From assembly GCF_013112485.1 (NCBI RefSeq), contig NZ_JABFHG010000007.1, positions 186,001-250,000 of the forward strand: 64,000 nucleotides of DNA. Direction: 5' to 3'. The DNA is from Roseicella sp. DB1501. Its GTDB lineage: Bacteria; Pseudomonadota; Alphaproteobacteria; Acetobacterales; Acetobacteraceae. Positions within the stretch are counted from its first letter, which is position 1; every line of letters starts with the position of its first letter. Both the position numbers and the translations under genes were made by a program. The notes under the pieces are model-generated. The model was not told where the DNA came from. It made no database searches and worked only from the letters and a program-made list of their open reading frames with translations. Positions 1 to 64,000 of the stretch are shown here, one piece after another.

Positions 1-1
1 G

Positions 2-787
2 CCGACCACCGGCAGCCGGGTGCCGCTCTCGACCTTCGTCACCGTCGACACGTCCGGCACGGCCTATCTCTCGATCAGCCACCTGAACCAGTTCCCGGCG
101 GTCACGCTCTCCTTCAACCTGGCGCCCGGCACCTCCCTCGGCGAGGCGACGGTGGCGATCGACCAGCTACGGACGGAGCTCGGCGCGCCCGCCTCGGTGC
201 AGGGCGTCTTCCAGGGCAATGCCCAGGCCTTCGGCGCGGCGCTGGCGAACCAGCCCTATCTGATCGCGGCGGCGGTGGTCGCGGTCTACATCATCCTCGG
301 CATGCTCTACGAGAGCACCATCCACCCGCTCACCATCCTCTCGACCCTGCCCTCGGCCGGGCTGGGCGCCCTCGTCACGCTCTGGCTCTTCGGCTTCGGT
401 CTCGACGTGATGGGGCTGATCGGGATCATCCTGCTCATCGGCATCGTGAAGAAGAACGGCATCATCCTCGTCGACTTTGCCCTCCAGGCGGAGCGGCGGG
501 ATGGGGCGGAAGCGGTGCAGGCGATCCGCGAGGCCTGCCTGAAGCGCTTCCGCCCGATCATGATGACGACCATGGCGGCGGTGCTCGGGGCGGTTCCCCT
601 CGCGCTCGGCCTCGGCACCGGGGCGGAGCTGCGACAGCCGCTCGGTTGCGCCATGATCGGCGGGTTGCTGGTCAGCCAGGCGCTGACGCTCTTCACCACG
701 CCGGTCGTCTACATCGCGCTGCACCGGCTGACCGAGCGGCGCGCCCGGCCGCACGGCACCGCGGCCGCGCTCGGCCAGGCGGATTGA
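2..787 (+). CDS. RND efflux transporter permease, C-terminal fragment
   Basis: The reading frame is open from the window edge, so the 5' part of the gene lies outside. The visible ~262 residues hold the last periplasmic stretch and the C-terminal membrane half of an inner-membrane RND drug/solute-proton antiporter, which normally has about 1,030 residues. Several long hydrophobic segments are present, including the conserved GIVKKNGIILVDFA motif and a following FRPIMMTT segment typical of the MdtB/MdtC/AcrB family. Such permeases pair with a periplasmic adaptor and an outer-membrane channel, which would be expected upstream. The substrate cannot be read from this part. The family call is secure; the subtype is not. 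Confidence 0.93.
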   Translation, partial: PTTGSRVPLSTFVTVDTSGTAYLSISHLNQFPAVTLSFNLAPGTSLGEATVAIDQLRTELGAPASVQGVFQGNAQAFGAALANQPYLIAAAVVAVYIILGMLYESTIHPLTILSTLPSAGLGALVTLWLFGFGLDVMGLIGIILLIGIVKKNGIILVDFALQAERRDGAEAVQAIREACLKRFRPIMMTTMAAVLGAVPLALGLGTGAELRQPLGCAMIGGLLVSQALTLFTTPVVYIALHRLTERRARPHGTAAALGQAD

Positions 788-845
788 GTCGGCGCACAGG
801 ATCTGCTCTATGAGCCGCCGATCCGCATGGGGGAGAGCGAGAGCG

Positions 846-1070
846 ATGGCCGCGGAGGGTCCTGTCTATCTGCGCTGGCGCGCCGGACGCCCGGCACCGG
901 AGGAGGAGCGCTTCGACACGCTGGATGCTGCGCTGGATGCGGTCGAGGCCCGCTGGGAGAGCCTGCAACACCAGGCCCCGCAGATCCTCGACACCCGCCG
1001 GCTGCTGCTGCTTAGCACGAGCGAGCTGCTGGAGATGGCCGCGGAGGAGGGCGACCCTCCCTCGGGCTGA
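846..1070 (+). CDS. Small conserved-looking protein of unknown function
   Basis: A 74-residue acidic, probably cytoplasmic protein without signal peptide or membrane segment. I do not recognise a family. It reads like a genuine small gene: an RWRAGRPAPEEERF segment, then a predicted helix rich in Asp, Ala and Glu, and a LLLLSTSELLEMA tail. The ATG at 846 is preferred because residues encoded from the earlier ATG at 810 are Arg-rich and unlike the rest, but neither start has a strong ribosome-binding site. It follows the RND gene by about 60 bp and converges on the HWE kinase. Existence is moderately likely; function unknown. Confidence 0.5.
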   Translation: MAAEGPVYLRWRAGRPAPEEERFDTLDAALDAVEARWESLQHQAPQILDTRRLLLLSTSELLEMAAEEGDPPSG

Positions 1071-1088
1071 TACCCGCGGCCCGGCCGC

Positions 1089-2539
<1,451 letters not shown>

Positions 2540-2543
<4 letters not shown>

Positions 2544-3013
2544 GCGCCCGGCTCGGCCTCCGGTGCGTCGCGCCCCTCGCGCGGAAGCTCGTTCAACACT
2601 GCCCAGAAGGCGCCGATATCGCGGACTGCCTCGAAGAATTCGCGGTGGCCGACGGGCTTCACGACGAAGGCGTTGACGCCGAGCCCGTAGCTCCGCACCA
2701 GATCCTGCTCCTCGCGCGAGGAGGTGAGCATCACCACCGGGACATGCCGGATCCGCGCATCGTTGCGAATCTGCTCGAGCACCTCCAGCCCGTCGACCCG
2801 CAGCAGCTTGATGTCGAGCAGCACCACGGCCGGCAGCAGCGCCTCGCTCTCGTCCGGGGCGTTGCTGCGGCGTTGCAGGATGTCGAGCGCCTCCACCCCG
2901 TCGCGGGCGACCACCACGGGATTTGCCAACCTGGACCGCTCCAGGGCGATCAGGGTCAACTCCACATCGTTCGGGCTGTCCTCCACGAGCAGGATCGGCC
3001 GCAGCTGCGCCAT
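2540..3013 (-). CDS. CheY-like (Rcp1-type) single-domain response regulator
   Basis: A 157-residue stand-alone receiver of the type usually encoded beside phytochromes. The acidic pair is in LLVEDSPND, the phospho-acceptor is Asp67 in VVLLDIKL, with Thr97 in VMLTSS and Lys119 in VVKPVG. The ~45-residue loop before Asp67 and the long alpha4 region are typical of phytochrome-linked Rcp1 regulators. Its ATG lies one base after the stop of the bacteriophytochrome gene and its stop overlaps the GTG start of the HWE kinase. The gene order therefore implies that it is phosphorylated by the upstream phytochrome. It has no DNA-binding or enzymatic output, so signalling must go on by protein contact or phosphotransfer. 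Confidence 0.93.
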
Positions 3014-3014
3014 G

Positions 3015-5285
3015 TCATATCGTCTCCTTCACGGGCGCGCCGCGCACTGGCAAGGTGAAGTGGAATGTTGCACCCTCGCCGAGCCGACCCTCGGCCCAGC
3101 TCCGGCCGCCATGGCGCTCGACGATGCGCCGCACATTGGCCAGGCCGATCCCGACGCCCTCGAACTCCTCCGGGCGATGGAGGCGCTGGAACACGCCGAA
3201 CAGCTTGTGCGCATAGGCCATGTCGATGCCGGCCCCATTGTCGCGCACACTGAAGATGTATTCGTTCTTCTCTAATCTGCAACCGACCTCGATGACGGCC
3301 GGATCCCTCCCCCGCGTATATTTTAGTGCGTTCGAGAGCAGGTTCTGGAACACCTGCCGCAGCATGGCGGGGTCGGTCCAGATACCCGGCAAGGGGCCGA
3401 TCCGCCATTCGACCGGTCGCCCGGCCTGTTCCAGCTCGAGCGAGCGGATCACCTCGCCGGCCAGCACCCCGGCCTCGAATTCCAGCGGCACCAGGGCGGA
3501 CCGGCCCATCTGCGAGAAGGCGAGCAGCGAATCCACCAGCCGACCGGCCGTTTCCGCGGCCTGGCCGATGGTGCCGAGGTAACGGCGGCCGCGCTCGCCG
3601 AGCCTGTCGCCTTCCTGCTCGCGCAGCAGCTCCGTGAAGCCGACGATATGGCGGAAGGGCGCGCGCAGGTCGTGCGAGACCGAGTAGGAGAAGGCCGCCA
3701 GTTCGCGGTTCACCTGCTCCAGCCGGCCGGCCAGCGCCGCGCGCTCCTCGGCGGCACGCAGGACGACGCCAACGATGGCATTGCGCAGATTCCCCGCGGC
3801 CTCGATCTCCGCCGCGCTCCAGGCCGCCGAGCGTCCTCGTACCGTCTCCGCCCAGGCGGCGAAGGAGCGGCGCGGATGCAGCCGCCCGGGCGTGGCTTCG
3901 AGCTCGCCCGGCTTGCGCGGATCGCCGCCCCACCGAACGGTGCTGACCACCTCGGGCCGGAACCAGACCACGAAGCTCGGATGCAGCCGGGACACCGCAA
4001 TCGCCAGCACGCCGCTCGCGGTTCCGGCCATGGCCGCCGCATCGGGCAGGACAGCGCCGAGGGACTCGGTCGCAAAGACCTCCTCCGGCCCGCGCGCCGC
4101 GATCCAGTCGGTGATGCGCCGCAGCGCGTCCTCGGGCGGCGTGCGGCCGATGCGGGTGCAGCCCCGCTCGGTCACCACCGCGGCGCCGGTCGCCGCGGTC
4201 AGCCCGAGCAGGTCGTCCGGATGGGCGAGCAGCCCCGCGGCAAAATCCTGGGCCGCCGCCATGCGCGCGAGCAGCCGCCCTTCGATATCCCGCAGCCGGG
4301 CCCGCGCCTCGGCATGCGCCATCTCCTCGCGGGCCGTGACGCGGAGGGCGAAGATCTGGCCGACCAGGTCGCAGGCATTCCGCGCCGCAAAAGACAGCTG
4401 GCGGGGCTCGGCATGGTGGCAGGAGATCAGCCCCCAGAGCCCGCCATCCCCGCGCAGCACGGAGACCGACATCGAGGCCGGCGTGCCCATGTTGCGCATG
4501 TATTCCAGATGCACCGGCGAGACGCTGCGCAGCCCGGCATAGGTCAGGTCGAGCGGCGGCGCGTCGCTGGGGGCGAGGATCGGCACCGGCACGTAGCCTG
4601 CATCGGCGATCAGGCGCTGCGGGTTGATCTCATAGAGCCGGCGCGCCTGGGCGGGGATGTCGGCGGCGGGAAAGCGCAGGCCGAGATAGGAGGGCAGGCG
4701 CCCGTTGCCGTCCTCGGCCAGCACGACGCCGTCCCAATGCGGCTCGAAACGATAGACCAGGACGCGATCGAAGCCGGTGATGCGGCGGACCGTCGCGGCA
4801 GCCAGGCCGGCCAGCTCGTCGATCCCCGCCACGCGGCCGAGTCGGGCGAAGGCCTCGCGCAGGCCGGGATAGAAGGTCTCCAGCGTTGCCCCAGCCTCCG
4901 GGCCCGGGCTTCCGGCCTCCGCCTCGAATTCCAGGATCACATGGCCATCCGGCGCGCGATGCCCGATCGCCTGCAGCGCTGGGCCGGCCAGGTCGGGGAG
5001 GCGGCCGAGCTGCATCTGCCCGGTCTCCGGCAGGCGGCGCAGCGCATCCGGCAGCGCCGCGAAGGGCTCGCCCGCGAAAAGCTCGGCGATCGGCTGGCCG
5101 AAGGCGGCCGGCAGCCCGGGCCGCAGCAGGGCGGCGGCGCTGGCGCTGGCATGGCTCAGCCGCAACGCCTCGCCCGCGAAGGCGAGGAGGTGGCCATGCG
5201 GCTGGATGCTGCCGGGGATGTGGTTGGGTTCGCGGTCGCAGCCGATGGTCGGATCGGCCGGCGGCGACGCCATGCCCGACGTCAT
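3015..5285 (-). CDS. bphP: Bacteriophytochrome histidine kinase (PAS-GAF-PHY-HisKA-HATPase)
   Basis: A red/far-red photoreceptor kinase of about 756 residues. Near the N terminus the biliverdin-binding Cys16 sits in TIGCDREPNHIPGSIQPHG, the hallmark of bacteriophytochromes. The GAF domain carries RFPAADIP and SPVHLEYMRNMG, and the PHY domain carries WFRPEVVSTVRWGGDP with a PRRSF tongue. The kinase has an H-box FSYSVSHDLRAPFRH around residue 537 and an ATPase with NLLSNALKYT and DNGAGID. The ATG at 5285 is preferred; the frame stays open to 5384 but that extension is Arg-rich and precedes the usual start. It is the first gene of a tight operon with a CheY-like regulator and an HWE kinase. No heme oxygenase gene for making biliverdin lies in the window. 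Confidence 0.95.
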   Translation of the reverse strand: MTSGMASPPADPTIGCDREPNHIPGSIQPHGHLLAFAGEALRLSHASASAAALLRPGLPAAFGQPIAELFAGEPFAALPDALRRLPETGQMQLGRLPDLAGPALQAIGHRAPDGHVILEFEAEAGSPGPEAGATLETFYPGLREAFARLGRVAGIDELAGLAAATVRRITGFDRVLVYRFEPHWDGVVLAEDGNGRLPSYLGLRFPAADIPAQARRLYEINPQRLIADAGYVPVPILAPSDAPPLDLTYAGLRSVSPVHLEYMRNMGTPASMSVSVLRGDGGLWGLISCHHAEPRQLSFAARNACDLVGQIFALRVTAREEMAHAEARARLRDIEGRLLARMAAAQDFAAGLLAHPDDLLGLTAATGAAVVTERGCTRIGRTPPEDALRRITDWIAARGPEEVFATESLGAVLPDAAAMAGTASGVLAIAVSRLHPSFVVWFRPEVVSTVRWGGDPRKPGELEATPGRLHPRRSFAAWAETVRGRSAAWSAAEIEAAGNLRNAIVGVVLRAAEERAALAGRLEQVNRELAAFSYSVSHDLRAPFRHIVGFTELLREQEGDRLGERGRRYLGTIGQAAETAGRLVDSLLAFSQMGRSALVPLEFEAGVLAGEVIRSLELEQAGRPVEWRIGPLPGIWTDPAMLRQVFQNLLSNALKYTRGRDPAVIEVGCRLEKNEYIFSVRDNGAGIDMAYAHKLFGVFQRLHRPEEFEGVGIGLANVRRIVERHGGRSWAEGRLGEGATFHFTLPVRGAPVKETI

Positions 5286-5441
5286 GGCGCCGCCACCAGG
5301 TCGATGCCGGGCGTCGCGCGGCGCCGGACGGGTTTCCAGTGCGACGCGGCCGTTGCGCCTCGCCGTGGTCGCGGCGCCCGACATCCCTCTCCCGGGCTTC
5401 GCGGAATGGCCAGGCAGGCAGCGGATCGGCCGGCCGCTGGA

Positions 5442-5499
5442 AACAGGGACTGGAGCATCCTCCCTTCACCCGGGTTCACGGCAAATGCTCCAGCCTGTT
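5442..5499. repeat. Inverted repeat enclosing the first CCCGGG element
   Basis: The arms AACAGGGACTGGAGCAT (5442-5458) and ATGCTCCAGCCTGTT (5485-5499) are complementary apart from a two-base bulge. The loop contains the element TTCACCCGGGTTCACGG. It could form a hairpin in RNA, act as an operator, or be a remnant of a mobile palindromic unit. It lies about 155 bp upstream of the bacteriophytochrome start. Confidence 0.6.
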
Positions 5500-5566
5500 G
5501 TTTCGAAGGCATCGTCACCCGATCCGGCGGGTCCAGCGATCGGGTCTTGATCTAGAACCTGATCGG

Positions 5567-5583
5567 TTCACCCGGGTTCATGG
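5567..5583. repeat. Second copy of a 17-bp CCCGGG-centred element
   Basis: TTCACCCGGGTTCATGG matches the copy at 5465-5481 (TTCACCCGGGTTCACGG) at 16 of 17 positions, with 102 bp between the two starts. The core is nearly palindromic. Short inverted flanks (CCTGA at 5558-5562 and TCAGG at 5590-5594) echo the longer arms of the first copy. Paired spacing upstream of a light-sensor operon suggests an operator, but this is inference. Confidence 0.5.
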
Positions 5584-5694
5584 CCCATGTTCAGGAGCGG
5601 TGCCGAACCGCGCGATTTGCGCGCTTCGGCAGCATGTCCAGGGCGGGCGATCCGGGTCGCAGACGCCACTGCCCCGCCGGTGGCGGGCGACGGC

Positions 5695-8400
5695 TCAGGC
5701 CGCGACGGTGATGCAGGTGCCGGGCGTGCCGAGCGCCGTCACCTCCATCGCCGCTCCGACGCGCTCGAGCATCGCCCGGACCAGCCGCATCCCGAGACCG
5801 CCGCCATCCGTGCGCGCGCGGCTGTCCCAGTCCTGCGGCAGGCCGCGGCCGAAGTCGCAGACCGTCATCTCGACCCCGCCCACCGGGCGGGACCGCACGT
5901 GGACCTCCACCCGGCCCGGCTCCTCGGGCGCATAGGCGTATTTCAGCGCATTGGTGACGAGTTCGGCGGCGACGAGCGAGAGGGCGACCGCCGTGCGGCT
6001 CGGCACCATTACCCCCCGCTCGGCATTGACATCGAGGCGCCGGTCCGCGCCCGCCATGCCGACCGCAAGATCGTCGCAGAGCCGCCGCAGCGTCTCGCCG
6101 AGGTCGACATTCTCGATATCCTCGGAGTCCTGCAGGCTGTCATGCACCCGCGCCACGCTCATCACCCGCGCATAGGTGTCGTCGAAGGCGGCCGCCGCCT
6201 GCGGGTCCTTCACCCGCCGCGCCTGCAGCCGCATCACGCTGGCCACGATCTGCAGCGAGTTCTTGACCCGGTGATCCACCTCGCGCGCCAGCACCTCCTT
6301 CTGCTCGAGCGCCCGGGCGAGCACTTCCTGCTTGGCGGTGAGCTCGGCGATGCGGCGGCCCTGACGCAGGATGATGCCGGCGATCCCGGCGGCGAAGGCC
6401 TCGGCCGTCGTGACCTGCCAGGGTGCCCAGGGTGCCGAATGGCCCCGCCGTTCCTCGACCCACCGTTCGAAGGACCGGCGGGGCAGCACCGCCTGGGTGG
6501 CGCTGTCCGCCAGTACCGGCTTGCGCGGGTCACCGCCCCAGACCACGGTCGAGACGACCTCCGGCCGGAACCAGAGCAGCACGTAGTCCCGCTCCGCCTC
6601 GCGGCCGAGCAAGACCGCCAGCAGGCCGCTCGCCTCGCCCTGCCAGGTTGCGGCCGGCGGGAAATGCGCTGCGAGCTGATCGGTCGCAAAGGCGCGGCGC
6701 CCCGCCGGCAGGCTCTGCCGCAGCCAATCCGCCAGGGCCGGCAGCATCGCGGCCGGCGGCGTCCGGCCGAGCGGCGCGATCCGGCCCTCGCCCACCACCG
6801 CCGCGCCTGTGGCGCCGAAGAGGTCGAGCAGCGTCGTCTCGCCCGTGGTGGCGCCATCGGTCAGCGCCGCGACGAAATCGTCCGAGGCCGCCATGCGCTC
6901 GAGCAGGGCGTTGCGCACCTCGAGGGAGGTCTCGTGCTCGCGCCAGATGGCGCGGCTCTCGAGCTCCTGGATGCGTAGCGCGAAGGCATCGGCGACCACC
7001 CCCGCCAGCGCCCGCGTCTCCGGCGTGACGTAGTGCGGCCGGCGGTGATGCCCGATCACCAGGCCCCAGAGCCGTCCCTCGACCAGGATCGAGAGCGACA
7101 TCGAGCCGTTGACGCCGAGGTTGCGCTGATATTCGAGGTGGATCGGCGACAGCGCCCGGGTCTGGGCGAAGCTGAGATCGACCGTCTCATTGCCCGCCCT
7201 CGGCTCCGCCCGCACCGCCGAGGGCACGGCGTCGCGGTCGACGACGAAGCGCGCCGGGGCGCGGGCATAGAGCGCGCGGGCCTGGGACGGGATGTCGGAG
7301 GCGGGGAAGCGCAGGCCCAGCAGGGACCGATCCCAATCGGAGACCTTGTCCTCGGCGATCGCCTCGCCGTTCCAGTCCGGATCGAAGCGGTAGACCAGCA
7401 GGCGCTCGAAGCCGGTCATGGCGTGCAGTTCGTGCACCGTGACGGCCGCGGCATCGAGCAGGCTGCGCGACGCGCGCAGCCGGGCGATGGCGGCCTGCGC
7501 CTGCATGGCGCTTGCGGCATGAAAATCCTCGGGCTGCTCCGGCACCCGCTCCAGCTCCACCACCAGCCGGCCATCGTGCAGGTGGACGGTCGCCAGGCAG
7601 GTCACCCCGCGCTGGCCGAGCCGCAGCGTGTCGCGCCACGGATGGGCAGGGTCGTGCAGCGCGCCGGTCTCGAGCGCCGCACGGATCGCCTGCACCGCCG
7701 GGACCGGCAGGGCGATGGCGAGCCCATGGCCGATGATCTCCTCCGGACCGGCGCCATCGAGCAGGTCGGCGAGGCTGTCGCTGCAGGCACGCACCTTGAG
7801 GCCCGGCGTCGTCGGGTCGCATGCCAGCATCGCCGCATGCGGCTGCACGGCGCCGGCGAGATGGATCGGCTCGCGCTCGCAGATATCCGGATCGACGGGC
7901 TCGGCCCGGGCGCGCCGGGCCACGGCGTCCTGGGCGCGATCGGCCGCCAGGCGGTGCCGCGTGGGCGGCAGGGTGCCGAGCACCCGATGCATGATCCAGT
8001 AGCGCCCGGGCCGGCTGGACTGGCGCAGATGCACCTCGACGCGCAACGGCTGCGGCTCGAAGCCGAAGGTGAAGTGGAACCGCTCGTTCAGCGCGCCGGA
8101 CCGGATGCCTTCGAGGAACCGGCCATGGAAGGCCGGCAGGTTGGTGCAGGGCGCGATCTCATGGAAGAAGTCGCGGCCGAGCATGGCAGCGGCCAGCCGG
8201 CCGGAGAGGCGGCTCTCCATGGCGTTGTAGAACAGCACCCGGCCCCCGCCATCGAGCTGGATCACGCCGAAGGGCAGCGCATCGAGCTCGGCGGGGCTGA
8301 GCTGGTCGAGCTGCGCCAGCACGGCGGCGATCTCGGCCTCCACGGCGTCCTGCGGCAGCGCCTCGCCCTCCCCGCTCACCATGACCGGGCGATCCGCCAT
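5695..8400 (-). CDS. PYP-bacteriophytochrome hybrid histidine kinase (Ppr-like)
   Basis: A 901-residue dual photoreceptor. Residues ~25-140 are a photoactive yellow protein domain: Tyr58, Glu62, Arg68 and Cys85 align with PYP Tyr42, Glu46, Arg52 and Cys69 at a constant offset of 16, and APCTNLPAF matches the chromophore-cysteine loop. Residues ~168-670 are a bacteriophytochrome core with biliverdin Cys174 in DICEREPIHLAGAVQPH, RFPASDIP and SPIHLEYQRNLG in the GAF domain, and WFRPEVVSTVVWGGDP plus PRRSF in PHY. The C terminus is a HisKA_2-type kinase with REVDHRVKNSLQ near residue 708 and ELVTNALKYAYAP. The architecture and length match Ppr of Rhodocista centenaria (884 residues), though with a different kinase subtype. 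The start is uncertain: ATG 8400 or 8382; the frame is open to 8844 but that part is not protein-like. Confidence 0.93.
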   Translation of the reverse strand: MADRPVMVSGEGEALPQDAVEAEIAAVLAQLDQLSPAELDALPFGVIQLDGGGRVLFYNAMESRLSGRLAAAMLGRDFFHEIAPCTNLPAFHGRFLEGIRSGALNERFHFTFGFEPQPLRVEVHLRQSSRPGRYWIMHRVLGTLPPTRHRLAADRAQDAVARRARAEPVDPDICEREPIHLAGAVQPHAAMLACDPTTPGLKVRACSDSLADLLDGAGPEEIIGHGLAIALPVPAVQAIRAALETGALHDPAHPWRDTLRLGQRGVTCLATVHLHDGRLVVELERVPEQPEDFHAASAMQAQAAIARLRASRSLLDAAAVTVHELHAMTGFERLLVYRFDPDWNGEAIAEDKVSDWDRSLLGLRFPASDIPSQARALYARAPARFVVDRDAVPSAVRAEPRAGNETVDLSFAQTRALSPIHLEYQRNLGVNGSMSLSILVEGRLWGLVIGHHRRPHYVTPETRALAGVVADAFALRIQELESRAIWREHETSLEVRNALLERMAASDDFVAALTDGATTGETTLLDLFGATGAAVVGEGRIAPLGRTPPAAMLPALADWLRQSLPAGRRAFATDQLAAHFPPAATWQGEASGLLAVLLGREAERDYVLLWFRPEVVSTVVWGGDPRKPVLADSATQAVLPRRSFERWVEERRGHSAPWAPWQVTTAEAFAAGIAGIILRQGRRIAELTAKQEVLARALEQKEVLAREVDHRVKNSLQIVASVMRLQARRVKDPQAAAAFDDTYARVMSVARVHDSLQDSEDIENVDLGETLRRLCDDLAVGMAGADRRLDVNAERGVMVPSRTAVALSLVAAELVTNALKYAYAPEEPGRVEVHVRSRPVGGVEMTVCDFGRGLPQDWDSRARTDGGGLGMRLVRAMLERVGAAMEVTALGTPGTCITVAA

Positions 8401-8788
8401 GCGGCCAGCGGATCGCGGGGCGATGCGCTGGCCGGGCGGCCCAACGACGTCAGCCGCATGCGCGCCGGATCGGCAGCCCGTGCCGTTCGTGCGTCGCCTC
8501 GATAGGCTGGCCGCCACGGCAGCCATCCGCAACGGGCCCGGCGTCGCGCCCGCCGGCCGACTGGCCCCGATCTTCCCGTTCCGCCCAGCCCGAGAAAACG
8601 CCATCTGGTTTCGACATGGGCTTCCACAATAACGGCCCGCGAGGGGCGATGCCCATGGATGGACGCGTTGGGCCGAACAAATATGGACCTGCGATGGGCG
8701 CTCGCCAATTCTTCCGTGGTCAATACGAGGACAGTTCGACCTGTTTTGGTACTGTCCGGCGAAGCTGTGCGCGATCCCGTTGCATGGC
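8401..8788. other. Intergenic region upstream of the PYP-phytochrome gene
   Basis: These 388 bp have no supportable gene in any frame. They separate the 3' end of the secreted-protein series from the start of the hybrid photoreceptor gene and so should carry the latter's promoter. The only structure I can point to is a weak hairpin at 8729-8757 (arms GGACAGT and ACTGTCC), placed as a 3' terminator for the gene ending at 8789. Confidence 0.5.
8729..8757 (-). terminator. Possible 3' hairpin after the secreted protein gene
   Basis: The arms GGACAGT (8729-8735) and ACTGTCC (8751-8757) are perfectly complementary with a 15-nt loop, 32 bp beyond the stop codon of the minus-strand gene ending at 8789. 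There is no clear T-run, so this is only a weak candidate. Confidence 0.3.
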
Positions 8789-9364
8789 TCAGCGTGCCTG
8801 CACCGGCGCGCTCTGGACGATATTGCCATTGCCATCGACGACATTGACCGCGCCGCCGCCGTTGCGCCTGGTCCGGCCGCCCACCGTCGCCACCTGCTGC
8901 TGCGCGGTCGGCCCGCCGGCCGCCCCGGCGCCCTGGAGCTGGACGAGGTTGTTGCTGCCGTTGGTCACCGCGACCGGGGCCTCGAAGCGGTTCACCACGC
9001 GGGTGCGCTGGTCGAGGATGATCTGGGTGAAGACCGGGTCCGGCGCCGGCGGGGGCGGCGGCTGCCGGCTGGCGGCCTTCGGCTGGCCGAAGGCGAAGCC
9101 TTCGAGATAGCCGCCATCGCCGCGCAGCCTGGCGATCATCTCCTGGTGGCGCAGCCGCCGCTCGGCCGGCGTCGGCGTGACCTGCAGGTCGCTCGCGGTG
9201 ATGCCGGGAAAGGTGAAGGGCAGCGGCCGCGCCAGACCCCGCGGGCCGCCGGAGGCGAGGGCCTGCGAGGAGAGGCTGAGGCCGCCACTGTCCTGCGCCG
9301 GCGCCGGAACCGGCGCCGTCAGGGCGAGGGCGAGCAGAACCAGGGCGGGACGCAGGGAACGCAT
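8789..9364 (-). CDS. Secreted Asn/Gln-rich protein of unknown function
   Basis: A 191-residue exported protein. An AAGGAGT ribosome-binding site precedes the ATG, and the first ~25 residues form a classic signal peptide ending in PAPAQ. The middle carries a Pro-rich linker (PPPPPAPDP). The C-terminal third is rich in Gly, Asn, Gln and Val (TNGSNNLVQLQG, VDGNGNIVQSA), a pattern reminiscent of curlin-type strand-turn repeats, though too short to assign a family. It is the last of four minus-strand genes that each encode a small exported protein with its own ribosome-binding site. I infer an extracellular or periplasmic structural role; an enzymatic one is not suggested by anything visible. Confidence 0.75.
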   Translation of the reverse strand: MRSLRPALVLLALALTAPVPAPAQDSGGLSLSSQALASGGPRGLARPLPFTFPGITASDLQVTPTPAERRLRHQEMIARLRGDGGYLEGFAFGQPKAASRQPPPPPAPDPVFTQIILDQRTRVVNRFEAPVAVTNGSNNLVQLQGAGAAGGPTAQQQVATVGGRTRRNGGGAVNVVDGNGNIVQSAPVQAR

Positions 9365-9507
9365 GGTGGAACTCCTTCCTCGGCAATGGCGGAAGACTGG
9401 CCCTGCGAGGCGGTGGCGGCTGTGGCATGGGCCACAGGGGAAGGCGGATTCCCCGATAGCGGGATGCGCCGACCGGCCCCGACGCAGCGACCCGCCGCCT
9501 GCCGGCC

Positions 9508-9855
9508 TCAGTCCTCGAGATCGAGATCCAGCCGCTCGGTGCGCAGCCGCAGCCGGCCGGCCTCCCGCTCGAGCTGCAGCCGTCCCGCGGCGCCCTGGCG
9601 TTCCAGCCACAGCCGCCGGGCGGACGCCTGATCGGCCGGCTCGGGCTTGCGGGCGCCGAATTCCTGGACGACCTCGCCCTTGCCGGAGACGCAGACGGTG
9701 CGGCCATCGACCGTCTGGCAGCTCATGCCGCCGGAGCCGGAGCAGGTGACGTTCCCGTTCACCGAACGGCATTGCATGGTCTCGGCCGCGGCCGGCAGGC
9801 AGAGCGGGCCGGCGCCGAGCAGGACGAGGGAAGCAAGCCGGAAGGCGCGATGCAT
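9508..9855 (-). CDS. Small secreted protein with four cysteines
   Basis: A 115-residue exported protein with a signal peptide (MHRAFRLASLVLLGAGPLC and following, cleaved near PAAAET). The mature N terminus has four cysteines in two near-identical half-motifs, CRSVNGNVTC and CQTVDGRTVC, suggesting two disulphides formed in the periplasm. The C-terminal half is charged and amphipathic (alternating Leu/Arg/Glu), possibly helical. AAGGAG precedes the ATG at good spacing. It is the third gene of the secreted-protein series. I do not recognise a family. The Asn-Gly turns near the cysteines resemble its Gly/Asn-rich neighbours, which is the only functional hint. Confidence 0.75.
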   Translation of the reverse strand: MHRAFRLASLVLLGAGPLCLPAAAETMQCRSVNGNVTCSGSGGMSCQTVDGRTVCVSGKGEVVQEFGARKPEPADQASARRLWLERQGAAGRLQLEREAGRLRLRTERLDLDLED

Positions 9856-9971
9856 GATGGGCTCCTTGCAATCGGCATCAGGAGAAAGGCCAGGGCGCCG
9901 GACGCGATCCGTCCCGGCATGGGGATGCCGGGACGGCACCGCCTCGGCGGCCCGGTTCGGCGCGACCCGGT

Positions 9972-10406
9972 TCAACGCCCCGTCTGGGCCAGGATCCGCT
10001 GCCCGGCCTGGCTGCCCCGGCCGGCGGCGACATTGACGCCGCGCGCCAGGTTGGTGGTGGCCAGCACCCCGCGCGCGCCGGCCGTCTCGATCGACTGCTC
10101 GGCGCGGGCGCGCGAGCCGACGGAGAGGTTCACCCCGACCGTCGCCTGGGTGCTGACCAGCGGTCGGCAGCCGGTGCCGGCATTGGTGCCGAGCTGCTGC
10201 CAGGCCTGGGACCCCGCTCCGAGGGCCCGGTTCACTCCGACGGTGACGCTGGTCTGGGACAGCCGGCAGCCGCTCCGGTCGAAGCTCTCGACCCGGTCGA
10301 GCACCGCGTCCGGCCCCCGGAGCCGGACGCCGCCATAGTCCTGCGCCCGGGCGGGCAGCACGGCGCAGAGGGCGAGCGCCGCGGCGGTAAGCGTGACACG
10401 CATCAT
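9972..10406 (-). CDS. Secreted protein with degenerate GVN/GSQA repeats
   Basis: A 144-residue exported protein; the signal peptide ends at LPARAQD. The mature part carries three degenerate repeats built on T-V-G-V-N followed by A-x-G-x-x-S/A-x-A-x-Q (VGVNRALGAGSQAWQQ, VGVNLSVGSRARAEQS, RGVNVAAGRGSQAGQR). This is the same grammar as in the 36-residue-repeat protein encoded just upstream. Two cysteines (SGCRLS and TGCRPL) may form a disulphide. The shared repeat grammar suggests a co-assembling or minor-subunit relationship with its neighbour, as between major and minor fibre subunits. That is inference from motif resemblance, not from homology search. Confidence 0.75.
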   Translation of the reverse strand: MMRVTLTAAALALCAVLPARAQDYGGVRLRGPDAVLDRVESFDRSGCRLSQTSVTVGVNRALGAGSQAWQQLGTNAGTGCRPLVSTQATVGVNLSVGSRARAEQSIETAGARGVLATTNLARGVNVAAGRGSQAGQRILAQTGR

Positions 10407-10473
10407 GGCGCGAATCTCCTGGCTGTGCGGTTGAAGGTCCCGGCGCCCCGTTCAGGCGCCGGGACCGACGCGG

Positions 10474-11255
10474 CTCACTGGCCGCCGATGGTGACGACCT
10501 GCTGGTCGGCGAAGGCGCCCTTGCCGAGGGCGCCGTTGCGGTTGTTGCCGCCATAGACCTTGTCGAGGCTGCCGCGGCCGACGGCGCTGCCGCCCATGGT
10601 CAGCACCTGCTGCTGCGCGCTGCTGTTGCGGCCGAGGGCAGCGTTCAGGTTCTGCCCGCCATGGACCGAGCTCTGCGCCCCGCGACCCACCGCCGTGCCG
10701 CCCAGCGTCGTCACCGATTGCCCGGCGAAGCTGTTCACGCCCCGCGCCAGGTTGGCGTTGCTGCCGCCCAGCACGTAGCTCGACGCACCACGCCCGATCG
10801 CCGTGCCGCCCACCGTCGTGCCGTCCTGCAGCGCCATGCTGCCCCGGCCCAGCGCCATGTTGCGGTTGTCCCCGCCCAGCGTCACCGACCGGCCGCCCGC
10901 CCGCGCCATGCCGCCGATCGTCGTCGCGCTCTGCCCGGCGAAGCTGTTCTTGCCCACCGCCGTGTTCACGTTGCCGCCGCCGCGGGTGATGCTCACCCCG
11001 CCGCTCTGCAGGCCTTCCGCCTGCGCCACGCTCGCCACCGAGGCAACGCCCGCCAGCAGGGCCAGGGCAGCGGGGAGGATCATTTTGCGCATCTCGAGGG
11101 TCCTTCTCTCTGTCTCTCTCCAGGGCGCCAGCCCCCCGGGAACCACCCCCAGGCGCCAGCGGTCGCTCTCGACACCCAGACCCTACAAACCCACCGCCAT
11201 CCCCCCTGTGAGCCACACCACACCACCCAGCACTTTTCGCAGAAGGCCAGATGAG
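10474..11255. repeat. 782-bp direct repeat, copy 1
   Basis: Matches 16661-17442 without a single insertion or deletion (constant offset 6,187 bp). I count nine base differences, clustered at the N-box codon near 10539 and around 10850-10910. It spans the whole secreted-repeat gene plus about 160 bp upstream of its start. No terminal inverted repeats or transposase accompany it. It looks like a recent duplication or a pair kept alike by gene conversion, and recombination between copies could delete the intervening island. Confidence 0.95.
10475..11092 (-). CDS. Secreted 36-residue-repeat protein, copy 1
   Basis: A 205-residue exported protein. After a signal peptide (residues ~1-25, ending VAQAEG) nearly all of it consists of five units of about 36 residues. 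Each unit opens with GGxNxNxAxG, continues S-x-A-x-Q and then T-x-GG, and most close with A-x-GRG and a Val. The fixed Asn, Gln, Ser and Gly ladder suggests a beta-roll or amyloid-like stack. It recalls curlin repeats and also the heads of YadA-type adhesins, but no YadA anchor domain is present. GAAGGA precedes ATG 11092. It is first in a series of four exported-protein genes and has a near-identical paralogue at 16662-17279 (four residue differences). Likely a secreted surface or fibre subunit; this is inference. Confidence 0.85.
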   Translation of the reverse strand: MRKMILPAALALLAGVASVASVAQAEGLQSGGVSITRGGGNVNTAVGKNSFAGQSATTIGGMARAGGRSVTLGGDNRNMALGRGSMALQDGTTVGGTAIGRGASSYVLGGSNANLARGVNSFAGQSVTTLGGTAVGRGAQSSVHGGQNLNAALGRNSSAQQQVLTMGGSAVGRGSLDKVYGGNNRNGALGKGAFADQQVVTIGGQ

Positions 11256-11287
11256 GGCAGGATTCCTCCGCCCCCTGCGGAGCTGCC

Positions 11288-12691
11288 ATGCCGCCGACCA
11301 GCCTGCGTCCCCTGATCGGCCCGGCGGCGCTCACCGGCGCCTGCTTCCTGCTGCAGGCCGCCCTGCCACTGCTCGGCGGCCCTGCCGTGCCGGCGCTGCC
11401 GCGCACGACGCTCGGCGCCGTCGCCGGGATCGGCGCCTGGCTCGGCCTCGCCTGGAGCGGCGCGCGGCTCTTCGACCTGCTGCTGCTGCGGGCAACGCAG
11501 GCGGCGCGGCGCGGCACCCCCTATCCGCGGCTGCTCTCGGATATGGTGCGGGCGCTGCTCTTCCTCGCGGCGGGGGCGGCGATCCTGATGCTGGTCTTCG
11601 ACCAGTCGGCGCTCGGCCTTCTCACCACCTCCGGCGTCGCGGTCGCGGTCATCGGCTTCGCGCTGCGCAACATCATCAGCGACCTCTTCTCCGGCATCGC
11701 GCTCGGCATCGACGCGCCCTACCGCATCGGCGACTGGATCGAGACCGCCGAGGGCTGCACCGGCCGCGTCGTCGAGGTGAGCTGGCGCACAACGCGGCTG
11801 GTGACGCGCGAGGGCGTGACGCTGACCGTGCCGAACGGGCTGATCGCCGCGCATCGCCTGGTGAATTACGGCGCCGCCGGACGCTTCCGCGCCAGCCTGC
11901 GCCTCGCCCTCGATCCGGCGCTGCCGGCGGAGCGGGCGAAGCGCTTGCTGCTCGGTGCCGCGCTCGATGCCGAGCGGCAGGTGCCGGGGCTGGCCGCGGA
12001 TGTGCAGCTACAGGAATTCGCGGATGGCGCCGCGATCTACATGCTGCGCTTCCAGGTGCCCGATTTCGGCAGCGAGGCCGCCTGCCGCGACGCCGTCGCC
12101 ACCGCCGCGCTGCGCGCCTTGCAGCATGCCGGCCTCGGCCCCGCCCGTCCGGCCCGCGCGCTGCAGCTCGAACGCGCCGCGCCCCGGCGATCGCCGCGCG
12201 CGGTGCTGCTGCAGCGGAGCGCCCTCTTCGGCGATTTCCCGCCTGAGGAGCGGTCGGCGCTGGAATCCATGATGCAGGAGCGGGCGCTGCCGCGCGGCGC
12301 GACGGTGGTGCGGCAGGGCGAGGCCGGCGACAGCCTCTTCCTGCTCGCCGAGGGGGCGCTCGAGGTGCGGGTCCGTCGGGACGGCATGGACATCCCACCC
12401 GACCGCATGGGGCCGGGCGAGGTGTTCGGCGAGATGTCGCTGCTCACCGGCCAGCCGCGCAGCGCGACCGTGACGGCCGCCACCGAGGCGCTGGTCTTCG
12501 AGTTGCGGCGCGAGCATCTCGACCCGGTGCTGCGCCGGCGGCCGGAGCTGGCCGAGAAGCTCGCGACGATCATGGCCGGGCGGCAGGCGCGCAATGCCCG
12601 GGCGGCGGCGGGCGAGCCGCTGGCCGAGCCCGGCCTGCCGCAGCGGGAGGACCTGCTCGGCCGGCTGCGCGCCTTCTTCGGCCTGGCCTGA
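11288..12691 (+). CDS. MscS-family channel with C-terminal cyclic nucleotide-binding domain
   Basis: A 467-residue inner-membrane protein. Three to four hydrophobic segments in the first ~130 residues lead into the MscS pore helix and beta domain (GVAVAVIGFALRNIISDLF, then GDWIETAEG). Residues ~315-435 are a cNMP-binding fold with the phosphate-binding cassette FGEMSLLTGQPRSATVTA, which keeps the Glu and Arg used to bind cAMP or cGMP. Such fusions open in response to a cyclic nucleotide rather than, or besides, membrane tension. It starts 196 bp from the divergently transcribed repeat-protein gene. The nucleotide cyclase 1.3 kb downstream is a plausible source of ligand. The ligand itself and ion selectivity cannot be read from sequence. 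Confidence 0.93.
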   Translation: MPPTSLRPLIGPAALTGACFLLQAALPLLGGPAVPALPRTTLGAVAGIGAWLGLAWSGARLFDLLLLRATQAARRGTPYPRLLSDMVRALLFLAAGAAILMLVFDQSALGLLTTSGVAVAVIGFALRNIISDLFSGIALGIDAPYRIGDWIETAEGCTGRVVEVSWRTTRLVTREGVTLTVPNGLIAAHRLVNYGAAGRFRASLRLALDPALPAERAKRLLLGAALDAERQVPGLAADVQLQEFADGAAIYMLRFQVPDFGSEAACRDAVATAALRALQHAGLGPARPARALQLERAAPRRSPRAVLLQRSALFGDFPPEERSALESMMQERALPRGATVVRQGEAGDSLFLLAEGALEVRVRRDGMDIPPDRMGPGEVFGEMSLLTGQPRSATVTAATEALVFELRREHLDPVLRRRPELAEKLATIMAGRQARNARAAAGEPLAEPGLPQREDLLGRLRAFFGLA

Positions 12692-12808
12692 TCCGCCGCG
12701 CGGCTTTCTCGCCGCCGGTGTGGCCTGCTTCACAGCCGCCGCCGCGCCCCGGCGGCAGTCTCTGGGCATCGGCACAAGCCGCCACCGTGAGAGAGAGGGG
12801 TTCGCACC

Positions 12809-13531
12809 ATGTCGCAGGTCCGTCACCGCATCGCCGGCCTCGCCGCCCTGGCCTCGGTCCTGCTCGGCGGCTCGGCCCTGGCGCAGGAGGTGCGCATCTT
12901 CGAGGAGGCGCCGCCGCTCGAGTTGCTGCGCAGCATCATGGTGCCGGACTCCCGCCCCGGGCTGAGCCGCCGCATCGTCCTCGGCGCCCCGGCCGCCGAT
13001 GCTGCCCCGGCCGCGCAAGCGCAGGAGGCCCCGTCCCCCGCCCCCATGCCGCTGGCCGCCGCCATGGAGGCCGAGCCGGAGCCCACCGCCGAGCCGGCGC
13101 CGCGCCGGCCCCGCCGCCGCGCCGCGCCGAGCACCCAGCTCGCCGCCGCCGGCAACACCCTGCCCCTGCCCGCCGCCCCGGCCGCCGAGGCGCCCGCCGC
13201 CGGCAGCATCGGCTTCCGCATCAACTTCGCCATGAACTCCGATGCGGTGCCGGCGAGCGCCCATGCCTTCCTCGACCGCGTCGGCGAGCTGATGCGCGAC
13301 CAGCCGCAGCTCAAGCTGCAGGTCGAGGGCCATACCGATGCGTTCGGCCCCGACGACTACAACCTGCAGCTCTCGCAGCGCCGCGCCGCGGCCGTCGCCT
13401 ACTACCTGATGCAGCGCCAGGGGGTGGAGATGACCCGCCTGGTGGTGCTCGGTCTTGGCGAGGGCGTGCCGCTCACCACGAACGGCTACGATCCGCGCAA
13501 CCGCCGGGTCCAGTTCGTGCGGGTGGAGTAG
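12809..13531 (+). CDS. OmpA-family peptidoglycan-binding protein
   Basis: A 240-residue exported protein: a signal peptide cleaved near SALAQEV, a Pro/Ala-rich low-complexity spacer (residues ~65-130), and an OmpA C-terminal domain (~135-240). The latter carries the peptidoglycan-binding signature VEGHTDAFGPDDYNLQLSQR and the closing NRRVQFVRVE. There is no beta-barrel, so it probably tethers the cell wall in the periplasm, like a soluble OmpA or Pal-type protein without a lipobox. A GAGAGAGG ribosome-binding site lies ahead of the ATG. A small exported protein gene follows five bases after its stop and is probably co-transcribed. Confidence 0.92.
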   Translation: MSQVRHRIAGLAALASVLLGGSALAQEVRIFEEAPPLELLRSIMVPDSRPGLSRRIVLGAPAADAAPAAQAQEAPSPAPMPLAAAMEAEPEPTAEPAPRRPRRRAAPSTQLAAAGNTLPLPAAPAAEAPAAGSIGFRINFAMNSDAVPASAHAFLDRVGELMRDQPQLKLQVEGHTDAFGPDDYNLQLSQRRAAAVAYYLMQRQGVEMTRLVVLGLGEGVPLTTNGYDPRNRRVQFVRVE

Positions 13532-13536
13532 GGTGG

Positions 13537-13875
13537 ATGCCCGCCCGCCGCACGCCGATCCTGCCGCTGGCCGTGCTGGGATTGCTCCTCCTCGCCCTGC
13601 CCGCCGCGGCGCGGGTGGTCGAGGTGGCGCCCGGCGCGGCGGCGGAGCGGGGCGGCACGCCGCCCTCCGGCCAGGGCGCGCCCTGCAGCTGCACCGCCTT
13701 CCTGCCGCTCTTTCCCTTCGGCTGGTACAGCCTGTCCGATGCCGAGTTGCAGCGCCGCTGGACCGCCCCGTTGCAGGCCGCCATCATCGCCGAGCGGGCG
13801 CGCTGGCGCGCGGCGCGCATCGCCGGACGGCCGCGCTTCGGGCAGACGCCGCCATCGCTGCGCCGCGCACGATAG
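13537..13875 (+). CDS. Small secreted protein with CSC motif
   Basis: A 112-residue exported protein. The signal peptide ends near LPAAARV. The mature chain is short, with a PCSC motif followed by an aromatic patch (FLPLFPFGWY) and a basic, helical C-terminal half (RARWRAARIAGRPRFG). It begins five bases after the OmpA gene, so the two are almost surely one transcript and may work together at the envelope. GTAGGGTGG ahead of the ATG is a modest ribosome-binding site. I do not recognise a family; the Cys-Ser-Cys could bind a metal or form a disulphide, but nothing visible decides it. Confidence 0.7.
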   Translation: MPARRTPILPLAVLGLLLLALPAAARVVEVAPGAAAERGGTPPSGQGAPCSCTAFLPLFPFGWYSLSDAELQRRWTAPLQAAIIAERARWRAARIAGRPRFGQTPPSLRRAR

Positions 13876-13991
13876 AGCAAATGATCGCGCGGAGCGCTCT
13901 CAGCAGGGCGTGACGCGCGCGGGCCGGCGGTGGCCATTGCCTGCCGCCCCCGCCCGCGCCGAGGATGCGGGTTTTCCAGGGCGAGGAGGCG

Positions 13992-15815
13992 ATGGCCCGG
14001 CGGATGCGCGATGCGGCGCGGGCGGCGCTCGTCCTGGCCATGGCGACCGGGCTGGGCCTGGCGCTGGTGCAGCCGCCCATGCCCCTCGCCGCGGCGGAGC
14101 GGCTGTTCCAGGCGGCGGCGCTGCGCTGGCTGGCGCCCGTCGCGCCGCCGCATCCGCGGCTGGTGCTGATCGGCATCACCGAGGAAACGCTGGCCGCCTT
14201 TCCCTACCGTTCCCCGGTCGATCGCGGCTTCCTCGCCGGGCTGGTCGACCGGCTCGCCGCCGCGGGGGTGGTGGCGATCGGCCTCGACATCCTGCTCGAC
14301 CGTCCGACCGAGCCGGCCAAGGATGCGGCGCTGCGCGCGGCGATCGCCCGGCAGGCGGTGCCGACGGTGCTCGTCAGCCTTGGTCCGGAGACGCCGCTGC
14401 CGCCCGAACGGGCGGCGGTGCTGCAGGGCTTCGCCCAGGGCGCCCCGACCGGCGACGCCAACCTGGCCCGCGACCGGTTCGACGGGCTGGTGCGGGTGCA
14501 TCGGCCGCGCCATCCGGCGACGGGCGAGCCGAGCTTCCCGGCCGCCCTCGCCGCGGCGATCGGCACAGCGCCGCCCCGCGAGCCCTTCACCATGACTTGG
14601 CGGCGGACGGCGCTGGGCCCGGCCGCGCCGCTCTATCCGGCCGAGGCGGTGCCGCTGCTGCCGGCCGACTGGCTGCGCGGCCGGGTGGCGCTGATCGGCA
14701 GCCTGGTGCCCGGCACGGACGAGCATCGCAGCCTCGGCTCGGCCTTCGGGCCGCCGAGCTTCGGCGTCGAGATCCATGCCCAGGTGCTGGCGCAGATCCT
14801 CGACGGCATGGCCGGCGCCGGCATCGCCGGTTGGCAGGCCGGACTCGCCACCTTCGGCCTGTCGCTGCTCGGCCTGCTGGTCGGGCTGCGGCTCGCCGGG
14901 CGCCGGCTGATCCTGGCGCTCGGCCTGCTCGGCCTCGCCTGGCCCGGGGCGGTGCTGGCGGCAACGGCGGCCGGGCATCCCGGCTGGCCGGCCCTGGCGC
15001 CGGTCCTCGCCGGCCTCCTCGCCGGCGGCCTGGCGCGCGCCGTCGCGGGCGCGGCCGAGCGGCGCGACCGGGCGGTGCTGCACAGCCTCTTCGCCCGCTT
15101 CCTGAGCGCCCCCGTCGCCGAGGCGCTGCTGCGCGACCGCGAGCTCTTCCTCGCCGGCGGCCGACCGAAGCCGCAGGAGCTGACCGCGACCGTGCTCTTC
15201 GCCGACATCGCCGGCTTCACCACGATCTGCGAGCGCCTGCCGCCGGAGCCGCTGATCGACTGGCTCGACCGCTACATGGACACGATGGTGCAGGTGGTGA
15301 CGGCGCATGAGGGCGTGGTGCTGCGCTTCATCGGCGACGGCATCCTCGCCGCCTTCGGCGTGCCGGTGCCGCGCCGCGACCCGGCGGCGATCGCCCGCGA
15401 CGCCGAGGCCGCGGCGCGCTGCGCCCTTGCGATGGAGCAGGCGATGGCGGCGCTGAATGCCGGCTGGCGCGAGGCCGGCCTGCCGGAGGCGGGGCTGCGC
15501 ATCGGCATCCATACCGGGCCGCTGATCGCGGGCAGCCTCGGCCATGGCGAGCGGATGGAGTTCTGCCTGCTCGGCGACACGGCGAATGTCGGGGCGCGGC
15601 TGGAGCAGCTCGGCAAGCAGCATGGCGGCGCGGGGCCCGGCGCCTGCACCATCATCCTCGGCGAGCCGAGCTGGCGCCTGCTGGCGGGCAGCCTGCCCGG
15701 CCTGCCGATCGGCAGCGTGGCGCTGCGCAACCGGGGCGCGCCGATGGCGGCCTGGCGGATCGATTCCTGCGCGGTGGCGAGGCTGGACAAGGCGCCGAGC
15801 CTGGAGATGCGCTGA
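13992..15815 (+). CDS. CHASE2-domain adenylate/guanylate cyclase
   Basis: A 607-residue membrane-bound class III nucleotide cyclase. An N-terminal membrane segment is followed by an extracytoplasmic CHASE2 sensor (~30-290, with LVLIGITEETL and VVAIGLDILLDRP), three more membrane segments and a cytoplasmic cyclase domain (~400-590). Both metal-binding aspartates are present, in VLFADIAGFT and RFIGDGILAAF, and the LRIGIHTGPLIAGSLG and NVGARLEQL segments are intact, so it should be active. The substrate (ATP or GTP) is not certain. The start is ambiguous: ATG 13965, 13992 or 14004 are all in frame. It ends one base from the convergent Crp/Fnr gene and lies near a cNMP-gated channel, suggesting a local second-messenger circuit. 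Confidence 0.92.
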   Translation: MARRMRDAARAALVLAMATGLGLALVQPPMPLAAAERLFQAAALRWLAPVAPPHPRLVLIGITEETLAAFPYRSPVDRGFLAGLVDRLAAAGVVAIGLDILLDRPTEPAKDAALRAAIARQAVPTVLVSLGPETPLPPERAAVLQGFAQGAPTGDANLARDRFDGLVRVHRPRHPATGEPSFPAALAAAIGTAPPREPFTMTWRRTALGPAAPLYPAEAVPLLPADWLRGRVALIGSLVPGTDEHRSLGSAFGPPSFGVEIHAQVLAQILDGMAGAGIAGWQAGLATFGLSLLGLLVGLRLAGRRLILALGLLGLAWPGAVLAATAAGHPGWPALAPVLAGLLAGGLARAVAGAAERRDRAVLHSLFARFLSAPVAEALLRDRELFLAGGRPKPQELTATVLFADIAGFTTICERLPPEPLIDWLDRYMDTMVQVVTAHEGVVLRFIGDGILAAFGVPVPRRDPAAIARDAEAAARCALAMEQAMAALNAGWREAGLPEAGLRIGIHTGPLIAGSLGHGERMEFCLLGDTANVGARLEQLGKQHGGAGPGACTIILGEPSWRLLAGSLPGLPIGSVALRNRGAPMAAWRIDSCAVARLDKAPSLEMR

Positions 15816-15816
15816 C

Positions 15817-16521
15817 TCACCCCTCGGCGGTGGCGATCTCCTGCAGCACGGCGCGGTCGCGGATGACGAGGAAGCCGCCCTCGGCCTGCAGGTGGCCGGC
15901 GCGGATCCAGTCGTTCAGGTGCTTGTTCACGCTCTCCCGCGAGGCGCCGATCAGGTTGCCGATCTGCTGCTGCGACAGCTTGATGTTGAGCCTGAGGCCG
16001 CCCGGCACCGGCTGGCCGAAGGTCTCGGCGAGGCGGAGCAGGCCGCTCGCCAGGCGCGAGGGCGCCTCGCGCAACAGCGCATCCTCGAGATGTGCGCTGG
16101 TCTGGCGCAGCTTCTGGCAGAGCGCGGCCAGCAGGCGGGACAGGGCCTCGGGGTTGCCGGCGAGGAAGGGAAGGAAGCGGTCGCGCTCCAGCACCAGCAG
16201 GTCGCTCTCCTCGAGCGCCACGGCATCGGCGGTGCGCGGCTGGCCGTCGAGGATGGCGATCTCGCCGAAGATGCCGCCGGTATCGATGATGTTGAGCAGC
16301 AGCTCGCGCCCATCCGGCGAGATGGTGCAGATCTTCACCCGGCCGCGGATGACGGCCATCATGCTGGTGCCGGGATCGCCCTTCTGGAAGATCACCGCGC
16401 CCCGCCTGTGCCGCGCCAGATGCGCGGAGGCGGCGAGGCGGCGGAGGTCGTCGCGCTGCAGGTGCCGCAGGATCGGGTGGCCGGCCAGGATCGCTTCCCG
16501 GTGCTGCTCCGCGATCGCCAT
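15817..16521 (-). CDS. Crp/Fnr-family transcriptional regulator
   Basis: A 234-residue DNA-binding protein. Residues ~15-130 are a cNMP-binding beta-roll with the cassette FGEIAILDGQPRTADAVA, which keeps the Glu and Arg needed for cyclic nucleotide phosphate; the residue after Arg is Thr instead of Ser. Residues ~165-230 are a winged helix-turn-helix with LSQQQIGNLIGASRESVNKH as recognition region. There are no N-terminal cysteines, so an Fnr-type iron-sulphur sensor is unlikely. A GGGAGG site precedes ATG 16521, which is preferred over the longer frame to 16578. It converges tail to tail with the CHASE2 cyclase gene, supporting a role as receiver of that enzyme's product. Confidence 0.92.
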   Translation of the reverse strand: MAIAEQHREAILAGHPILRHLQRDDLRRLAASAHLARHRRGAVIFQKGDPGTSMMAVIRGRVKICTISPDGRELLLNIIDTGGIFGEIAILDGQPRTADAVALEESDLLVLERDRFLPFLAGNPEALSRLLAALCQKLRQTSAHLEDALLREAPSRLASGLLRLAETFGQPVPGGLRLNIKLSQQQIGNLIGASRESVNKHLNDWIRAGHLQAEGGFLVIRDRAVLQEIATAEG

Positions 16522-16660
16522 GCCCGCCTCCCGGCGCCGTTGCGACACGAGATTGGACGCCGCGCCGGCCGAGGGCAAGCCTGGCCCCGGAGGCGAAGGC
16601 GGGATGCGCCCGGGCCGGTCAGGCCGGGCGCATCCCCTTCCCTGGCGTCAACCCTCTGGC

Positions 16661-17442
16661 CTCACTGGCCGCCGATGGTGACGACCTGCTGGTCGGCGAA
16701 GGCGCCCTTGCCGAGGGCGGCGTTGCGGTTGTTGCCGCCATAGACCTTGTCGAGGCTGCCGCGGCCGACGGCGCTGCCGCCCATGGTCAGCACCTGCTGC
16801 TGCGCGCTGCTGTTGCGGCCGAGGGCAGCGTTCAGGTTCTGCCCGCCATGGACCGAGCTCTGCGCCCCGCGACCCACCGCCGTGCCGCCCAGCGTCGTCA
16901 CCGATTGCCCGGCGAAGCTGTTCACGCCCCGCGCCAGGTTGGCGTTGCTGCCGCCCAGCACGTAGCTCGACGCACCACGCCCGATCGCCGTGCCGCCCAC
17001 CGTCGTGCCGTCCTGCAGCGCCATGCTGCCACGCCCGGCCGCCAGGTTGCGGTTGTCCCCGCCCAGCGTCACCGACCGGCCACCCCCCCGCGCCATGCCG
17101 CCGATCGTCGTCGCGCTCTGCCCGGCGAAGCTGTTCTTGCCCACCGCCGTGTTCACGTTGCCGCCGCCGCGGGTGATGCTCACCCCGCCGCTCTGCAGGC
17201 CTTCCGCCTGCGCCACGCTCGCCACCGAGGCAACGCCCGCCAGCAGGGCCAGGGCAGCGGGGAGGATCATTTTGCGCATCTCGAGGGTCCTTCTCTCTGT
17301 CTCTCTCCAGGGCGCCAGCCCCCCGGGAACCACCCCCAGGCGCCAGCGGTCGCTCTCGACACCCAGACCCTACAAACCCACCGCCATCCCCCCTGTGAGC
17401 CACACCACACCACCCAGCACTTTTCGCAGAAGGCCAGATGAG
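16661..17442. repeat. 782-bp direct repeat, copy 2
   Basis: Same orientation as 10474-11255 and about 98.8% identical by my count of nine substitutions, with no gaps. The identity stops abruptly just inside the common ATGAG at the upstream end and at the CTCACTGG preceding the stop codon at the other. Unique sequence on each side differs fully. The two copies bracket 5.4 kb of unique sequence. Confidence 0.95.
16662..17279 (-). CDS. Secreted 36-residue-repeat protein, copy 2
   Basis: A 205-residue exported repeat protein that differs from the copy at 10475-11092 at four positions: Gly/Ala in the last repeat, Met/Leu and Leu/Ala in the second, and Ala/Gly in the first linker. The signal peptide, the five 36-residue units and the upstream ~160 bp are shared, so promoter and ribosome-binding site are probably the same. 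Unlike copy 1 it is not followed by the other small exported-protein genes; its 3' neighbour is the Crp/Fnr gene on the same strand. It is transcribed divergently from the CsgG-like lipoprotein gene, which suggests a cargo-exporter link. Intact, with no sign of decay. Confidence 0.87.
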   Translation of the reverse strand: MRKMILPAALALLAGVASVASVAQAEGLQSGGVSITRGGGNVNTAVGKNSFAGQSATTIGGMARGGGRSVTLGGDNRNLAAGRGSMALQDGTTVGGTAIGRGASSYVLGGSNANLARGVNSFAGQSVTTLGGTAVGRGAQSSVHGGQNLNAALGRNSSAQQQVLTMGGSAVGRGSLDKVYGGNNRNAALGKGAFADQQVVTIGGQ

Positions 17443-17631
17443 CGTTTTTCCTCCCTCGGCCCTCAACTTTTCAGCCAAGCCGCCTGCCTGTTCCACGCCC
17501 TTGTGCCGCTCAACGAGAATTGCGCCCGGACTGCGACGCAGTGCACAGCGCGACACCCCTCTCCTGGTCCCTTCTGCTATCGGTTCCGGAGGCGATGCGG
17601 CTGGCCGCCGGGAGGAGACGAGGAGCGAGCC
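17280..17631. other. Divergent intergenic region, repeat gene and CsgG-like gene
   Basis: The first ~163 bp belong to the 782-bp repeat and include the ribosome-binding site and presumed promoter of the repeat-protein gene. The remaining ~190 bp are unique and should carry the promoter of the CsgG-like operon. Base composition is lower in G+C than the surrounding genes (for example TTTTTCC at 17446-17452). I see no gene here. Confidence 0.5.
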
Positions 17632-19164
17632 ATGGCGCGGACCAATCCCACCCCAGCGGGCAGACGATGGCGAAGCCTGGCACTGGGCCTGGCGACGCTG
17701 CTCGGCGCCTGCCATCCGCGGCCGGAGACGAGCTTCGACGCGCAGCAGCCCCGCACGGCGGCGGTGCGCAACATCGGCAGCTTCACCGAATCGCTGCGCT
17801 GCATGGACGACCTCTTTGCCTCGCAGGGCAAGCGCGACATCTACATCACCACCGCCGGCATCCCGGATGCCACCGGGCTGATCGCGACCGGCACCAAGGA
17901 GATGTTCATCAGCGCGGTGTCGCGCATGTCGGCCAAGAGCGGCGCCTTCCGCTTCGTCGATTACGACATCACCCAGCTCGACGTGCAGATCCTCTCGGAA
18001 CTGGTCGGGCTCAACCAGGAATTCGTCGCGCCGAGCTATTACGTGCGCGGCGCCATCACCCAGCTCGACAGCAACGTCCTCTCCTCCTCGAAGAGCGCCG
18101 GCCTGTCGCTGGCCAGGCTCGATCTCGGCGTCTCCAGCGACCAGGTGGTCTCCGTCATCTCGATGGACCTCAATGTCGCCAAGCTGACGACGCGGCAGAT
18201 CCTGCCCGGCATCTCGGCGAACAACTCCATCGCCGTGGTGCGCTCCGGCCGCGGCGCCGATGTCGGCGGCCTGATCGGCAAGGCCGGCCTTTCCTTCAGC
18301 GTCTCGCTCGACAAATCGGAAGGTTTCGCCCAGGCGGTGCGCAACCTGGTTGAGCTCTCAACCATCGAGGTGCTCGGCAAGCTGGCGCGCGTCCCCTACT
18401 GGGAATGCCTCTCGATCGAGCCGACCAACCCGGCCTTCCGCACCGAGGCCCGGCAATGGTTCGACCTGATGGGGCCGACGGAGCGCCAGCGCTTCGTCGA
18501 GGCGGCGCTGGTCCGCGCCGGCTACGCCCCGGGCGGCAGCGGCGACCTCTCGCCGGCGATCGCCCGCTACCAGGCCGCGAACGACCTGGTGCCGAGCGGG
18601 CGGATGGATTTCGACCTCTACTACCGCCTGCTCGCCAGCGATCCCGGGCGTGGCCGCGGCGGCGCGGCAGCGGCGGCAGCCAGGGCCCCTGTCCCGGCGG
18701 TGCCGGTCGCGGAACCCGCGGCGGCCCCGGCGACGCCGCCGCGCCTCCTCCTCACCACCGCCCGCGGCGCGCGGCCCAGCTTCCGGGTCGGCGACGCCAT
18801 GGTGCTGCAGGCGCGGTCGGTCGGGGATGCCTATCTCTACTGCTACTACCAGGACGGCAGCGGCGAGGTCTCCCGCATCTTCCCCAACCGCTTCCAGCCG
18901 GATGCGCTGGTCGCAGGCGGGCGGTCGGTGGAGGTGCCGCCGGCCGGCGGCACCTTCGCCATCCGCTTCGACCGGCCGGGCACGGAGCAGGTGGCCTGCC
19001 TCGCCGCTGACCGGGAGGTCGGGCTGTTGCTCCCCGCCGCCCTGAAGCGGCAGGATCTCGAGCCGTTGCCGCTCGCCAGCCTGGACGAGGTCGCGGCGCG
19101 TTTCCGCGGCATCGCCGGCGTCCGCGTCGAGGATGCCCGGCTCCCGATCGAGGTGACCCGATGA
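17632..19164 (+). CDS. CsgG-like/DUF4384 lipoprotein
   Basis: A 510-residue outer-envelope lipoprotein: the lipobox LLGAC puts the lipidated Cys at residue 27. Residues ~45-275 resemble the CsgG family of curli secretion pores in order of segments (SYYVRGAITQLDSNVLSSS, then ISMDLNVAKLTTRQILPG, ending in a Cys-containing helix RVPYWECLS). A short peptidoglycan-binding-type region (~285-345) follows, then an Ala/Pro linker and a DUF4384 domain (~375-470, DAYLYCYYQDGSGEVSRIF). AGGAG lies ahead of ATG 17632. The stop overlaps the caspase gene start as ATGA, so the two are translationally coupled. The CsgG relationship is my reading of motifs and needs a profile search; DUF4384 is more secure. Confidence 0.78.
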   Translation: MARTNPTPAGRRWRSLALGLATLLGACHPRPETSFDAQQPRTAAVRNIGSFTESLRCMDDLFASQGKRDIYITTAGIPDATGLIATGTKEMFISAVSRMSAKSGAFRFVDYDITQLDVQILSELVGLNQEFVAPSYYVRGAITQLDSNVLSSSKSAGLSLARLDLGVSSDQVVSVISMDLNVAKLTTRQILPGISANNSIAVVRSGRGADVGGLIGKAGLSFSVSLDKSEGFAQAVRNLVELSTIEVLGKLARVPYWECLSIEPTNPAFRTEARQWFDLMGPTERQRFVEAALVRAGYAPGGSGDLSPAIARYQAANDLVPSGRMDFDLYYRLLASDPGRGRGGAAAAAARAPVPAVPVAEPAAAPATPPRLLLTTARGARPSFRVGDAMVLQARSVGDAYLYCYYQDGSGEVSRIFPNRFQPDALVAGGRSVEVPPAGGTFAIRFDRPGTEQVACLAADREVGLLLPAALKRQDLEPLPLASLDEVAARFRGIAGVRVEDARLPIEVTR

Positions 19165-21719
19165 GGCACGGAGCGCATGCGCGCGGCACTTCGGTGCGCT
19201 GGGCCTGGCTGCTGCTCTTCCTGGTGATGCCGGTGGTCCTCGCCCCCGTCCCGGGGCCGGCGCAACCGGCGCCGCAGCCCGATCGCCGCATCGCGCTGGT
19301 AATCGGCATCGGCACCTATCAGAGCGCGCCGGCCCTGGCCAATCCGGTGAACGACGCGCGCGCGATCGGCGAGGCGCTGCGGCGGCTGAATTTCGAGGTG
19401 GACGAGGTCTTCGACCCGGATTTCCGCAAGCTCACCCGCGCGGTGCGGGAGTTCGGCATCAAGGCGCAAAAGGCCGATGTGACGGTGGTCTACTATGCCG
19501 GCCACGGCGTGCAGGTGGGGCGGGAGAACTACCTGCTGCCCGCCGATGCGCGGCTCGAGCGCGAGCGCGACCTGCTCTACGAGGCCCTGCCGCTCGAGCT
19601 CGTCCTCGGCGAGGCGTCGCAGGCGCGCAAGATCGGCATCGTCCTGCTCGATGCCTGCCGCAACAACCCCTTCGTTGACCGCATGTCGCGCTCGATGACC
19701 ATCGCCGGCCGCGGCTCGGCCTCGCCCGGCCTCGCCCGCGTCGACAACGTGCCGCGCAACACCATGGTGGTGATGGCCACCAAGGCCGACCAGATCGCCG
19801 AGGATGGCGGCGGCGACCACAGCCCCTTCGCGGACGCGCTGCTGGCGCATTTCCAGATCCCCGGCCTCGAGCTCAGCCTGTTCTTCCGCAGCCTGCGCGA
19901 CACGGTGCTGCGGGCGACGGGCAACCGGCAGGAGCCCTACATCTTCAGCTCCCTCGGCGCCGAGCCCTTCTATTTCTACCCGCGCCCGCCCAACCGGCCG
20001 CCGGTCCTCGCCTCCATCCCGGCGCTCGAGCTGCGCGACAGCGCCGGGCCGACCGCGCTGCCCATCGCCCGCCCCACCGATCCCGACCAGGATCCGCTCT
20101 CGGTCCGCATCACCGGCCTGCCGCGCTCGGGCGAGGTGCGCGTCGAGGGGCGGCCGGTCGCGCCCGGCGCGGTCTATGCCGCCGACCGCTTCGCCACGGC
20201 CACCTACAAGCCGGATGGCGCCGCCACCGGGCCGGTCGGCACGCTCGACATCCTGGTGGAGGACGGACGGGGCGGCAGCGCCATGGGCAGCCTCGCCATC
20301 ACCGTCTTGCCCTCCAACCGCCCGCCGCTGGTCGAGACGCCGCGCAAGCTGCGGATCTATACCGGCGGCCTGGAGATCGCCCGGCCGGAGGATCCGGATG
20401 GCGACCGGGTGAGCGTGCTGATCCGCAGCCTGCCGCGCGGCATCCTGCGCAACGGCGCCGCGGTGCTGCGCGGCGGCGAGCGGCTGCGGCCGGAGGAGCT
20501 GGCGGGACTGGTCTATGTCCCCGAGCCCGGCTTCGGCGGCCCCGCCGGCAGCCTCGTCTACCAGGCCGAGGACAGCCGTGGCGGCCGCGCCGAGGGCACG
20601 CTCGAGATCGAGGTGATGGATGCCGCCGAGGCGGCGGCGCAGCTCGCCGAGACGGCGTTGTGGGAGAGGCTGCGCAGCACCGGCCGCGTCGAGGATGTCG
20701 AGGCCTTCCTGCGGCTCTATCCGGACTCCCGCTTCGCCGCATCGGCGCAGCGCCGGCTGGCCGAGCTGCGTGGACCGGCCGAGCCTGGCCGCGCGCCGGG
20801 CGGGGCGGCGGCACCGCTCGCCCTCGCCGTCCCAACGCCCACGCCCGCCCCGGCGCCGCCGGCCCGCGTTCCCGCGGCGCCGGCGGCCGCGGCCGAGCCG
20901 GTGCAGGCCGCGCCGCGCGCCGGCGCGGACCGGTTGGCCGGGCTGCAGGGCCGGCCAGGGACCGAGCCGCGCGCCATGCCGGCGCCGCCCCCGGCGACGG
21001 CGGGCGGCAAGTATTTCCAGGATTGCCCGACCTGCCCCTGGATGGTTCGCCTGCCCGCCGGCACGCTGCAGATGGGCCATGGGGCGCATGACGCCGCGGC
21101 GCGGCCGGTGCGCGCGGTCACGCTGCGCGGCTTCGCCCTGGGCCAGTACCCGGTCACCGTCGCCGAGTGGAAGGCTTGCGCGGCGCAGGGCGGCTGCGGC
21201 GCCCTGCCGCGGCTGATGCTGGCCGAGGACAGCACGCCGCTGCATAACGTCAGCTGGGAGGACGCGCAGCAATACATCGCCTGGCTGTCCAAGGTGACCG
21301 GCCGGGCCTATCGGCTGCCGAGCGAGGCCGAGTGGGAATACGCCGCTCGGGCCGGCACCCAGACGCGCTACTGGTGGGGCGACCAGCTCGGCATCGGCCT
21401 GGCCAATTGCGCCGATTGCGGCGGCACGCAGGATCCGCGCGGGCCGATGCCGGTGGACAGCTTCCAGCCCAACGCCTTCGGGCTGCACGGCATGCTCGGC
21501 GGCGTCGCGCAATGGGTGCAGGATTGCTGGGTGCCGACCTATGCGGGCGCACCGAATGACGGCTCGGCGCGCGAGCAGCGCGGCTGCATGCGGCGGGTGC
21601 TGCGCGGGGGGTCCTACCGGTCCGGACGCGACGAGATCCTGCCGGTCGCGCGCAACTTCTACGACGCGCCCGTGCGCTACCAGGCGAACGGCTTCCGCGT
21701 GGCGCGCAATCTGGATTGA
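19161..21719 (+). CDS. Caspase-cadherin-like-FGE-fold multidomain protein
   Basis: An 852-residue exported or membrane-anchored protein (hydrophobic segment 13-35). Residues ~42-270 are a C14 caspase domain with an intact dyad: His115 in VYYAGHGVQ and Cys166 in LLDACRNNPF. Residues ~275-500 hold two cadherin-like modules opening with NRPPV and NRPPL and including DPDQDPLSV and DPDGDRVSV. A short helical repeat (~510-550) and an Ala/Pro linker lead to a sulfatase-modifying-factor (FGE) fold at ~615-850, with RLPSEAEWEYAARAG and RVLRGGSY. The active-site cysteines of true FGE are absent after GGSY, so this domain is probably structural or binding. Coupled by ATGA to the CsgG-like gene, so it may process or gate that system. 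Confidence 0.9.
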   Translation: MRHGAHARGTSVRWAWLLLFLVMPVVLAPVPGPAQPAPQPDRRIALVIGIGTYQSAPALANPVNDARAIGEALRRLNFEVDEVFDPDFRKLTRAVREFGIKAQKADVTVVYYAGHGVQVGRENYLLPADARLERERDLLYEALPLELVLGEASQARKIGIVLLDACRNNPFVDRMSRSMTIAGRGSASPGLARVDNVPRNTMVVMATKADQIAEDGGGDHSPFADALLAHFQIPGLELSLFFRSLRDTVLRATGNRQEPYIFSSLGAEPFYFYPRPPNRPPVLASIPALELRDSAGPTALPIARPTDPDQDPLSVRITGLPRSGEVRVEGRPVAPGAVYAADRFATATYKPDGAATGPVGTLDILVEDGRGGSAMGSLAITVLPSNRPPLVETPRKLRIYTGGLEIARPEDPDGDRVSVLIRSLPRGILRNGAAVLRGGERLRPEELAGLVYVPEPGFGGPAGSLVYQAEDSRGGRAEGTLEIEVMDAAEAAAQLAETALWERLRSTGRVEDVEAFLRLYPDSRFAASAQRRLAELRGPAEPGRAPGGAAAPLALAVPTPTPAPAPPARVPAAPAAAAEPVQAAPRAGADRLAGLQGRPGTEPRAMPAPPPATAGGKYFQDCPTCPWMVRLPAGTLQMGHGAHDAAARPVRAVTLRGFALGQYPVTVAEWKACAAQGGCGALPRLMLAEDSTPLHNVSWEDAQQYIAWLSKVTGRAYRLPSEAEWEYAARAGTQTRYWWGDQLGIGLANCADCGGTQDPRGPMPVDSFQPNAFGLHGMLGGVAQWVQDCWVPTYAGAPNDGSAREQRGCMRRVLRGGSYRSGRDEILPVARNFYDAPVRYQANGFRVARNLD

Positions 21720-21726
21720 TATCGCC

Positions 21727-21754
21727 GGCCCTCATGCACGACCGCATGAGGGCC
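21727..21754. terminator. Strong bidirectional hairpin terminator
   Basis: GGCCCTCATGC (21727-21737) and GCATGAGGGCC (21744-21754) form a perfect 11-bp stem with a 6-nt loop. It lies between the convergent caspase-fusion gene and the DUF4399 gene, eight bases after the former's stop. There is no long T-run, as is common in such GC-rich genomes. Confidence 0.8.
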
Positions 21755-21837
21755 CCGTTCCGCGTCTCCTTGGCGCCGGGCGCAGACCCGCGGTCTGCCT
21801 GGCTTCACGCCATCGCGCGGCGGCCCGGCCCCCCGGC

Positions 21838-22386
21838 CTATGGCGCCGAGCGGGCCGAGACGGCCTGCGGCTTGCCCGGGCGTACCGTGATGGTGATGCG
21901 CTTCGACATCACCGGCGGATCGTGCGGCACATGGTCCGCATCGCCCATCAGCAGTTGCAGCGTGTGCGTCCCGGGCGGCAGTTCCAGCATGGTCTCGGTC
22001 TGGCCGAGGCCGAAATGCAAGTGGTTGCGGTCGTTCGGGATCGGCTTGTTCAGGTCCGGCAGGTCGACATCGATCAGCAGGTGATGGTGGCCGGTATTCG
22101 CCTTGCTGACGCCCGCCGGGGCGACGCCGAAATTGCGGGTGCCGAACCAGAGCTTGAAGCGCGTGCCGTAGATCACCTGCCGGTCCTGCGGCCAGCCGAT
22201 ATAGACATAGGCATCGGGCGGCGCGGCCTGGCGCTGGCGCGGCGCCTCCGCCCCGGTCGGGGTCAGTGTCGGAGCGGGCGTCGCGGCGGGCGGTTCATGC
22301 GCGTGGTCGGCCGGCTTGTCCTGGCCCCGGGCCGCCACGGGAAGGGCGGCTGCGCCGAGCAGCAGGAGGCGTCGCGGGAAGGCCAT
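21838..22386 (-). CDS. DUF4399 secreted protein, copy 2 of tandem pair
   Basis: A 182-residue exported protein: a signal peptide ending near VAARGQ, a Pro/Thr/Ala-rich spacer, then a DUF4399 domain (~65-170) with the hallmark TGHHHLLIDVDLPDLNKPIP and DRNHLHFGLGQTE. The His-rich segment suggests metal or small-ligand binding, but the family has no established activity. GAAGGAG precedes the ATG. It follows its paralogue by 14 bp on the same strand, so both come from one transcript starting in the divergent region before the DUF4384 gene. The two domains share most of the histidine segment almost exactly, while the N-terminal spacers differ. Confidence 0.88.
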   Translation of the reverse strand: MAFPRRLLLLGAAALPVAARGQDKPADHAHEPPAATPAPTLTPTGAEAPRQRQAAPPDAYVYIGWPQDRQVIYGTRFKLWFGTRNFGVAPAGVSKANTGHHHLLIDVDLPDLNKPIPNDRNHLHFGLGQTETMLELPPGTHTLQLLMGDADHVPHDPPVMSKRITITVRPGKPQAVSARSAP

Positions 22387-22400
22387 CGCCTGTCTCCTTC

Positions 22401-22865
22401 TCAGCTGCCGGTGGCGGGCAGGACGGTGACGGTGATCCGCTTGCTCATCAGCGGCGGATCGTGCGGCACATGGTTCTCGTCGCCGAGCAGCATCTGCAGC
22501 GTGTGCTTCCCGGGCGGCAGGTCGAGCCGCGCCTCGGTCTGGCCGAGGCCGAAATGCAGGTGGTTGCGGTCGTTCGGGATCGGCTTGTTCAGGTCCGGCA
22601 GATCGACATCGATCAGCAGGTGGTGGTGGCCGGTCATCGGCTTCTCGACGCCGGCCGGCGCGATGCCGCCCTCGCTCAGACCCATGCGCACCCAGAAGCC
22701 ACCGCGCACCACCTGCCCGTCGGCCGGCCAGATGATGTAGACCTTGGCATTCTCCGGCATCGGGTGGCGCTGCGCGAATGCAGCGGGTCCGGGCCACAAC
22801 GGGGCGATCCCGAGGCCTGCCCCCAGGCCTGCCCCCAGCCCGGCAAGGAATTGCGCGCGCGTCAT
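22401..22865 (-). CDS. DUF4399 secreted protein, copy 1 of tandem pair
   Basis: A 154-residue exported protein. The signal peptide has a regular Gly-Ala-Gly-Leu hydrophobic core and ends near AAFAQR. The rest is one DUF4399 domain with TGHHHLLIDVDLPDLNKPIP and a DPPLMSKRITVTV tail. It lacks the Pro-rich spacer of its downstream paralogue, so the pair arose by tandem duplication followed by change outside the domain core. A purine-rich GGGGGG tract precedes ATG 22865. It is divergent from the DUF4384 protein gene, with 187 bp between the starts. Function unknown; a periplasmic ligand-binding role would fit the histidine cluster. Confidence 0.88.
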   Translation of the reverse strand: MTRAQFLAGLGAGLGAGLGIAPLWPGPAAFAQRHPMPENAKVYIIWPADGQVVRGGFWVRMGLSEGGIAPAGVEKPMTGHHHLLIDVDLPDLNKPIPNDRNHLHFGLGQTEARLDLPPGKHTLQMLLGDENHVPHDPPLMSKRITVTVLPATGS

Positions 22866-23052
22866 CCTGACACCCCCCTTTGTCGGCGGCCCATCCGGCG
22901 CGGCCCGCAACACCCTATGTTGCATCGGACTGCACGCCGTGATTCCCGGAATTACAAGGAAAGTTTGCGGGAAAGCGGCGGCCGGCGCTGTGAGCTGCTT
23001 CACAGCGCGTGCGGCCGGGACGGCGCAGGCTGCGCGGATGAGGAGACAGGCC

Positions 23053-24201
23053 ATGATGCTGCGAAGGCTTCCGGCGATCGCCGCGGCGTTGCTGCTCGGC
23101 TGGGCCGCGCCGGGCGTGGCGCGGGCGGCGGAGAGCGCGGTCCTGCTCGGCGCGACCGCTCCGGGCTATGCCCCCGGCATGGTGCTCGGCGCCGGCGACC
23201 GGCTGACGGTGCCCGAGGGGGCCAGCGTCACGCTGCTGCTGCGCTCCGGCCAGATGCTGCGGCTGCGCGGCCCGCTCGAGACCGCTCTCGACCGCATCGA
23301 ACCGGTGCGGCCGGACGGCTCCGCCGCCGCTCTGGCCGAGGCCTTCCGCCTGCGCGGCATCGATGCCAGCGCCATCGGCGCGACCCGCACCGCCTCGCTC
23401 GGCCGCCGCGCTCCCCGGTCCGCCGAGGTCTCGGTCGAGCTCGAGCGGTCCGGCACCTGGTGCGTCGGCGGCGCCGACACGGTCTGGCTGGCGCGCCCGG
23501 CGACGGAGCCGGCGGAGCTCGGCCTGCGCCGCCGCGGCAACCTGCGCCGCATCGCCTGGCCGGCCGGCGCGGCGCGGGTCGAATGGCCCGCCGACCTGCC
23601 GATCGAGGATGGCGACACCTTCGAGGTGCTGGCGGATGGCCGGGCGCGGGCGACGCTGACCTTCCGCACCCTGCCGGCCGCGGCCGGCAGCGAGGGCGCG
23701 GAGATCGCCGAGGGCATGCTGCTCGGCTGCCGCGAGCAGAACGAGGCGGCGCTGCGCCGCCTCGCCCGGGCCAGCCTCACGCCCGAGCTCTGGCTCAGCA
23801 CCGAGCGCGGCCGCGCGCCGGTTTATGCGCCGGGCGAGCGGATCGGCCTGGTGGCGATGGCCGACGCCGATGGCTGGCTCTACTGCGTCTCGACCCGCGC
23901 TGATGGCGGCGCGGTGGCGGTCTTCCCCGCCGGGGCGACCGGCGGCGCGCGTCTGCCGGCCGGCATGCCGGAGCGCATGCCCGGCCCGCGGCAGGCGAGC
24001 CCGCTGCAGGCCGGGCCGCGCGGGATGCAGGAGGTCTCCTGCTGGCTCGCCGACCGCGATATCGGGCCGGAGCTGCCGCATGCGCTGCTCGATCCCGCCG
24101 GCACGCGGCTGCCGGAGCGGCTGGCCGCCGACATCCCCGGCGCCTTCGCCGGCATCGGCGGCCGCATGGCACGCGCCACGCTCTCGATCCGGGTGGAGTG
24201 A
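23053..24201 (+). CDS. Exported DUF4384-containing protein
   Basis: A 382-residue exported protein. The signal peptide is cleaved near VARAAES. The N-terminal third (TVPEGASVTLLLRSGQMLRLRG) resembles a FecR-like or small beta-sandwich domain. Residues ~255-350 match the DUF4384 pattern (ERIGLVAMADADGWLYCVST, then AVFPAG), also seen in the CsgG-like lipoprotein 4 kb upstream. An ATG at 23038 is in frame, but GGAGACAGG sits ideally before 23053. It shares a divergent promoter region with the DUF4399 pair and converges on the carboxyltransferase gene. Two DUF4384 proteins within one region suggest a common envelope function with the caspase operon; that link is inference. Confidence 0.82.
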   Translation: MMLRRLPAIAAALLLGWAAPGVARAAESAVLLGATAPGYAPGMVLGAGDRLTVPEGASVTLLLRSGQMLRLRGPLETALDRIEPVRPDGSAAALAEAFRLRGIDASAIGATRTASLGRRAPRSAEVSVELERSGTWCVGGADTVWLARPATEPAELGLRRRGNLRRIAWPAGAARVEWPADLPIEDGDTFEVLADGRARATLTFRTLPAAAGSEGAEIAEGMLLGCREQNEAALRRLARASLTPELWLSTERGRAPVYAPGERIGLVAMADADGWLYCVSTRADGGAVAVFPAGATGGARLPAGMPERMPGPRQASPLQAGPRGMQEVSCWLADRDIGPELPHALLDPAGTRLPERLAADIPGAFAGIGGRMARATLSIRVE

Positions 24202-24215
24202 GGCCGGCCGTCCCC

Positions 24216-25757
24216 TCAGCAGGGCTCAATCAGGCGCTTGCGGCCGTTGCGCGCCGGTGGCGCCGGCAAGCCCCGGAGCACCCTGGCGAGGATGCCGCGC
24301 GTCTCGGCCGGGTCGATAACGTCGTCATAGGCGAAGCGGCCGGCGACCTCGAGCGCGGTGTTGTAGGCGCGCAGCTCCTCGGTGCGGCGGCGGTGCAGCG
24401 CGGCGCGCTCGGCCGGGTCCTCCACCGCCGCGAGCTCGTGGCGGTGAATGATGTTGGCCGCGCCCTCCAGCCCCATGCCGCCGAACTCGGCGGTCGGCCA
24501 GGCGAGCAGGATGCTCGGATGCAGCGGCCGCGAGCCCATGATGTAGTAGCCGAGGCCATAGGCCTTGCGCAGCACCACGGTCAGCAGCGGGATCGTGGCA
24601 TTGGCCAGCGCCGTCAGCATGCGGGCGCTGCGGCGGACCAGATTGGTCTTCTCGATCTCCGGCCCCACCATCAGCCCCGGCGTGTCGCAGAGCACCAGCA
24701 GCGGGATGTCGAAGGCGTCGCAGACCTGGATGAAGCGCGCCGCCTTGTCGGCGGCCGGGCCGTCGATGGCGCCGGCGAGGAACATCGGCTGGTTGGCGAT
24801 GACGCCGACCGCCCGCCCCTCGATGCGGAACAGCGCCGTCACCATGGCGCGGCCATAGCCGGGCTTCAGCTCCAGCACGCTGCCGCGATCGGCGATGCCC
24901 TGGATCACCTTGCGTACGTCATAGGCGCGGCGCGGGCTCTCCGGCACGATGTCGCGCAGCGCCGCGGCATCGGGCGCCTCGCCCGGCGCGGCGGGCGGCC
25001 CGAAATAGCCGAGATACTGCCGCGCCGCCTCGATCGCCGCCGCCTCGTCCTCCACCACCAGATCCACCGCGCCGGAAGCCGCATGCACGGCGGCCGGGCC
25101 GATCTCCTCCGGCGTCAGCTTCAGGCCGAGCGCCGCCTCGACCAGCGGCGGACCGGCCATGCCCATGCAGGCCTCGCGCGTCGCGATCAGCAGGTCGCAC
25201 ATGCCGGCCAGGTTGGCATGGCCGGCGAAGGCGCGGCCGGGGACGATGCCGATGGTCGGCACCAGGCCCGAGAGCCGGGCGAAGGTGACGAAGGTGGAGG
25301 AGGCGCCGCGCCCCTCCACCTTCATGTCGTGCGGCCGCGCCCCGCCGCCATCCAGCCAGCAGACCACCGGCAGGCGGTGCTGCTCGGCATGCGCCAGCAT
25401 GCGGCCGATCTTCGCGTGGTTGTTGGCGCTCTGCGTGCCGGCATACACCGTGTAATCATAGGCGACGATATCGACGGCGCGGCCGCCCATCTGCGCCATG
25501 CCCATGACCAGGCCATCGGCGGCGCCGGCCATGCCGGCCAGCGCCGGGCGCACCAGCCCGCCATATTCGACGAAGCTGTCGGGATCGGCGAGCGCCGCGA
25601 TCGCTTCCCGCGCCGTCCAGCGGCCGCGCCGCCGCTGCTTCGCCACCGCCTCCGGCCGCGCCGCATCGAGGATTGCCGCCCGCGCCTGCAGCACCGCCTG
25701 CAGCGCCGAACCTGGCTTGCCGCCCTCGCCATCCGCCATGCCGTCCTGCTCCGTCAT
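24216..25757 (-). CDS. Acyl-CoA carboxylase, carboxyltransferase (beta) subunit, first
   Basis: A 513-residue carboxyltransferase of the propionyl/methylcrotonyl-CoA carboxylase beta type, which moves CO2 from carboxybiotin to an acyl-CoA. Both crotonase-fold halves are present: a first half with the WLDGGGARPHD region and a GMAGPPLVEAAL segment, and a second half with KPGYGRAMVTAL, LCDTPGLMVGPEIEKTNLVRR and RKAYGLGYYIMG. Its ATG overlaps the stop of the receptor gene as ATGA, so they are coupled in the leftward operon. No biotin carboxylase is encoded nearby; the lone biotinyl protein at 30169 may be its carrier. It differs from the second beta subunit (32668) in loop regions, so the two may have different substrates or form a heteromer. 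Confidence 0.92.
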   Translation of the reverse strand: MTEQDGMADGEGGKPGSALQAVLQARAAILDAARPEAVAKQRRRGRWTAREAIAALADPDSFVEYGGLVRPALAGMAGAADGLVMGMAQMGGRAVDIVAYDYTVYAGTQSANNHAKIGRMLAHAEQHRLPVVCWLDGGGARPHDMKVEGRGASSTFVTFARLSGLVPTIGIVPGRAFAGHANLAGMCDLLIATREACMGMAGPPLVEAALGLKLTPEEIGPAAVHAASGAVDLVVEDEAAAIEAARQYLGYFGPPAAPGEAPDAAALRDIVPESPRRAYDVRKVIQGIADRGSVLELKPGYGRAMVTALFRIEGRAVGVIANQPMFLAGAIDGPAADKAARFIQVCDAFDIPLLVLCDTPGLMVGPEIEKTNLVRRSARMLTALANATIPLLTVVLRKAYGLGYYIMGSRPLHPSILLAWPTAEFGGMGLEGAANIIHRHELAAVEDPAERAALHRRRTEELRAYNTALEVAGRFAYDDVIDPAETRGILARVLRGLPAPPARNGRKRLIEPC

Positions 25758-26713
25758 TGCGCCCGGATATCCGCGGCCTGGATCACGCCGCGAAAGGTGG
25801 CGCGGTTCTCCTCCATCAGCGCGTTCAGCGCCGCGGAGCCCGCGAAGCGCGGCACCAGCCCGTTCTCCATGAGCTTCTCCCGCACCTTCGGCTCGTCGAC
25901 CGCCTGCCGCACCGCTGCCTCCCACCGCCCGATGACGCTCTCCGGCAGGCCGCGCGGGGCGCAGAGCCCGAACCAGGCATAGGTCTCGAAGCCCGGCACG
26001 TCGCGGGCGATGAGCGGCACATCGGGGAAGAAGGTCTGCGCCAGCGGATCGCCGAGGCCGATCAGCCGCAGGCTGCCCTGGCGGATCTGGCCGATGGTGT
26101 CGCCGAGATTGGTGATGGTGAAGCCGATCCGCCCGCTGACGATGTCGAGCAACGCCGGCTGCGAGCCGCGATAGGGCACGTGGATCATGTCCGTGCCGGT
26201 CTTCTGCTTCAGCAGCTCGCTCGCCAGGTGCTGCACCGAGCCGATGCCGGGTGAGGCATAGCCGATCTGTCCCGGCGCCTGCCGCGCCGCGGCGAGGATG
26301 TCGTTGATGCCGTGCCAGGGGCTGTTCGGCGCCACGACGAGGCCGAAGGTGGTGCGGGCCATCATGGCGAGGCCCATCAGCTCCTTCGCCGGGTTCACCG
26401 GCAGGCGCAGGCCCGGCAGTTCGGTGACGATGGTCATGTTGCCGGTGGTGCAGAACAGCACGGTATGGCCGTCTGGCGGGCTCTTCGCCGCCGCCTCGGC
26501 GGCGACCAGGCCATTGGCGCCGGTGCGGTTCTCGACCACGACCGGTTGGCCGAGCAAGGGCGAGACGGTATCGGCGAGCAGCCGCGCCGCGATATCGCCC
26601 GAGCCGCCCGGCGCAAAGCCGTAGAGCATGCGGATCGGGCGGTCCGGAAATTCCGCCCGGGCAATGGCGGGCCAGAGCAGCAGCGCCATGGCGATCCCGA
26701 TAAGCGCCCGCAT
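25754..26713 (-). CDS. Bug/TctC-family solute receptor, first
   Basis: A 319-residue periplasmic substrate-binding protein of tripartite tricarboxylate transporters. It has a signal peptide (cleaved near AIARAE), then the family blocks PIRMLYGFAPGGSGDIAARL and VVVENRTGANGLVAAEAAAK and a C-terminal EENRATFRGVIQAADIRAQ. Such receptors bind carboxylic acids and normally deliver them to TctA/TctB membrane partners, neither of which lies in the window. GGGGAGG precedes ATG 26713. It is the first gene of the leftward operon and is coupled to a carboxyltransferase gene, so its ligand is probably the acid that the cluster converts to a CoA thioester. Confidence 0.93.
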   Translation of the reverse strand: MRALIGIAMALLLWPAIARAEFPDRPIRMLYGFAPGGSGDIAARLLADTVSPLLGQPVVVENRTGANGLVAAEAAAKSPPDGHTVLFCTTGNMTIVTELPGLRLPVNPAKELMGLAMMARTTFGLVVAPNSPWHGINDILAAARQAPGQIGYASPGIGSVQHLASELLKQKTGTDMIHVPYRGSQPALLDIVSGRIGFTITNLGDTIGQIRQGSLRLIGLGDPLAQTFFPDVPLIARDVPGFETYAWFGLCAPRGLPESVIGRWEAAVRQAVDEPKVREKLMENGLVPRFAGSAALNALMEENRATFRGVIQAADIRAQ

Positions 26714-26799
26714 CGGCCCGTCCTCCCCTGCGCCGCCTTGCCGCGGCTGCACGTTGTCAGACCATCCTGCCGGGGTCAGGCGACCGCGCCAAGACATAC

Positions 26800-26817
26800 T
26801 TGCTAGCCAGCCAGCAA
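26800..26817. promoter_or_regulatory. Palindromic operator candidate between divergent operons
   Basis: TTGCTAGCCAGCCAGCAA is symmetric at 14 of 18 positions (TTGCTnGCnnGCnAGCAA). It sits 55 bp before the rightward ATG at 26872 and 87 bp before the leftward ATG at 26713, in the only divergent promoter region of the cluster. The length and symmetry fit a TetR-family operator, and a TetR gene (32033) belongs to the rightward operon. Binding is inferred. Confidence 0.5.
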
Positions 26818-26871
26818 AATGCCTAGGCTGCCAGGACGCGGCCGCCGCGGCGGGCCGCAGGGAGGAATGCC

Positions 26872-28524
26872 ATGCCTGGCCACGCCGTGGCTGAAGCCCT
26901 GGCCGAGCCGCGCCTCGACCCGCGCATGCCGCCGCTCGATCGCTGCGTGCTGCGCCCCCTGCTCGAGCGCCATGCACGGGACCGGCCGGGGAAGGAAGCG
27001 GTCGCCTTCGAGAACGGGCCGAACTGGACCTATGCCGAGCTGCGGGCGCGCGTCGCTTCCGTCGCCGCCGGGCTGCAGCGCCAGGGGTTGCGCCAGGGCG
27101 ACCACCTGCTGATCTGGCTGCCGAACGGTCCCGAGGCGCTGCTGCTCTGGTTCGCCGCCAATTGGCTCGGCGCGGTGCAGGTGCCGCTCAACATCAGCTA
27201 TCGCGGCCGCATCCTCGAGCATGTGCTCGGCCTCGCCGATGCGGCGCTGCTGGTCGCGGATGCCGCGTTGCTGGAGCGGCTGGAGGGGATCGCCCTGCCG
27301 CCGATGCTGCGCCGGGTCGCGGTGCATGGCGGCCCGGCCCGGCCCGTCGCCGGGCTCGATGGCTTCGACGCGACGGAGATCCTAGCCGCGACCGGGGAGC
27401 CGGCGCCGCCGCCGCGCCCGATCATGCCCTGGGACACCCAGAGCATGATCTACACGTCCGGCACCACCGGCCCGTCCAAGGGCGTGCTCTGCTCCTACAT
27501 GCACTACACCAGCAGCGGCATGGCCTTCCCCTTCGTGCGCGAGGCGGATCGCGGCCTGGTCACCCTGCCGCTGTTCCACATGGGCGGCACCGGCTCGGTC
27601 TATCGCTACCTGCTGCACGGCGCCACGCTGGTGGTCGCCGAGGCGTTCCGCACCGGCAGCTTCTGGGAGGTGGTGCGGCGGCACCGGATCACCTGCGCCT
27701 CCCTGCTTGGCGCCATGACCGCCTTCCTGGTGAAGGCCCCGCCCTCGCCGCGCGACCGCGACCACCCGCTGCGGGCGCTGACCATCGTGCCGCTGACCGA
27801 GGAGGCGACGCTCTTCCGCGAGCGCTTCGGCGTCGAGGTCTGGACCACCTTCAACATGACGGAGATCGCCTGCCCGATCTTCAGCGAGGCGAACCCGACG
27901 CGCATCGGCAGTTGCGGCCGGCCGCGCCCCGGCATCGCCGCCCGCATCGTCGACGAGCATGATTGCGAGGTGCCGGTCGGTGCGGTGGGCGAGCTGGTGC
28001 TGCGCAGCGAGGCGCCCTGGTCCATGAACCACGGCTACCACCGCAACCCGGAGGCGACGGCCCGCGCTTGGCGCAATGGCTGGTTCCATACCGGCGACGC
28101 CTTCCGCCGCGACGCGGCCGGCGAGTTCTACTTCGTCGACCGCATGAAGGATGCGATCCGCCGGCGCGGTGAGAACATCTCCTCCTTCGAGGTGGAGGCC
28201 GAGCTCTGCGCCCATCCGGCGGTGCGGGAGGCGGCAGTGGTCGCCGTGCCGAGCGAGTTCGCCGAGGACGAGGTGCTGGCGATCCTCGCCCCCGTCCCCG
28301 GCGCGACCATCGAGCCGCGGGAGCTGATCGCCTTCCTCGCGCCGCGCCTGCCGCATTTCATGGTGCCGCGCTACTTGCGCATCCTGCCCGAACTGCCGAA
28401 GACGCTGACCGCCAAGGTCGAGAAGCACCGGCTGCGGGCGGAGGGGATCACGCCCGATACCTGGGACCGCGAGGCGGCCGGGCTGCGCCTGCGCCGCGAG
28501 AGCCTGGCGCGGGAGGCCGGGTGA
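26872..28524 (+). CDS. AMP-forming acyl-CoA ligase, first
   Basis: A 550-residue member of the adenylate-forming ANL superfamily, which activates a carboxylic acid to acyl-AMP and then acyl-CoA. The P-loop-like TSGTTGPSKGVLCSY (~residue 198), TTFNMTEIACPIF, GWFHTGDAF and DRMKDAIRRRGENISSFEVE motifs are all intact, and the catalytic Lys lies in PKTLTAKVEKHRL near the C terminus. The sequence is closer to carnitine/crotonobetaine-type CoA ligases than to long-chain fatty acid ligases, but the substrate is unknown. GGGAGG lies ahead of the ATG. It opens the rightward operon, and its stop overlaps the next receptor gene as TGATG. Confidence 0.93.
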   Translation: MPGHAVAEALAEPRLDPRMPPLDRCVLRPLLERHARDRPGKEAVAFENGPNWTYAELRARVASVAAGLQRQGLRQGDHLLIWLPNGPEALLLWFAANWLGAVQVPLNISYRGRILEHVLGLADAALLVADAALLERLEGIALPPMLRRVAVHGGPARPVAGLDGFDATEILAATGEPAPPPRPIMPWDTQSMIYTSGTTGPSKGVLCSYMHYTSSGMAFPFVREADRGLVTLPLFHMGGTGSVYRYLLHGATLVVAEAFRTGSFWEVVRRHRITCASLLGAMTAFLVKAPPSPRDRDHPLRALTIVPLTEEATLFRERFGVEVWTTFNMTEIACPIFSEANPTRIGSCGRPRPGIAARIVDEHDCEVPVGAVGELVLRSEAPWSMNHGYHRNPEATARAWRNGWFHTGDAFRRDAAGEFYFVDRMKDAIRRRGENISSFEVEAELCAHPAVREAAVVAVPSEFAEDEVLAILAPVPGATIEPRELIAFLAPRLPHFMVPRYLRILPELPKTLTAKVEKHRLRAEGITPDTWDREAAGLRLRRESLAREAG

Positions 28525-29486
28525 TGCGCGCCCGCCGCCTCCTCCTGCTCGGCCTCCTCGTCCTGCCCGTCGCGGCGCGGGCCGAGGAGCCCGCGGCCCG
28601 GCCGCCGCGGCTGATGGCCGGTTTCGCCGCCGGCGGCACGCTCGACATCCTCGCCCGGCTGATGGCCGAGGGGATGACGCCGCTGCTCGGCCAACGGGTG
28701 ATCGTCGAGAACCGGCCCGGCGCCAACGGCATGATCGCGGCGGAGGCCGTGGCGCGCGGCGCCGCCGATGGCACGACGCTGCTGGTCTGCCCGACGGGCA
28801 GCATGACCATCAGCCCGCAGCTTCCCGACCTGACCCTGCCGATCGACCCGGTGCAGGACCTCGTCCCCGTCGCCAACATGATCACCACCCAGCATGCGAT
28901 GGTGGTCGCGGCGAAGGCGCCCTGGCGCAGCGTGGCGGAGCTGGTCGACGCGGCGCGCGCGCAGCCGGGCACGGTCAGCTACGCCACCGCCGGCGCCGGC
29001 TCCGGCCAGCAATTGTCGGGGGCCTGGCTGGCGCGGCTCACCGGCACGGAGATGGTGCCGGTGCCCTATCGTGGCATGGCGCCCGCCATGCCCGACATCA
29101 TCGCCGGCCGCACCGGCTTCGCCATCACCAATATCGGCGACGTCGCCGGGCAGCTCGCCAGCGGCGACCTCCGGCTGTTGGCGGTGGCGAGCGCCGGCGA
29201 CTCGCCGCTCTTCCCCGGCGCGCCCTTCCTCGGCGATCTCGTGCCGGGCATGGAGGTGAGCACCTGGATCGGCCTCTGCGGCCCGCGCGGCGTGCCGGCG
29301 CCGGTGGTCGCCCGCTGGTCGGCGGCGGTGCGGCAGGCGCTGGAGAGCCCCGCCATCCGCAGCCGCCTGCTGGAGAGCGGCATGATCCCGCGCTACGAGG
29401 ATGCCGCCGCCTTCGCCCGCACCATGGCGGCGGACCGGGCGAAATGGGGCAGCGTGATCCGGGAGGCGAAGATCCGTGCCGACTGA
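28524..29486 (+). CDS. Bug/TctC-family solute receptor, second
   Basis: A 320-residue periplasmic receptor paralogous to the one at 25754-26713. The signal peptide ends near VAARAE. The family blocks RLMAGFAAGGTLDILARLMA and VIVENRPGANGMIAAEAVA are clear, and the C terminus ends in SVIREAKIRAD. The ATG overlaps the stop of the ligase gene (TGATG); a GTG at 28521 is a less likely start. Encoded inside an operon with two ligases and a carboxyltransferase, it probably scavenges a related carboxylate. The TctA/TctB membrane subunits must be supplied from elsewhere. Confidence 0.93.
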   Translation: MRARRLLLLGLLVLPVAARAEEPAARPPRLMAGFAAGGTLDILARLMAEGMTPLLGQRVIVENRPGANGMIAAEAVARGAADGTTLLVCPTGSMTISPQLPDLTLPIDPVQDLVPVANMITTQHAMVVAAKAPWRSVAELVDAARAQPGTVSYATAGAGSGQQLSGAWLARLTGTEMVPVPYRGMAPAMPDIIAGRTGFAITNIGDVAGQLASGDLRLLAVASAGDSPLFPGAPFLGDLVPGMEVSTWIGLCGPRGVPAPVVARWSAAVRQALESPAIRSRLLESGMIPRYEDAAAFARTMAADRAKWGSVIREAKIRAD

Positions 29487-30156
29487 GCCGGCGATGCTGG
29501 AGGCGCTGCTGCAGCGCCGCATGAGCTGCCGCGGCTTCCGACCCGAGCCGCTGCCGCGGACGCTGATCGAGCGCATCCTGACGATGGCGCAGCGCACGCC
29601 CTCCTGGACCAACAGCCAGCCCTGGCAGGTGGAGCTGCTCTCCGGCCCGGCGCTGGAGCGCTTCCGGGCCGCGCTGCACGCCCATGCCGCGGGAGGCGCG
29701 GCGCCGACGCCCGACATCCCCTTCCCGCGCGACTATCGCGGCGTCTACCGCGAGCGGCGCCGCGAGACCGGCTTCGGCCTCTATGGCGCGCTTGGCATCG
29801 GGCGCGAGGACATGGCGGCGCGGAACCGTCAGGCGCTGGAGAATTTCCGCCTCTTCGGCGCGCCGCACCTGGCCCTCGTCACCAGCGACGAGGCGCTCGG
29901 GACCTATGGCGCGGTGGATTGCGGCGGCTATGTCGCCACCTTCATGCTGGCGGCCGAGGCGCTCGGCGTCGCCAGCATCGCCCAGGCCGCCATCGCCGGG
30001 CATGCCGGCTTCGTCCGGGCGCAGCTCGGCCTGCCGGCGGACCGGCAGCTCGTCTGCGGCATCGCCTTCGGCACCGCCGATGCCGACCACCCCGCCAACG
30101 CCTTCCGCACCGGCCGCGCCGGGCTCGCGGAGGCGGTCACCTGGCATGATGATTAG
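29476..30156 (+). CDS. Nitroreductase-family flavoprotein
   Basis: A 226-residue FMN-dependent oxidoreductase of the nitroreductase superfamily. The N-terminal RRMSCRGFRPEPLP and AQRTPSWTNSQPWQ blocks bind the FMN phosphate and ring, and the C-terminal LGLPADRQLVCGIAFGTAD block is typical. The usual start would be GTG 29476, supported by GGGAGG at good spacing and overlapping the receptor gene by 11 bp; ATG 29494 is the alternative. In this operon it could reduce an enoyl-CoA, a quinone or a nitro/aromatic intermediate of the pathway. The family is broad and the substrate cannot be told. Confidence 0.92.
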   Translation: MPTEPAMLEALLQRRMSCRGFRPEPLPRTLIERILTMAQRTPSWTNSQPWQVELLSGPALERFRAALHAHAAGGAAPTPDIPFPRDYRGVYRERRRETGFGLYGALGIGREDMAARNRQALENFRLFGAPHLALVTSDEALGTYGAVDCGGYVATFMLAAEALGVASIAQAAIAGHAGFVRAQLGLPADRQLVCGIAFGTADADHPANAFRTGRAGLAEAVTWHDD

Positions 30157-30168
30157 GATGAAGTCCCC

Positions 30169-30390
30169 ATGGCCGTGATCCGCGTGAATTCCGAGATGGC
30201 CGGCAGCATCTGGAAGCTGCTGGTGGCGATCGGCGACGAGGTGGCGGAGGGCGCCGACCTGCTGCTGCTGGAATCGATGAAGATGGAGATCCCGGTCGCC
30301 GCCCCGGCCAAGGGCAAGGTGGCGGAGATCCGCGTCGAGGAGGGTGAGACGGTCTCCGAGGGCCAGCTCCTGCTGGTCCTGGCCGGCTAG
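30169..30390 (+). CDS. Stand-alone biotinyl carrier (BCCP-like) protein
   Basis: A 73-residue protein that is just one biotin/lipoyl attachment domain. The target lysine is Lys38 in LLLLESMKMEIPVAAP, and the two conserved Gly/Val turns (IGDEVAEGADLL and EEGETVSEGQLLL) flank it. The MKM tripeptide and the Glu-Ser before it point to biotin rather than lipoate. It would shuttle CO2 between a biotin carboxylase and one or both carboxyltransferase subunits of this cluster. The biotin carboxylase itself is missing here. Twelve bp separate it from the nitroreductase and five from the next ligase, so it sits in the middle of the operon. Confidence 0.93.
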   Translation: MAVIRVNSEMAGSIWKLLVAIGDEVAEGADLLLLESMKMEIPVAAPAKGKVAEIRVEEGETVSEGQLLLVLAG

Positions 30391-30395
30391 GCGGC

Positions 30396-32033
30396 ATGGC
30401 CGCGCCCGGCGCCGATCCGCGGCTGCCCGCGGCGGCGGACTGCGTGCTGCGCGCCCTTGTCGACCAGCGCGCCGCGACGGTGCCGGGGCGGCTCTATGCC
30501 CTGTTCGACACCGATGGCACGCGCTGGACCTATGCCGATCTGGCGCATTGGACGCGGCGCTTCGCCGCCGGCTTCCAGCGCCTCGGCGTGCGGCAGGGCG
30601 ACATCGTGCTCACCTGGCTGCCGAACGGGCCGCATGCCCTCGCCGCCTGGTTCGGGCTGAACTATCTCGGCGCCGTCTCCATGCCGGTGAACACCGCCTA
30701 TCGCGGCGCGCTGCTGCAGCATGTGGTGCGACTCTCCGGCGCTCGGCTGCTGGTCGGCGATGCCCGGCTGCTGCCGCGCCTGGCCGAGATCGAGACCGGC
30801 CCGCTGCGGCAGCTGGTCGCCATCGGCGAGGCGGCGACGCCGTTCGGCGACCTCGCGCCGCTGCCCGAGGCGGCGCTGACCGGGGTCGGCGAGGAGTCCG
30901 ACCCGCCGCCGCGCCCCATCCAGCCCTGGGATACGATGGCGGCGATCCTCACCTCCGGCACAACCGGCCCATCCAAGGCCGTGCTCTGCTCCTATGCGCA
31001 GTGGTGGGCGGCGGCGAAGGCGCATACCTATCTGGACGCCGAGGACCGGCAGATGGTGACGCTGCCACTCTTCCATGTCGGCGGCACCTCGCCCTGCTTC
31101 AACGCGCTGGTCCGCGGCGGCTCCATCGCCATGGTCTCCGCCTTCGACACGCGCAGCTTCTGGGATTCGGTGCGGCGCACCGGTACCACGGCGATGACGG
31201 TGCTCGGCACCATGGCCTCCTTCCTGGCGAGCCAACCGCCCACGCCACAGGACCGCGACCATCCGCTGAAGAAGACGGTGATCATCCCGCTGAACCAGGC
31301 GGCGCTCGCCTTCGGCCGGCGCTTCGGCGTGGAGTGGTACAGCACCTACAACATGACCGAGCTTTCCTGCCCGATCTTCACCGACCGCAACCCGGAGGCG
31401 CTCGGCAGCTGCGGCCGGGTGCGGCCGGGCTACGAGGCGCGGGTGGTGGACAAGAACGATTGCGAGCTGCCGCCGGAAGCGGTGGGCGAGCTGGTGCTGC
31501 GCAGCGACATGCCCTGGGCGCTCAACCATGGCTATCACGGCAATCCGGAGGCGACGGCGCGCGCCTGGCGCAATGGCTGGTTCCACACCGGCGACGCCTT
31601 CCGCCGCGATGCCGAGGGCAATTTCTACTTCGTCGACCGGCTGAAGGACGCCATCCGCCGCCGCGGCGAGAACATCTCCTCCTTCGAGGTGGAGCGCGAG
31701 ATCGCGGCGCATCCCGATATCCGCGAGGCCGCCGTCGTGCCGGTGCCGGGCGAGCATGGCGAGGACGAGATCCTCGCCGTCCTCTCCCGCGTCCCGGGCC
31801 GCGCGCCAGACCCGGCCGTCCTCATCGAATTCCTGCGGCCCCGCCTCGCACATTTCATGATCCCGCGCTTCATCCGCTTCGTCGAGGCGCTGCCGATGAC
31901 GCCGACCCAGAAGGTCGAGAAGCACCTCCTCCGCGCCGCCGGCCTGACGCCCGATACCTGGGACCGGGAGGCGGCCGGCCTCCGCATCCGCCGCGATCGG
32001 CTCGAGGCGGCGCCGCTCGGGCCACCCGGCTGA
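30396..32033 (+). CDS. AMP-forming acyl-CoA ligase, second
   Basis: A 545-residue paralogue of the ligase at 26872, with all ANL core motifs: TSGTTGPSKAVLCSY, STYNMTELSCPIF, GWFHTGDAF, RLKDAIRRRGENISSFEVE and the catalytic-Lys region PTQKVEKHLLRA. The last ~35 residues of the two ligases are nearly superimposable, showing duplication within the cluster, while the substrate-pocket region (~residues 230-310) differs. That suggests two related acids or two steps. The ATG follows the biotinyl gene by five bases and the stop overlaps the TetR gene as TGATG. Confidence 0.93.
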   Translation: MAAPGADPRLPAAADCVLRALVDQRAATVPGRLYALFDTDGTRWTYADLAHWTRRFAAGFQRLGVRQGDIVLTWLPNGPHALAAWFGLNYLGAVSMPVNTAYRGALLQHVVRLSGARLLVGDARLLPRLAEIETGPLRQLVAIGEAATPFGDLAPLPEAALTGVGEESDPPPRPIQPWDTMAAILTSGTTGPSKAVLCSYAQWWAAAKAHTYLDAEDRQMVTLPLFHVGGTSPCFNALVRGGSIAMVSAFDTRSFWDSVRRTGTTAMTVLGTMASFLASQPPTPQDRDHPLKKTVIIPLNQAALAFGRRFGVEWYSTYNMTELSCPIFTDRNPEALGSCGRVRPGYEARVVDKNDCELPPEAVGELVLRSDMPWALNHGYHGNPEATARAWRNGWFHTGDAFRRDAEGNFYFVDRLKDAIRRRGENISSFEVEREIAAHPDIREAAVVPVPGEHGEDEILAVLSRVPGRAPDPAVLIEFLRPRLAHFMIPRFIRFVEALPMTPTQKVEKHLLRAAGLTPDTWDREAAGLRIRRDRLEAAPLGPPG

Positions 32034-32671
32034 TGCAGCCGCAGCCCGCCACGGCGCCGCGCCGCACCCAGCAGGACCGGCGCTCCGCCTCCGACGGCCG
32101 GCTGCTGGCGGCGGCGCTGCGCCTCGTCGCGCGCGGCGGCTCGGCCGGCACCAGCCTCGCCGCCATCGGGCTGGAGGCCGGCTTCAGCCGCGGCCTGCCG
32201 GTGGAGCGCTTCGGCAGCAAGGTGGCGCTGCTGCAAGCGCTGATCGACCGCATGGAGGCCTGGGCGGAGGAGAACGTCTTCGCCGGCCTGCCGGAGGAGA
32301 GCGGCCTCGACGGGCTGCTCGCCCGCGTCGCGGCGCATTTCCACGGCTGCATGGCGGGGCCGGAGGCGGTCGGCGCGCTCTACATCCTGTGCATGGAATC
32401 GCTCACCGTGGTGCCGGAGCTGCGGCCGCGCCTCGCCGCTTATTTCCAGGGCTACCGGCGGGCCTTCGAGCATCACATCCGCTGCGGCCAGCGGAAGGGC
32501 GAGATCCGGGCCGAGCTCGACCCCGCGGTCGAGGCCTCGCTGGTGCTCGGCCTGATCCGCGGCCTGGTGACGCAATGGCTGCTCGACCGCGAGTCGATCG
32601 ACCTGCGGCTGGCCACGCGGGCGGCGCTCGAGAGCTGCCGCCGCTCGCTGCGCGCCGAGGCCCACGCATGA
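32033..32671 (+). CDS. TetR-family transcriptional regulator
   Basis: A 212-residue regulator. The N-terminal helix-turn-helix covers ~25-70 (TSLAAIGLEAGFSRGLPVER, then FGSKVALLQAL), with an all-helical ligand-binding domain after it, ending in a LVLGLIRGLVTQWL dimer helix. The start overlaps the upstream ligase stop (TGATG) and the stop overlaps the carboxyltransferase start (ATGA), so it is made together with the enzymes. TetR proteins of acyl-CoA operons typically bind an acyl-CoA and release DNA. The palindrome at 26800-26817 is a natural target, which would make this an autoregulated operon. Confidence 0.9.
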   Translation: MQPQPATAPRRTQQDRRSASDGRLLAAALRLVARGGSAGTSLAAIGLEAGFSRGLPVERFGSKVALLQALIDRMEAWAEENVFAGLPEESGLDGLLARVAAHFHGCMAGPEAVGALYILCMESLTVVPELRPRLAAYFQGYRRAFEHHIRCGQRKGEIRAELDPAVEASLVLGLIRGLVTQWLLDRESIDLRLATRAALESCRRSLRAEAHA

Positions 32672-34221
32672 GCGGCACGGACCGCCTCGCCGCGGTCGAG
32701 CGCGCCCGGGCGGCGCTGCAGGATGCGGCGCGGGGCGAAGCGCTCGCCCGGCAGCGTGGGCGCGGCAAGATGACGGCGCGGGAGCGCGTCGCCGCGCTGC
32801 TCGATGCCGGCAGCTTCCGCGAGATCGGCGGCTTCGCCCTGGCCGAGGCGGATGGCGCGGGCCCACCGCCGCAGCCGGCCGATGGCGTCGTCACCGGTGC
32901 CGGCCGGGTCGAGGGACGTGCCGTCGCCGTGCTGGCGCAGGACTTCAGCGTCGCGGGCGGCAGCATCGGCCGCATCGGCACGGCGAAGACGGTGCATGCG
33001 GTGGAGACCGCCATCGCCCGCGGCCTGCCGCTGGTGATGCTGCTCGACGGCGGCGGCCACCGCATCCAGGACGGCCAGGACGCCCGCAGCTTCGCCCATG
33101 CCAGCCCGCTGATCCGCACCCTTGCCCGCGCCTCGGGCTGGGTGCCGCTGGTCGCGCTCATGCTCGGCCCCGGCTTCGCCGCGCCGACCAATTTCGCCGG
33201 CTTCTCCGATCTCGTCGTCATGGTGAACGGCCTCGCCACCATGGGCATGGCCGGGCCCGCTTTGGTGAAGGCGGCGACCGGCGAGGTGCTGGACCAGGAA
33301 GCGCTCGGCGGCGCGGCGCTGCAGGCCGGAGCGCATGGCCTGGCGGATCTCGCCGTGGAGAGCGAGGCCGAGGCGCTGGCCCTGGCCCGCCGCTTCCTCG
33401 GCTACCTCCCCGCCAATGCCCGCGCCGCGCCGCCCTGCCTGCCCTGCGACGATCCGGCGGAGCGGCGCGAGGAGGCGCTGCTGACGCTGGTGCCGGAGGA
33501 CCGCCGCAAGGGCTTCGACGTGCGCGAGGCCATCGCCGGCATCGCCGATCGCGGCAGCATGCTCGAGCTGAAGCCGCGCCATGCGGCGAACATGGTCACC
33601 GCCCTCGCCCGCCTCGACGGCCAGCCGGTCGGCATCCTCGCCAACCAGTCGCTGCGGCTCGGCGGCATCATCGATGCGGCAGCGGCCGAGAAGGGGGCGC
33701 GCTTCATCGCCTTCTGCGACGCCTTCGGCCTGCCGCTGGTCTCGCTGATCGACGTGCCGGGCTTCCTCATCGGCTCCGCCGCCGAGCGCAGCCGCCTCGG
33801 CCGGCGCAGCGCCAAGCTGCCCTTCGAATGGGCGCATGCGACGGTGCCCCGCATCTCCATCGTGCTGCGCAAGGGCTACGGCCTCGGCTACATCGCCATG
33901 GCGGGCGGCCGCAGCATGGAGGCGGACGCCGCCTTCGCCTGGCCGAGCGCGGAGATCTGCGCCATGTCGATCGAGGGTTCGGTCGACATCGCCCATCGCC
34001 GGGCGATCGAGGCGGCGCCCGACCCGGCGGCGCACCGCCAGGCGCTGATCGACGGCATCCGCGCCCGCACTGGCGCGCTGCGCGCGGCGGAGGGCTTCGG
34101 CCTCGATGACGTGATCGACCCACGCGAAACCCGCGCGCGAATCATAGAGGTGCTGCGGCAGTGTAAGAGCCGCACGCATGGCGGGCTGCCGCCGAAGAAG
34201 CGGGGCATTCCGCCGATCTGA
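32668..34221 (+). CDS. Acyl-CoA carboxylase, carboxyltransferase (beta) subunit, second
   Basis: A 517-residue carboxyltransferase with the same two-half crotonase architecture as the subunit at 24216. Visible landmarks are KMTARERVAALLDAGSFREI, LLDGGGHRIQDGQD, KPRHAANMVTALARLDGQ, LIDVPGFLIGSAAERSRLGR and RKGYGLGYIAMAGG. The C-terminal tail is basic and probably disordered (the last ~20 residues). It is the last gene of the rightward operon, coupled to the TetR gene by ATGA. Together with the first subunit, the single biotinyl protein and no biotin carboxylase, it implies an incomplete or trans-complemented carboxylase, or one working in the decarboxylating direction. Confidence 0.92.
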   Translation: MSGTDRLAAVERARAALQDAARGEALARQRGRGKMTARERVAALLDAGSFREIGGFALAEADGAGPPPQPADGVVTGAGRVEGRAVAVLAQDFSVAGGSIGRIGTAKTVHAVETAIARGLPLVMLLDGGGHRIQDGQDARSFAHASPLIRTLARASGWVPLVALMLGPGFAAPTNFAGFSDLVVMVNGLATMGMAGPALVKAATGEVLDQEALGGAALQAGAHGLADLAVESEAEALALARRFLGYLPANARAAPPCLPCDDPAERREEALLTLVPEDRRKGFDVREAIAGIADRGSMLELKPRHAANMVTALARLDGQPVGILANQSLRLGGIIDAAAAEKGARFIAFCDAFGLPLVSLIDVPGFLIGSAAERSRLGRRSAKLPFEWAHATVPRISIVLRKGYGLGYIAMAGGRSMEADAAFAWPSAEICAMSIEGSVDIAHRRAIEAAPDPAAHRQALIDGIRARTGALRAAEGFGLDDVIDPRETRARIIEVLRQCKSRTHGGLPPKKRGIPPI

Positions 34222-34236
34222 TGCCGCCCGGGCCGG

Positions 34237-36027
34237 CTACTTCTTGCCCGGCAACACGCTGCTCAGCACCTGCTTCGCGGTGTTGACGATCACGCTGCCC
34301 TCCTCCGGATCGGGGCTGAGCAGGGTGGAGGTGAAGGCCTTCATCTGCGCCAGGGTGATGTGCGGCGGCAGCGGCGGTACGTTAGGGTCGGTCCTGACCT
34401 CCAGCACCACCGGCCGGTCCGCCGCCAGCGCCTCCTCCCAGGCCGAGCCGAGCCGGTCGGGATCCTCGACGAGGATGCCGCGCAGCCCGATCAGCTCGGC
34501 GAAGCGGTGATAGGGGACGTCGGGGATGCTCTGCGTCGCCTCGAATTTCGGGTCGCCCTCCTGCACCCGCTGCTCCCAGGTTACCTGGTTCAGGTCCTGG
34601 TTGTTGAAGACGCAGCAGACCCAGGTTGGACTGGCCCAGTCTTTCCAGTACTTCGCCACGGTGATCAGCTCGGCCATGTTGTTCATCTGCATGGCGCCGT
34701 CGCCGACCAGGGCGATGACCGGCCGGTCGGGATGCGCGAGCTTGGCGGCGATCGCATAGGGCACCGCCGCGCCCATCGAGGCGAGGCCGCCGGAGAGCGA
34801 GGCCATCATGCCGCGGCGCATCTTCACGTCCCGCGCATACCAGTTGGCGCAGGAGCCGCTGTCGCTGGTGACGATGGCCCGCTCCGGCAGGCGCGGCGAG
34901 AGCTCCCAGGTCACCCGCTGCGGGTTCACCGGCTTGGCCGGCTGCATCGCCCGGTCCTCCAGCACGCCCCACCAGTCGCGCACCTCCTTCTCGATGCCCT
35001 CGCGCCAGGAACGGTCCTGCTTCTGCTCGAGCAGCGGCAGCAGCGCCCGCAGCGTCTCCGCGCTATCGCCGGTGAGGTTCACCTCCATCGGGTAGCGCAG
35101 GCTGAGCATCCCGGGCTGGATGTCGATCTGCACCCCGCGCGCCTGGCCTTCCTTCGGCAGGAACTCGGAATAGGGGAAGCCGGAGCCGACCATGAGCAGC
35201 GTGTCGCAACCGTTCATCAGCTCCCAGCTCGGCCGGGTGCCGAGCAGGCCGATGGAGCCGGTGACCCAGGGCAGGTCGTCCGGCAGCGCCGCCTTGCCGA
35301 GCAGCGCCTTGGCAAGGCCAGCCTGCAGCCGGTCGGCCACCGCGATCACCTCGTCGGTCGCCTGCAGCGCCCCCGCACCGACCAGCATGGCGACGCGCTT
35401 TCCCTCGTTCAGCACCGCAGCGGCGCGGCGCAGCTCCTCGTCATAGGGCACGACCTTCGGCGCCGCGTAGCCGATGCCGGAATGCACCGTGCCGTGCTTG
35501 CGCGGCGGCTCCTCATAGGGCTCGTCCTGCAGGTCGTTGGGGAAGACGAGGGCGGTGACGCGCCGCTCGGCGATGGCGATGCGCACCGCGCGGTCCACCA
35601 GGTGGCGGACCTGCGGCGGCGTCATCGCCTGCTGCACGAAGGCGCCGGCGACGTCCTTGAGCATCGCCGGCAGGTCGAGCTCCTGCTGGTAGTGCCCGCC
35701 CACCGCCGCGCGCGCCTGCTGCCCGACGATGGCCAGCACCGGCTGGTGGTCGAGCCGCGCATCGTAGAGCCCGGTGACGAGATGCGAGGCGCCGGGGCCG
35801 GAGGTGGCGATGCAGACGCCGAGCTCGCCGGTGAACTTGGCATGGGCGGAGGCCATGAAGGCCGCCATCTCCTCATGCCGCACCTGCACGAAGGCGATCT
35901 TGTCGGTGCCGAAGCGGTTCAGCGCGCCGAGCAACCCGTTGATGCCGTCGCCGGGATAGCCGAAGACGCGCCGCACGCCCCATTGATGCAGCCGTTCCCA
36001 GAAGAAATCACCAACCGTCTGGCTCAT
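34237..36027 (-). CDS. Thiamine pyrophosphate-dependent enzyme (pyruvate oxidase/acetolactate synthase family)
   Basis: A 596-residue TPP enzyme. The N-terminal Pyr domain has GYPGDGINGLLGAL and the activating Glu in VQVRHEEMAAF; the middle domain binds a nucleotide; the C-terminal PP domain carries GDGAMQMNNMAELITV and the NNQDLNQVTWEQR stretch. The overall form fits the PoxB-like 'TPP-requiring' group rather than anabolic IlvB, and no IlvN regulatory subunit follows. It would decarboxylate pyruvate or another 2-oxoacid. ATG 36027 is preferred over the longer frame to 36090, with GGAGCG ahead of it. It converges on the carboxyltransferase operon and seems to be its own transcription unit. 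Confidence 0.88.
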   Translation of the reverse strand: MSQTVGDFFWERLHQWGVRRVFGYPGDGINGLLGALNRFGTDKIAFVQVRHEEMAAFMASAHAKFTGELGVCIATSGPGASHLVTGLYDARLDHQPVLAIVGQQARAAVGGHYQQELDLPAMLKDVAGAFVQQAMTPPQVRHLVDRAVRIAIAERRVTALVFPNDLQDEPYEEPPRKHGTVHSGIGYAAPKVVPYDEELRRAAAVLNEGKRVAMLVGAGALQATDEVIAVADRLQAGLAKALLGKAALPDDLPWVTGSIGLLGTRPSWELMNGCDTLLMVGSGFPYSEFLPKEGQARGVQIDIQPGMLSLRYPMEVNLTGDSAETLRALLPLLEQKQDRSWREGIEKEVRDWWGVLEDRAMQPAKPVNPQRVTWELSPRLPERAIVTSDSGSCANWYARDVKMRRGMMASLSGGLASMGAAVPYAIAAKLAHPDRPVIALVGDGAMQMNNMAELITVAKYWKDWASPTWVCCVFNNQDLNQVTWEQRVQEGDPKFEATQSIPDVPYHRFAELIGLRGILVEDPDRLGSAWEEALAADRPVVLEVRTDPNVPPLPPHITLAQMKAFTSTLLSPDPEEGSVIVNTAKQVLSSVLPGKK

Positions 36028-36148
36028 GGAGGCGCTCCATCGCTTGGATGGGCCCGCGCGATCATGCCGGCATGGCCCGTGCTCGGGCACTTCAACGGCC
36101 CTGACGCGGCAGGGTCGCGAGACGTTCCGGCGCCCAGACCGCGCGCCA

Positions 36149-36249
36149 GAGCGTGATCGCTTAAGGTGGACTCACCGAAAAGCGTGAATCACGCGCTCAA
36201 ACAACGGCCTGGACCATGATCCGTGCACCTGTGTGAGCGGATCATGGTC
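36149..36249 (+). repeat. 101-bp double-hairpin intergenic repeat, copy A
   Basis: Matches 56242-56342 in inverted orientation over exactly 101 bp, with about ten substitutions and no gaps. One half pairs GAGCGTGAT with ATCACGCGCTC; the other pairs GACCATGATCCG with CGGATCATGGTC perfectly. Two adjacent hairpins with a conserved spacer are typical of REP/BIME-like or non-autonomous palindromic elements. No coding capacity. Confidence 0.9.
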
Positions 36250-36267
36250 TGGAGCGAAGCGTGGGAG

Positions 36268-36292
36268 GGCGCGAACGCTCGGACGCGTGAAT
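36268..36292. repeat. 25-bp motif shared with 50621-50645
   Basis: The two sites, 14 kb apart and both intergenic, agree at 22 of 25 positions around the core GAACGC-CGGACGC-TGAAT. It may be a fragment of another dispersed intergenic element. Confidence 0.5.
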
Positions 36293-36315
36293 CCGCCCTG
36301 AGAACAAGAAACCAC

Positions 36316-36351
36316 AGCGGGGCAGCATTCAATGCTGAATCCTGCCCCGCT
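36316..36351 (-). terminator. Hairpin terminator of the coiled-coil protein gene
   Basis: AGCGGGGCAGCATTCA and TGAATCCTGCCCCGCT form a 16-bp stem with one mismatch and a 4-nt loop, starting 14 bp after the stop codon at 36366. On the minus strand the sequence that follows (GTGGTTTCTTGTTCT) is T-rich, as expected of an intrinsic terminator. Confidence 0.75.
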
Positions 36352-36365
36352 GTAGAAGGGCGGCC

Positions 36366-36737
36366 TCAGCGCCGCGGCCGGGCTGCGCCGCCGGGCCGGC
36401 CATCCAGCCGCCGCAGCGCGCGCCGCAGCAGCCAGCCATGCAGGCCCGCCGCGCGCTCGAGCGCGGCGCGCAGGGTCTTCAGCTCGCCCTCGGCGCGGGA
36501 GCGGGCGAGCGCCGCCTCGACAGCCAGGCCGCGCGCCACCTTCTGCCCTTCCTCGAGCTCGGCGATCCGCCGCGCCGCCAGCGGCTCGCCACCGCCCTGC
36601 TCGAGCTGCCGGATGCGCGCCTGCGCCTGGGTCAGCTCGCGGCGCAGCCGGTCGATCTCGGCCCGCAACTCGGCGAAACCGCCTTCCGGGACATTGCCCT
36701 TCTGGGGGCCGCTCCTGCGGGATGGACGTCGGCTCAT
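36366..36737 (-). CDS. Small basic coiled-coil protein
   Basis: A 123-residue cytoplasmic protein, Arg-rich at both ends, with a heptad-like middle (FAELRAEIDRLRRELTQAQA and following, ~30-100) that should form a coiled coil. GGAGGCGAGGAAG lies before ATG 36737, which is better than the longer frame to 36908. It starts 23 bp after the stop of the histidine phosphatase gene on the same strand and has a good terminator, so it is the end of that transcript. No family recognised; a scaffold or nucleoid-associated role would suit the charge, but is a guess. Confidence 0.7.
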   Translation of the reverse strand: MSRRPSRRSGPQKGNVPEGGFAELRAEIDRLRRELTQAQARIRQLEQGGGEPLAARRIAELEEGQKVARGLAVEAALARSRAEGELKTLRAALERAAGLHGWLLRRALRRLDGRPGGAARPRR

Positions 36738-36759
36738 GCTTCCTCGCCTCCGAAGCCGC

Positions 36760-37344
36760 TCAGGCCTCCGCGGCCAGCGCCGCCGGCGCCAGGTCCCAGG
36801 CCTTGGCGCCGGGCCCGGGCGGCGTGCAGCGGATCGGCAGGGCGTTCGGCGTGCGAACATTCGGCTCATGCCCGAAGGCGAGCCGCAGCGCGCGGAACAG
36901 CGCGCCATGCGCCACCACCAGCACCGGGCCGGGCTGCGCCGTCGCTCGGTTCACCGCCGCGACGGCGCGGGCGAGCAAGGTGGCGAAATCCTCGGCGCCT
37001 TCGGGCGTGTAGGTCCCGGCGATCCAGTCGTCGTACCAGTCGCCCATCGGCTTGCCTTCCTGCTCGCCGAAATTGACCTCCTTCAGCCCGTCATCGAGGG
37101 CCACCGGCAGGCCGAGCGCCTCGGCGGCGATCTCGGCCGTCCGTCGGGCGCGCAGCAGGGGCGAGGTGACGATGGTGGCGATGCCGCCGATGCCCTGCAG
37201 CGTGCGCGCCGCGCGCTCCGCCTGGGCCAGCCCGACCGCGTTCAGCGGAATGTCGGTATGGCCCTGGGAGAGGCCCTGCGCGTTCCAGTCGGTCTCGCCA
37301 TGGCGAAGAAACCAGAAGGGTATCGGGTTCAGCCTCTCCGCCAT
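36760..37344 (-). CDS. Histidine phosphatase-family protein (phosphoglycerate mutase-like)
   Basis: A 194-residue cytoplasmic enzyme of branch 1 of the histidine phosphatase superfamily. The phospho-acceptor is His15 in FLRHGETDWNAQG; TSPLLRARRTAEI supplies the phosphate-binding arginines; Glu in KEVNFGEQEG is the acid/base; and the second catalytic His is in VLVVAHGAL. It is shorter than true dPGM, which favours a broad-range phosphatase over glycolytic mutase. The substrate is unknown. It is followed by the coiled-coil gene in one likely transcript. Confidence 0.92.
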   Translation of the reverse strand: MAERLNPIPFWFLRHGETDWNAQGLSQGHTDIPLNAVGLAQAERAARTLQGIGGIATIVTSPLLRARRTAEIAAEALGLPVALDDGLKEVNFGEQEGKPMGDWYDDWIAGTYTPEGAEDFATLLARAVAAVNRATAQPGPVLVVAHGALFRALRLAFGHEPNVRTPNALPIRCTPPGPGAKAWDLAPAALAAEA

Positions 37345-37450
37345 GCGGTCCTCATCCTCCTCGTGGGCCGGCCATCGGCCCCAGGGGAGGCCCGCAGCGC
37401 GACCGCCGCCCGGCCTCCTGTTGGCGCCGGGAGCCAGGCGCGGTCAAGCC

Positions 37451-38068
37451 TCAGGCCAGGCCCTCGGCCTTGAGCACCCGCTGCACCGAGGGGCGGGCCT
37501 TCATGCGCTCGTAATGCTTCGCCACATTCGCCGGCAGGGGCTTCTTCAGCCGGTCGCCCCACCAGAAGGAGAGATAGAACAGCGCGCTGTCGGCGAAGGA
37601 GAAATCGCCGAGCAACCAGTCCTTGCCCTCCAGCGCCTTGTCGAATACGCCGAGGCCCTTGCTGAAGATCTCCTCGCCCCGCGCCTTCACCGCCGGGTGG
37701 TCGGCTTCCGAGGGCGCGAAATTCGCAGGACGGAAGATGCGCGAGAAGCCCTGCATGTGCAGGGTGGCGACGGCGTAGTCGGTGAACTCCAGCGCCCGGG
37801 CGAGACCATCGGCGCCCTGCGGCAGCAGCTTCGCCTCAGGGAAGGTGCCGGCGAGCCAGACCGCGATCGCCGGATACTCGGTCAGCACGCTGCCATCGTC
37901 GCGGACGAGGGTCGGGACCTTGGATTTCGGGTTGATCGCGGTGAAGGCCGGCTGGAATTGGCCGCCCTCCCGCAGGTTGACCGCCTCGGCCTCGTAGGGC
38001 GTGCCTATTTCCTCGAGCAGCACATGGATGCCGATGGAACAGGCACCGGGCGAATAATAGAGCTTCAT
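37451..38068 (-). CDS. Glutathione S-transferase, beta-like class
   Basis: A 205-residue glutathione S-transferase. The thioredoxin-fold N domain starts MKLYYSPGACSIGIHVLLEE, where Cys10 is the residue that beta-class bacterial GSTs use; KVPTLV and LTEYPAIAVWLA contact glutathione. The C domain is all-helical with DWLLGDFSFADSALFY. GGGAGG precedes the ATG; the longer frame to 38134 is not needed. It stands alone between the phosphatase gene and the structured element at 38195. Role in detoxification or stress defence is inferred from family. Confidence 0.93.
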   Translation of the reverse strand: MKLYYSPGACSIGIHVLLEEIGTPYEAEAVNLREGGQFQPAFTAINPKSKVPTLVRDDGSVLTEYPAIAVWLAGTFPEAKLLPQGADGLARALEFTDYAVATLHMQGFSRIFRPANFAPSEADHPAVKARGEEIFSKGLGVFDKALEGKDWLLGDFSFADSALFYLSFWWGDRLKKPLPANVAKHYERMKARPSVQRVLKAEGLA

Positions 38069-38194
38069 GACGTCCCTCCCCCTGGGTTGGGATGCCGAGG
38101 TTACCGCCTGCCAGCCGCTTGCATAACCCGGCACGCTCGCTTCACGCCTACGCGAAGGGGACTTACCAACCCGCCATGATCTGATAGGTTGATG

Positions 38195-38289
38195 ACAAGG
38201 CGCCGACGATCCACCGTACTACCGGCCGAACGCACTTACGGGGCCTCGAAGGGAAACCAACAACCGCTTCGGGATCGTCGGCGCCTGTC
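38195..38289. ncRNA. Candidate structured RNA with three-way junction
   Basis: A perfect 15-bp inverted repeat (AGGCGCCGACGATCC 38198-38212; GGATCGTCGGCGCCT 38272-38286), extended by GAC/GTC across a one-base bulge, encloses two smaller stems: CCGTA 38214-38218 with TACGG 38237-38241, and CGAAG 38247-38251 with CTTCG 38267-38271. Both strands fold alike, so the strand is not decided. It lies 16 bp after the prs stop codon and may be a processed sRNA, a large terminator of prs, or a mobile palindrome. It does not fit a tRNA. Confidence 0.55.
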
Positions 38290-38304
38290 GGAGCAGGCCT
38301 GCCC

Positions 38305-39237
38305 TTAGTTGAAGAGCGAGGAGACGGAACTCTCGTCCGAAATCCGGCGCACCGCCTCGGCCATGAGCGGGGCGATGGTGATCTGCCGGATGTTCGAGGA
38401 GATCCGCACCGCCTCGGTGGCCAGGATGCTGTCCGTCACCGTCATGTTCTCGATCGGCGAGGCGCCCACCCGGGCGACCGCGCCGCCCGAGAAAACCCCG
38501 TGCGTCACATAGACCGAGACGCCGTTGGCGCCGTTCTTGATGAGCGCTTCGGCGGCATTGCACAGCGTGCCGCCGGAATCGACGATGTCATCGATCAGGA
38601 TGCAGTGCCGCCCCTCGACCTCGCCGATCACGTTCATCACCTCGGAGACGCCGGCCCGCGGGCGGCGCTTGTCGATGATGGCGAGATCGGTGTGCAGCCG
38701 CGCCGCCAGCGCCCGGGCACGCACCACGCCGCCGACATCAGGTGAGACCACCATCAGCTCGCGGCCGCGGTAGCGCTCCTGGATGTCGCGGGTGAAGAGC
38801 GGCGCGGCGAAGAGGTTGTCGACCGGGATGTCGAAGAAGCCCTGGATCTGCGCCGCGTGCAGATCCATCGTCAGCACCCGGTGCGCGCCGGCCGCGGTGA
38901 TGAGGTTCGCCACCAGCTTGGCAGAGATCGGGGTGCGGGAGCCGGATTTCCGGTCCTGCCGCGCATAGCCGAAATAGGGGATCACGGCCGTGACCCGCCG
39001 GGCGCTCGCGCGGCGCAGGGCATCCAGCGTGATCAGCAGCTCCATCAGGTTGTCGTTCGCCGGGTAGCTGGTGCTCTGCACCACGAAGACGTCCTCGCCG
39101 CGGACGTTCTCGTTGATCTCGACGAAGACCTCCATATCCGCGAAGCGCCGGATGGAGGCGCTGGTGAGCGGCAGGCCGAGCGCGGCCGCGACCGCTTCTG
39201 CCAGGGGCCGGTTGCTGTTGCAGGCGACGATCTTCAT
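38305..39237 (-). CDS. prs: Ribose-phosphate pyrophosphokinase
   Basis: A 310-residue PRPP synthase: ribose 5-phosphate + ATP to PRPP + AMP, feeding purine, pyrimidine, histidine and NAD synthesis. Key blocks are present: [40 protein letters not shown] (ATP-binding flexible loop), [35 protein letters not shown] and the PRPP-binding [17 protein letters not shown] 39237 starts MKIVACNSN as in the family; GAGGAGAG lies upstream, and the longer frame to 39315 is spurious. It is divergent from the fliF operon (272 bp between the starts). The candidate structured RNA follows its stop. Confidence 0.97.
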
Positions 39238-39509
39238 GGTCCGCCGGACCCTCTCTCCTCGCGACCCCAGCGCCGCCGATGCACCGCTTTCCGCACGGTG
39301 GGCGGGACATATCAAGCTGACGAAACCGTGTAAATCGCACTCGCCGCAGGGCTGTGTCCCGGCGGCCGGGCGGCTTTACCGCTTCGCAACCCTCCATGCG
39401 GCAAATCTTGCCCCCCGGCGGCGCCTTGCCCCCGCCTGCCTGCCTATCCCCTGGGCAGCGGCGGCGGCAGGTCCGGCCAGCGCCGGGACGGGTCACAGGA
39501 GGTGGCTGC

Positions 39510-41156
39510 ATGGGCGGGGTGATCGCCGGGCTGAAGGCGCTCGGGCCGAAGCGGCTGCTCGCCCTCGGCGGCGTCGGGGTTGTCCTGCTCGGCCTGCTCG
39601 CCGTGCTCGCGCTGCGCGCCAGCGAGCCGGAGATGGCGCCGCTCTTCGGGGAATTGGAACCGCGTGACGCCGCCGCGGTGGTTGCCGCGCTGGAGCGGCA
39701 GAAGATCCCCTATCGCCTCGCCGCCGGCGGCACCCAGGTGCTGGCCCCGGCCGAGCAGGCGCCGCGGCTCCGCCTGTTGCTGGCGCGCGAGGGGCTGCCG
39801 GCCGGCGGCGGCGTCGGCTGGGAGATCTTCGACCGCGGCGAGAGCCTGACCACCACGCCCTTTCAGCAGGATGTGAACAAGCTGCGCGCCCTGGAGGGCG
39901 AGCTGGCCCGCACCATCCGCGGCATCGCCGGAGTGCGGGCCGCCCGCGTCCACTTGGTGCTGCCGCGGCGCGAGGCCTTCTCGCGCGAGCGCGGCGAGGC
40001 GCAGGCGAGCGTGGTCCTGGCCATGCAGGGCACCCAGCGCCTGGATGCCGAGGGCGTGCAGGCGGTGCTGCACCTCGTCGCCACCGCCGTGCCAGGGCTG
40101 AAGCCGCAGCACATCTCGGTCGTCGACAGCCGTGGCACCCTGCTCGCCCGCGGCGGCCAGACCCTCGCCGGCGCCGCCATGACCCAGTCGCAGGAGGAGC
40201 TGCGCCGGGCGCAGGAGATGCGCCTCGGCCGCGCCGTGGAGGAGCTGCTGGAGCGCAGCCTCGGCGCCGGACGGGTGCGGGCCGAGGCGACGGTCGAGAT
40301 GGATTTCGACCGCATCGAGACGCGCGAGGAGCGCTTCGACCCCGAGAATCAGGTCGCCCGCAGCCAGCAGAGCAGCAGCGAGCAGAACCGCGGCGCCGAG
40401 CCGCCGCCGACCACCGTCGCCGGCAACCTGCCCGGCACCGAACCCCCAGGCGGCGGCGGGAGCCAGGAGAATCGCTCGGAGGAAACCACGAATTTCGAGA
40501 TCGGCCGCACCACCCGCAACACGCTGCGCGAGCATCCGGTGATCCGCCGCATCTCCCTCGCCGTGCTGGTCGATGGCGTGACCGAGCCGGCCGAGAGCAG
40601 CGGCCCGCCGCGCTGGCGCGAGCGCAGCGCCGAGGAGCTGGCGCGCATCGCCACACTCGCGCGCAGCGCCATCGGCTTCGACGAGAAGCGCGGCGACAAG
40701 GTCGAGGTGGTCTCGATGCGCTTCGCCGAGGAAGCACTGGGCGCGGAGCCGCCGGAGCGGTTCCTCGGCCTGCCGCTCTCCCCGGCCCTCGGTACGCGGC
40801 TGGTCGAGAGCGCCCTGCTCGCCCTCGTCGCCCTCCTCGCCATCCTGCTGATCGGGCGCCCGATGGTCGGCCGCATCACCGCGAGCCTGATGCCGGTGCC
40901 GGCGCTGGCCGGAGCGGGCGGCGCCCTGCCGGGCTCGATGCTGCCCGGTGCGGCGGAGGAGGCCGCGGCGCTACCCGGCGGCGAGACCGCCGCCCTGCCG
41001 CCCGGCGCCGCCGGCGAGGGCATGGTCAGCCTCGCGCATGTGCAGGGCCAGATGCGCGCCTCCTCGCTCAACGCCCTCGTCAACCTCGTCCAGAGCCACC
41101 CGGACGAGAGCCTTGCGGTCATCCGACGGTGGCTCGACCCGGAGAATGCGCGATGA
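39510..41156 (+). CDS. fliF: Flagellar MS-ring protein FliF
   Basis: A 548-residue inner-membrane protein that forms the MS ring of the flagellar basal body and houses the export gate. Two membrane segments (~20-40 and ~430-450) bracket the periplasmic ring-building motifs, with YscJ-like [39 protein letters not shown] and [19 protein letters not shown]. The C-terminal FliG-binding tail is conserved ([20 protein letters not shown], then RRWLDPENA). AGGAGGT at 39498 precedes ATG 39510. It opens the flagellar operon and its stop overlaps fliG as ATGA. Confidence 0.97.
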
Positions 41157-42157
41157 GCGGCATCCGCCAGATGACCGGGCCGCAGAAGGCGGCCGCCCTG
41201 ATGCTGGCGCTCGGCGAGGAGCATGCGGCCGCCCTCTTCGCCCGCATGCATGAGGACGAGATCCGCGACCTCTCCGCCGCCATGGCCTCGCTCGGCACCG
41301 TGCCGGCCGCGGCGATCGAGGAGCTCTGCCGCGAGTTCGGGGAAAATCTCGGCCAGGCGGGCACGCTGATCGGCAGCTACGAGAGCACCGAGCGGCTGCT
41401 CCTCAAGACGCTGCCGAAGGACCGCGTCGCCCAGATCATGGAGGAGATCCGCGGCCCCGCGGGCCGCACCATGTGGGACAAGCTGGGCAACGTGAACGAG
41501 GCGGTGCTGGCGAACTACCTGAAGAATGAATACCCGCAGACCGTCGCCGTGGTGCTCACCAAGGTCCGCAGCGACCATGCCGCCCGCGTGCTCTCCCTGC
41601 TGCCGGAGGGCTTCGCCATGGAGGTCGTCATGCGCATGCTGCGCATGGAGACGGTGCAGAAGGAGGCGCTCGAGGGCGTCGAGCGCACGCTGAAGGCGGA
41701 GTTCATGTCGAACCTCGCCCGCTCGCAGCGGCGCGACGCGCACGAGATGATGGCGGAGATCTTCAATAACCTGGACCGCCAGGCCGAGGGCCGCATCCTC
41801 GCCGCACTTGAGGAGCGCAACCGCGAGTCCGCCGAGCGCATCCGCGGCCTCATGTTCACCTTCGAGGACCTGCAGCGCGTCGACGGCGCCGGGCTGCAGG
41901 CGCTGCTGCGGGCGGTGGAGAAGGACAAGCTGGCGCTGGCGCTCAAGGGCGCCTCGGAGCAGCTGCGCGAGATGTTCATGCGCAACCTCACCGAGCGCGC
42001 CTCCAAGCTGCTGCGCGACGATATCGCCGCGCTCGGCCCGGTGCGGCTGCGCGACGTGGACGAGGCGCAGGCGACCATCGTGCTGCTCGCCAAGGACATG
42101 GCGGCGCAGGGCCAGATCCAGCTCCAGGATGGCCGCGAGGAGGAGATGGTGCAGTGA
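41153..42157 (+). CDS. fliG: Flagellar motor switch protein FliG
   Basis: A 334-residue cytoplasmic rotor protein that couples the stator to rotation. The N domain ([20 protein letters not shown]) binds FliF; the middle domain has the EHPQ-like [14 protein letters not shown]; the C domain carries the charged torque helix ([20 protein letters not shown] and [13 protein letters not shown]). The ATG overlaps the fliF stop, so the two are coupled. The frame before residue 1 is open (41129) but the family start is MSGIRQM. The GTG of fliH overlaps its stop. Confidence 0.97.
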
Positions 42158-42840
42158 GCGCCGCCTGGCAGCCGATCCGCGCCCCCCTGCCCTTCGCGCC
42201 CGCCGCCGGGCTGGCGGCGCCGGCCGATCTCCGCATGGCGCTCGTCATCCCCGATTTCGACGCGCCGGAAGCGCCGCCCTCGTCCGCGCCCGACCCGGCC
42301 CTGGCCGAGGCTGCCGCCCGGGACACGGCGGCGCTGGAGGCCAGCCTCGCCGCGGCGCGCGAGGCCGGCCTTGCCGAGGGCGCGGCGCAGGCGCGTGCCG
42401 AGGCCGCCGACAGCCTCGCGGCGCGGGAGGCCGTGGCGCTGGAGCGCATCGCCGCGGCGCTCAACGCCGCCGCCACCGAGGCGCGCGACGCGGCGCCGGA
42501 GGCGGCCGAGACATTGGCCGGGCTGCTGCTCGCCGCCCTCGATGCCGCGCTGCCCGAAGCGGCGGCGCGGCTGGCGCCGGAGGCGGCGGCCCGGCTCGCC
42601 GCTGATCTCCAGCCGCTGCTTGAGGAGGGCATCGCGGTGACGCTGCGCGTCGCGCCGGGCTGCGCCACCGCCGCGGCGGCCCGCATCGGCGATGCGCGGC
42701 TGACGGTGACCGAGGACCCGGCGCTGCCGCCGGGCGATGCCGCCGCCGCCTGGCGCGGCGGCGGGGCGGCGCTCTCGCTCGCGGCGCGGCGCCAGGCGGT
42801 GGCCGGGCTGCTGCGCGCATTCGATCTGCTGGAGGGATGA
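42154..42840 (+). CDS. fliH: Flagellar assembly protein FliH (FlbE-like)
   Basis: A 228-residue, very Ala-rich protein with the FliH profile: a variable Pro-rich N terminus (~1-50), a long coiled-coil middle (~50-130) and a compact C domain (~130-225). FliH/FlbE escorts the export ATPase FliI and localises it to the C ring. Sequence identity is low, so the call rests mainly on position between fliG and fliN, as in the Caulobacter fliF operon, and on composition. GTG start overlapping the fliG stop (GTGA). The fliI gene is not in the window. Confidence 0.82.
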
Positions 42841-42843
42841 GAC

Positions 42844-43170
42844 ATGGCCGAGGGCAGTAGCTTCGAAGCGGTGACGGCTGCGGAAGCCGGCAGCGGCCGC
42901 GCCGCCATGGGCGCCGCGGCCCGCGACCTCGAGGCGGTCTACGACATTCCCGTGCAGGTCAGCGCCGTGCTCGGCCGCGCCACCATGCAGGTCTCGCAGC
43001 TCCTCAAGCTCGGCCGCGGCGCGGTGGTGGAGCTCGACCGCAAGCTCGGCGAGGCAGTGGACATCTACGTCAACAACCGGCTCGTCGCGCGCGGCGAGGT
43101 GGTGATGGTGGAGGACAACCGCCTCGGCGTGACGATGACCGAGATCGTCAAATCCGACCGGCAGGGCTGA
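42844..43170 (+). CDS. fliN: Flagellar motor switch protein FliN
   Basis: A 108-residue C-ring protein that binds CheY-type regulators and export chaperones. The SpoA fold covers ~35-105 with LGRATMQVSQLLKLGRGAVV, ELDRKLGEAVDIYVNNRLVA and RGEVVMVEDNRLGVTMTEI, all strongly conserved. The ~30-residue N-terminal tail is short. It follows fliH after three bases and is separated from flbD by 32 bp. Confidence 0.96.
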   Translation: MAEGSSFEAVTAAEAGSGRAAMGAAARDLEAVYDIPVQVSAVLGRATMQVSQLLKLGRGAVVELDRKLGEAVDIYVNNRLVARGEVVMVEDNRLGVTMTEIVKSDRQG

Positions 43171-43202
43171 GCGATGCCGAATCCCGCCCCGGATGCCCGC
43201 GC

Positions 43203-44612
43203 ATGACCCGCCTCCTCATCATCGGCGGCCTCGCGGCCGAGCTTGGCCAGGCCGCCCGCATCGCCGCGGCGCGCGGCGCCCGCATCGGCCAGGTGGACGG
43301 GCCGGCCGCGGCGCTGGTCCAGCTGCGCTCGGAGGGCGCCGACCTCGTCCTCTGCGACCTCGCGCATGACATCGCCTGGCTGATGGAGCGGCTGGCCGCC
43401 GAACGCATCGCCTGCCCGGTCATCGCCTGCGGCCGCAACGCCGATGCCGCGGCTGCGGTGCGCGCTATCCAGGCCGGCGCCCGCGAATTCCTCCCCCTGC
43501 CCCCCGATGCCGAGCTCATCGCCGCGATGTTGCAGGCGGTCTCGGGCGAGGCCGAGGGGCCGGTGCACCGCGACCCGATGATGGGCACGCTGCTCGCCCG
43601 CGCCGAGGCGCTGGCCCGCGCCGAGGCAAGCATCCTCATCACCGGTGAGAGCGGCACCGGCAAGGAGGTGCTGGCCCGCTACCTCCATGCCCATTCCCGC
43701 CGCGCCCGCGGCCCCTTCGTCGCGCTGAACTGCGCCGCCCTGCCCGAGACGCTGCTGGAGAGCGAGCTCTTCGGCCATGAGAAGGGCGCCTTCAGCGGCG
43801 CCGTCGCGGCGCGCAAGGGCAAGTTCGAGCAGGCCGATGGCGGCACGCTGCTGCTCGACGAGATCGGCGAGATGGACCCCCGCCTGCAGGCCAAGCTGCT
43901 GCGAGTGATCCAGGAGCGCGAGGTGGACCGGCTGGGCGGCACCGCGCCGGTGAAGGTGGATGTCCGTCTGCTGGCCGCGACCAACCGCGACCTCGGCGCC
44001 GAGGTGCGGGCGGGGCGGTTCCGGGAGGACCTCTACTTCCGCCTCAACGTCGTCGCGCTGCACATCCCGCCGCTGCGCGAGCGGCCCGGCGATATCGGCG
44101 CGCTGGCAGCGCATTTCGCCCGCCGCTTCGCCGAGGCCAACGGGCTGCCGGTGCGGCCCCTCGCGCCGGCCGCCGAGGCGGCGCTGCTGGCGCATCCCTG
44201 GCCGGGCAATGTCCGCGAACTGGAGAACACGCTGCACCGCGCGGTGCTGCTGGCCGAGGGCGGCTGGATCGGGCCGGAGGCGATCGAGCTGACGCCCCTG
44301 CCGCCGGCCGCGCCGGGCGCCGCCCCGCCGCCCGCCAGCACCGCCGCGGCGGCCGCGCCGGCCGCACCCGGCGGCGTCGCCGGCCTGGTCGGGCGCCGGA
44401 TGGAGGAGGTGGAGCGCGACCTGATCCTCGAGACGCTGACGCATTGCCTCGGCAATCGCACCCGCGCCGCCGAGATCCTCGGCATCTCGATCCGGACGCT
44501 GCGCAACAAGCTGCACGAATACCGCGCCCAGGGCGCCCCCGTGCCGGTCGCGCCCGGCGCCGGGCTGCCGCCGGGCCTGCCGCTCGTTCTTCCCGCCGGG
44601 GCGGGCCGCTAG
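43203..44612 (+). CDS. flbD: Sigma-54-dependent flagellar regulator FlbD
   Basis: A 469-residue sigma-54 enhancer-binding protein that in Caulobacter drives late flagellar genes. Residues ~1-115 are a degenerate receiver: Asp52 in LVLCDLAHD is present, but the usual N-terminal acidic pair and the conserved Lys are missing, in line with FlbD being controlled by FliX rather than only by phosphorylation. The AAA+ domain (~125-360) has GESGTGKEVLARY, the sigma-54-contacting GAFSGA (GAFTGA variant) and the WPGNVRELENTLHRAV arginine region. The C-terminal Fis-type helix-turn-helix is RAAEILGISIRTLRNKLHEY. FliX is not encoded here. Confidence 0.95.
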   Translation: MTRLLIIGGLAAELGQAARIAAARGARIGQVDGPAAALVQLRSEGADLVLCDLAHDIAWLMERLAAERIACPVIACGRNADAAAAVRAIQAGAREFLPLPPDAELIAAMLQAVSGEAEGPVHRDPMMGTLLARAEALARAEASILITGESGTGKEVLARYLHAHSRRARGPFVALNCAALPETLLESELFGHEKGAFSGAVAARKGKFEQADGGTLLLDEIGEMDPRLQAKLLRVIQEREVDRLGGTAPVKVDVRLLAATNRDLGAEVRAGRFREDLYFRLNVVALHIPPLRERPGDIGALAAHFARRFAEANGLPVRPLAPAAEAALLAHPWPGNVRELENTLHRAVLLAEGGWIGPEAIELTPLPPAAPGAAPPPASTAAAAAPAAPGGVAGLVGRRMEEVERDLILETLTHCLGNRTRAAEILGISIRTLRNKLHEYRAQGAPVPVAPGAGLPPGLPLVLPAGAGR

Positions 44613-44615
44613 CGC

Positions 44616-46682
44616 ATGGGCAGCCTCGCCCTGCCGGGATGGCTGCGCGAGCTCCGCCTGGGTGGCGACGTCGCGCTCGCCCTCGGCGTCGCGGTGCTGC
44701 TGGCGGTGCTCGTGGTGCCGCTGCCGACGCTGCTGCTGGATGCCGCGCTCGCCATCTCCATCACCCTCTCGATCCTGGTGCTGATGGTCGCGCTCTTCCT
44801 GCAGCGGCCGCTCGACTTCACCGCCTTTCCGCAGGTGCTGCTGCTCAGCACGCTGCTGCGCCTCGCCCTCAACGTCGCCACCACGCGCAACATCCTCACC
44901 CACGGGCATGAGGGGCCGCATTCGGCCGGCCAGGTGGTCGCCGCCTTCGGCGGCTTCCTGATGGGCGGCGACGTCCTGGTCGGCCTGATCGTCTTCGCCA
45001 TCCTGCTGGTGGTGAATTTCATGGTCGTCACCAAGGGCTCGGGGCGCATCGCCGAGGTGGCGGCGCGCTTCAGCCTGGACGCCATGCCCGGCAAGCAGAT
45101 GGCGATCGATGCCGATCTCTCCTCCGGCCTGATCGACGAGAAGGAGGCCCGCCGCCGCCGCCGCGAGCTGGAGGAGGAGAGCGCCTTCCACGGCGCCATG
45201 GACGGCGCGGCGAAATTCGTCCGCGGCGATGCGATCGCCGGCCTCATCATCACCGCCATCAACCTCGTCGGCGGCCTCGGCATCGCGGTGCTGCGGCAGG
45301 AGCTCGGCATCGCCGAGGCGGCCGCCACCTTCTGCATGCTCACCGTCGGCGACGGGCTGGTCAGCCAGATCCCGGCGCTGCTGATCTCGGTCGCGGCCGG
45401 CATCGTGGTGACCAAGGGCGGCGGCGAGGAGCGGGCCGACCAGGTGCTGGGCCGACAGCTCGGCGGCGGCTGGAAGCCGATGGCGCTGGCCGCCGGCGCC
45501 GCGGCCGTCATGGCGCTGCTGCCGGGCATGCCGCTCATCCCCTTCCTGGCGCTGGCCGGCGCCGCCGGCGCCGTGGCCTGGACGCGGCGGGAGGCGGAGC
45601 GGCGCGGCGCGGCGGCCCCGGCCGAGGCGCCGGCCGCCGCGGCCGCCGAGCCGCCGGTCTCCGAAGCGCTGCGGCTTGACCTGCTGCGGCTCGAGCTCGG
45701 CTACGGCCTGCTCTCTCTCGCCGCCGGCGAGGCGCCGCGGCTGACCGAGCAGATCAAGGCGCTGCGCCGCTCCATGGCGCAGGAGATGGGTTTCGTCCTG
45801 CCCTCCGTGCGCATCCAGGACAATCTCGAACTGCCGCCCGACACCTACATCCTGCGGGTCAAGGAGATCGAGGCGGCGCGCGGCCAGCTCCGCCCGCCGC
45901 TGCATCTCGCCATCGATCCCTCGGGCGGCGTCCCGGCCATGGCCGGCGAGCGCACCACCGAGCCGAGCTTCGGCCTGCCCGCCCTCTGGATCGAGGAGGC
46001 GCTGCGCGACGAGGCGCTGGCCCGCGGCTGCACCGTGGTCGACTGCGCCGGCGTGCTGGCGACCCACCTGACCGAGGTGGTGCGCGACACCATGCCCGAG
46101 CTGCTCTCCTTCGCCGAGACGCAGAAGCTGCTCGACGAGCTGCCGCAGGAGCACCGCAAGCTGGTCTCCGAGCTCATCCCCTCGCAGATCAGCACCAGCG
46201 GGTTGCAGCGCGTGCTGCAATCGCTGCTCGCCGAGCGCGTCTCGATCCGCGACCTGCCGACGATCCTCGAGGGCATCCAGGAGGCGGTCGCCGGCGGCAG
46301 CCGCGGCATGGCCGGCATCCTGCCGGTGGTGCGGATGCGCCTCGCCCGGCAGCTCTCCGAGGCGGCGCGCGGCCCGGGCGGCTACATCCCGCTCATCGCC
46401 CTCTCGCCCAACTGGGAGATCGCCTTCGCCGAGAGCCTGGCGGGCCCGCCGGAGGACCGGCAGCTCGCCATGGCGCCCTCGCGGCTGCAGGAGTTCATGC
46501 ACCGGCTGCGCGAGGTCTTCGACGCCGCGGCGCAGGCCGGCGAGGCGCCGGTGCTGGTCTGCTCCGGTGCGATCCGTGCCCATGTGCGCGCGATCGTCGA
46601 GCGCTTCCGGCCGGCGACCACGGTGCTCAGCCAGGCGGAGATCCATCCGCGCGCCCGCCTCCGCACCTTGGGGAGCATCTAG
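44616..46682 (+). CDS. flhA: Flagellar export gate protein FlhA
   Basis: A 688-residue inner-membrane export gate of the flagellar type III apparatus. Eight N-terminal membrane segments include the FHIPEP-type region (LDFTAFPQVLLLSTLLRLAL and NVATTRNIL, GRIAEVAARFSLDAMPGKQM, AIDADLSSG). The cytoplasmic domain (~350-688) has the nonamer-ring segments and the chaperone-docking region (PELLSFAETQKLLDELPQEH). ATG 44616 follows the flbD stop by three bases. Full length for the family. The next gene, flhF, starts three bases after its stop. Confidence 0.97.
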   Translation: MGSLALPGWLRELRLGGDVALALGVAVLLAVLVVPLPTLLLDAALAISITLSILVLMVALFLQRPLDFTAFPQVLLLSTLLRLALNVATTRNILTHGHEGPHSAGQVVAAFGGFLMGGDVLVGLIVFAILLVVNFMVVTKGSGRIAEVAARFSLDAMPGKQMAIDADLSSGLIDEKEARRRRRELEEESAFHGAMDGAAKFVRGDAIAGLIITAINLVGGLGIAVLRQELGIAEAAATFCMLTVGDGLVSQIPALLISVAAGIVVTKGGGEERADQVLGRQLGGGWKPMALAAGAAAVMALLPGMPLIPFLALAGAAGAVAWTRREAERRGAAAPAEAPAAAAAEPPVSEALRLDLLRLELGYGLLSLAAGEAPRLTEQIKALRRSMAQEMGFVLPSVRIQDNLELPPDTYILRVKEIEAARGQLRPPLHLAIDPSGGVPAMAGERTTEPSFGLPALWIEEALRDEALARGCTVVDCAGVLATHLTEVVRDTMPELLSFAETQKLLDELPQEHRKLVSELIPSQISTSGLQRVLQSLLAERVSIRDLPTILEGIQEAVAGGSRGMAGILPVVRMRLARQLSEAARGPGGYIPLIALSPNWEIAFAESLAGPPEDRQLAMAPSRLQEFMHRLREVFDAAAQAGEAPVLVCSGAIRAHVRAIVERFRPATTVLSQAEIHPRARLRTLGSI

Positions 46683-46685
46683 CGC

Positions 46686-47624
46686 ATGCAGCTGCGCCTG
46701 TTCCGCGCTCCGAGGATGGCCGAGGCGATGGCGCAGCTGCGCGCCGCCCTCGGCGAGGAGGCGGTGATCCTCGAGACACGCCGCGTCGCCGGCGGGGTGG
46801 AGGTGACGGCGGCCCTGGCCGGGCCGGACGAGGCGGCGGAGGAGCCGGAGCCCTGGCTCATCCCGCCCACGCCGCCGGTGGTCCAGGCGCCGCCGGCGGA
46901 TCCGGCGCTCGCGCGGCTGCTGGCGCGGCACAACCTGCCGCCGACCCTCGGCGCGCGCCTGAGCGGTGGCGCCGGGCTGGAAGCGGCGCTCGCCGCCTGC
47001 CTCGGCTTCGCCGGCCTGCCGGACGCGACGGCGCGGCCGCTGCTGTTGGCCGGGCCGCCGGGCGCGGGCAAGACGCTCTCCTGCGCCAAGCTGGCAACGC
47101 GCGCGGTGCTGGCCGGCCGGTCGCCGCTGGTCATCACGACGGATGGCCAGCGGGCCGGCGCCGCCGAGCAGATGGCGGCCTTCACGCGCGTGCTCGGCCT
47201 GACGCTCGCCGTGGCGCCGCAGCCCGGCACGCTGGTCAAGGCGCTGGCGCGGCGGCAGCCCGGCCAGCCGGTGCTGATCGACACGGCGGGCTGCGATCCC
47301 TTCGATCCGGCGCAGGCGGCGGCGCTGCTCGGGCTCGCGCGCGCCGCCGGCGCCAGCATCCTGCTGGTGCTGCCGGCCGGGCTCGATCCGGCGGAGGCGG
47401 CGGAGACGGCCCGCGCCTTCCTGGCCCTCGGCGCCCGGCACCTGCTGCCGACGCGGCTCGACGCGGCGCGCCGCCTGGGCGGGGTGCTGGCCGGCGCCGC
47501 GGCGGGACTCGCCCTGACGGAGGCGGGCATCGGGCCGGACCCCGCCGGGGATCTGGTACCGGTCGATCCCGGCTGGCTCGCGGCGCGGCTGCGGCGCGCC
47601 TTGCATTCTGAGGAGGTGGCATGA
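46686..47624 (+). CDS. flhF: Flagellar SRP-type GTPase FlhF, short form
   Basis: A 312-residue SRP-family GTPase that places the flagellum at a cell pole. The short B domain (~1-80) starts with the usual MQLRLFRAPRMAEAMAQL, followed by an N/G domain with the P-loop LLLAGPPGAGKTLSCAKLA, ITTDGQRAGAAEQM, LIDTAGCDPFDP (G3-type) and PTRLDAARRLGGVL (in place of the TKLDE G4). It is shorter than the usual 360-500 residues and the G3 and G4 boxes are somewhat altered, so GTPase strength is doubtful. Position between flhA and flhG supports the call. Its stop overlaps flhG as ATGA. Confidence 0.88.
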   Translation: MQLRLFRAPRMAEAMAQLRAALGEEAVILETRRVAGGVEVTAALAGPDEAAEEPEPWLIPPTPPVVQAPPADPALARLLARHNLPPTLGARLSGGAGLEAALAACLGFAGLPDATARPLLLAGPPGAGKTLSCAKLATRAVLAGRSPLVITTDGQRAGAAEQMAAFTRVLGLTLAVAPQPGTLVKALARRQPGQPVLIDTAGCDPFDPAQAAALLGLARAAGASILLVLPAGLDPAEAAETARAFLALGARHLLPTRLDAARRLGGVLAGAAAGLALTEAGIGPDPAGDLVPVDPGWLAARLRRALHSEEVA

Positions 47625-48424
47625 CGCAGGCAGCCGAGGATGTCGGGACGCGACAGTTGCATGACGGGCCGGTTGTTCCCCGCCTGATCGCCATCGCCTC
47701 AGGCAAGGGCGGCGTCGGCAAGACCTGCCTGGCGATCGGCCTTGCCCAGGCGCTGGCCCAGGCGGGGCGGCGGGTGCTGCTGGTCGATGCCGATCTCGGC
47801 CTCGCCAATGTCGATGTGCAGCTCGGCCTCGCCCCGGGCGCCGATCTGGCCGCGGTGCTGGCCGGCCGGCTGAGCGCCGCCGCCGCGGCGGTGCCGCATG
47901 AGGCGGGCTTCGCCGTGTTGCCCGGCCGCTCCGGCTCCGGCGCCCTGGCGGGACTCGATGCCGCCATGCTCGGGCGGTTGGAGGTGGCGCTCGGCGCGGC
48001 GACCGAGGCATTCGACCTGGTGCTGCTCGATCTCGGCGCCGGGCTCGATGCCTCGGTGCGGCGCCTCGCCGCCCTGGCCGAGCTGCTGCTCGTCGTGGCG
48101 ACGGAGGAGCCGACCAGCCTCACCGACGCCTATGCCGTGGTGAAGCTGCACCGGCGCGACCGTTCCGGCGGCCTGGCGCGGCTGGTGGTGAACCAGGCCA
48201 GCGACCGCGCCGCGGGTGAGCGCACCTGGCGGACGCTCGACCAGGCTTGCAGCCGCTTCCTCGGCGCCGGCCTGCCGCTGGCCGGGGTGGTGCGCCGCGA
48301 CGCGCGCGTGCCGGATGCGATCCGGCGGCAGGTGCCGCTGCTCACCCGCCATCCGGGTTGTGCGGCGGCACAGGATATCATGCATCTGGCGAGAGCCTTG
48401 ACGGCATGCCCCCTGGCGCCGTGA
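47621..48424 (+). CDS. flhG: MinD-like ATPase FlhG (FleN)
   Basis: A 267-residue deviant-Walker ATPase that limits flagellar number and works against FlhF. IASGKGGVGKTCLAIGLAQA is the deviant Walker A with both lysines; VLLVDADLGLANVDVQLGL is Switch I; FDLVLLDLGAGLDASVR is Switch II. AGGAGGTGGC sits ideally ahead of ATG 47621. As the C-terminal amphipathic helix of MinD is not evident, membrane binding may be weak. It is the last gene of the flagellar operon in the window. Confidence 0.92.
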   Translation: MTQAAEDVGTRQLHDGPVVPRLIAIASGKGGVGKTCLAIGLAQALAQAGRRVLLVDADLGLANVDVQLGLAPGADLAAVLAGRLSAAAAAVPHEAGFAVLPGRSGSGALAGLDAAMLGRLEVALGAATEAFDLVLLDLGAGLDASVRRLAALAELLLVVATEEPTSLTDAYAVVKLHRRDRSGGLARLVVNQASDRAAGERTWRTLDQACSRFLGAGLPLAGVVRRDARVPDAIRRQVPLLTRHPGCAAAQDIMHLARALTACPLAP

Positions 48425-48549
48425 CCACACTCCTCCCCGTTTTGCAGGCGCGAAGGAAATTGCGTTGCGCTTTCGTGAGTTCCGGGGAGTATGGGGCTTC
48501 CAATCCCTTGCTTTCGGGCGGGCGCCCCTGCCTCGCCCCGGAGTTGTCG

Positions 48550-49626
48550 ATGACGTTCCGCCGCCTTCTCCTGGCCGCCACCCTGGTTGCGGCGCCCTTT
48601 GCCGTTGCCTGGGCGCAGCCCGTGGAGGGACTCTATCTGGGTGCCGGTGCCGCCCTCTCCTTCACGCCTGACCTGAACGACCATGGGGTGCGGCTCAACA
48701 CGCAATCGCCCGGGCCCGGCGGCGTCCTCTCGCTCGGCTGGGGCTTCGGCAATGGCTGGCGGGCGGAGATCGAGGGCAATTACCGGTCCGAGCAGGTCGA
48801 TCATCTCAGCCTGAACGGCGTCCGGGCAGGCAGCTCAGGCACCTATGCCCGCTACGGCGTGATGGCGAACATGCTCTTCGATTTCGACCTGTCCGGCTTC
48901 GGCATCGCGCCCAGCACCTACCAGCCCTATCTCGGCTTCGGCGGAGGCTATGTCTGGAACGAGATCCGCAACGCCCGGATGCAGCTTGGCGGCAGCGGCT
49001 TCCGCATCGACGACACTGATCCGCAATTCGCCTACCAGGCCATCGTCGGCGGCGCCATCGGCCTCGGCAGCATGGTGCCGGGCCTGTCGCTGACCGCCGA
49101 GTACCGCTTCCTCGGCACGCTCGACCCGAAGTTCAACATCAACCGCACCAGCGGGCCGGCGGTCCCCAGCGTTCCCGGCAATTTCGAGCCCGGGAACGTC
49201 AATCACTCCGTTCTGCTCGGCCTGCGCTACGCCTTCAACCCGCCGAGGCCGGCCACGCCAGCCCCCGCCCCGCTCCCGGCCGCGCCGATGGAGACGACCC
49301 GCACCTATCTGATCTTCTTCGACTGGGACCGTGCCGACCTGACCGAGCGCGCCCGGCAGATCATCACCGATGCGGCGGGCGCCGCGCGGCGGGTGCAAAC
49401 CACCCGGATCGAGGTGGCCGGCCATGCCGACCGCTCGGGCACGCCGCAATACAACCAGCGCCTGTCGCAGCGCCGCGCTGAGGTCGTCGCCAACGAGTTG
49501 GTGCGGCAGGGCATCCAGCGCGAGGAGATCGAGGTCACCGCCTTCGGCGAGACCAAGCCGCTGGTCCCGACCGCCGACGGCGTGCGCGAGCCGCAGAACC
49601 GCCGAGTCGAGATCGTCCTGCGCTGA
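48550..49626 (+). CDS. OmpA-type outer membrane porin
   Basis: A 358-residue outer-membrane protein. The signal peptide ends near VAWAQP. An eight-stranded-type beta-barrel (~25-225) begins with GLYLGAGAALSF and ends with SVLLGLRYAF, a Pro/Ala-rich hinge follows (RPATPAPAPLPAAP), and a C-terminal OmpA peptidoglycan-binding domain (~240-358) carries EVAGHADRSGTPQYNQRLSQ and QNRRVEIVLR. It anchors the outer membrane to the cell wall. GGAG lies ahead of ATG 48550. Although it follows the flagellar operon by 125 bp, it is probably a separate unit. Confidence 0.94.
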   Translation: MTFRRLLLAATLVAAPFAVAWAQPVEGLYLGAGAALSFTPDLNDHGVRLNTQSPGPGGVLSLGWGFGNGWRAEIEGNYRSEQVDHLSLNGVRAGSSGTYARYGVMANMLFDFDLSGFGIAPSTYQPYLGFGGGYVWNEIRNARMQLGGSGFRIDDTDPQFAYQAIVGGAIGLGSMVPGLSLTAEYRFLGTLDPKFNINRTSGPAVPSVPGNFEPGNVNHSVLLGLRYAFNPPRPATPAPAPLPAAPMETTRTYLIFFDWDRADLTERARQIITDAAGAARRVQTTRIEVAGHADRSGTPQYNQRLSQRRAEVVANELVRQGIQREEIEVTAFGETKPLVPTADGVREPQNRRVEIVLR

Positions 49627-49651
49627 GAGAGGGCACCGAAGGGAGGGATGG

Positions 49652-49669
49652 GGCCGCCCTGCGGCGGCC
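49652..49669. terminator. Bidirectional hairpin between ompA-type gene and mtnP
   Basis: GGCCGCC-CTGC-GGCGGCC forms a perfect 7-bp stem with a 4-nt loop. It lies between the convergent OmpA-type and mtnP genes, 26 bp and 6 bp from their stops respectively. Confidence 0.6.
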
Positions 49670-49674
49670 TCGCC

Positions 49675-50556
49675 TCAGCCCAGCACGCGGCCGGCCACGG
49701 CATCCAGCTTCGCCAGCAGCGCCGGGTCGCGCATCTCGGGCGCGGTGATGATGGCATGGTCGAGCGCCCGGTCGCAGCCGGCGGGGCACGGGCCGCGCGG
49801 CGCGCCAAGGGCCGGCACCACGGCCTTCACCAGCGCCTTGGCCTTGTCGGCATTGCCGAGCAGGACCTTCACCACCTGATCGACCGTGACGTGGTCGTGC
49901 TCCGGGTGCCAGCAGTCGAAATCCGTCACCATGGCGACCGTCGCGTAGCAGAGCTCCGCCTCTCGGGCGAGCTTCGCCTCCGGCATGTTGGTCATGCCGA
50001 TGACGCTGCAGCCCCATTGCCGATACAGCTCGCTCTCCGCCTTGGTGCTGAATTGCGGCCCCTCCATGACGAGATAGGTGCCGCCGCGCGTCACCGGCAG
50101 GGCGAGGCCGCGCGCCGCCGTCTCCAGCGCATCGCCGAGGCGCGGGCAAACGGGATGCGCGACGGAGACATGCGCCACGCAGCCGGTGCCGAAGAAGCTC
50201 TTCTGCCGGGCGAAGGTGCGGTCGATGAACTGGTCGATGATGACGAAGTGACCCGGCGGCAGGTCCTCGCGCAACGAGCCGACAGCGGAGAGGGAGAGGA
50301 TCTCGGTGCAGCCGGCCCGCTTCAGCGCGTCGATATTGGCGCGGTAGTTCAGCTCGCTGGGCGGCGTCGGATGGCCGCGACCGTGGCGGGGCAGGAAGAC
50401 GCAGCGCACGCCCTCGAGCCGGCCGAAGAGCAGCGCATCCGAGGGCGCGCCCCAGGGCGTCTCCACCCGCCGCCATTCCCGCTCCTCGAGCCCGTCGATG
50501 TCGTAGAGGCCGGAGCCGCCGATCAGGCCGATGACGGGGGTGATGCGGTCGGACAT
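49675..50556 (-). CDS. mtnP: S-methyl-5'-thioadenosine phosphorylase
   Basis: A 293-residue purine phosphorylase that cleaves methylthioadenosine to adenine and methylthioribose 1-phosphate for methionine salvage. It has the MTAP signatures IGLIGGSGLYDIDGLE, LPRHGRGHPTPPSELNYRAN, LSLSAVGSLREDL, TYLVMEGPQFSTKAE and VIGMTNMPEAKLAREAELC. The DFDCWHPEHDHVTV segment is typical of the MTAP group. The start at 50556 has GGAGGCC ahead of it; the frame open to 50760 is not coding. It converges on the OmpA-type gene, with a hairpin between them. Confidence 0.95.
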   Translation of the reverse strand: MSDRITPVIGLIGGSGLYDIDGLEEREWRRVETPWGAPSDALLFGRLEGVRCVFLPRHGRGHPTPPSELNYRANIDALKRAGCTEILSLSAVGSLREDLPPGHFVIIDQFIDRTFARQKSFFGTGCVAHVSVAHPVCPRLGDALETAARGLALPVTRGGTYLVMEGPQFSTKAESELYRQWGCSVIGMTNMPEAKLAREAELCYATVAMVTDFDCWHPEHDHVTVDQVVKVLLGNADKAKALVKAVVPALGAPRGPCPAGCDRALDHAIITAPEMRDPALLAKLDAVAGRVLG

Positions 50557-50620
50557 GGTGGGGCCTCCGGTTGGGCGCGGCTTCGGGGATGAGCTGCCGG
50601 TTCTAAGCGGATCGCGGGAA

Positions 50621-50645
50621 GGCGTGAACGCCCGGACGCATGAAT
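50621..50645. repeat. 25-bp motif shared with 36268-36292
   Basis: Agrees with the site at 36268-36292 at 22 of 25 positions. It lies 65 bp upstream of the mtnP start, in the divergent region between mtnP and a small lipoprotein gene. Could be part of a dispersed element or a shared regulatory site. Confidence 0.5.
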
Positions 50646-50804
50646 ACGATCTTGCAACCACAACCACTGCCATGGAACGGATCGCCCCTGGCCACGCTGC
50701 GGCAGCCTGTGTCGTCGGCGATGGGCGATGCCTGCCGCAGCATGGACATGGCATGATCACGGCGAATCGCGCGCCGGCTGGTCCGTATTCGAGGAGTGAG
50801 CCCT

Positions 50805-50945
50805 TTGTCCCGTGTCCTGAGCCTGGCCGCGCTGCTGCTGCCCATTCTTGCCGCTTGCGACCGGCCGCCCTCGCCGATCCCCGATCGCGGCATCGAGCGC
50901 GGCACCGCCCTGCCGCCGCCCGGGCTCACCCCGCCGGCCCGCTGA
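50805..50945 (+). CDS. Tiny lipoprotein with TTG start
   Basis: A 46-residue lipoprotein. With the TTG at 50805 read as start, GAGGAG lies seven bases ahead, ideal spacing; the in-frame GTG at 50796 would overlap that site. The lipobox LPILAAC puts the lipidated Cys at residue 18, leaving a mature chain of only 29 residues rich in Pro (DRPPSPIPDRG, ALPPPGLTPP). It resembles other short alphaproteobacterial envelope lipoproteins that are usually missed by gene callers. It faces the petC end across a hairpin terminator. Function unknown. Confidence 0.7.
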   Translation: MSRVLSLAALLLPILAACDRPPSPIPDRGIERGTALPPPGLTPPAR

Positions 50946-50975
50946 ACCGCTTCGATCACGGTCCCGGAATTGCCG

Positions 50976-50996
50976 AGGGCCGCACGAGGCGGCCCT
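50976..50996. terminator. Bidirectional hairpin between lipoprotein and petC
   Basis: AGGGCCGC-ACGAG-GCGGCCCT is a perfect 8-bp stem with a 5-nt loop, between the convergent tiny-lipoprotein gene and the petABC operon end (36 bp after the petC stop). No T-run. Confidence 0.7.
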
Positions 50997-51031
50997 TGGT
51001 CATCGTCCGAAGCTGGCAATGACACCGCAGC

Positions 51032-51817
51032 TCAGTGCACGTCCGACCAGACCTTGCGCTTGATCGCATAGGCGAAGCCGCCAAGGATGACCAGGAAGAT
51101 CACCATCTTCACGCCCATCGCCTTGCGCTGCTCAAGCTCCGGCTCGGCCGCCCAGGTCAGGAATTGCGACACGTCGCGCACCATCTGCTCGACGGTCGGC
51201 TGCGTGCCGTCGGTGTACTCGACCTGTCCGTCGCTGCTGAGCGGCTGCGCCATGGCGATCTGATGGCCGGCGAAATACTTGTTGTAATTCATGCCGGGCA
51301 TGAGGGTGACGCCGGGAGGCGGATCCTCGTAGCCGGTCAGCAGGGCGTGCACGTATTGCGCGCCGCCCTCGCGGGCCTTGGTGATGAGCGAGAGGTCCGG
51401 CGGCAGGGCGCCGTTATTCGCCGCCCGGGCGGCCTGCTCGTTCGGGAAGGGGCTGTGGAAGCGGTCCGAGGGCCGGCCCGGCCGCTCGAACATCTCGCCC
51501 TCGTCGTTCGGCCCGTCCTTCACCTGCACGCTCGCCGCGATGCCGCGCACCTGCGCCTCGGACAGGCCGAGCTCGCGCAGGTTGCGGTAGGAGAGCAGGT
51601 GCATCGAGTGGCAGTTCGCGCAGACCTCCTTGTAGACCTGGAAGCCACGCTGGGCCGAGGCCCTGTCGAAATGCCCGAACAGCCCGTCGAAGGAGAAGTT
51701 GACATGCGGTAGGGCCTCCCCCCCGCTCGCGGCGCGGGCCGGGAGGGTGCCGAGGCCGGCGCCGGCGAGCAGGCCGGCAGCGACCACGACGGCCTTGAGG
51801 GTAGCCTTCACCGGCAT
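51032..51817 (-). CDS. petC: Cytochrome c1 of the bc1 complex
   Basis: A 261-residue haem protein that takes electrons from the Rieske protein and passes them to cytochrome c. A signal peptide (to PARAAS) exports it; the haem c site is VCANCH; the axial Met is in the LMPGMNYNKYF region; and the C-terminal anchor is MVIFLVILGGFAYAIKRKVW. Its ATG overlaps the stop of petB by one base (TGATG). Last gene of the petABC operon, followed by a hairpin terminator. All residues expected for haem attachment are present. Confidence 0.97.
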   Translation of the reverse strand: MPVKATLKAVVVAAGLLAGAGLGTLPARAASGGEALPHVNFSFDGLFGHFDRASAQRGFQVYKEVCANCHSMHLLSYRNLRELGLSEAQVRGIAASVQVKDGPNDEGEMFERPGRPSDRFHSPFPNEQAARAANNGALPPDLSLITKAREGGAQYVHALLTGYEDPPPGVTLMPGMNYNKYFAGHQIAMAQPLSSDGQVEYTDGTQPTVEQMVRDVSQFLTWAAEPELEQRKAMGVKMVIFLVILGGFAYAIKRKVWSDVH

Positions 51818-53088
51818 CACGCCTTCTCCATGGGCTTGCTCATGGCCCCGACCGGCAGCGGCCCGCCGCCGCGGAGAACGGGCCGCGCGATGCTCTCCGG
51901 CAGCGGCAGCGGCCGCTCCAGCCGGCCGAGCAGCGGCAGGATCACGAGGAAGTAGAGGAAGTAATAGGCCGCCGCCACGCGGGCGATGGTGACGAAGGGC
52001 TCCTCGGGCGGCTTGCCGCCGCAATAGAGCAGCACGAAGAAGGCGATCAGCCACAGGAAGAGGAAGATCTTCGCCACTGGCCGGAAGCGCATGGAGCGCA
52101 CCGGCGAGGTGTCAAGCCAGGGCAGGACGAAGAGGATGGCGATCGAGCCGAACATCAGGGCGACGCCGCCGAGCTTGTCCGGCACCGCGCGCAGGATGGC
52201 GTAGAAGGGCAGGAAGTACCATTCCGGAACGATATGAGCCGGCGTGACCAGCGGGTTGGCCGGGATGTAGTTGTCCGGATGCCCGAGCATGTTCGGGAAG
52301 AAGAAGACCAGGATGGCGAAGACCACGAAATAGGCGATCAGCCCGACGCTGTCCTTGGCCGTGTAGTAGGGGTGGAAGGGCACCGTGTCCTGCGGTCCCT
52401 TCGGGTCGATCCCGAGCGGGTTGTTGGAGCCCGTGATGTGCAGCGCCGCGACGTGCAGGAAGACGACGCCGAAGATCACGAAGGGCAGCAGGTAGTGCAG
52501 GCTGTAGAAGCGGTTCAGCGTCGGGTTGTCGACCGAGAAACCGCCCCAGAGCCAGGTCACGATGTCCGGCCCGATCAGGGGCAGTGCGCTGAAGAGGTTG
52601 GTGATGACCGTCGCGCCCCAGAAGGACATCTGGCCCCAGGGCAGCACGTAGCCCATGAAGGCGGTGGCCATCATCAGCAGGAAAATGACGACGCCGAGCA
52701 TCCAGAGCAGCTCGCGCGGCGCCTTGTAGGAGCCGTAGTAGAGGCCGCGCCAGATATGGATGTAGACGACGATGAAGAACATCGAGGCGCCGTTGGCGTG
52801 CACGTAGCGCAGCAGCCAGCCGAAATTCACGTCGCGCATGATGCGCTCGACGCTGTCGAAGGCCATGCTGGTGTGCGGCGTGTAGTTCATCGCCAGGAAG
52901 ACGCCGGTCGCGATCATGATCAACAGGTTGACCATGGCGAGGGCGCCGAAATTCCAGAAATAATTGAAGTTCCGGGGCGTCGGGAACGTCCCGTACTCCT
53001 TCTGCATCATCGTGATGACGGGCAGGCGCGCGTCGATCCAGCGGAGGACCGGATTGGCGACGTCGCTCTCGTGCAGTCCGCTTGCCAT
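51817..53088 (-). CDS. petB: Cytochrome b of the bc1 complex
   Basis: A 423-residue inner-membrane protein with eight membrane helices and two b-type haems; it oxidises ubiquinol at the Qo site. Landmarks are [59 protein letters not shown] and the PEWY motif in [19 protein letters not shown]. It is a bacterial full-length form, not the split plastid type. The gene lies between petA (ten bases away) and petC (one-base overlap). Confidence 0.97.
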
Positions 53089-53098
53089 TGCCTGCTCC

Positions 53099-53647
53099 TC
53101 AGCCGATCCGGATCTTGGTGTCGGTTTCGAAGGCGTAGTCCGGGATCGCCAGGTTGGTCGGCGCCGGCCCCTGCCGGATCCGCCCCGAGCTGTCGTAGGC
53201 GCTGCCGTGGCAGGGGCAGAACCAGCCGTCGAAGGGCCCCTTGGGATCGGTCGGCTTCTGGCCGAGCGGGACGCAGCCGAGATGCGTGCAGATGCCGATC
53301 ATCACCAGCCATTCGGGCTTCTTCACCCGGCTCTGGTCGGTCTGCGGGTCGCGCAGCTGGTCGAGCGGGACCGCGCGGGCCTCGTCGATCTCCTTCTGCG
53401 TTCGGTGACGGATGAAGATCGGCTTGCCGCGCCAGACGGCGGTGATCGCCGAACCAACCGCGATCGGCGCGATATCGACCTCGGTGGTGGAGAGGGCGAG
53501 GACGTCGCGGGCGGGATTCATCGAGCTGATGAAGGGCCAGACCAGCGCGCCGACACCCACGGCGGCGAAGGATGCCGTCACCAATTGCAGGAAGTCGCGC
53601 CGGGTCCCGCCATCCTCCGGCGCTCCCGGCGCCATACTATCGGCCAT
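53099..53647 (-). CDS. petA: Rieske iron-sulphur protein of the bc1 complex
   Basis: A 182-residue membrane-anchored 2Fe-2S protein. The Tat-type N terminus [19 protein letters not shown] doubles as membrane anchor. The cluster ligands are in CTHLGC and CPCHGS, and both disulphide cysteines are included in these boxes. ATG 53647 gives the standard N terminus; the frame before it (to 53710) is Arg/Gly-rich and spurious. First gene of petABC, divergent from hemF with 206 bp between the starts. Confidence 0.97.
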
Positions 53648-53853
53648 GCCTCTTCGTCCCTGACCTCGGCCGCGCCCGCGTCCCGAGGCGGGACCGGCGG
53701 GAACCGACATGCGTTTGGCGTTGCGGGCGCCGCCGGCCCGGGCATGGCCGGGCCTGCGCTACCCTTACGCGACGCGCCGCATATAAAGGGAGGGCGCATG
53801 GGGTGGCAATCCACTGGAACCGCAATAGAACCTCGATGGTGCAGGAGGATGCC

Positions 53854-54819
53854 GTGACCAACGCCTCGGAATCGGCCTTCGGGGCCGCCCTAGGGGCCCC
53901 CGCTGGCGCCGCCGCGGAAGGCACGCCCGGACCGGCCGGCGCGGGGCCGGCCTCGCACCCCCTCGCCGCCCGGGCCCGCGCCTGGTTCGAGCGGCTGCGG
54001 GACGAGATCGTCGCCGCCTTCGAGTCGATCGAGGATGCGCTGGCGGAGGGGCCGCATGCCCGCCTGCCCCCCGGCCGGTTCGAGCGACGCCCCTGGCAGC
54101 GGCCGGAGGGCGGCGGCGGCGTCATGGGCCTGATGCGCGGCCGGGTGTTCGAGAAGGTCGGAGTCAGTGTCTCGACCGTCCATGGCGAGTTCTCTCCCCA
54201 GTTCCGCCAGCAGATCCCGGGGGCGGAGGCGGATCCGCGCTTCTTCGCCACCGGCATCTCGCTGGTGGCGCATATGCGCAGCCCAAGGGTGCCGGCGGCG
54301 CATTTCAACACCCGCTTCCTGGTGACCACCCGGCCCTGGTTCGGCGGCGGCGGCGACATCACGCCGATGGCGCTGGAGGCGCCCGAGTCGGTGGCCGATG
54401 CGGCCCGCTTCCACGGCGCCTTCCGGGAGGCCTGCGATCGGCACGACCCGGCCTACTACCCGCGCTTCAAGGCTTGGTGCGACGAGTATTTCTTCCTGCC
54501 GCATCGCGGGGAAACCCGCGGCCTCGGCGGGATCTTCTTCGACTGGCTGGGCGACCGCACGCCCGGCCACGGGCTGGAGGCCGATTTCGCCTTCGTTCAG
54601 GATGTCGGCCGCGCCTTCCGCGACGTCTATCCGGCCATCATCCAGGACCGGATGCATGAGCCCTGGACGGCGGCGGAGCGCGAGCACCAGCTCATCCGCC
54701 GCGGCCGCTACGTGGAGTTCAACCTGCTGCACGACCGCGGCACGCTGTTCGGCCTGCGCACCGGGGGCAATGTGGACGCCATCCTGATGTCCATGCCGCC
54801 CGAGGCGAAATGGCCCTGA
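53854..54819 (+). CDS. hemF: Oxygen-dependent coproporphyrinogen III oxidase
   Basis: A 321-residue haem-synthesis enzyme that decarboxylates coproporphyrinogen III with O2. HemF landmarks are [65 protein letters not shown] and [23 protein letters not shown] 53854 has AGGAGG at perfect spacing; the ATG 18 bp upstream lacks a site. The first ~30 residues are Ala/Pro-rich and probably flexible. It is divergent from petABC, linking haem supply with a haem-rich complex. Confidence 0.95.
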
Positions 54820-54859
54820 CGGCGGCCCTGGCCCGGCAACGATACGGAGGAGACGAGGC

Positions 54860-55834
54860 ATGAAGGCCGTTTGGTACGACCGCAACGGCGGGTCCGAGGT
54901 GCTGCAGTATGGCGAGCTGCCCACCCCCTCCCCCGGCCCGGGCGAGGTGCTGGTGCGCCTTGCCACCTCCGGCGTGAACCCTTCGGACTGGAAGACCCGC
55001 CGCGGCTCCCGCCCCATGGCCTTCCCGCGCGTGGTGCCGCACAGCGACGGCGCCGGGACCATCGAGGCGGTCGGCGAGGGGGTCGACCGCGCCCGCATCG
55101 GCGAGCGGGTCTGGATCTGGAACGGCCAGTGGAAGCGCGCCTTCGGCACCGCGGCGGAATACATCGCCCTCCCCGCCATCCAGGCGGTGCCGCTGCCCGA
55201 GCATGTCCCCTTCGATGCTGGCGCCTGCCTCGGCATCCCGGCGCTGACCGCCCTGCAGGCGGTGCTGACCGATGGCGGCGTGACCGGCCAGGCGGTGCTG
55301 GTCACCGGCGGCGCCGGCTCGGTCGGCCATTACGCCATCCAGTTCGCCCGGCTGCTGGGCGCGGCCCAGGTGATCGCCACTGTCAGCTCGGAGGAGAAGG
55401 CGGCGCATGCCCTCTCGGCCGGGGCCGATGCGACCGTCAATTACCGCAGCGAGGACGTGCCCGAGCGGGTCCGCGCCCTCACCCGCGGCGCCGGGGTGCA
55501 GCGGGTGGTCGATGTCGACCTGTCCTCGACGGCGGCGCTGCTGCCCGGCCTGCTCGCGCATGGCGGGATCTGCGCCGCCTATGGCTCGAACGGCCCGGAT
55601 GCGACGATGCTCTTCGGCCCGGCGATCATGCGCGGCATCGCGATTCGCTGGTTCATCGTCTACGAGCTCACCCCGGCGCAGCGCAGCCTGGCGGTGGAGA
55701 CGCTGCAGGCCTGGCTGCGCGCCGACCTGGTGAGGCATGCCATCGCCGCCCGCGCGCCGCTGGCGGATTGCGCCCGGGCGCATGACGCCGTCGAGGGCGG
55801 GCGGCATATCGGCAATGTCGTGCTGGACTGCTGA
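54860..55834 (+). CDS. NADPH:quinone reductase-type zinc-less alcohol dehydrogenase (MDR)
   Basis: A 324-residue medium-chain oxidoreductase. The GroES-like N domain (SGVNPSDWKTRRGSRPMAF) lacks the zinc cysteines of true alcohol dehydrogenases; the Rossmann domain has VLVTGGAGSVGHYAIQFARL, and HSDGAGTIEAVGEGV is typical. It should reduce a quinone or an enone with NADPH. GGAGGAG lies ahead of the ATG. It follows hemF by 40 bp and precedes the FKBP gene by 75 bp on the same strand, so co-transcription is possible. Confidence 0.93.
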   Translation: MKAVWYDRNGGSEVLQYGELPTPSPGPGEVLVRLATSGVNPSDWKTRRGSRPMAFPRVVPHSDGAGTIEAVGEGVDRARIGERVWIWNGQWKRAFGTAAEYIALPAIQAVPLPEHVPFDAGACLGIPALTALQAVLTDGGVTGQAVLVTGGAGSVGHYAIQFARLLGAAQVIATVSSEEKAAHALSAGADATVNYRSEDVPERVRALTRGAGVQRVVDVDLSSTAALLPGLLAHGGICAAYGSNGPDATMLFGPAIMRGIAIRWFIVYELTPAQRSLAVETLQAWLRADLVRHAIAARAPLADCARAHDAVEGGRHIGNVVLDC

Positions 55835-55909
55835 CGCCGGGGCCGGTTGGCGCACTGGCGCTGCCGGCCTCCGCATGCTTGACCGGGGCGAGACCAGGAG
55901 ACGAGACGC

Positions 55910-56242
55910 ATGAGCGATCAGAAGCAGGGTACGGGAGCGACGGCGGAAGCCGGCAAGCTGGTCACGGTCCATTATACCGGCTGGCTCTACGATGCCGGCG
56001 CGCCGGAGACCAAGGGACGAAAGTTCGACAGCTCGCGCGACCGCAACGAGCCCTTCCAGTTCCAGCTCGGCGCCGGCGAGGTCATCGCCGGCTGGGACCA
56101 GGGCGTGGCCGGGATGCAGGTCGGCGGCCAGCGCCGCCTCACCATCCCGCCCGAGCTCGGCTATGGCGCCCGTGGCGCCGGCGGCGTCATCCCGCCGAAT
56201 GCCACGCTGGTCTTCGATGTCGAGCTGCTCGGCGTCGACTAG
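55910..56242 (+). CDS. FKBP-type peptidyl-prolyl isomerase
   Basis: A 110-residue cytoplasmic isomerase consisting of one FKBP domain. The active-site aromatic and hydrophobic residues are in [65 protein letters not shown] and [16 protein letters not shown]. There is no signal peptide. CAGGAGACGAG precedes the ATG. The 101-bp repeat copy B begins inside its stop codon, so its 3' end and perhaps mRNA stability are shaped by that repeat. Confidence 0.96.
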
Positions 56243-56342
56243 ACCATGATCCGCTCACAGAGGGTCATGGATCATGGTCCAGGCCGTTGCTTGATCGCGT
56301 GATTCTCGCTTTTCGGTGAGTCCACCTCAAGCGATCACGCTC
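56242..56342 (-). repeat. 101-bp double-hairpin intergenic repeat, copy B
   Basis: The reverse complement matches 36149-36249 without gaps; about ten substitutions by eye. It starts at the last base of the FKBP stop codon and could serve as the terminator of that transcript. The GACCATGATCCG-type hairpin and the GATCACGC-type hairpin are both kept, with compensating changes in part. Confidence 0.9.
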
Positions 56343-56402
56343 TAGACAGCCGGCGCCACCGCGCGCGGGGCGGTCTTCAAGCGTCCATCAAAACCGTCGC
56401 TG

Positions 56403-56445
56403 CCCGTTGTCCTGCCGCGGCTTTGCCGCAGCAGGCTGTGACGGG
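56403..56445. repeat. Nested inverted repeat
   Basis: An inner 10-bp stem with one mismatch (CCTGCCGCGG and CCGCAGCAGG, loop CTTTG, 56411-56435) sits inside an outer CCCGT/ACGGG pair (56403-56407, 56441-56445). It lies between the FKBP gene and the convergent MFS gene. It might be an RNA structure or part of a larger palindromic element together with the hairpin at 56472. Confidence 0.45.
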
Positions 56446-56471
56446 TCTTGGGGCAGGAGGGGACTCCATGG

Positions 56472-56509
56472 AACCCCTGCAAAGCCGCGAAGCGATTTTG
56501 CGGGGGGTT
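56472..56509 (-). terminator. Hairpin terminator of the MHS-family MFS gene
   Basis: AACCCCTGCAAA (56472-56483) pairs with TTTGCGGGGGGTT (56497-56509) with one mismatch or bulge, immediately after the stop codon at 56511-56513 of the minus-strand transporter gene. Confidence 0.6.
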
Positions 56510-56510
56510 C

Positions 56511-57821
56511 TTAAGCAGGCCGCCCGGCGGTCGTGAAGCGCTCCACCGCCTCGCCGCGCCGGTAGACCAGCAGCGTCGCCAGCACCCCGCAGGCGCCGCC
56601 GAAGGTCAGCCACAGGCCGGGCGCGGCGCGGTTGCCCGTCGCCTCGATCAGCCAGGTCGAGACCAGCGGCGTGAAGCCGCCGAAGAGGGCGGTGGCGAGG
56701 GAATAGGCGAGCGAGAAACCGGCAGTGCGCACCGAGGCCGGCACCACCTCGGTCAGCGCCACCACCATGGCGCCGTTGTAGCTGCCATAGAGGAAGGATA
56801 GCCAGAGCAGCGCCAGCAGCATGTTGGCGAAGCTCGCATGCGCGACCAGCCAGGCCAGCACCGGATAGGCCGTCAGCATGGTCAGCGCCGAGAAGCCGAG
56901 CAGCAGCGACCGTCGCCCGATGCGGTCGGACAACGCCCCCATCACCGGCAGCCAGATGAGGTTCGAGAGGCCGACGCAGAAGGTCGCCAGCAGGCTGTCG
57001 GCCTGGCTCAGATGCAGCACCGTCCGGCCGAAGGTCGGCGTATAGACCGTGATGGTGTAGAAGGCGACGGTCGTCATCGCCACCAGCAGCATGCCGAGCA
57101 GGACGATGCGCCAGCCGCGCGCCAGGGTGCCGAGCACCTCGCGCAGCCCGGGCCGGTGCGCCTGCCGCTGGAAGGCCGGCGTCTCCTCCAGCGAGCGGCG
57201 GAGATAGAACAGCACCGGGATGATCAGGCAGCCGATGAAGAAGGGCACACGCCAGCCCCAGGCGGCGATGGCGGGGGCATCGAGCACGCGGCTCAGCGCG
57301 AAGCCAAGCGCCGCGGCCAGCATGATCGCCACCTGCTGGCTGCCCGACTGCCAGGCGACGAGAAAGCCCTTGCGCCCCGGCCGCGCCATCTCCGCCAGGT
57401 AGACCGAGACGCCGCCGAGTTCGACCCCGGCCGAGAAGCCCTGCAGCAGCCGTCCGGCCAGCACCAGCAGCGGCGCCAGCAGGCCGATCGTCGCATGGCC
57501 CGGCGTGCAGGCGATCAGCACCGTGCCCACCGCCATCAGCAGCAGGGTGAGGATCAGGCCCTGGCGCCTGCCGATCCGGTCGATATAGGCGCCGAGCAGC
57601 ACGGCCCCGAGCGGCCGCATCAGGAAGCCGGCGCCGAAGGTGGCGAAGGTCAGCATGAGCGAGGCGAACTGGCTGCCAGCCGGGAAGAAGGCGTGCGCGA
57701 TGTCGGTCGCGTAGAAGCCGAACAGGAAGAAGTCGAACATCTCGAGGAAATTGCCGCTGGTGACGCGCAGCACCATGGCGAGCGTCGAGCTACCGCGCTC
57801 TGCCTCCGCCGCTTCCGCCAT
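56511..57821 (-). CDS. MFS transporter, metabolite:H+ symporter (MHS) family
   Basis: A 436-residue, twelve-helix inner-membrane transporter of the ProP/KgtP/ShiA type. Family marks are [40 protein letters not shown], the loop 4-5 [20 protein letters not shown] and the repeat [12 protein letters not shown] between helices 8 and 9. It probably imports a carboxylate or an osmolyte with protons; the ligand is unknown. GAGGAGG precedes ATG 57821; a very long upstream open frame is spurious. Divergent from the DHA2-type MFS gene (252 bp between starts). Confidence 0.92.
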
Positions 57822-58073
57822 GGCACGCCTCCTCTCCCGCCCGGTCTGCGCCGCCATGGCCGCGACCGAATGGGAGAGCATGCGGCCGGGCCGCCGCAAC
57901 CCGCATGGCGAGGGGATTGCCCTGCCGCAATGCAGTGCGCGTTTTGCGGCGCGGCGCCGCGCGGGCTGGCCGGATGCGGATTCCGCCGCCATCGTCGCGG
58001 CGCGGTCGGGCGGCCGTCCGGGACTGTCCGCCCATATTGTCGCCTTGGATGGCCGAAGACTGGAATTACCCCC

Positions 58074-59642
58074 ATGCCCGCCAATGACCTCCCGCCTAGC
58101 CTCGTCCTGAAGGAGAGCCCGGCCGGTCCCGCCACGCCTGCATCCGCGGCCACGACGCCCCCGGCGCGCGAAGCCCCCCCGCCGGAGCGGCAGCGCTCGC
58201 CCTTCTTCACCCTCTTCCCCTCGATCGTCCTGCCGATGTTCCTGGCGATCGTCGACCAGACGATCATCTCCACCGCCCTGCCGGCGATCGGCAGCGCGCT
58301 CGGCCAGGTGGAGCGGCTGTCCTGGATCGTCGTCGCCTATCTGGTGGCCAATACCATCGCCGCCCCGGTCTATGGCCGGCTCGGCGACGCCTTCGGCCGG
58401 CCGCGCCTGATGTTCGTGGCGCTCGGCATCTTCCTCCTGGCCTCCGCGCTCTGCGCCATGGCGACCAGCGTCGAGATGCTGGCGGCCTCCCGGATGCTGC
58501 AGGGGCTGGGCGGCGGCGGGTTGATGACCCTCTCCCAGGCGCTGGTCGGCGAGGCGGTGCCGCCGCGGGATCGCGGCCGCTACCAGGGCTATCTGGCCGG
58601 GGTGATGGTTTGCTCCAGCACCTTCGGGCCGGTGGCGGGCGGCTTCCTGACGCAGCATTTCGGCTGGCGCTCGGTCTTCCTGGTGAACCTGCCGATCGGC
58701 CTGCTGGCGGCGCTGCTGCTGCTGCGCCTGCCGCGGCGCGGCGGCAGCGGCGGCCGGGCGCGCTTCGACCGTCTCGGCCTCGCCCTCTTCGTGCTCTTCA
58801 TCGCGCCGATGCTGCTCGCCCTCGAGGAGGTGCAGCGCTTCGACCTGCGCTCCCTCCTCGTCGCGCTCGGCCTCGCCACCCTCTCCCTCACCGCCCTGGT
58901 CCTGCTGCTGCGGCAGGAGAAGCGGGCGAGCGCCCCGCTGCTGCCGATCGCGCTGCTGCGCCAGGGGCCGATCTGGCGCGCCGATGCCATGGCGGCCTGC
59001 CACGGCGCGGCGCTGGTCTCGCTCTTCACCTTCCTGCCGATGTACCTGCATGTCGTGCGCGGCACCTCGGCGGCCGAGACCGGGCTGCTGCTGCTGCCGC
59101 TCACCATCGCCATCGGCTTCGGCTCCCTGGTCACCGGCCAGCTCGTCAGCCGCAGCGGCAGGACAGCAATCTTCCCCTCCCTCGGCCTCTGCCTCGCCAC
59201 CGCGACGCTGGTCGGCCTCGGCCTCTGGGCGCCGCATCTCAGCACCCGCGCGGTCGCCTTCGGCTTCGGGCTGAACGCGCTCGGCATGGGCACCGTCATG
59301 GGCGTCGTGCAGGTGATGGTGCAGAACGCCGCCGGGCCGCGCATGCTCGGCGCCGCGGCCGGGTCGGTGCAGTTCTCCCGCTCGGTCGGGGCGGCGCTCG
59401 GCACGGCGCTGGTCGGCACGGTGCTCTTCGCCACGCTGGCCCTGCAGGGCAGCGGCTCGGCGGAGTTCTTCGTCGACTTCATCCGGCACGGGTCGGAGGC
59501 TCTCGCGGCCATCCCGGCGGCGACGCGGGCGCAGCTGCAGGCGGATATCGCCCGCGCCTTCAGCAACGCCTTCCTCACCGTCGCCGGCTTCACCGCCTGC
59601 GGCGCCGTGCTGGCATGGTCGATGCCGGTGCGGCGGATCTGA
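58074..59642 (+). CDS. MFS multidrug efflux transporter, DHA2 (EmrB/QacA) family
   Basis: A 522-residue transporter with fourteen predicted helices, typical of drug:proton antiporter family 2. The motif-A region is [14 protein letters not shown]; the family's early helix [19 protein letters not shown] and motif [21 protein letters not shown] are clear. A ~40-residue Pro/Ala-rich cytoplasmic N tail precedes helix 1. It likely exports hydrophobic drugs; the range is unknown. There is no adaptor (EmrA) gene next to it. The hairpin at 59644-59661 follows its stop directly. Confidence 0.93.
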
Positions 59643-59643
59643 G

Positions 59644-59661
59644 CGGCCCGGTCGCGGGCCG
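59644..59661 (+). terminator. Intrinsic terminator of the DHA2 transporter gene
   Basis: CGGCCCG-GTCG-CGGGCCG is a perfect 7-bp stem with a 4-nt loop, one base after the stop codon, followed by TTCT. It also lies at the 3' end of the convergent antiporter gene. Confidence 0.75.
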
Positions 59662-59663
59662 TT

Positions 59664-61217
59664 CTACTCGGCCCGCAGCGCCTTGACGCGGGGATCGGCC
59701 GAGAGCTCGAGAAGGTCGATCTCCTCCTCGATGACGTGGAAGGCGTCGTCGCCGATCGCGCCGGCCGAGCGCAGCGCCGCCAGGCGCCGGCGCTGCGCCA
59801 CAACGGCCTCGCGCTGCCGCTGCCAGAGCGCCTCGCCGCTGCCATCCGCGGGGCGCAGCCGCGCGGTGTATTCCTCGCGCAGCAGCGTCGTGGCCGCATC
59901 CGCCGGCGCCTGGGTCAGCACGGCGAGCGCCGCCTCGGCGGTCTCCCGCCGGGCCAGCTCCACCTCCCGCTCGACCGCCCCGTCATCCGGCAGGCAGAGC
60001 CGCTCCATCAGCCAGCGCAGCGTCATGCCCTGCGCCACCAGCGTCACCAGGGTGACGGCGAAGGCGGTCAGCAGGATCAGGTCGCGATAGGGGAAGGGTT
60101 CCGGCAGGGCCAGCGCGGCGGCGAGGGTGACGATGCCGCGCATGCCGCACCAGGAGATGATGACGCCACCCTGCCAGCTCGGCGCCTGCAGTGGGCGCGG
60201 CGGCCGCGGCATCGCCATGCCGAAATGCCGGATTTTCCAGCGGATCACGATGTTGTAGCCCATCACCCAGAAGACGCGGACGAGGATCACCGTGGCGCAG
60301 GCCGCCGCGGCGAAGCCGAGGTCGCGCCAAGTGCCGCCGTCCAGCCGGTGCAGGATGCCGCGGAGCTGCAGCCCGATCAGGATGAAGGCCAGCATGTTGA
60401 GCGCGAGGACGGCGACATCCCATACGGCGTAGGAGGCGATGCGGTGCCGTGCATCCGAGTGCAGCGGCGCCCAGCGCGCGATGGCGATGGCGTTCGCCAC
60501 CATGGCGATGATGGGCGAGACGCCGAGCCGCTCGGCGAGCACCCACAGCGCGAAGACGCCGAGGAATTGCAGCAGGATGGAGATCGCCGTCTCCTCGATG
60601 AAGACGGCCAGGCGGATATAAAGCCAGGCCCAGGCGGCCCCGAGCGCGGCGCCGCCGCCGCAGGTCAGCAGCAGGGTCGGGAGCAGCGCCGCGCCGCTGA
60701 AGGCGCCGGTCACCGCGGCCCCCACCGCGACGCGATAGATCAGCAGGGCGGAGGCATCGTTCAGCAGGCTCTCCCCCTCCAGGATCACCAGCACCCGGTG
60801 CGGCGGGCGGAGCTGGCGCAGCACCGCCGTCGCGGCCGAGGCGTCGGGCGGCGCGACGATGGCGCCGAGCGCGATCGCCGCCGCCCAGGGCATCCCCGGC
60901 TCGATCCAGCGCGCCATGGCGGCGACGGCAAAGGCGGTGCAGAGGACGCAGACCACCACCAGCCCTGCGACCGGCAGCCAGTTGTCCTTCAGGTCGCGCG
61001 GCGAGGCATCATAGGCGGCGTCGAGCAGCACGGGCGCGACGAACAGGGCGAGCGCCAGCTCGGGATCGAGCGTCACCTCCGGCAACCCCGGCACCACCGC
61101 GCCGAGGGTGCCGGCCAGCGCCATCAGCGCCGGATAGGGGATCTGCAGCCGCCGTGCCGCGAGGCTGAGCAGCGCCCCCGCCAGCAACAGGGCGATGACG
61201 ATCTCGAAGACCAGCAT
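59664..61217 (-). CDS. Na+/H+ antiporter, CPA1 family
   Basis: A 517-residue cation/proton antiporter with about twelve membrane helices over the first ~400 residues and a ~110-residue cytoplasmic C tail. The ion-binding Asp lies in the GAIVAPPDASAATAVL segment, and GESLLNDASALLIYRVAVG is the conserved ND-type helix. SWCGMRGIVTLAAALALP near helix 11 is a CPA1 hallmark. The tail is charged and likely coiled. It stands alone, converging on the DHA2 transporter; a role in pH and sodium homeostasis is inferred from family. Confidence 0.95.
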   Translation of the reverse strand: MLVFEIVIALLLAGALLSLAARRLQIPYPALMALAGTLGAVVPGLPEVTLDPELALALFVAPVLLDAAYDASPRDLKDNWLPVAGLVVVCVLCTAFAVAAMARWIEPGMPWAAAIALGAIVAPPDASAATAVLRQLRPPHRVLVILEGESLLNDASALLIYRVAVGAAVTGAFSGAALLPTLLLTCGGGAALGAAWAWLYIRLAVFIEETAISILLQFLGVFALWVLAERLGVSPIIAMVANAIAIARWAPLHSDARHRIASYAVWDVAVLALNMLAFILIGLQLRGILHRLDGGTWRDLGFAAAACATVILVRVFWVMGYNIVIRWKIRHFGMAMPRPPRPLQAPSWQGGVIISWCGMRGIVTLAAALALPEPFPYRDLILLTAFAVTLVTLVAQGMTLRWLMERLCLPDDGAVEREVELARRETAEAALAVLTQAPADAATTLLREEYTARLRPADGSGEALWQRQREAVVAQRRRLAALRSAGAIGDDAFHVIEEEIDLLELSADPRVKALRAE

Positions 61218-61443
61218 GCGGGCCTCCCGGGCACGGCCGCGATGAGGGCAGGACGAAGGGCATCGCCTGGGCGGATGTTGCAGGGTGGCCCCTGCCCGGA
61301 GCCGGCCGTCATCCTGGCGCGATCAGCCGCCATGCGCATCGGCCATCCGGGCGAGACGCCAGCGCCGGCGCCGCCTGGCCCGCCCACCGCGGCGAGTCGT
61401 CCCGCGGCGCCGCGGCCTGCCCCGGTCCTTTCCCTGGGATGAC

Positions 61444-61929
61444 CTATTGCAGGCTGCCCCAGCGCTCCACCGCCGGCTCCGCCGCCGCCCAGCGCCAGCC
61501 CGTCTCCTGGCGGCAGAGGCTGGTGACGTACCACTCGCGGGTCAGCTTCGCGCCCTCGCCCTCATCCACCGAGAAAAGGATTTCGCGGCAGGTGGCGAGC
61601 GGCGTCTCGATCACTCGCAGCACCCGGACCTCGCCCTGCTCGTTGCCGATCGGCAGGCTGTGGCGGACCTGCCAGGGCCGCGCCTCGCCGATCGGCGCCT
61701 CGCCGGCCGCGAGCGCGATCGCCTCCTGCTCCGAGGTGTGCCAGCGGCGGGTGAGGCGGCGCCAGCCCCAATTGGCCACGGCATTGGCGCCGACGCCGAC
61801 GGCCACGCCGAGCGCGGGATTGCCCGAGCCGGCCGCCGCGGCCGTGCCGGTCGCCGCGCCCACGATATCGCCGAAGGAGCTGCAGCCGCCGAGCAGCGAG
61901 GCGGCGAGCAGCACGGCCGGCAACCTCAT
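61444..61929 (-). CDS. Lipoprotein, second of a tandem paralogous pair
   Basis: A 161-residue lipoprotein: lipobox LLGGC with Cys at residue 16. A Gly/Ala-rich, glycine-zipper-like stretch (~25-50, NPALGVAVGVGANAVANWG) could insert in a membrane. The C-terminal domain has two cysteines (ATCREILFSVDEG, TSLCRQETGWRW) and ends WAAAEPAVERWGSLQ. Its ATG overlaps the stop of the upstream paralogue (ATGA). No family recognised; a glycine-zipper envelope lipoprotein is a fair description. Confidence 0.82.
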   Translation of the reverse strand: MRLPAVLLAASLLGGCSSFGDIVGAATGTAAAAGSGNPALGVAVGVGANAVANWGWRRLTRRWHTSEQEAIALAAGEAPIGEARPWQVRHSLPIGNEQGEVRVLRVIETPLATCREILFSVDEGEGAKLTREWYVTSLCRQETGWRWAAAEPAVERWGSLQ

Positions 61930-62534
61930 TGCAGCGAGCCCCAGCGCTCGGTGGCCGGCTCGGCCGTGGCCCATTTCCAGCGCTCGCCGTCGCGGCAGAT
62001 CGCGGCGAGGTAGAAGGCCTTGGTCAGGTCCTTGCCGCTGCCCTCCTCGACCGAGAAGACGATCTCCTTGCAGTCCAGCGGGCCGGTGCTGATCACCCGG
62101 CTGACCGCCACCTGGCCCTGCTCGTTCGGTTCGACCGGAACGGTGTGGTTGGTCTTCCAGGAGGCCGTGCCGCCAACCGGCAGCGGCCCGGCGGCGGCGG
62201 CGATACGGTCCTGCTCGGCCCGGTGGGTGCGCCGCTGGGCGTATTGCAACCCGGCGCGGCCGAGCGCCTGCACCCCGAGGCCGATGCCGGTCGTCACCGC
62301 CGGGTCGGCGCCGACACCGCTGGCGACGCTGGCGCCGAGGATGCCGGCCACCGTTGAGGTGGTCTCCGTCAGCAGCGCCTGGCAGCCTGGCAGGAGAAGC
62401 AGGAGGGCCAGCAGCGCCAGGACGGGCGGCCGGGGGAGCAAGGCGGAGTGCGGCATCGCCGGCGGCAACGCGGGCGGCAGGTGGCGGTTCGCCAGCGCCA
62501 GGCACACGCGTGGCCCTTCCTTCCGGCTTTCCAT
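61926..62534 (-). CDS. Lipoprotein, first of a tandem paralogous pair
   Basis: A paralogue of the next gene: DCKEIVFSVEEG, AAICRDGERWKW and WATAEPATERWGSLQ match its C-terminal domain almost segment by segment, and a Gly-rich zipper (~75-100) is also present. The lipobox is LLLLPGC. Two starts are possible. ATG 62534 has GAGGGGAGG at good spacing but gives a long 40-residue tail before the signal core; ATG 62456 gives a normal 24-residue signal peptide but has no ribosome-binding site. The C-terminal cysteines may form a disulphide. Function unknown; coupled to its paralogue. Confidence 0.8.
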   Translation of the reverse strand: MESRKEGPRVCLALANRHLPPALPPAMPHSALLPRPPVLALLALLLLLPGCQALLTETTSTVAGILGASVASGVGADPAVTTGIGLGVQALGRAGLQYAQRRTHRAEQDRIAAAAGPLPVGGTASWKTNHTVPVEPNEQGQVAVSRVISTGPLDCKEIVFSVEEGSGKDLTKAFYLAAICRDGERWKWATAEPATERWGSLQ

Positions 62535-62657
62535 TGCCCTCCCCTCCATGATCCGCTAATGCCGCCGCTGCGCCGGCACCCCTGGAGGCCGGCGCAGCCA
62601 TGTCCGGGCCCTGGCGCCTCGGGATGGCCATTCTTCCCGAGCAAGCGGAGTTCGACC

Positions 62658-63296
62658 ATGGTCCAAACAATCCGGATCGAGGCCGAGGCGCGCGAGCGGG
62701 CCGGTAAGGGGGCGGCGCGTGCGACCCGGCGTGAGGGGCTTGTCCCCGCAGTCATCTATGGCGCGAAGCAGGAGGCGACGCTGGTCGCGCTCGACCCGCG
62801 CGACGTGATGAAGGAGCTGCACAAGGGCGGCTGGCAGGGCCACCTCTACGAGGTGGCGGTGAAGGGGGGCGACACGGTCCGCACGCTGATGCGCGACGTG
62901 CAGTTCCACCCGGTGACCGACCGGCCGCTGCATGTCGATTTCCAGCGCGTCGCGCCGGGTGCCCGCATCCGCGTCCGCGTGCCGGTGACCTTCCTCAACG
63001 AGGAGAGCTGCCCCGGCATCAAGGAGGGCGGCGTGCTGAACATCGTCCGCCGCGAGATCGAGGTGCTGGCCGATCCGGATGCGGTGCCGGAGGCCTTCGA
63101 GATCGACCTCGGCGCGGCGACGATCGGCGATTCCCTCCGCTGGTCGGCGGTGAAGGACCGCTTCGGCACCCGCTCGGTGATCGACCGTGACTTCGTCGTC
63201 GCCACCATCGCCCCGCCGACGGTGGCCGAGGACGTGGTGGCGCCGGCTGAGCCGGCCCCGGCCCCGGCGGCGCCCGCCAAGGGCAAGAAGAAGTAA
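62658..63296 (+). CDS. rplY: 50S ribosomal protein L25 (general stress protein Ctc form)
   Basis: A 212-residue ribosomal protein of the long CTC form. The N-terminal L25 domain binds 5S rRNA (EARERAGKGAARATRREGLV, PAVIYGAKQEATLVALD, RDVQFHPVTDRPLHVDFQRV), and the TL5 C-terminal domain (~105-190) has EESCPGIKEGGVLNIVRREI. The Ala/Pro/Lys tail is common in alphaproteobacteria. It is followed 16 bp later by pth, the classic rplY-pth pair of translation genes. Confidence 0.96.
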   Translation: MVQTIRIEAEARERAGKGAARATRREGLVPAVIYGAKQEATLVALDPRDVMKELHKGGWQGHLYEVAVKGGDTVRTLMRDVQFHPVTDRPLHVDFQRVAPGARIRVRVPVTFLNEESCPGIKEGGVLNIVRREIEVLADPDAVPEAFEIDLGAATIGDSLRWSAVKDRFGTRSVIDRDFVVATIAPPTVAEDVVAPAEPAPAPAAPAKGKKK

Positions 63297-63312
63297 GCAG
63301 GCGGGCCGGGCC

Positions 63313-63888
63313 ATGATGCTCTGGGTGGGGTTGGGCAATCCCGAGCCCTCCCAGGCACGGCACCGTCACAATATCGGCTTCATGGCGCTGGACGCGATCG
63401 CCCGCCGCCATGCCTTCTCCCCCTGGCGGCAGCGCTTCAAGGGGATGATCGCCGAGGGTCTGGTCGGGCGGCAGAAGATCCTCGCCCTCAAGCCGCTCAC
63501 CTATATGAACGGCTCGGGCGAAGCGGTGCAGCCGGCCGCCGCCTTCCACAAGATCGCACCCGACGGTATCTGGGCCTTCCATGACGAGCTCGACCTCGCC
63601 CCCGGCAAGGTCCGGGTGAAGCGGGGCGGCGGCGCGGCCGGCCATAATGGGCTGCGCGACATCCAGCGGGCGCTGGGCACGCCCGACTTCTGGCGGGTCC
63701 GGCTCGGCATCGGGCATCCCGGCCACAAGGACCGCGTGACCGGCCACGTGCTCGGCAATTTCGCCAAGGCCGATGATTGGGTGGCGCCGCTGCTCGATGC
63801 GGTCGCGGAGGCCGCGCCGCTGCTCGCCGAGGGCAAGCCGGAGGAGTTCATGACCAGGGTCGCCTTCCTCACGCAGGAGACGCGGTGA
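63313..63888 (+). CDS. pth: Peptidyl-tRNA hydrolase
   Basis: A 191-residue enzyme that frees tRNA from stalled peptidyl-tRNA. The active-site residues are seen in VGLGNPEPSQARHRHNIGF (Asn9, His19), LKPLTYMNGSGEAV and AFHDELDLAPGKVRVKRGGG (the catalytic Asp), and HNGLRDIQRALGTPDFWRVR is conserved. The start is ATG 63313 (or the next ATG at 63316). Its stop overlaps the following gene as TGATG. Confidence 0.96.
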   Translation: MMLWVGLGNPEPSQARHRHNIGFMALDAIARRHAFSPWRQRFKGMIAEGLVGRQKILALKPLTYMNGSGEAVQPAAAFHKIAPDGIWAFHDELDLAPGKVRVKRGGGAAGHNGLRDIQRALGTPDFWRVRLGIGHPGHKDRVTGHVLGNFAKADDWVAPLLDAVAEAAPLLAEGKPEEFMTRVAFLTQETR

Positions 63889-64000
63889 TGGAACCGGAGG
63901 AGGTTGCCGACTTCGCCGCCGGCATGGGCGGCCCGGGGCCGGAGGATTTCGCCAATGGCGCCGCGCTGCTCGCCGCCGCCCTGGTGCGCGAGGCCGGTGC
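63888..64000 (+). CDS. Unknown protein, 5' fragment
   Basis: Open to the window edge; 37 residues are visible, acidic and Gly/Ala-rich (MEPEEVADFAAGMGGPGPED and beyond). The start overlaps the pth stop (TGATG), so it is probably in the rplY-pth operon. The N terminus does not match YchF, which often follows pth. Too short to classify. Confidence 0.6.
   Translation, partial: MEPEEVADFAAGMGGPGPEDFANGAALLAAALVREAG

Follow-up and report, generated by a model that had tools for sequence, protein, structure and literature searches.

The gene at positions 5695-8400 (minus strand) of the window, by which we mean the whole 64-kb stretch of DNA analysed here, codes for a photoactive yellow protein (PYP) domain, a bacteriophytochrome and a HisKA_2 histidine kinase on one chain. 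The protein is probably a Ppr-type bichromic sensor kinase, in which Cys85 would bind p-coumarate and Cys174 biliverdin, both inputs steering His710. This reading is favoured by the domain and residue matches, the kept PYP pocket, the dN/dS ratios, the PYP tree, the synteny of the locus and a heme oxygenase gene in the genome. Against it count the lack of a recognised tyrosine ammonia lyase (TAL) and PYP-type 4-coumarate CoA ligase (pCL) in the genome, a PYP score below the profile cut-off, two substitutions in the PYP pocket of the closest relative and the lack of a heme oxygenase gene in the window and its searched flanks.

Read from the ATG at 8400, the single gene comprises 901 codons and a stop; its frame is open upstream to 8964, and similarity to homologues starts at residues 7-50 (numbered from 8400). 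On the minus strand, the PYP domain (residues 29-144) occupies 7969-8316, with the Cys85 codon at 8148-8146, and is followed by the PAS_2 domain of the phytochrome core (7549-7881), whose first residue is Cys174 (codon 7881-7879), the GAF domain with the predicted biliverdin pocket (6970-7461), the PHY domain with a PRRSF tongue (6361-6921), the HisKA_2 dimerisation/phosphoacceptor domain with the H-box His710 (6067-6282) and the catalytic HATPase_c domain (5704-5985). The matches to PAS_2, GAF, PHY (149 bits), HisKA_2 (PF07568, 81.9 bits) and HATPase_c all exceed the Pfam cut-offs, and the kinase scores 36.1 bits as HWE_HK vs the 81.9 bits as HisKA_2. The phytochrome core matches the bacteriophytochrome chain 6bap (E 1.5e-88), where Cys174 is aligned to a Cys that we take to be the biliverdin-binding one. 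The motifs DIP, SPIHLEY, HH, PRRSF and WGGDP as well as the H-, N- and G-boxes, for all of which we presume the customary functional meaning, are intact. The chain has the marks of a bacteriophytochrome (PAS-GAF-PHY, a Cys upstream of PAS, DIP, the GAF His residues and a PRxSF tongue), of a HisKA_2/HWE kinase (H-box DHRVKN plus the N and G boxes of the ATPase) and of a Ppr-type protein (N-terminal PYP, bacteriophytochrome and histidine kinase on one chain).

The PYP domain is matched by the NCBIfam profile photo_yellow (TIGR02373) at residues 30-138 with an E value of 5e-36 and 123.5 bits. Residues 1-147 retrieve 33 distinct PDB sequences at E <= 0.001, all being PYP, Ppr or PYP-derived tags, and the best one is 1mzu, the Ppr of R. 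centenum (E 2.7e-36). As claimed in the first-pass annotation, Tyr58, Glu62, Arg68 and Cys85 fall at a constant +16 offset from the PYP residues Tyr42, Glu46, Arg52 and Cys69, with Ser66 in place of Thr50 at the same offset; its reading of the domains and of both chromophore cysteines was confirmed throughout. The residues of the p-coumarate site, Cys69, Tyr42 and Glu46 (PYP numbering is used from here on), are all present and Pro68 is likewise intact. The annotation had named an ordinary PAS domain as the outcome that would speak against a PYP. The stretch does pass the Pfam PAS cut-off with 33.7 bits, but it scores 123.5 bits as PYP, and the TIGR02373 E value, the uniformly PYP-related PDB matches and a tree that groups the domain with other PYP fusions and Ppr (see below) rule out a generic PAS domain carrying PYP-like residues by chance, to which we allow practically no probability. 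The TIGR02373 equivalog cut-off of 143 bits is not reached by the domain (123.5 bits, 128.1 in the genome search). This cut-off seems to be set for stand-alone PYPs, since eight fusion rows in the search of family genomes score only 105-134 bits; one out of 14 control genomes had a match, below the cut-off.

The fusion architecture as such is already known, the order PYP-PAS-GAF-PHY-HisKA_2/HWE being described for HWE/HisKA_2 PYP-phytochrome kinases in the accessible parts of PMC12826048 and PMC9664959. PYP-phytochrome fusions had been annotated as few, which underestimates them: a survey of 2025 counts 37 PYP-Phy-kinase and 15 PYP-Phy-GGDEF/EAL proteins (PMC12826048), and 16 further HisKA_2-type loci were found here. 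The kinase subtype, proposed as distinctive, indeed differs from the HisKA kinase of Ppr (PMC9664959), but is not unusual among multidomain PYPs, 37 of which are listed with HWE-HK in a table of the survey (PMC12826048). The Ser in position 50 is not a difference either; it is found also in Ppr of Rhodospirillum (Rhodocista) centenum, which likewise joins PYP, bacteriophytochrome and histidine kinase and whose PYP belongs to a neighbouring clade. As in the window, a further bacteriophytochrome that carries no PYP is present in R. centenum (PMC2890560). Ppd of Thermochromatium tepidum and its Thiohalocapsa homologues likewise carry an N-terminal PYP on a bacteriophytochrome. The output of Ppd, however, is GGDEF/EAL (PMC12826048) and not a kinase, and the five Thiohalocapsa fusions, which owe their GGDEF/EAL label only to an absent kinase match, have Thr50 where the window protein has Ser. 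Many methylobacterial Pprs are reported to have lost Cys69 (PMC9664959), whereas the p-coumarate pocket is complete in the window protein. Compared with the described HWE/HisKA_2 kinases, the window has a host that is probably a member of the Roseomonadaceae and a second bacteriophytochrome gene directly downstream, and it lacks a heme oxygenase gene nearby (window and two flanks searched). The word Roseomonas is absent from the main texts of PMC12826048 and PMC9664959, and literature searches for PYP together with Roseomonas or with Acetobacteraceae gave no hit in the collection searched.

A PYP match (E <= 0.001) was obtained in 41 of 397 genomes drawn from the family, and a PYP-bacteriophytochrome fusion is seen in eight of these 41, a count that includes the genome of the window and one broken frame and leaves out two weak matches with long frames (genomes G129 and G074). 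A profile search of genome contigs with the PYP-domain alignment gave 86 relatives, of which 80 loci were kept; the search was seeded with HisKA_2-type fusions and is uninformative on how frequent other types are. Besides the window, HisKA_2-type fusions occur in 16 loci, assigned to the type by H-box motif and similarity to the window's kinase and not by Pfam: Roseicella, Paracraurococcus, Belnapia (three), Dankookia, Roseomonas (three), Arenibaculum, Indioceanicola (from a plasmid record), Sphingomonas lenta, Methylobacterium (three) and a Caulobacteraceae metagenome-assembled genome (MAG). Seven of the 16 lie in genomes already among the PYP-positive ones of the family. Homology to the 15 relatives with a long frame is full-length, and the PYP domains are 48-69% identical. 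Ser50 and the biliverdin Cys are found in all 16 loci, Cys69, Glu46 and Arg52 in 15 each and Tyr42 in 14, so that close relatives do not show the missing cysteine that had been named beforehand as evidence against a PYP. In the closest relative, Roseicella frigidaeris (L074:6878-9556), the PYP pocket carries Y42C and P68S while Cys69 is kept; the pocket is therefore not strictly held even nearby. In the fusion of the Caulobacteraceae MAG (L099) the p-coumarate site is gone (Y42W, E46Q, R52V and C69E), but the biliverdin Cys is retained.

In a tree of the PYP domain alone (54 rows, 127 columns, midpoint root) the 17 HisKA_2 rows, window included, form one clade with support of 99/94, above the 95/80 threshold. 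The PYP of Ppr (1mzu) and that of Aerophototrophica, which has a HisKA-like H-box, adjoin this clade with 86/83 for all 19 rows, and the five Thiohalocapsa fusions join those with 89/83 for all 24, separate from the 30 other rows; both of these supports fall below the threshold. The position of the HisKA_2 clade beside Ppr, with Thiohalocapsa joining, suggests a single ancestral PYP-phytochrome fusion whose output domain may have been swapped later.

Comparison of the window with Roseicella (Nei-Gojobori) gave a dN/dS of 0.152/0.558 = 0.27 for the PYP domain, and 0.32 for PAS-GAF, 0.33 for PHY and 0.14 for the kinase. Purifying selection thus acts on the PYP domain, which is not drifting and therefore is probably functional. 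Its function could conceivably be another one: the phytochrome half would be the working photoreceptor, and the PYP domain, devoid of p-coumarate, would have a structural role, sense redox state or bind some other ligand. We regard this as unlikely. It would agree with the absence of a recognised TAL or PYP-type pCL from the genome, with the absence of a strong ligase match from 12 of 15 HisKA_2-fusion genomes, with the substituted pockets of Roseicella and the Caulobacteraceae MAG, and with the redox sensing proposed for methylobacterial Pprs that lack Cys69 (PMC9664959). On the other hand, Tyr42, Glu46, Arg52, Pro68 and Cys69 are intact here and Cys69 is shared by nearly all relatives, the PYP domain is under a constraint similar to that of the phytochrome core, and missing supply genes are weak evidence, as shown by the family genomes G207 and G212, which combine a stand-alone PYP above the cut-off with pCL and are devoid of any aromatic lyase, and by G006 with four above-cut-off PYPs and no pCL.

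A bichromic kinase would need two chromophores, and the first-pass annotation had proposed to look for the genes that supply them. Heme oxygenase is present as one PF01126 match (38.6 bits vs a cut-off of 23) on another contig; a profile search found none near the fusion, either in the window (186001-250000 of contig C45) or in the flanks at 170000-189000 and 250001-270000 of its contig. According to PMC9664959, fusions always have a heme oxygenase gene nearby. Here it was found near four of the 16 HisKA_2 loci (L082, L089, L090 and L099) and near that of Aerophototrophica, in flanks of unequal length and with a profile whose rows included L088, L089 and L090. Profile searches of the host genome (5.99 Mb, 47 contigs, 98.4% complete) recognised neither TAL nor a PYP-type pCL. 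Its sole PF00221 lyase, considered as a TAL candidate, is HutH (TIGR01225, 650 bits vs a cut-off of 539) and has hutI (462 bits) and hutU (938 bits) as neighbours. The best match to the PYP-type ligase profile TIGR02372 reaches 95.7 bits against a cut-off of 334.7.

At the default E value TIGR02372 matches 12 of 14 control genomes, and none of the 14 at either 1e-30 or 1e-20. The ligase was searched for at E <= 1e-30 in 31 family genomes, namely 30 of the 41 PYP-positive ones and one PYP-negative, and was matched in 17. It was found in 13 of the 15 genomes with a stand-alone PYP above the TIGR02373 cut-off, two of them (both Belnapia) also having a fusion, and in none of the six having a fusion but no such stand-alone PYP (Fisher p 0.0005, ignoring the kinship of the genomes). 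Four of the remaining nine PYP-positive genomes have it, one weakly (110.8 bits). With eight more fusion genomes searched at E <= 1e-20, a strong ligase match was obtained in three of 15 HisKA_2-fusion genomes, the window's included and Dankookia and Indioceanicola (plasmid record only) not counted. The three, two Belnapia and Arenibaculum, all possess another, non-fusion PYP gene, and Aerophototrophica likewise combines the ligase with a separate PYP gene besides its fusion. In the genomes searched, the ligase accompanies stand-alone PYPs and not these fusions, and this is added here to earlier work. A missing TAL was also considered as a mark of fusion genomes and rejected: a PF00221 lyase (E <= 1e-30) is present in 23 of the 31 family genomes, a count in which TAL is told from histidine ammonia lyase for the genome of the window only, and such a lyase is missing from two genomes in which PYP and pCL both occur.

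Of the pyp operons in the survey, 32% contain pCL and 5% contain TAL (PMC12826048), so the two supply genes are not strictly defining for a PYP. The survey also points out that they are frequently absent from pyp operons and proposes uptake (PMC12826048). For the window protein, p-coumarate would most likely come from the environment and be activated by an acyl-CoA ligase not dedicated to this purpose, and biliverdin would come from the one recognised heme oxygenase.

Another conceivable source of the p-coumaroyl group is a cluster of the aryl-polyene type on contig C12 at about 534-544 kb (region C12:534000-550000), comprising genes for a ligase, ketosynthases, a ketoreductase, an acyl carrier protein (ACP), LolA, MMPL and an acyltransferase. 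Its ligase is the best TIGR02372 match of the host genome, and aryl-polyene clusters with comparable gene content use a 4-hydroxybenzoyl starter (PMC8358021; PMC8041823). From this starter, one extension, ketoreduction and dehydration would give p-coumaroyl-ACP, the thioester of which might charge a fused PYP when TAL and pCL are missing. We consider this very improbable. The ligase of such clusters does not mark fusion genomes, as only eight of 16 searched have it, and co-occurrence does not support the idea, because Paracraurococcus sp. LOR1-02 lacks this ligase as well as pCL, and the two occur together in two Belnapia genomes. In the literature collection searched, no paper mentions both 'photoactive yellow protein' and 'aryl polyene'.

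Downstream of the fusion, three genes follow in the same orientation: a second bacteriophytochrome gene without PYP (3015-5285; PAS-GAF-PHY-HisKA-HATPase, PHY 196 bits), a single-domain response regulator gene (2540-3013; Response_reg 65.6 bits) and a gene for a REC-PAS-HWE hybrid histidine kinase identified with Pfam (1089-2543), which shares 4 nt with the regulator gene. The same order is conserved in Roseicella frigidaeris, with 77% identity for the second bacteriophytochrome, 87% for the regulator and 80% for the REC-PAS-HWE kinase. The frame of the second bacteriophytochrome is open from 5384, and the ATG at 5285 matches the sole start candidate seen in Roseicella; to this ATG the gap from the fusion is 409 nt in the window vs 79 nt in Roseicella. 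The other 15 HisKA_2 loci show no second bacteriophytochrome near the fusion within the available stretch, which is short in some; R. nepalensis, Dankookia, R. aerilata and Indioceanicola have kinases resembling the HWE one close to the fusion. According to PMC12826048, none of its 113 pyp operons encodes a phytochrome homologue, so that the two-phytochrome gene arrangement adds to the record.

The predicted bichromic kinase would work as follows. With p-coumarate on Cys85, the N-terminal PYP would act as a blue-light switch, and Ser50 suggests an absorbance maximum of about 434 nm if one follows a published trend derived from two Ser50 PYPs. With biliverdin on Cys174, PAS-GAF-PHY would be a red/far-red switch, and the two inputs would set autophosphorylation of His710 in HisKA_2. 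In Ppr, excitation of the PYP controls the kinase (PMC12826048). The phosphate would most likely pass to the response regulator of 2540-3013, the likely phosphoacceptor partner, and/or to the receiver of the REC-PAS-HWE kinase, and these partners may be common to the fusion and the second bacteriophytochrome.

Two similar palindromic elements with the core TTCACCCGGGTTCA (5450-5592, unstranded) lie 102 nt apart in the enlarged gap ahead of the second bacteriophytochrome gene, against 0.23 expected in 64 kb. No further copy is present in 151 kb of the same genome (window included) or in the Roseicella locus; judged by sequence, the elements are possibly operators. A promoter/terminator scan of 800-9400 gave 0 and 1 sites, not above chance, and an Rfam search of the window gave no match. 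Elsewhere in the window, two near-identical genes 6.2 kb apart (10475-11146 and 16662-17333, minus strand) code for what reads as a secreted-looking Gly/Asn repeat protein; 10474-10773 and 16661-16960 are 100% identical, and the first copy is without a Pfam match. Between them lies a cyclic-nucleotide set (11288-16578) of an MscS channel with a cNMP domain (11288-12691), a CHASE2-cyclase (13965-15815) and a CRP-type regulator (15817-16578), the latter two genes being convergent.

The one PYP match and the two PHY matches of the whole genome (E <= 0.001) all lie inside the window. The host had been placed outside the classic purple phototrophs; this does not agree with the presence, 65 kb beyond the window end on its contig, of two genes that match the reaction-centre family PF00124 and are read as pufL and pufM, and the lineage is probably phototrophic. 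The points that go beyond the published accounts consulted are the conserved order of the two phytochrome genes, the response regulator gene and the REC-PAS-HWE kinase gene, and a ligase that tracks stand-alone PYPs and is absent with most fusions. PYP-phytochrome kinases are thereby extended to a lineage of the Roseomonadaceae, probably phototrophic, with the two-phytochrome gene order in two species, and a question of PYP biology is sharpened, namely from where fused PYP domains would obtain their chromophore when the dedicated enzymes are absent.
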